In this document: piece after piece, positions 1 through 19,333 of the stretch
How the letters are laid out: each line of letters begins with the position of its first letter
Position numbering within the stretch: the stretch's first letter is position 1
DNA from: a bacterium
Lineage (GTDB): Bacteria; JAJVIF01; JAGGVT01
Direction of reading: 5' to 3'
Length of the DNA: 19,333 bases
Assembly: GCA_021157815.1 (NCBI GenBank)
Contig: JAGGVT010000178.1
Location: 1 to 19,333 of the forward strand
The notes under the pieces: generated by a model
Told to the model about the DNA's origin: nothing
The model's database searches: none
The model's input: only the letters and a program-made list of their open reading frames with translations
Program-made: the position numbers and the translations under genes

Positions 1-365
1 ACTCTCATTCCAGTTTTGATTTCGTTCAGGATATCACCGTCAGGCTCGCAGACAAACGGGATTGAGCACAGTATGGCTCCTTCGGTTAAATTGTAATCAG
101 CCGGTTTGATTGTGATAATCGCAGCGGGAGCAATTCCCTTTTTATGAAGAGTCATCAGCACGACACATCCGCCGGATGACCCTTTTGTCTCCTTGTATAT
201 TAAAACCTTCCCTGAAAGATTCTCTCCCCTGTTCGGATTCCCCTTCGCGATGATTTCACCTGTGTCCATATCGACATCGCCAAGAAACGAAAAGCTGTCA
301 GGACATACTATTGAGTCACCCTCTGCAAAACCTCTGACTATTTTCCTGACGTTTATTTTTTTCAT
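1..365 (-). CDS. Aconitase X small (swivel) subunit, partial
   Basis: This is the small, swivelling-domain subunit of a two-chain aconitase X (AcnX, DUF126). In this family it completes the active site of the large subunit for a dehydratase reaction. The frame is open from the ATG at 365 to the window edge and gives 121 residues, so the C-terminus is missing (the family is usually about 130-145 residues). The diagnostic TKGSSGG stretch is at residues 60-66, after an N-terminal strand region with GFAEGDSIV and the LGDVDMDTGEI segment. The ATG lies 3 bp after the large-subunit stop, and AGGTGG at the end of that gene serves as ribosome-binding site, so the two are co-translated. Substrate is not decidable here: cis-3-hydroxyproline dehydratase and phosphomevalonate dehydratase both belong to AcnX. 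Confidence 0.85.
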   Translation of the reverse strand, partial: MKKINVRKIVRGFAEGDSIVCPDSFSFLGDVDMDTGEIIAKGNPNRGENLSGKVLIYKETKGSSGGCVVLMTLHKKGIAPAAIITIKPADYNLTEGAILCSIPFVCEPDGDILNEIKTGMR

Positions 366-368
366 CGG

Positions 369-1625
369 TTAATTCCACCTGCCTTTGATTGCGGTTTTAA
401 TGCAGGTTTCAGTATCTGTTAATCTGGTTCTGCATCCGATTAAATCTCCGACATATCGAACCATTTTCACGCTGTCGGTAACCATGTCATAAACGTTCGG
501 AATTTTTAAGCCAAATTCACGGCATGTCGATTTGCGCATGTGGCTTTCAACCGGACAGGTGTCCGCGACCACTTTCGCGCCGGCATCCTCGATCGTTTTC
601 ACGTAACCGGAATATTCCGCCTGAAGGCGAGTCATGCGATTTGTGCAAATCCAGAAACGGACACCATCCGCAACTTTCTCACCTTTTAACATTTCAGCGA
701 CATGTCTTATCTGCTCAAGGTCGTAATGCGGACATCCAAGGGTTACAAAATCAATCGCGCCTGAGTGAATGGTGTTCATTTTTTCATAGACAGCGTCCAA
801 ATCCTTTTCGAGAATTTCATATTCCTCCTTTGGATTCTCTCCTTGAAAAGCCTCGTGAAGATTTCGAGCTTCCGGTGTGATTCCCGGAATATGATAGAGA
901 GTTACTGAACCGCTGGTCGCGAGAGCGGCGCCGAATCCGATAATGTTATTCAAGGATTTGGGCTTGATGCCATCAATCACTGGAACTTCACTTCCAACAA
1001 TTTCACCGATATGAAATCCCAGCGCGCACATTGCATCATAGGAATCCAGTCGTTCAGGAGATATTTTAACTTTAAACAGATGTGTTCCTTTTCGGTTTTC
1101 ATCGAGCATGTATCCCATCAGCGGGTATTTGCCAGTAATGGCTGAATAACGTGTTAGCGTTCCGCCGCGATTCGTTCTGCATCCTAAAACCGAGTTGTAA
1201 TAGATAATCGCGCTTGATTCGACTGCCGCGATATTCGCTCCAAAGGGTGGAACAAATCCTATCTTCTGTGGTGTGCAGGTGTAGGTCTCGCATATTCCCA
1301 TTTTACGATGAGCTTTTTCCACCTTTGATTGAAGTTTAAATAATTCATCTGGCACACCGGTTATATCAGGCTTTTCCAAATCGCAGCACAGCGTGGATGT
1401 CGTTGTGGGAACAGCTACTTTTCCACCACGGGCGGAATACTCGACAACGTCCTCCACACTCCCCTCATAAATAGCCATCTCAGCGGGGTAATGGCAGTAT
1501 GTAATATCCACAAGGCGTTGAGCCTGGAAAGCATCGCCAAATTGGATTATGTAATCCAACGCCTCACGAACAACCTCGCCCTTATCGCCGTTTAGAATTG
1601 ATTTTTCATCATCGGTTAGAAACAT
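369..1625 (-). CDS. Aconitase X catalytic (large) subunit
   Basis: This is the large subunit of AcnX (DUF521), an iron-sulfur dehydratase distantly related to aconitase. It has 418 residues, normal for the separate-subunit form. Visible family motifs are TCTP (116-119), ESSAI (136-140), NSVLGCRTNR (144-153), TLGCPH (295-300) and DTCPV (355-359). C117, C298 and C357 sit in these motifs and are candidate Fe-S ligands (inference). Known family activities are cis-3-hydroxy-L-proline dehydratase in bacteria and phosphomevalonate dehydratase in archaea. In a bacterial catabolic setting the former is more likely, but no proline racemase or other hydroxyproline gene is in view. The start codon shares its A with the upstream hydrolase stop (TAATG), so translation is probably coupled. 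The small subunit follows 3 bp downstream. Confidence 0.9.
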   Translation of the reverse strand: MFLTDDEKSILNGDKGEVVREALDYIIQFGDAFQAQRLVDITYCHYPAEMAIYEGSVEDVVEYSARGGKVAVPTTTSTLCCDLEKPDITGVPDELFKLQSKVEKAHRKMGICETYTCTPQKIGFVPPFGANIAAVESSAIIYYNSVLGCRTNRGGTLTRYSAITGKYPLMGYMLDENRKGTHLFKVKISPERLDSYDAMCALGFHIGEIVGSEVPVIDGIKPKSLNNIIGFGAALATSGSVTLYHIPGITPEARNLHEAFQGENPKEEYEILEKDLDAVYEKMNTIHSGAIDFVTLGCPHYDLEQIRHVAEMLKGEKVADGVRFWICTNRMTRLQAEYSGYVKTIEDAGAKVVADTCPVESHMRKSTCREFGLKIPNVYDMVTDSVKMVRYVGDLIGCRTRLTDTETCIKTAIKGRWN

Positions 1626-3331
1626 TATTCAATCACCGCTTTTTCGAGAATCTTTTCAGGGATGATGTCCATAATCAAAGCGCTGGCGTGGTTGCTGTCA
1701 TGATAAACCACATGGTTCGCTTTGATTGGATTTGTCTCGTCCGCGGGATCATTATCAGTATTCAAGTGACGTGTGAACTTCGGAACAGCGCTTGATGCTA
1801 TCTCCAGGCGAATTGAATGGCCTTTTAGAAATCGCAGGCCTGTCGCCCATAAATCAATTGTGAGTTTATAGATTTTATCCTTCTCGAGCCATTCAGGAGT
1901 TTCGAGTGAGTTTCGATATTCCGCGCGCTGGATTCCATCGCATACCTGAATAGCTCTGCCGTCCGGGTAAACGTCCACGAGTTTGCCCGTAAAATCAGTT
2001 CCTTTGACATCGGTTGAAAAATAGAGTTCCACAAAAACTCGTCCGCAGGCAACCATGTCGCGCTTCAGAGGAGCTGATGTGTAAACCAGAACATCGGGGC
2101 GGCGTTCAATGGATTGCTGGTCGCACGCCTCCCCCAGTTGGAGTTCAATCGGGTCTGTTACATAAGGAACAGGATTATCGGGATCATAAATGTACTTGTC
2201 AGGCTTCTCATCATCGGATTGCATTTCCTCGCTTAGAACGCCGTCACCAAAAAGCGAATTTGCATTTCCATCGCTTTTCAGAAAGAACTTTGTGATTTTT
2301 GCACCCGGAATGGGGAAATCATCGAAGCCGTACCATCTGTTCTCACCCATGATAAACAGGCGGCATCTCGGATCAGGCTTGGTATAATGCTCCTCACCGG
2401 CCAGATGCTTCGCGAAGAATTTTAACATGATGTCGTTTAGATCAATAAGCGCCTGAGGCCCGAAATCAATTTCCCCTACTACACTTGATATGTTTGTCTT
2501 GTGAGGCCAGCATCCGACAATCAGTTGCTGATTATCTTTTGTCTCCTGATTCGGCGCATTTTCTCTCATGCCGGGGAAATTCATGTATGTTGAAATGCCG
2601 TCATCATCATACCATCCGCAGATATGCATCACCGGAATATCGACCTTGTTCCACTGGTGCATGTAGCAGACCTTTTTCCACCAGTCATCAAATGTGGGAT
2701 GGTCCATCCAGTGCTGCCATGTTTTACTGTCCATTCCGATATGTTTGTCGAGTGTTCGCAGAGGAACGTGTTTGTAAACCTGAGGCCAGTTTATCAATGA
2801 TGTGTTCTGGTTAGTTCGAGCGTGCACCATAAATCCCCAGACAATCATGTTCCAGAAGAGAACTCCGTTCTGGTACGGCACATTAACAACGGGATCAGGC
2901 AGTGGAACAATCGGGATAATCGCTTTTAATGCGGGATGGCGATCCGGCGCCACTATCCATGTACAATATCCTTCGTATGATCGACCGGTCATGCCGATGT
3001 TGCCATCGCAGAAATCCTGTTCAGCCAGCCATTTGATTGTGTCGTAGCCATCCTCGCGTTCAGTTCTGAACGGTTCCCATTCGCCGTCGGAATCAAATCT
3101 ACCTCTGCAGTCCTGATATGCGCAGGCGAATCCTCGTTTTGCGAAATACAAAAGGCGTTCCGTTCGCATGGGGTCATTGTTGCCGTATGGGGTGCGAGTA
3201 AGGATTAATGGTCTTTTAGTTCCGCCCTTTGGCAGATAAATGTCAGTTGACAGATTGATTCCATCGCGCATGGGAACTTTGACATCAATTCGACATTCAA
3301 TTTCATGTTCTGGTATTGGGTTTGTAATCAT
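1625..3331 (-). CDS. CocE/NonD family hydrolase (S15 X-Pro dipeptidyl-peptidase superfamily)
   Basis: This is a 568-residue serine hydrolase of the CocE/NonD family, related to X-Pro dipeptidyl peptidase, acylaminoacyl hydrolases and cocaine esterase. The N-terminus has the typical MRDG.NLSTDIYLP strand (21-34). The alpha/beta fold carries the nucleophile elbow GRSYEG with Ser118. The acid is probably Asp242 or Asp243 in GWYDDDG, and the base is probably His277 in VGCWPHK. The last roughly 200 residues form the jelly-roll domain of the family (ERRPDVLVYTSAPL, then FTGKLVDVYPDG). No signal peptide is seen, so it is probably cytoplasmic. An AGAGG ribosome-binding site lies 8 bp before the ATG. 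The gene ends on the AcnX start codon, indicating a shared job. Substrate (peptide, amide or ester) cannot be read from sequence. Confidence 0.9.
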   Translation of the reverse strand: MITNPIPEHEIECRIDVKVPMRDGINLSTDIYLPKGGTKRPLILTRTPYGNNDPMRTERLLYFAKRGFACAYQDCRGRFDSDGEWEPFRTEREDGYDTIKWLAEQDFCDGNIGMTGRSYEGYCTWIVAPDRHPALKAIIPIVPLPDPVVNVPYQNGVLFWNMIVWGFMVHARTNQNTSLINWPQVYKHVPLRTLDKHIGMDSKTWQHWMDHPTFDDWWKKVCYMHQWNKVDIPVMHICGWYDDDGISTYMNFPGMRENAPNQETKDNQQLIVGCWPHKTNISSVVGEIDFGPQALIDLNDIMLKFFAKHLAGEEHYTKPDPRCRLFIMGENRWYGFDDFPIPGAKITKFFLKSDGNANSLFGDGVLSEEMQSDDEKPDKYIYDPDNPVPYVTDPIELQLGEACDQQSIERRPDVLVYTSAPLKRDMVACGRVFVELYFSTDVKGTDFTGKLVDVYPDGRAIQVCDGIQRAEYRNSLETPEWLEKDKIYKLTIDLWATGLRFLKGHSIRLEIASSAVPKFTRHLNTDNDPADETNPIKANHVVYHDSNHASALIMDIIPEKILEKAVIE

Positions 3332-3366
3332 ACATTAAACCTCTTTTGGAATTACAGCATGGGAGA

Positions 3367-3384
3367 GCCGCACAAGGGTGCGGC
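3367..3384. repeat. Perfect 7-bp hairpin with tetraloop in the hydrolase leader
   Basis: GCCGCAC and GTGCGGC flank a 4-base loop in the 66-bp gap between the Tricorn gene and the CocE hydrolase gene. It lies about 36 bp before the hydrolase start on the minus strand. No T-run follows on either strand, so it is not a convincing terminator. It resembles a short dispersed GC-rich hairpin repeat, or could modulate expression between the two genes. Confidence 0.5.
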
Positions 3385-3397
3385 GCTACCGGCATTT

Positions 3398-6300
3398 CTA
3401 TTTCTTTTTTTTCAATTCATCCAGCAGGAAATCAATCGCCGCTTCCAATTGATTGTCGCGTCCTTCAGCCAGAGCTTCCGGGTCGATGTGGACGTAAATG
3501 TCCGGGATAACACCGTGATGTTCCATGTTCTCACCATTCAATCGTGCATTCAACCATGACGGCATCGTGAAAGAACTGCCATCGAGAAGTGTGAAGGTGT
3601 ATGTGGAAATAACGCCTCCGCCAGTTGACTCGCCGATTATTGTGGCAAGTCCCATGTCGCGCATGATGTGTCCGAATATTTCAGCGTTTGAGAATGATTG
3701 CGCGTTTATCAGAACAACAATGGGGCCATTCCATGTGAGAGCGGAACGAGACCCCAATTTAGCATCGCGGAGTTGGTGATGATAAGCCGGTTTACGCCTG
3801 AGTATATCAACCACATCCGCAGCGATGTGCCCGCCTGAATTAAAGCGAACATCAATGATTAAAGCATCCTTGTCCATGTTTTCAGTAAACAGTTCCTTTC
3901 TAAACCTATCTAGTTCATCTTCGTACATTCGCCGTATATGATGATATCCGATTTTATTGTTGGATTTCCTGGTAACCTCTTCGCGGTTCGCTTGAATCCA
4001 ATCCTTATATAACAGTGTGCGCATTGCTTGTCTGGTTGTCGGTTTCAGAACAACATCACGTTCCTCAAAATCAGGTTCACCTATAAGAGTGACTATCTCA
4101 CCACTTTTAGCCGCTTCGATTACACGGGTGTCGTTGCGTACTTTCAGTTTCGTTGGTATTCCAACCAGGTTTCGCAGAATCACTGACGGGTTGTCATAGC
4201 TGTTGATTTTCTTTCCGTTGATTTCAAGGATGACATCACCCTCATACAGTTTTGAGCCCGGCTGGTCAGCGGGTGAATCGGTGATTACCCTTTCAACACG
4301 CCATCCTGCAGCTGTTCGGTTTTCATCGATAATAACGCCCAAATCCGCTGTTTGCTCCGATGGCGCCTCGCGGTCATGAGCGGTACTGTAGAAACTCAGA
4401 TGCGATGCGTTTAATTCTCCGAGCATCAAACGATAAAGCCTTGAGTATTCATAAATAGTACCGCAATCCCTGACACGCGGAAGATACCGTTTAATAACCG
4501 ATTCCCAGTCAACACCATGCATGTTTTTATCGTAGAACGATTCGCGAATGTGACGCCAGCCGTCCGTCATCATCTGTTCCCAGATGTTGTACTGGTCGAT
4601 TGTCATTTCGTTTTTAGTTACCAATGAACCACCGCCGCTTGATTTGGATCCGGTCATTTCCAGATAGCTTATCCTGCCGTTTTCCAGGAAATGGAGTTTG
4701 CTGCCATCCGGTGACCACTCGGGATAATCTTTTGTATCGGCGCCAGCGAGTTTATGGTATTCATCGCCATCGACATTCACGCTCCACCATTCGAGTTCGC
4801 CATCGTGGTCCGTAACAAAAATCAGGTATTCGCTGTTTGGCGCGAATCGCGGCGAGTAGGCATCCGCGTTCATTTTGACAATCGGTTTCGCTCGAAGGTG
4901 AATCCTGTCAAGATCGATTTCAATCGGTTCGACATCGTCCTCATCTTCATCGCCTTCATCAGATTCATCAGATTCGTCCTCGTCTTCGTCATCGCCGTTT
5001 TCATCTGATTCGGATTCGTTTTCAGTTTCATCATCCTCGTCTATTTCCTCTTCTTCGCTTTCTTCCTCATCTGCAGGAACATCATCGGGGAAAAGCAAAT
5101 CGGTATCGTACGTTTTTTCTTCAGGGGAGAGTTCGAGAAGCATAACCTCGGCGCCATTCTCGTAATCGGAATAATACGCAAGGTATTTTCCGTCAGGAGA
5201 CCAGCAGGGGGATGAATCCCAATCAGGTGTGAAACTGACATTGATTGGCTTTTTGTCCTCAATATTTATTATGAAAACATCCGCGATTGAATCAAGGGTA
5301 GCTTCTACAAACGTTATCCACTTGGCATCAGGAGACCATTCGTATCCCAGAAGCCATGGGCCCTGCTTGAGTTGCCCTTCATGCAGAAGTGTTTCCTTTT
5401 TCTCCTCTGTATCGTAGAGTCTCAACTCACGGTTGCCGGAATAATAAGCGATTAGATCCCCATGAGGAGCGAATTCAGGATACCATTCGTCATTTCTGCT
5501 GTTTGTAATTCGGGTTTCTTCAAGTGTAATCAGATCAAGCGTGAAAACATCATACTGGTCGCTACGGTCTGAGATGTAGATGATTTTAGTGCTATCAGGA
5601 TGCCAGCTTACATGCATCTCACGCGCGGGAGTTTCCACAACGTGATATGTTCTGGCTAAATCCTGATCGGGCTTGCCGTCATCCTCGTAGTTGTCCGGAT
5701 TTTTCAGGATGAAGATGTCGCCATATACCACAACTGCATAGTAATTCCCGTTTGGTGAAATTGCATATTCGCTGATGTTGTTTACCAGAGTCATGTCCAG
5801 AACCATTTCATGTTTTGTATCATTGGCGAAAGTGATTTTCACTTTTTCGCTTTTTTTATTTTTTATTGAATAGACATAAGCCTCTCCGAAAACCTCAAAC
5901 GCGATTTCATCGCCATCAGAGCTGATTCGAGGCCAGATTGGGCCGTCATTTTTGAAAGTGGTTAGTTGTTTTTGTTTTTCAGATGCCACATCGTATGACC
6001 AAAGGTTATATGCGCCATCGCGACCGCTTACGAAATAAATCGTTTTGCCATCCGGTGATGGCTGAGGCCATAGGTCGGCGCCATCGAAATCAGTCAGCTG
6101 ATTGTGCTTTCCAGTAACCATATCATAAGTCCAAATATCATAGGAATTCTGTCCGCGCCATTTTTTCTTAGCCCAGTCTCCGGGACCACGCGTGTAAACC
6201 AGTTTCTTCCCCTCTTCCAGGTAACTTGTAAAGACATGGTCGTCATGGTCGGGGCCTGAAAGTCGTTTAGGTTTCTTTCCATCCAGGTTTATTTCATAGG

Positions 6301-6718
6301 CGGACATGCCAAACTGATCCTGCCTTTGTGTATATGAAAGAATCGCACTGCCATCCGATTTCCAATCGTACAGGTAATCGGTGTTCGAATCCCAAGTGAG
6401 GCGAGTCGCCGCGCCGCCTGATTCAGGCATTATGAAAATGTCATAACTGCCAAAACGGTCTGAGAGAAAGGCGATTTGAGTTCCATCCGGCGATGGTATC
6501 GGTCGGGAATCATACGCCACGTTGTCGGTTAACCGCCGGGCAGGCATGCTGGCATCACGAGGCGCTGACCAGATATCTCCCCATGCGCTGAAATAAACGG
6601 TTTGCCCATCCGCGCTTAGAGATGGAAAACTGATTGATTGAATTTCGCAATCGGCATAACCAGGTTTGGGAGATAACAGAAAAATAAGAGCAATTATGAG
6701 AGATATTTTAAATCGCAT
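3398..6718 (-). CDS. Tricorn-type protease (S41), exported, with acidic insertion
   Basis: This 1106-residue homologue of Tricorn protease degrades peptides with an S41-type core. Residues 1-22 are a signal peptide (hydrophobic core at about 6-16, cleavage likely after GYA), so the enzyme acts in the periplasm or at the surface. Residues 25-690 form beta-propeller blades with repeated SPDG/SADG and YDxW or YDIF signatures. Residues about 541-598 are a run of Asp, Glu and Ser with almost no other residues. A C1 helical domain (about 703-780) carries the likely catalytic His773 in GELNASH. A PDZ domain spans about 790-880 (GDVILEINGKKI). The C2 domain carries nucleophile Ser1010 in SFSNAEIF and Glu1066 before HHGVIPD. 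The residue after the serine is Asn, where archaeal Tricorn has Asp. AAGGTGA precedes the ATG. Confidence 0.92.
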   Translation of the reverse strand: MRFKISLIIALIFLLSPKPGYADCEIQSISFPSLSADGQTVYFSAWGDIWSAPRDASMPARRLTDNVAYDSRPIPSPDGTQIAFLSDRFGSYDIFIMPESGGAATRLTWDSNTDYLYDWKSDGSAILSYTQRQDQFGMSAYEINLDGKKPKRLSGPDHDDHVFTSYLEEGKKLVYTRGPGDWAKKKWRGQNSYDIWTYDMVTGKHNQLTDFDGADLWPQPSPDGKTIYFVSGRDGAYNLWSYDVASEKQKQLTTFKNDGPIWPRISSDGDEIAFEVFGEAYVYSIKNKKSEKVKITFANDTKHEMVLDMTLVNNISEYAISPNGNYYAVVVYGDIFILKNPDNYEDDGKPDQDLARTYHVVETPAREMHVSWHPDSTKIIYISDRSDQYDVFTLDLITLEETRITNSRNDEWYPEFAPHGDLIAYYSGNRELRLYDTEEKKETLLHEGQLKQGPWLLGYEWSPDAKWITFVEATLDSIADVFIINIEDKKPINVSFTPDWDSSPCWSPDGKYLAYYSDYENGAEVMLLELSPEEKTYDTDLLFPDDVPADEEESEEEEIDEDDETENESESDENGDDEDEDESDESDEGDEDEDDVEPIEIDLDRIHLRAKPIVKMNADAYSPRFAPNSEYLIFVTDHDGELEWWSVNVDGDEYHKLAGADTKDYPEWSPDGSKLHFLENGRISYLEMTGSKSSGGGSLVTKNEMTIDQYNIWEQMMTDGWRHIRESFYDKNMHGVDWESVIKRYLPRVRDCGTIYEYSRLYRLMLGELNASHLSFYSTAHDREAPSEQTADLGVIIDENRTAAGWRVERVITDSPADQPGSKLYEGDVILEINGKKINSYDNPSVILRNLVGIPTKLKVRNDTRVIEAAKSGEIVTLIGEPDFEERDVVLKPTTRQAMRTLLYKDWIQANREEVTRKSNNKIGYHHIRRMYEDELDRFRKELFTENMDKDALIIDVRFNSGGHIAADVVDILRRKPAYHHQLRDAKLGSRSALTWNGPIVVLINAQSFSNAEIFGHIMRDMGLATIIGESTGGGVISTYTFTLLDGSSFTMPSWLNARLNGENMEHHGVIPDIYVHIDPEALAEGRDNQLEAAIDFLLDELKKKK
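4926..5098 (-). repeat. Low-complexity acidic codon tract (GAN-rich)
   Basis: This stretch of the Tricorn gene encodes the Asp/Glu/Ser run at residues 541-598. On the coding strand it is dominated by GAN and TCN codons and contains near-repeats of a GAATCTGATGAATC type. The frame stays open throughout. The tract therefore adds a flexible, strongly negative linker between propeller blades and is not a frameshift. Such tracts can change length by slippage. Confidence 0.8.
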
Positions 6719-6812
6719 AATTCACCTTGAGAATGAAAGAAATAAATAATGAGGATGTATGATACCAGATTTAACACCCCTGCCCCAAGCATCCATATCG
6801 ATAAGAAAGGAG

Positions 6813-7790
6813 TCAGGATAATTTAGTATCAGTAGATTTCGCGTGCCTTGAGAAGAATTTCCAGATTTCCTCCGCTGCTTCGATTTCCCTGCAAGTACCG
6901 GGTATCAGGCTTGAGGAGTCGATGTTTTTTGTTGGCCAGCCATGTTTTCCGCCATTGATTGTGTAGAGCACAACTTCAGAATCATCCTGACCATCCGGCC
7001 ATGTTGTTTTGGTTACTGTTGTGCCATCAAGGCGCACTTCATTGGGTAATTCCTCGATAACCGGTTCAGTTTCGCATTTATTATGGTTAATCCACAAATC
7101 CGCAAGCTCAAGCGCGGGAATGATTCTGAACTTCGTTCGTGAGCGTCCCTTTCGTTTTAGAAACAGCGAACCGCCATTATATGGAACAGTTGTATCCTTT
7201 GTTCCGTGGATTAACAAAATTGAAACCGGAAATTCAGGATGGAAATCCCGCGTGTGAATTAATGCCAAACCTCCGGAGACAGAAGCAATCGCGGCAAAAG
7301 TACCGGAATGTTTTGCGGCAAGGCGTAGGGAGAGGAATCCGCCATTTGAATGTCCTGTAGCATATATGCGAGTTTTGTCTATGGGAAATTCATCGCACAG
7401 GTGTTCAATAAGTTTTATAGAAAAGTTAATGTCATCCGGTTGATTAATAGTAGCATCGGAAAGATACCACGCTTTGTTAATGCCATCGGGATAAACAACA
7501 ATGAACTCTTCCCGGTCAGCTATGTTGCTGAATCCGGTCCTTTTTTCAGTATGTCGAGCATTTCCTCCCCGCCCGTGAAAGCACATCACAAGAGGATATT
7601 CTTCGTTTTCGTTATAACCGTCGGGAAGATGCACAATGAATTCGCGCTTGAAACCATCGCACTGGATTGATTGCAGAACGCTTTTACCCGGATTTCCAGA
7701 TGAGGCATAATCAGTTCCATTTGCGGTTCCACAGGAAACGTTCAGCAGCAGAAAAATAGATAGGATTAAGAAATGTTTTATCTTTTGCAT
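6813..7790 (-). CDS. PHB-depolymerase/feruloyl-esterase-like serine esterase, lipoprotein
   Basis: This is a 325-residue alpha/beta-hydrolase of the esterase PHB-depolymerase (LpqC/feruloyl esterase) group, which cleaves ester bonds in polyesters or plant cell-wall feruloyl esters. The N-terminus is a lipoprotein signal with lipobox LNVSC (Cys20), so it is membrane-anchored outside the cytoplasm. Motifs in order are the oxyanion loop FHGRGGN (71-77), nucleophile GHSNGG with Ser148, acid Asp199 in HGTKDTTVPYNGG, and base His283 in GGKHGWP. All catalytic parts are intact and the length is usual. No strong Shine-Dalgarno is seen before the ATG. It lies 94 bp upstream of the Tricorn gene on the same strand and may share its transcript; that gap shows nothing notable. 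The exact ester substrate is unknown. Confidence 0.85.
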   Translation of the reverse strand: MQKIKHFLILSIFLLLNVSCGTANGTDYASSGNPGKSVLQSIQCDGFKREFIVHLPDGYNENEEYPLVMCFHGRGGNARHTEKRTGFSNIADREEFIVVYPDGINKAWYLSDATINQPDDINFSIKLIEHLCDEFPIDKTRIYATGHSNGGFLSLRLAAKHSGTFAAIASVSGGLALIHTRDFHPEFPVSILLIHGTKDTTVPYNGGSLFLKRKGRSRTKFRIIPALELADLWINHNKCETEPVIEELPNEVRLDGTTVTKTTWPDGQDDSEVVLYTINGGKHGWPTKNIDSSSLIPGTCREIEAAEEIWKFFSRHAKSTDTKLS

Positions 7791-7882
7791 TGTTTTATCT
7801 TACTAAATTGCGCTCGAATATTGAGTAAAGAAAATGGATTCCCGCTTTCGAGGTTGTCGGAAAAGGTTGTTTTTATATCTCA

Positions 7883-8015
7883 TCCCCCCCTTAATCCCCC
7901 TGCGAGCGGGGGGAAGTGTTTTTCGCATTGGTAAATAATATATTCGGTCTATATACTTGCGAAGGGAACAGACAACATTCTCCCTCCCCGCTCGCGGGGA
8001 GGGCTGGGGTGGGGG
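7883..8015. repeat. REPIN/MITE-like inverted pair of GC-rich hairpins
   Basis: Most of the 250-bp gap between the histidine kinase and the esterase is an imperfect inverted repeat about 133 bp long. The right arm holds a perfect 9-bp stem, CCCTCCCCG and CGGGGAGGG, with loop CTCG (7982-8003). The left arm holds CCCCC and GGGGG around TGCGAGC (7896-7912). Each arm ends outward in a C-rich or G-rich block. Read outside-in, both arms share a GCGAGCGGGG core and a TGTT end, and TTCGCA recurs further in. Two REP-like units facing each other fit a REPIN or small non-autonomous element. No transposase is present. The rest of the gap (7791-7882 and 8016-8040) shows no gene. Confidence 0.7.
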
Positions 8016-8040
8016 CATTTTGTTTGATGTCAAATTGGGA

Positions 8041-10422
8041 TCAGTCTTTTATAGGAAGCCATAAGGTTGCTTTTGTGCCGACCCCAATTTGGGACTCAAG
8101 TTTGATTCCCCCGCCATGCTGCTCAATAAGCTGTTTTATAATTGAGAGGCCAAGTCCGACACCGAAATTCTTTGTACTGTATAACGGTTCAAATATTATT
8201 TTCAGGTTTTCTTCACTAATTCCAAGGCCAGTATCCTCGACTCTGACCTCAATTTTGCCATCCGAAACAGTTGTTTCAACCGTTATGGCTGCCTTAGCCT
8301 TATCTGGTGGCGCTAAATTCCGGTTTTTTTCATCAATCGCCTGAACCGCATTATCAATCAGATTAACCAGGCATCTCCTGATTATTTCACTGTCCATTTC
8401 AACTTCAAAATCACAGCCGGATTTCCTGATAAGCTGAATTCCCGGTGGTATTTCACTTTCCAGCAGTATGTCATCAATCCATTTGTCGATATGCTCGCTT
8501 TTCAGTTCAATATCTCGTTTACGTGTGTAGTAAAGCAATTCCTCGATTATTCGGTCGCATCTGGATATGCTTCTCTTGATGCGTTCAACCGGCAGGTGGA
8601 GATCAATATCCGCATCCTTCGCGCGCTCATTAATTGTGAAGATTGAACTTGCGATGGTTCCGAGAGGATTGCGAATTTCGTGGCTGACAACCGCGACCAG
8701 CTGTCCAAGAGTGGCAAGGCGTTCCTTTATAACAAGTTCTGCTTGAGCCTCCTCAAGCTGTATTGTGCGCTCTTTTACAAGTTCTTCAAGGTGTTCCTGG
8801 TGCTTTATTATCTCCTCTTCCACTTTTAATTGTTCTGTAATATCCTCACCAACATTCAATATACCAATTATGTTCCCTTCAGCATCTTTCAATGTTCTTG
8901 AGTTCCATTCTATCATCAACTCCCTGCCATCTTTAGTTACAATCGGGTTTACATTATCTCTAATTCCATCTTCATCAATTGCTTTGTCAAAAACACCTTC
9001 GATTTTTTCAATGTCGCGTTCGGGCAAAAAAATAGTAAACCAGTCTTTGCCTTTTACTTCATCAATCTTATATCCTGATATATTCTCCAGATAAGGATTA
9101 AATAATAGAATTCTACCTTTAACATCCAGAACAAGAATTATCACATTTGCGGTAGCCACAAGACTTTCAGCAAAATCACGTTCTTTGGTTAATTCCTCTT
9201 CAATCCTTTTGCGATCTGTAATATCAACCGCCAGTTCAAAATGCACATTACGGCCATCCGGCCATTTAATCATTCGGTCATGCGCCATGAAGTGTCTTTT
9301 AAGCACAGGATCATAGTATTCATGGTAATAGGGCTTGCTTAAATCCTCCATTAATAATTCGTTCACACAAGGATCACAGGGCTTATCAAATGCCCGAAAT
9401 GCCTTATAGCATTTTTCTCCAACCGGATCTCTCGCAAATACTTTCTTACAGTGCCTGTTCACATAAAGTATATCGTATGTGTTCAGGTCAGAGACGTAGA
9501 TTATTTCGTTAACGCTGTCAAAGATGGCTAAAAGCTGCTCGTGCTCAGCTTTTAATTTTTCCTTTTCACTTATTCGAGTAATCGACATGCCAATCTGACC
9601 TGCTATTGTTTCAATAGCTGTTCGGGAGAAATTCGGAAATTTATCAATTACATGAGAAGCAATATTAAGGCAGGCAATAACTCTACCCTCGTGTTTAACC
9701 GGCACAATCGCAATTGCACGGAGATTTTCCTCTTTTCTTTTTTCAAGAGGGAATCCGAGTTCCTGATGTGTGGAATACATGGCGTTGCCTTCCATCACCT
9801 TGACTGTTTGAGATGAGCCCGCATCAAATCTGCCAGCGGCATCAACGAAATTCGCGGGCAATCCCTCATGAAAAACAAGTTCCAAAGCGCCTGTGTTTTC
9901 ATCAACAACATAGATTCCACCGCAATCCATTCCGGCCGCATCAATTGCCGCCCTGAGACTGATTTTCAACGCCTTTTCATAGTCGGTCTCGTCGGCAAGG
10001 GCAATTCCTAGATTATGCTGAATTCGCGTCAATTCCGTTCTTTGTTTTCGCTCAGTAACATCCACTCCAACACTCCAGGATGCCCACCCTTTAATTGGAA
10101 CTGTTTTTGCGATATTAGACCAGCTTATTGTTTTTGTGGTGCCGTCTTTGCATGTTAAATCAATCTCCCAATCTCGAAAATCATTGCCGAGTTCAGCCCA
10201 TTCGGACATAATCTTTTCAAGGTATCCCTCATCAGGATAGAGAATATGATTCGCATTTGGATTGTTGATTATTTCATCAGCGCGATAACCTGTTACACGC
10301 TCACATTCCTTGTTCCAGAAGATGAAATTACCTTCGGAATCCATTGCGTTCAGTAAAACAGGCATGCTTTCAATAATCTTTATAAGGCTGATATCATGCT
10401 CAGTTGTCGATTTTTCAGTCAT
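8041..10422 (-). CDS. Soluble PAS-GAF-PAS-PAS sensor histidine kinase
   Basis: This 793-residue two-component sensor kinase lacks membrane segments, so it senses a cytoplasmic signal. Domains run PAS1 (about 10-125, ending VDVTERK), GAF (about 140-285), PAS2 (about 293-405, ending AVDITDRK), PAS3 (about 415-530, ending GEDITEQ), a coiled coil (about 530-570), HisKA with phospho-acceptor His581 in VSHEIRNPLG, and the ATPase domain. The ATPase domain carries the N box NLIDNAVQAI (687-696), G1 box DTGLGI (730-735) and G2 box GVGLGLSI (754-761). PAS2 contains a cysteine group, C325, C338, C349 and C352 (KPCDPC), that could bind a metal or sense redox state. The fused receiver seen in hybrid kinases is absent and no response regulator is adjacent, so it is an orphan in this window. 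No strong Shine-Dalgarno is seen. Confidence 0.92.
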   Translation of the reverse strand: MTEKSTTEHDISLIKIIESMPVLLNAMDSEGNFIFWNKECERVTGYRADEIINNPNANHILYPDEGYLEKIMSEWAELGNDFRDWEIDLTCKDGTTKTISWSNIAKTVPIKGWASWSVGVDVTERKQRTELTRIQHNLGIALADETDYEKALKISLRAAIDAAGMDCGGIYVVDENTGALELVFHEGLPANFVDAAGRFDAGSSQTVKVMEGNAMYSTHQELGFPLEKRKEENLRAIAIVPVKHEGRVIACLNIASHVIDKFPNFSRTAIETIAGQIGMSITRISEKEKLKAEHEQLLAIFDSVNEIIYVSDLNTYDILYVNRHCKKVFARDPVGEKCYKAFRAFDKPCDPCVNELLMEDLSKPYYHEYYDPVLKRHFMAHDRMIKWPDGRNVHFELAVDITDRKRIEEELTKERDFAESLVATANVIILVLDVKGRILLFNPYLENISGYKIDEVKGKDWFTIFLPERDIEKIEGVFDKAIDEDGIRDNVNPIVTKDGRELMIEWNSRTLKDAEGNIIGILNVGEDITEQLKVEEEIIKHQEHLEELVKERTIQLEEAQAELVIKERLATLGQLVAVVSHEIRNPLGTIASSIFTINERAKDADIDLHLPVERIKRSISRCDRIIEELLYYTRKRDIELKSEHIDKWIDDILLESEIPPGIQLIRKSGCDFEVEMDSEIIRRCLVNLIDNAVQAIDEKNRNLAPPDKAKAAITVETTVSDGKIEVRVEDTGLGISEENLKIIFEPLYSTKNFGVGLGLSIIKQLIEQHGGGIKLESQIGVGTKATLWLPIKD

Positions 10423-10472
10423 TGTGCCATCGGAGTACCAGTTTTGTTATATTACTAATAATCTATTGGAGG

Positions 10473-10492
10473 CACCACGCTAAAGCATGGTG
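10473..10492. repeat. Hairpin, 8-bp arms with one mismatch
   Basis: CACCACGC and GCATGGTG are separated by TAAA, and TTATTTTA follows on the plus strand. It lies upstream of the kinase gene, within the gap 10423-10874. On the plus strand it is weakly terminator-like, but no plus-strand gene ends here. A role as a dispersed repeat or a 5' structure for the kinase transcript is more likely. Confidence 0.45.
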
Positions 10493-10533
10493 TTATTTTA
10501 TAAATCTAATTTTCTTAATCAGACCCCATTTCA

Positions 10534-10565
10534 CCCACAAATCACAAAAAGACGTGATGTGTGGG
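10534..10565. repeat. Hairpin, 12-bp arms with one mismatch
   Basis: CCCACAAATCAC (10534-10545) and GTGATGTGTGGG (10554-10565) pair at 11 of 12 positions around an A-rich 8-base loop. It sits just left of the octamer array. No T-run follows, so a classical terminator is not supported. It could end transcription of the sulfotransferase unit only by a non-canonical route. Confidence 0.5.
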
Positions 10566-10582
10566 CGGCACCCATCTATGAC

Positions 10583-10875
10583 TTGCCAACCTAACCTGCC
10601 AACCTATTAACCTGCCAACCTGCTAACTTACTAACCTACTAACCTACTAACCTACTAACTTACTAACCTACTAACTTACTAACTTACTAACCTGCTAACT
10701 TACTAACCTGCTAACTTACTAACCTACTAACCTACTAACCTACTAACCTACTAACCTACTAACTTACTAACCTACTAACTTACTAACCTGCTAACCTACT
10801 AACCTGCTAACTTACTAACCTGCTAACTTACTAACCTGCTAACCTGCTAACCTGCTAACCTGCTAACTTACTAAC
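10583..10875. repeat. 8-bp tandem repeat array, YTRCTAAC, about 36 units
   Basis: The plus strand shows 35 consecutive octamers from 10596 to 10875, preceded by one diverged octamer (10583-10590) and a 5-base remnant. The consensus is YTRCTAAC. From 10620 onward only three forms occur: CTACTAAC, TTACTAAC and CTGCTAAC. The left three units (10596-10619) are more diverged. The fourth possible form, TTGCTAAC, does not occur. The array ends on the sulfotransferase stop codon: its last base is the final G of that TAG on the minus strand. On the transcribed strand the unit reads GTTAGYAR, and because 8 is not a multiple of 3, TAG stops occur in every frame. No direct coding role is possible. Confidence 0.95.
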
Positions 10876-11732
10876 TATTTCTCGTAACCGTATTTCTCAA
10901 TGAATACGCCAGCCGTGGAATTGACTTTTTTGATTTCACCGGATGTCATTTTCTTCTTCCACTTGACAGTTATTTCAGGGTCAAGTTTACCGCTGGCTTC
11001 CGGCACCCAGTTCCATCTTTCAGGATATGGGTCATTTTCGCTGCTGTATTTTAAATAGTCATCGGAATAACCGCAGCCTAAAAACTCGTAGAGTTCTTTG
11101 CAGGTTTCCTCAGGTTTGCAGATAAGGTCCTCATAACGAACGGTGTAAAAATCATCACGCTTGAGCAGTTGAGAGATTTTTTTATCCTTCGAAAGCATTT
11201 CATTGAGGATTTCATCGCCGCGATTTCTATCTTTAAAACGTTGCGCGGAATTCCAGATGCCGCGTGGGTCTCGAACTGTATAGATATATTTAGCGCCCGG
11301 GAAAGCGGTTATCATCTGATCCAGGAACTCGATGTACCACGGCCATTTGTCACCGACTACTTTTACATTGCATCTTGACGCGAAGTCATTCAGCGCCTCG
11401 GTAATAACCTCTTTGTATGGCTGCATTGGAAATGAAAACTGTCCGGTGATTTTATGGATTATTCGGGATTTGATTGAAAATGGATTTGATGACTTCAGTC
11501 TTAATGACCACTGGGTAACATCATCTTTTGAATAACCGTGCTTGCTCCAGGCTTTAGATTCAGGATTAAAAATGCTGGATTCATTACGTGGATTTAGAAA
11601 ATACGCTTCCCACAGGCACGCGATATCGGGATGCTGGTCTAGTAATCGCGCGAGGATTGTGGTTCCGCTTTTCTGGCATCCGATGCAGAATAAATAGGAT
11701 GGAGTATTGTCTGTTTTATCAATGTTGTTCAT
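10875..11732 (-). CDS. PAPS-dependent sulfotransferase
   Basis: This sulfotransferase-family enzyme moves sulfate from PAPS to an acceptor, here probably a glycan. It has 285 residues from the chosen ATG. The 5'-phosphosulfate loop is GCQKSGTT (18-25), and the 3'-phosphate site is TVRDPRGIWNS (152-162) with conserved Arg and Ser. Supporting motifs are DKWPWY and VRYEDL (198-203). A longer reading from TTG at 11750 is open, but the ATG at 11732 has GGAAGG at good spacing and is preferred. The gene overlaps the flippase 3' end by 14 bp, so the two are translated together. The sulfate donor is made by the cysD/cysNC genes upstream. The stop codon touches the octamer array. Confidence 0.88.
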   Translation of the reverse strand: MNNIDKTDNTPSYLFCIGCQKSGTTILARLLDQHPDIACLWEAYFLNPRNESSIFNPESKAWSKHGYSKDDVTQWSLRLKSSNPFSIKSRIIHKITGQFSFPMQPYKEVITEALNDFASRCNVKVVGDKWPWYIEFLDQMITAFPGAKYIYTVRDPRGIWNSAQRFKDRNRGDEILNEMLSKDKKISQLLKRDDFYTVRYEDLICKPEETCKELYEFLGCGYSDDYLKYSSENDPYPERWNWVPEASGKLDPEITVKWKKKMTSGEIKKVNSTAGVFIEKYGYEK

Positions 11733-13146
11733 TTCGATTTCGCCTTCCAAACAGTCCGATTATGGATGGGTCGATTTTAAGGTTCCTTCTGACAATGACG
11801 TACATTGCAAATTTCCAAACCATCGTGCTTATCATCGTCGCAATTGCAGCTCCTTTTAAGCCCATCACCGGTATAAGGATAACATTAAGTGTGATGTTAA
11901 TAAAAGCTGTAATACCCATAACAATTGCAGCCTCTTTCTGGTAACCGGTCATGGTGAGCAGATATCCGACTGACCCGGTAAGGGCATTAACACTTTGTCC
12001 GGCAACAAGGAAAACCAGTGCGCCATATCCAGCTTTGAACCCCTCCCCGAAAAGTCCAAGCAGCCATGTACCGCAAAACAGCATGATAATCGCTGCCGGC
12101 ACTGTGAATATCGCGATTCCAAGCGCTGACAGAGATGCCATCCGTTGAAGTTCCTTTTTTTTATTTTGTGCATACAGATGTGAAATCAACGGCGCTGCAA
12201 TCAGATTAACCGCAGTCAAGCCCAATACCATGAAATTCGCCAAATGAACCGACACGGAATATATCCCGGCGTCTGTCGTTCCCTTGAACAATCCAACCAT
12301 GATGACATCCACTCTGTGGTTAATCACATTAAATCCTGCCATCATAAGAAGTGGGAGCATTACGCTTATCCACTCTTTTAGACGAATCTCCTCCGAGGCT
12401 TCCTGCGTTTCGGATGATACAATTCGATTTGTCCATCGTGAGATAATAATCAATGCTCCCACGAACGCAGTGAAATGCAGAATCATAGCGGAGAATGCAT
12501 CCAGTGATCTGTCAGACACCATAATAATAAGCACTAAAATAGCCAACAAAGCAGGTTGTATTATTAGTTCAGGCAATACGGCAAGGATCACTTTCTGCAT
12601 CGAGCGCATAATCGCCTGCCTGACCTGAACAAGCGCCATTACAGGAAGTACCAGACATCCTATCCAGAACGTCATTTTTAAATCAGTGGCAATGTGGTCT
12701 CCCAAAGCAAAAACCACAAGCGCGACAAGAATTCCCACTGATATACTTGCGATAAACGCTATTTTATTCCCGGTTCTTAAAACGCCCTTGAGAAGTCCCC
12801 ATTCCTCATTAGCGCGGTACGCCGCGGCAAATCGAAGCAAAGTAGTGTCTATTCCAAGTTTGCCCAGAAGAATAAGTATCATCAGCCATGAAATGACATA
12901 GGTGAAAATACCGTATTGACCCTCGCCAAGTATTCTCGCGAGTAGAATCTGCACGCCAAACGCAATAGCGATACCGCCGATTTTCACCAGGAAAGTACCG
13001 CCGGCGCCACGCATTAAAACGGCATCCGTACTGCCGCCCTGCAATTTATCTTTTAAATCCGCTATTTTGGGAAAGTGATTTGCCATTTTGAAAGCACTAG
13101 TGCCAGATTGCTGATTATTAGAGAATATGTCTAAATATTGATACAT
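11719..13146 (-). CDS. Polysaccharide flippase (MVF/Wzx-like, MOP superfamily)
   Basis: This integral membrane protein of about 475 residues resembles Wzx/RfbX and MVF flippases, which move lipid-linked oligosaccharides across the inner membrane. It has about 12-14 hydrophobic helices spread over the whole length. The N-terminal signature GTFLVKIGGIAIAFGVQILL near residues 50-70 and the following LGEGQYGIFTYV are typical of the family. The C-terminal region has the paired helices around GYLLTMTGYQKEAA and LIPVMGLKGAAIATMIS. The start is uncertain: TTG at 13149, ATG at 13146 and ATG at 13086 (MANHFPK) are all in frame, and none has a strong ribosome-binding site. It overlaps the sulfotransferase by 14 bp. 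Its substrate is probably the glycan that becomes sulfated, but the glycan itself cannot be named. Confidence 0.87.
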   Translation of the reverse strand: MYQYLDIFSNNQQSGTSAFKMANHFPKIADLKDKLQGGSTDAVLMRGAGGTFLVKIGGIAIAFGVQILLARILGEGQYGIFTYVISWLMILILLGKLGIDTTLLRFAAAYRANEEWGLLKGVLRTGNKIAFIASISVGILVALVVFALGDHIATDLKMTFWIGCLVLPVMALVQVRQAIMRSMQKVILAVLPELIIQPALLAILVLIIMVSDRSLDAFSAMILHFTAFVGALIIISRWTNRIVSSETQEASEEIRLKEWISVMLPLLMMAGFNVINHRVDVIMVGLFKGTTDAGIYSVSVHLANFMVLGLTAVNLIAAPLISHLYAQNKKKELQRMASLSALGIAIFTVPAAIIMLFCGTWLLGLFGEGFKAGYGALVFLVAGQSVNALTGSVGYLLTMTGYQKEAAIVMGITAFINITLNVILIPVMGLKGAAIATMISTMVWKFAMYVIVRRNLKIDPSIIGLFGRRNRNEQH

Positions 13147-13185
13147 CAAACATGAACCAGAAGTGAATATCGAATCGTTCTATCC

Positions 13186-13317
13186 GTAAAAAGGGGCATT
13201 CACCGATAACGGGGAACGTCCACATGAGGCTTCAAATCTGACGTTATCAATATACCATACTGCAAACCCGCATTTATACTGTATTTATTCACATGATTGG
13301 GACATTCCCCTTTTTAC
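13186..13317. repeat. Inverted-repeat element, MITE-like, about 132 bp
   Basis: Outer arms GTAAAAAGGGGCAT (from 13186) and ATTCCCCTTTTTAC (to 13317) are complementary at 13 of 14 positions. A nested pair, GATAACG (13205-13211) and CGTTATC (13242-13248), gives a second hairpin. The element lies in the noncoding gap between cysNC and the flippase. Its size, palindromic ends and lack of coding capacity fit a non-autonomous element. No clear target-site duplication was seen. Confidence 0.55.
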
Positions 13318-13400
13318 TACCGTCGTGAAATATTCCAAGTTTTTCTACATTCTATCAAAAGATATAAACACCGCTATTTTAGGTGCATGACTGAAAATGG

Positions 13401-13421
13401 ATTCCGGGTCAAGCCCGGAAT
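13401..13421. repeat. Perfect 8-bp hairpin, dispersed-repeat type
   Basis: ATTCCGGG and CCCGGAAT flank TCAAG, followed by GACATAAC. This word resembles a short intergenic palindrome that recurs in many bacterial genomes with AATGAC flanks. It is in the cysNC-flippase gap. No T-run follows on the minus strand, so terminator activity is not evident. The remaining parts of this 364-bp gap (13150-13185, 13318-13400, 13422-13460) show no gene or clear signal. Confidence 0.6.
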
Positions 13422-13460
13422 GACATAACTTCAAATCTGGAATAATAATAAAACTGATAG

Positions 13461-13529
13461 CCCTACTCGTTAGAATTCCCTACTCGTTAGAATTCCCTAC
13501 TTGTTAAAATTCCCTACTCGTTAAGAATT
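13461..13529. repeat. 17-bp tandem repeat that includes the cysNC stop codon
   Basis: Units CCCTACTCGTTAGAATT start at 13461 and 13478, then CCCTACTTGTTAAAATT at 13495. An 18-bp version at 13512 carries one extra A and covers the last codons of cysNC. On the coding strand the terminal gene copy reads ATTCTTAACGAGTAG, encoding ILNE and the stop. The three extra units therefore look like successive duplications of the gene's 3' end, each keeping the TAG. The first two are identical, which suggests a recent event. Confidence 0.9.
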
Positions 13530-15430
13530 CCTTTCTCTTTCAGCATCGCGATAACCGCATCGACCGATTCCCGCACATCCAGTTTGTCAGTTGCAATTTG
13601 CAGTGATGGCGTTTCGGGCGACTCGTACGGCGCGCTTACACCTGTGAATTCGGGAATCTCTCCGGCTCTCGCTTTCTTATACAGTCCTTTCGGATCGCGT
13701 TCCTCGCAAATTTCAACCGGAGCATCGATGTGAATTTCAAAGAAACGAGTTTCGCCGATAATATTCCGCGCGGATTCCCTGTCCGCGCGATATGGGGAAA
13801 TAAACGATGTAACCACAATCAAGCCCGATTCATTAAACAGTCTCGCAACTTCAGCGATTCGTCGTATGTTCTCCTTTCTGTCTTTTGGTGAAAATCCAAG
13901 GTCACGATTCAGCCCGTGACGGACATTATCGCCATCAAGGACATAACACGCGTGGCCGTCATCAACAAGGCGTTTTTCGATTCCATAGCCGATTGTGGAT
14001 TTGCCTGATCCGCTGAGTCCTGTAAGCCAGATTGTAACCGGTTTCTGTGCGAGAAGTCTCTGTCGGTCTGTGTCTGTTACTTCGCCAGACTTTCGTGAAA
14101 TATGTTTGCTGACAATTTTCTTTTGGTTATTGCCAACCGATGCCCGATATCGTGAGCGGTCAATAATCATTCCGGCGCCAAGTGTCGCGTTTGTCATTGG
14201 GTCAATTATTATGAATCCGCCGGTTGCGCGATTTTTACGGTATTCATCGTAGGGAACAGCCTTGAACAGATCAACCACAACTCGCCCTATTTCGTTTAGC
14301 TGAAGTGTTTCGGCATTCTCACGATGCAAATCATCCGGGTCAACCCTGTAAAACAGTTCACTGATTCGCGCTCGCACCACGTTCGTTGAGTTCTTTATCA
14401 GATATTGCTTGTTCAATCGCAAGGGTTCATCGGACATCCAGACAAGCATCGATTCAAATTCACGTTCGAGTTTTGGAAGGTTTCTCGGATGGACAATCAT
14501 GTCGCCACGGGTGATATCGATTTCATCCTCAAGGCAAAGCGTAACAGACTGCGGTGGGAAAACGTATTCGAGATCGCCGTCATAGGTGGCGATACGCTTG
14601 ACACGGCTCTTTTTCCCGGATGGCAGCACCATAATCTCGCTGCCAACTCGAATAACGCCGGAAACAACCTGTCCGCAGTAACCTCTGAATCCCTGGTTAG
14701 GCCGATTTACACACTGGACAGGAAAACGGAAATCGATGAGATTTCTGTCGCTGCCTATATATACATTTTCAAGATGATTTAACAGCGCAACGCCCTTATA
14801 CCACGGCATGTTTTCGCTTTTATTTACGACATTATCGCCTTTAAGCGCACTCATTGGAATATAGGCAAGGTCAGTGATATTCAATTTGGCCGCGAATTCG
14901 CTGTAAGTTTTTCGTATTTTGTTGAACACCGCTTTGTCATAGCCCACAAGATCCATCTTGTTTACAGCGACCACGATATGCGGAATTCCAAGCAGCGATG
15001 CTATGAATCCGTGACGTTTGCTCTGGGTCAAAACACCGTTTTTCGCATCGATTAGAACCACAGCAAGATTCGCTGTGGATGCTCCGGTGACCATATTCCG
15101 CGTGTACTGCACATGGCCGGGAGTGTCTGCGATAATGAATCGCCGTTTGGGAGTGGAGAAATAACGGTACGCGACATCTATTGTTATCCCCTGCTCTCTT
15201 TCGGAACGAAGGCCATCCAGTAAAAGCGCGAGGTCAACATCATCGCGATTCAAATTTTTTGAGGCTTGAATTACGGATTCGAGCTGGTCTTCATAAATCC
15301 CTTTGCTGTCGTAAATCAGCCTGCCAATCATCGTGGATTTGCCATCATCGACACTTCCCGCGGTTGTGAATCTAAGCAGGTCGGCTTCCTGTGTCTGGTG
15401 GAGCAGTTCCTGAACGTTGGTTTCAGCCAT
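13514..15430 (-). CDS. cysNC: Bifunctional sulfate adenylyltransferase subunit 1 / APS kinase
   Basis: This 638-residue fusion of the CysN GTPase and CysC APS kinase is like rhizobial NodQ. CysN drives APS formation by CysD, and CysC phosphorylates APS to PAPS. GTPase motifs are GSVDDGKST (25-33), DTPGH (102-106) and NKMD (157-160), followed by EF-Tu-like beta-barrel domains to about 435. The kinase half has P-loop GLSGSGKST (471-479), DGDNVRHGLN (499-508), SFISPYRADR (542-551) and the EFTGVSAPYE segment. Both halves appear catalytically complete. The frame is open back to 15487, but the ATG at 15430 lies 1 bp after the cysD stop and has GGAGGGG in front, so that start is preferred. Its stop lies inside a 17-bp tandem repeat. 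Confidence 0.95.
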   Translation of the reverse strand: MAETNVQELLHQTQEADLLRFTTAGSVDDGKSTMIGRLIYDSKGIYEDQLESVIQASKNLNRDDVDLALLLDGLRSEREQGITIDVAYRYFSTPKRRFIIADTPGHVQYTRNMVTGASTANLAVVLIDAKNGVLTQSKRHGFIASLLGIPHIVVAVNKMDLVGYDKAVFNKIRKTYSEFAAKLNITDLAYIPMSALKGDNVVNKSENMPWYKGVALLNHLENVYIGSDRNLIDFRFPVQCVNRPNQGFRGYCGQVVSGVIRVGSEIMVLPSGKKSRVKRIATYDGDLEYVFPPQSVTLCLEDEIDITRGDMIVHPRNLPKLEREFESMLVWMSDEPLRLNKQYLIKNSTNVVRARISELFYRVDPDDLHRENAETLQLNEIGRVVVDLFKAVPYDEYRKNRATGGFIIIDPMTNATLGAGMIIDRSRYRASVGNNQKKIVSKHISRKSGEVTDTDRQRLLAQKPVTIWLTGLSGSGKSTIGYGIEKRLVDDGHACYVLDGDNVRHGLNRDLGFSPKDRKENIRRIAEVARLFNESGLIVVTSFISPYRADRESARNIIGETRFFEIHIDAPVEICEERDPKGLYKKARAGEIPEFTGVSAPYESPETPSLQIATDKLDVRESVDAVIAMLKEKGILNE

Positions 15431-15431
15431 T

Positions 15432-16346
15432 CTAGAAATACCCCTCCTTTTTCTTCTGCTCCATTGAACTGTCCTGGTCGTGGTCAATGACTCTTGTTAT
15501 CCTCTCCGATTTTCTAACCAGCATCATCTCCTGGATTATTTCATCTATCGTCGTTGCTGATGATTCAATCGCGGCGGTGCAGTCGATGCATCCAAGAGTC
15601 CTGAACCGGCACATGATTTTTTCTATTTTTTCTCCTGGCTTGAGCGGAACTTTATCCTTGTAATATGGGATTAAAAGGCCGTTTCTGCGAACTATTTCCC
15701 TTTCCGCAGCGTAATAGAGAGGATTCATCGGTATATTTTCCAGTTTGATATAGTGCCAGATATCGAGTTCAGTCCAGTTGGACAAGGGGAAAACTCTAAT
15801 ATTTTCGCCTTTGTCCCTGTTGATACGGCTGTTGTAGAGATTCCACAATTCAGGACGCTGGTTTTGCGGGTCCCATTGCCCATGTTCATCGCGGAAGGAA
15901 TAGACTCTCTCTTTCGCGCGTGATTTTTCCTCGTCCCTGCGACCGCCTCCGAAAGCGGCATCATAGTTCCCTTCCTCAAGAGCGTTTAACAAAGCCTGCG
16001 TTTTTAATTGGGAACAACATTTGACCGTGCCTGAATCATACGGATTGATATTGTTATTTATCGCTTCTAGATTTGTGTAAACTTTAAGGTCGGCACCGAT
16101 TTCCTTTACGAAATTATCGCGAAACTCATACATCTCGGGGAACTTGCGCGTGGTGTCCACATGAAGAAGCGGGAATGGCAGTTTGCCCGGATGGAAAGCC
16201 TTCTGCGCCAGGCGAACCATGACAGAGGAATCCTTGCCGACAGAATAGAGCATGACAGGATTCTCGAACTCAGCGACAACTTCCCTGAGAATGTGAATGC
16301 TCTCCGCTTCCAGATATTTAAGATTGCTTATTCTATATTTTTCCAT
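15432..16346 (-). CDS. cysD: Sulfate adenylyltransferase subunit 2
   Basis: This is the catalytic ATP sulfurylase subunit, which forms APS from ATP and sulfate with CysN. Its 304 residues match the usual family length. It has the PP-loop SVGKDS (35-40), [17 protein letters not shown] (61-77), [13 protein letters not shown], the [15 protein letters not shown] block (133-147), [13 protein letters not shown] (188-200) and the family C-terminus ending EGYF. A conserved cysteine-bearing segment [12 protein letters not shown] (251-262) is present. It is first in the cysD-cysNC pair, with a sigma70-like promoter upstream (16397-16425) and an AAAGGA sequence about 13 bp before the ATG. With a sulfotransferase and flippase downstream and no cysH in view, the product PAPS is probably used for sulfation. 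Confidence 0.96.
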
Positions 16347-16396
16347 TTATGCAATTGAATCCTTTTTTATCAATGCACAGCTATCTGTGGGTTCTA

Positions 16397-16425
16397 ATCA
16401 TAACCTATCGGTTAAATCAAGTCAG
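16397..16425 (-). promoter_or_regulatory. Sigma70-like promoter for cysD with palindrome in the spacer
   Basis: Read on the minus strand, CTGACT (-35, 16425-16420), a 17-bp spacer and TATGAT (-10, 16402-16397) give a good match. The start would lie near 16390 with a leader of about 44 nt before the cysD ATG at 16346. A palindrome TAACC-N4-GGTTA (16401-16414) covers the -10-proximal spacer and is a plausible operator. No regulator gene is beside it. Confidence 0.55.
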
Positions 16426-16594
16426 CTAAAAAAACTTAAACCGCGATTAATAAATTAATTGAGACCAAATCGTTTCCGGTGACAATGCCCCGTCTTCGCC
16501 CTTACCCCGCCCAGAAATCATTTTTTCCACGATTTATATTTCATATTAATTTGATTAGCAATATAACTATGCCAATGTGGATATTATATTGCAT

Positions 16595-16636
16595 ATCACA
16601 AGTGATGATTTTCGCATGACAACATCACAATTGTGA
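16595..16636 (+). promoter_or_regulatory. Two related palindromic operator candidates, centres 30 bp apart
   Basis: ATCACAAGTGAT (16595-16606) is palindromic except for its central AA. TCACAATTGTGA (16625-16636) is a perfect 12-bp palindrome. They share ATCACAA, and their centres are 30 bp (about three helical turns) apart. They precede the small ORF start by 42 bp and lie in the divergent region between cysD and the plus-strand sensory genes. A dimeric regulator binding on one DNA face is likely. No convincing -10/-35 pair could be fixed around them. The rest of 16426-16678 is AT-rich with no gene seen. Confidence 0.5.
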
Positions 16637-16678
16637 GATTGGCTTTTGCGATTAGTGAATTGAAAACGGGGTTTTGTA

Positions 16679-16849
16679 ATGAAACGATATTTAGGGAAAT
16701 TCAAGAGGTGTCGTCGTACTCTGCTTGAACATTGCCCAGCTGATGAGATAATCGGATTAAGCAGGAAAGAATCCATGCGGATTTATGCCTCACGCATTCC
16801 GCACGGTGAGTTTGTTGTGCTGAAGATTACTAATTCAAGGAGCGAATAA
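16679..16849 (+). CDS. Small basic protein, 56 residues, unknown function
   Basis: This short ORF starts with ATG at 16679, preceded by ACGGGG at about 7 bp. It ends in TAA whose last base is the A of the next gene's ATG (TAATG). That coupling is the main reason to call it real. The product starts MKRYLGKFKRCRRTLL, is Arg/Lys-rich, and ends around GEFVVLKITNSRSE. It has two cysteines (C11, C19), no signal peptide and no membrane helix. I do not recognise the family. It could be a small regulatory or adaptor protein for the sensory genes downstream, or simply a leader ORF that sets translation of the binding protein. Confidence 0.55.
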   Translation: MKRYLGKFKRCRRTLLEHCPADEIIGLSRKESMRIYASRIPHGEFVVLKITNSRSE

Positions 16850-17643
16850 TGAAGCACTTCAAATTATTTGTGATTGCAGTTTTTATTTTAGCGGCATTCA
16901 TTGCCATTTCAGGATGCACTGGAAACAACGGACAAGATAATGCCAAAAAGAAAGAACTTCTTATCTACTGTGGAATAACAATGGTTAAACCGATGGTTGA
17001 AATCGTAAAAATCATTGAGGTGCAGGAGGACTGTAAAATCATCATATCCAAGGGTGGTTCAGGGAATATGCTGAACTCCATCAAAATCAACAACGTAGGC
17101 GACTTATATCTGCCTGGTTCTGAGTCATACATTAACACATGCCTTGAGGAAGGACTTGTTACAAAAACCGCCCATATTGGCTTCAACAAAGCTGCGATGA
17201 TGGTTCAGAAAGGCAATCCGAAGAATATCACTGCTGATCTGGAAAATCTAGCCAGTGACGAGTATAGAATTGTCATCTGTAATCCAATCAGCGGGTCTAT
17301 CGGCAAGGAAACAAAGAAGATTCTGGAAAAGAAAGGAATCTTAGATGATGTTCTGGATAATGTCCTTGAACTAACAACAGATTCAAAAGATCTGACTCGT
17401 GTTCTCGTGGAAAAAGAAGCAGATTTGGTTGTCAACTGGTTTGCGACATCAACCTGGCCTGAGAACGAACCATACATCGATGTTATCCCAATTAATGATG
17501 AATATGCCGAAAAGAAAAAACTTATTATTGGTTTGCTCAAGACATCGAAATATCCTGAGATAGCTGAAAAGTTCATGGAATACGCCTCCTCTGAAAAAGG
17601 GCATGACATTTTCAACAAGTATGGTTTATACGATGTCGAGTAA
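16849..17643 (+). CDS. ModA-like periplasmic substrate-binding lipoprotein
   Basis: This 264-residue extracellular solute-binding protein resembles the molybdate/tungstate or oxyanion type. Residues 1-23 are a lipoprotein signal with lipobox AISGC (Cys23), so it is anchored on the outer face of a membrane. The mature part begins with the family strand ELLIYCGITMVKPMVEI (36-52), followed by KGGSGNML (68-75), GDLYLPGSESYI (84-95), CNPISGSIGKET (144-155) and a C-terminal helical end SSEKGHDIFNKYGL. AAGGAG lies 6 bp before the ATG. No permease or ATPase genes follow. Instead a histidine kinase starts 41 bp downstream, so the protein probably passes ligand occupancy to that kinase rather than, or as well as, feeding a transporter. 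The ligand cannot be named from sequence. Confidence 0.82.
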   Translation: MKHFKLFVIAVFILAAFIAISGCTGNNGQDNAKKKELLIYCGITMVKPMVEIVKIIEVQEDCKIIISKGGSGNMLNSIKINNVGDLYLPGSESYINTCLEEGLVTKTAHIGFNKAAMMVQKGNPKNITADLENLASDEYRIVICNPISGSIGKETKKILEKKGILDDVLDNVLELTTDSKDLTRVLVEKEADLVVNWFATSTWPENEPYIDVIPINDEYAEKKKLIIGLLKTSKYPEIAEKFMEYASSEKGHDIFNKYGLYDVE

Positions 17644-17684
17644 TCAGATTTACATTTTTGGAATTACAAAAGGGAGATTTTGAA

Positions 17685-19333
17685 ATGAAGGATATTTTTC
17701 AAGAACCAATCAAGCGTCAGATTACTATTATGGTTGTGATGTTTATTGTAGCTTGCGCTATTCTAATTGCAATCGGAGATTATACTCACAGACAGTTCCA
17801 TAATCATACTCATGAATATGAAAATCAAGTCGCCCGAAGTTCTCTTGGTGAAGTTGTTCTCAAGGAACTGCTAAACATTGAAATGAAACTGGGGCAGATG
17901 GCATCAGCAAATGACATTGGAATTGCCGATACTCGAAATGGCGAAATTAAGATATCAATCGAGAACATTGAAAGTGTCCTGCATATTCTTCAAAATGGTG
18001 GGGAATTTGATTATGTAATCCCTGTTAATTTCATTGATATGGATGAGATACATCAGCATATCTCGTTTAAGCAGGCTGAAGAGACGGATTATGTTATTGA
18101 GGTTCTGGAGCTTACTCCAAAGATTGCTGATTTCCAAATGCTGGCGTCCACTCTTGAAGAGGAAATAATCAACAGAGCAAACGCATCATCCGAAACTGAA
18201 CTTATTCATGCAGAGAGAAATATCAATCTTATAATGAAACAGGCGGAGTCAATTCAGTATCGATGCAGTGAAATAACAAACAGGATATTTTACGAAACCA
18301 ATTTAGAAATCGAACGATTGGAGAATGAACATGTCGAGTTAGCGGATCAAATCGCAAATATTCAATACACTGTGACCGCGCTAATTCTACTTGCCGGATT
18401 AACCGTGTTTCTTTTTACCATCAAGCAGGTCAGCATGATTTTAAAAGAGAGAAAGGAAGCGGAAATGTCCCTTCGCGCCAGTGAGAGACGTATTAATGAA
18501 ATAATGAATTTTGTTCAAGCTGGTGTAATGATCATTGATACTGAAACACGAGACATAATATTTGCGAACCCGGCAGCATGTGAAATTATCGGCCTGGAAA
18601 GGAATCAGATTTTAAATAACAAATGCCATAAATTCCTGTGTCCCGCTCAGGAGAATGAGTGTCCAATTCTAGACCTTGGGCAGGAAGTTGACAATGCGGA
18701 AAGGATACTTTTGAAAGCAAGCGGGGAGAAACTTGATATTTTAAAGAGGGTACAGCAAATCACACTTGATGATAAACCCTGCCTGCTTGAGACATTCATT
18801 AACATATCAGAGCGTAAAAAAGCAGCTGAACAATTAGCGGAAATGAACGAGAAACTGGAGCAGCGTGTGGAGGAGCACACTCAGAAATTGGAACAGGCGA
18901 TTGTTGTTGCGAATCAACTGACCAAGAAAGCGAATGCGGCGAATGTCGCCAAGAGTGAGTTTTTAGCCAACATGAGCCATGAGATTCGAACTCCGATGAA
19001 CGGAATCATGGGTATGACCGAGTTGCTGCTGGATACAAGTCTAAACGAGGAGCAGACAGAATTCGCTGAAACGGTTAATAACAGCGCAAATGCATTAATG
19101 GCAATTATCAATGATATTCTCGATTACTCCAGGATTGAATCCGGCAAACTGAAACTGGAGACGATTGACTTTAGCCTTCGAAACAATCTTGAGGAGATTT
19201 GTGATCTGCTCGCAGTTAAAGCCCAGGATAAGAATGTTGAATTCATTTTGCTGGTTGACCAGGATGTACCCTCACACTTAAAAGGAGATCCAACACGTCT
19301 CAGGCAAATACTTACAAACCTAATCGGGAATTC
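17685..19333 (+). CDS. Membrane sensor histidine kinase (likely hybrid), partial
   Basis: This frame is open from ATG 17685 (AGGGAG ribosome-binding site) to the window edge and gives 549 residues. TM1 lies at about 13-31, then a periplasmic region of roughly 195 residues rich in helices, then TM2 at about 228-246. A PAS domain follows (about 266-376) with cysteines C314, C319 and C326, then a coiled coil (about 378-415), HisKA with phospho-acceptor His432 in [13 protein letters not shown], and the start of the ATPase domain ending at QILTNLIGN, the N box. The HisKA style ([20 protein letters not shown]) is typical of hybrid kinases with a C-terminal receiver, which would lie beyond the edge. 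The helical periplasmic part resembles dCache-free four-helix-bundle sensors and is a plausible docking site for the binding protein encoded just upstream. Confidence 0.92.

Follow-up and report, generated by a model that had tools for sequence, protein, structure and literature searches.

A ModA-like solute-binding protein gene and a membrane kinase gene as a probable transporter-free sensory pair

When a gene for a ModA-like solute-binding protein (SBP) directly precedes one for a membrane histidine kinase, the question is whether the SBP feeds the cell or informs the kinase. For the locus described here, we consider it very probable that the two genes form a transporter-free sensory pair, in which a small ligand bound by the SBP is signaled via the sensor-domain kinase. 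The SBP probably senses an outside molecule instead of feeding the cell because, in distant phyla, no importer adjoins it and a membrane sensor does. SBPs that stimulate receptors have been described one system at a time; in the present case, the combination of a ModA-like clade with an unnamed sensor domain persists across distant phyla while the output changes. The paired loci are a ready natural set in which ligand and docking rules could be sought, and a ModA-like annotation in these genomes does not equal molybdate uptake.

Organization of the locus

The window, i.e., the whole stretch of 19,333 nt that was analyzed, is the entire contig G000:C197, so that its right-edge flank is unreadable. 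The first gene of the pair (16849..17643, plus strand, as are all features of the pair) encodes the SBP, a ModA-like lipoprotein of 264 aa assigned by its match to PF13531 (E-value 2.9e-47), the tree and the AF2 model. Its signal peptide and lipobox ISGC, with a predicted lipidated Cys23, are read from the sequence (16849..16917), and AAGGAG at 16837..16842 is the likely ribosome-binding site. A spacer of 41 bp (17644..17684), with AGGGAG at 17671-17676, leads to the ATG of the kinase gene at 17685, which is truncated by the contig end after the first 549 aa (17685..19331). The earlier note had given this gene order and these coordinates (a 56-residue ORF, lipoprotein, 41-bp gap, kinase); the sequence bears them out, and the Pfam match, signal peptide and lipobox agree with its call of a ModA-like lipoprotein.

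The kinase has the order TM1, periplasmic domain, TM2, PAS, HisKA. The periplasmic sensor domain spans residues about 37-222 (17793..18350; delimited by alignment A2 and the AF2 model), the PAS domain residues 280-376 (18522..18812; PF13426, 1.2e-10), and the HisKA dimerisation/phosphoacceptor domain, with the motif SHEIRTP, residues 422-487 (18948..19145; PF00512, 3.4e-24, 85.1 bits against a cut-off of 26.9). The protein reads up to the N-box, where the contig ends, and HATPase is present in its relatives. In the AF2 model, helices 8-74 and 170-271 contain the two hydrophobic stretches, so that the proposed architecture of a periplasmic domain between two membrane helices holds together with the PAS and HisKA matches.

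The binding protein and its receptor partner

The SBP scores 161.8 bits against PF13531 (SBP_bac_11; gathering cut-off 25) and 57.4 bits against the ModA equivalog TIGR01256, under the 62.5 cut-off, and the closest structures to its AF2 model are ModA proteins (top 4kd5, Z 25.8). Genomes of different species were scanned with this single protein as the query because alignment A1, which includes transporter relatives, lacked a region of sufficient conservation for such a scan. The scan yielded 20 close relatives; those that were aligned are 42-65% identical to the window SBP over the aligned length, up to 65% for the L021 protein, and transporter-linked SBPs are 17-30% identical to it. In the tree, 19 of 19 sensory SBPs form one clade (support 100/100) apart from 32 transporter-type SBPs. 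Two other PF13531 matches in the genome of the window were considered as a possible transporter link; by reading, one is PstS-like with permeases and the other TupA-like, so that neither provides this SBP with a transporter.

The pocket of the sensory clade carries T44 (19/19) where transporters have A/G/S, S71, G90 and W197 (19/19 each), I/V151, and S/T179 where transporters mostly have C/V. In the window SBP, T44, S71, G90, I151, S179 and W197 align to S12, S39, A58, A125, V152 and Y170, the ligand residues of E. coli ModA, which served as the reference sequence. The SBP thus resembles ModA (4kd5, 1amf) in fold, Pfam family and the retention of the ligand-donor positions, but differs in having no ModB/ModC alongside, in scoring below the equivalog cut-off, and in the changes Ser12 to Thr, Val152 to Ser and Tyr170 to Trp. 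Since the donor positions are occupied with clade-specific changes, a ModA-like donor ring appears to be kept but re-tuned.

We compiled 31 loci with SBPs of the sensory clade, the window included. A two-TM receptor with the common sensor domain is encoded directly downstream of the SBP in 27 of them, its ORF starting -83 to +38 bp from the SBP stop when longest-ORF starts are used for all 27 loci (41 bp in the window using its ATG). At three others (L022, L039 and L040), a methyl-accepting chemotaxis protein (MCP) gene precedes that of the SBP, this chemoreceptor lacking the common sensor domain, and L082 stops at a contig edge. Transporter genes do not adjoin the pair: a scan for ABC ATPases by their LSGGQ-like signature gave 0 of the 31 loci with one inside 3 kb. 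Ten further SBP loci, which came to light once the sensor model had been built, served as a test set, and the receptor is present in 9 of the 9 that are testable. Ten SBP-carrying genomes were checked for the sensor domain: it occurs exactly once in seven of them, adjoining the SBP, and is missing from the three in which the SBP is linked to an MCP. A gap in bit score separates two kinds of SBP in the Desulfobacter phylum (247 genomes). Those scoring 241-354 bits pair with receptors or an MCP (one lies at a contig end). None of 25 loci with distant ModA-like SBPs (108-141 bits) has the sensor domain, and most of these SBPs are encoded beside 5-7-TM permeases. Of six sensor-domain matches in that phylum, three adjoin an SBP and one opens a contig; the remaining two, L117 and L119, are counter-examples without a neighboring SBP. 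The conserved neighborhood strongly supports the view, advanced in the earlier note, that SBP and kinase act as one sensory unit independent of a transporter. A missing neighborhood in relatives, which the note named as a refutation, is not what these loci show; as for its other condition, permease and ATPase genes past the right edge, the contig breaks off inside the kinase, and none have been seen in the relatives. Of the three genes grouped in the note, the SBP and receptor co-occur and the small ORF does not.

Several loci deviate from the simple pair. The genome of L119 encodes two sensor-domain kinases roughly 55 kb apart, one paired and the other, at L119:4923-6959, without an adjoining SBP. 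In L121 (G1069:C360), the SBP and receptor genes occur in an apparently identical tandem copy, which is either a real duplication or an assembly artefact. Perhaps an independent SBP-receptor pair is encoded at L057:1441-3656, where another ModA-like SBP, of more distant kinship, adjoins a 483-aa two-TM sensor-like protein lacking the common sensor domain.

No family was found in Pfam for the sensor domain of the window kinase or those of the relatives checked. Its AF2 model (pLDDT 88.1) consists of helix 8-74, helix 78-104, hairpin 106-128, helix 138-165 and helix 170-271, a predicted four-helix bundle with a beta hairpin, and the residues invariant in alignment A2 are N47, Q48, A50, G55, L102, G105, G106, N115, L143, R193 and E196 (numbering of the window kinase). 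The fold matches include 4k0d (Z 14.4), LytS-N of XylFII-LytS (Z 14.2) and TorS of TorS-TorT (Z 12.9), but designed and unrelated bundles score equally, and between helical bundles a Z of 12-14 can arise by chance. The A2 profile run against PDB chains gave no LytS or TorS match at E<=1.

Ligand and alternative readings

Our reading of the pair is a portable cassette of SBP and receptor, free of a transporter, for sensing a small anion. We propose that the lipid-anchored SBP takes up its small ligand, an oxyanion most likely, in the periplasm, and that the ligand-bound (or empty) form would dock on the kinase, at the four-helix bundle of its sensor domain, and thereby change the kinase activity, in whichever direction. 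An oxyanion is plausible and somewhat favored as the ligand because the ModA donor positions are retained with clade-specific changes; the same pocket may nevertheless hold something else, since at T44 and S179 the transporter relatives have other residues. The oxyanion suggested in the earlier note is thus plausible on the strength of the retained donors.

The membership of PF13531 and the ModA proteins as closest PDB relatives would also fit a role in molybdate or tungstate transport, with the permease and ATPase encoded at another place in the genome and the kinase being incidental or regulating uptake only. The pairing with a receptor in 27 of 31 loci, the lack of an ABC ATPase signature within 3 kb at all 31, the score under the modA equivalog cut-off, and the placement in a clade apart from transporter-linked SBPs, with its own T44 and S179, argue against such a role, which we regard as highly unlikely. 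A functional unit of three, in which the 56-aa ORF (16679..16849, plus strand) joins the SBP and the kinase as the earlier note had it, draws on the 1-bp overlap of this ORF with the SBP start (TAATG). The SBP gene, however, has a ribosome-binding site of its own; the codon score of the ORF is borderline (5% of chance ORFs score as well, and 6% of real gene pieces as poorly); it has no match in Pfam or NCBIfam; and no homologue better than E=0.2 was found in 13 other genomes, ten of them with the SBP. Because of the codon score and the missing homologues, the ORF is left out of the module, and its partnership is very improbable.

The genomic context bears on a narrower version of the sensory pair. 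In the window, cysD and cysN-C are divergent from the SBP pair, and the intergenic region (16347..16678, no strand assigned) contains the palindrome TCACAATTGTGA at 16625-16636 and the related TCACAAGTGA at 16596-16605, a possible operator. Sulfur-type neighbors are also seen at L022 and in the L028 group: Sulf_transp-TusA (TusA by reading) lies downstream in the Marinisporobacter locus, and a sulphur globule protein gene (PF17228, 4.3e-20) upstream of the SBP in some Thiodiazotropha loci. These neighbors and the palindrome speak for a sulfur oxyanion as the ligand, be it sulfate, thiosulfate or sulfite, and for control of the divergent cysD/cysN-C genes by the pair. Against this stand the unrelated neighbors at most other loci, the ModA-like rather than Sbp/CysP-like nature of the SBP, and the sulfotransferase and polysaccharide genes that adjoin the cys genes of the window and may be their real context. 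A sulfur oxyanion as the ligand is therefore unlikely in our estimate, and so is the control of the cys genes by the pair; the sulfate-related ligand considered in the earlier note finds echoes in a few loci and not in most. Nitric-oxide-type neighbors occur as well, namely NnrS in L028-L031 and L033, CbbQ/NorQ-like in L080 and Hcp-like in L021 (by reading), and no ligand is assigned from neighbors because no theme is common to most loci. Elsewhere in the genome of the window, TCACAATTGTGA recurs in two places only, each with one mismatch.

Spread, known systems and outputs

SBPs of the sensory clade are present in at least six named phyla, with hosts that include Gammaproteobacteria (Thiodiazotropha symbionts), Bacillota, Thermodesulfobacteriota, Lentisphaerota, Cloacimonadota and Gemmatimonadota. 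They are rare. Five groups were sampled, all of them with one or more seed genomes, and the SBP was found in 5 of 247, 1 of 341, 4 of 321, 3 of 124 and 3 of 288 genomes; it is missing from the three class-mates of the genome of the window. This patchy distribution fits horizontal transfer. The SBPs have a mean identity of 61% and their sensor domains 39%, and the two sets of identities correlate (r 0.88, Mantel 0/5000; kinship among species uncorrected), suggesting that the SBP is held tight and the sensor drifts while both vary together. The SBP and sensor trees agree on the main supported groups, i.e., the Gammaproteobacterial group and L083 with L091, and both recover a Lentisphaerota-Cloacimonadota group with identical inner order. 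The Neomarinimicrobiota label of L025 is distrusted because this locus is 91-93% identical to the Gammaproteobacterial L024; the contig is probably mis-binned.

The closest parallel in organization is AioX-AioS, with ArxX and ArrX, in which arsenic-oxyanion SBPs are paired with a kinase (PMC5908839). AioX is a structural homologue of PhnD, and AioX and its orthologues are the only signaling members of their family (PMC5908839). The likeness lies in the transporter-free SBP encoded beside a kinase, the putative oxyanion ligand class and the cross-phylum spread; the SBP here differs in being PF13531/ModA-like, in having no arsenic genes in sight and in having outputs beyond kinases, and no phosphonate-binding SBP family matches it in Pfam at E<=1. 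In XylFII-LytS and TorT-TorS, the SBP docks on a helical-bundle sensor of a kinase; the fold may be similar and docking is likewise proposed here, but the present sensor domain has a beta hairpin and no sequence match to the LytS or TorS chains. The XylFII and TorT SBPs belong to other families. NspS, a polyamine SBP, controls the membrane GGDEF-EAL protein MbaA (compare ScrB-ScrC), as we propose for the Gammaproteobacterial members here. The SBP-receptor pair would work like these four systems; by sequence tests, it appears to fall outside AioX-AioS, TorT-TorS and XylFII-LytS, and it is likened to NspS-MbaA by function. Among SBPs of the oxyanion type, the ModA-like clade would represent a sensory branch of its own. 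A search of the open-licence literature brought up no account of receptors of this kind paired with a ModA-like SBP.

Pfam matches identify HisKA/HATPase or HATPase kinases in L021, L026, L027 and L032, HK-REC in L080 and L092, HK-REC-Hpt in L083 and L091, PAS-PAS-GGDEF-EAL in L023, and PAS without a kinase in L081. L024, L025, L028-L030, L033 and L035-L038 resemble L023 when the sequences are read by eye; reading also shows hybrid kinases in L122 and L123 and the Cys-rich tail of L081 in L120 and L121. A gene for a REC-HD response regulator adjoins that of the L091 hybrid kinase and may point to c-di-GMP. The same type of SBP and sensor domain would thus drive GGDEF-EAL c-di-GMP enzymes, hybrid kinases and a kinase-less PAS protein, and at three loci the SBP might act on a chemoreceptor beside it instead of a sensor-domain receptor. 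We tentatively suggest, at somewhat less than even chances, that the conserved oxyanion-type SBP and its previously unnamed sensor domain are a horizontally spreading cassette that connects the same ligand to the output which each lineage has attached, be it phosphorelay, c-di-GMP, chemotaxis or a cysteine-tailed PAS effector.

Where a sensor-domain protein has neither kinase nor cyclase, its C-terminal end is a conserved Cys-rich tail, PICxxCxKIRDDxGYW...FSHGICPxC. Such proteins are encoded at L081:7261-8901, L117:5730-6692, L118:121-1680, L120:6004-7338 and L121:2879-5068.
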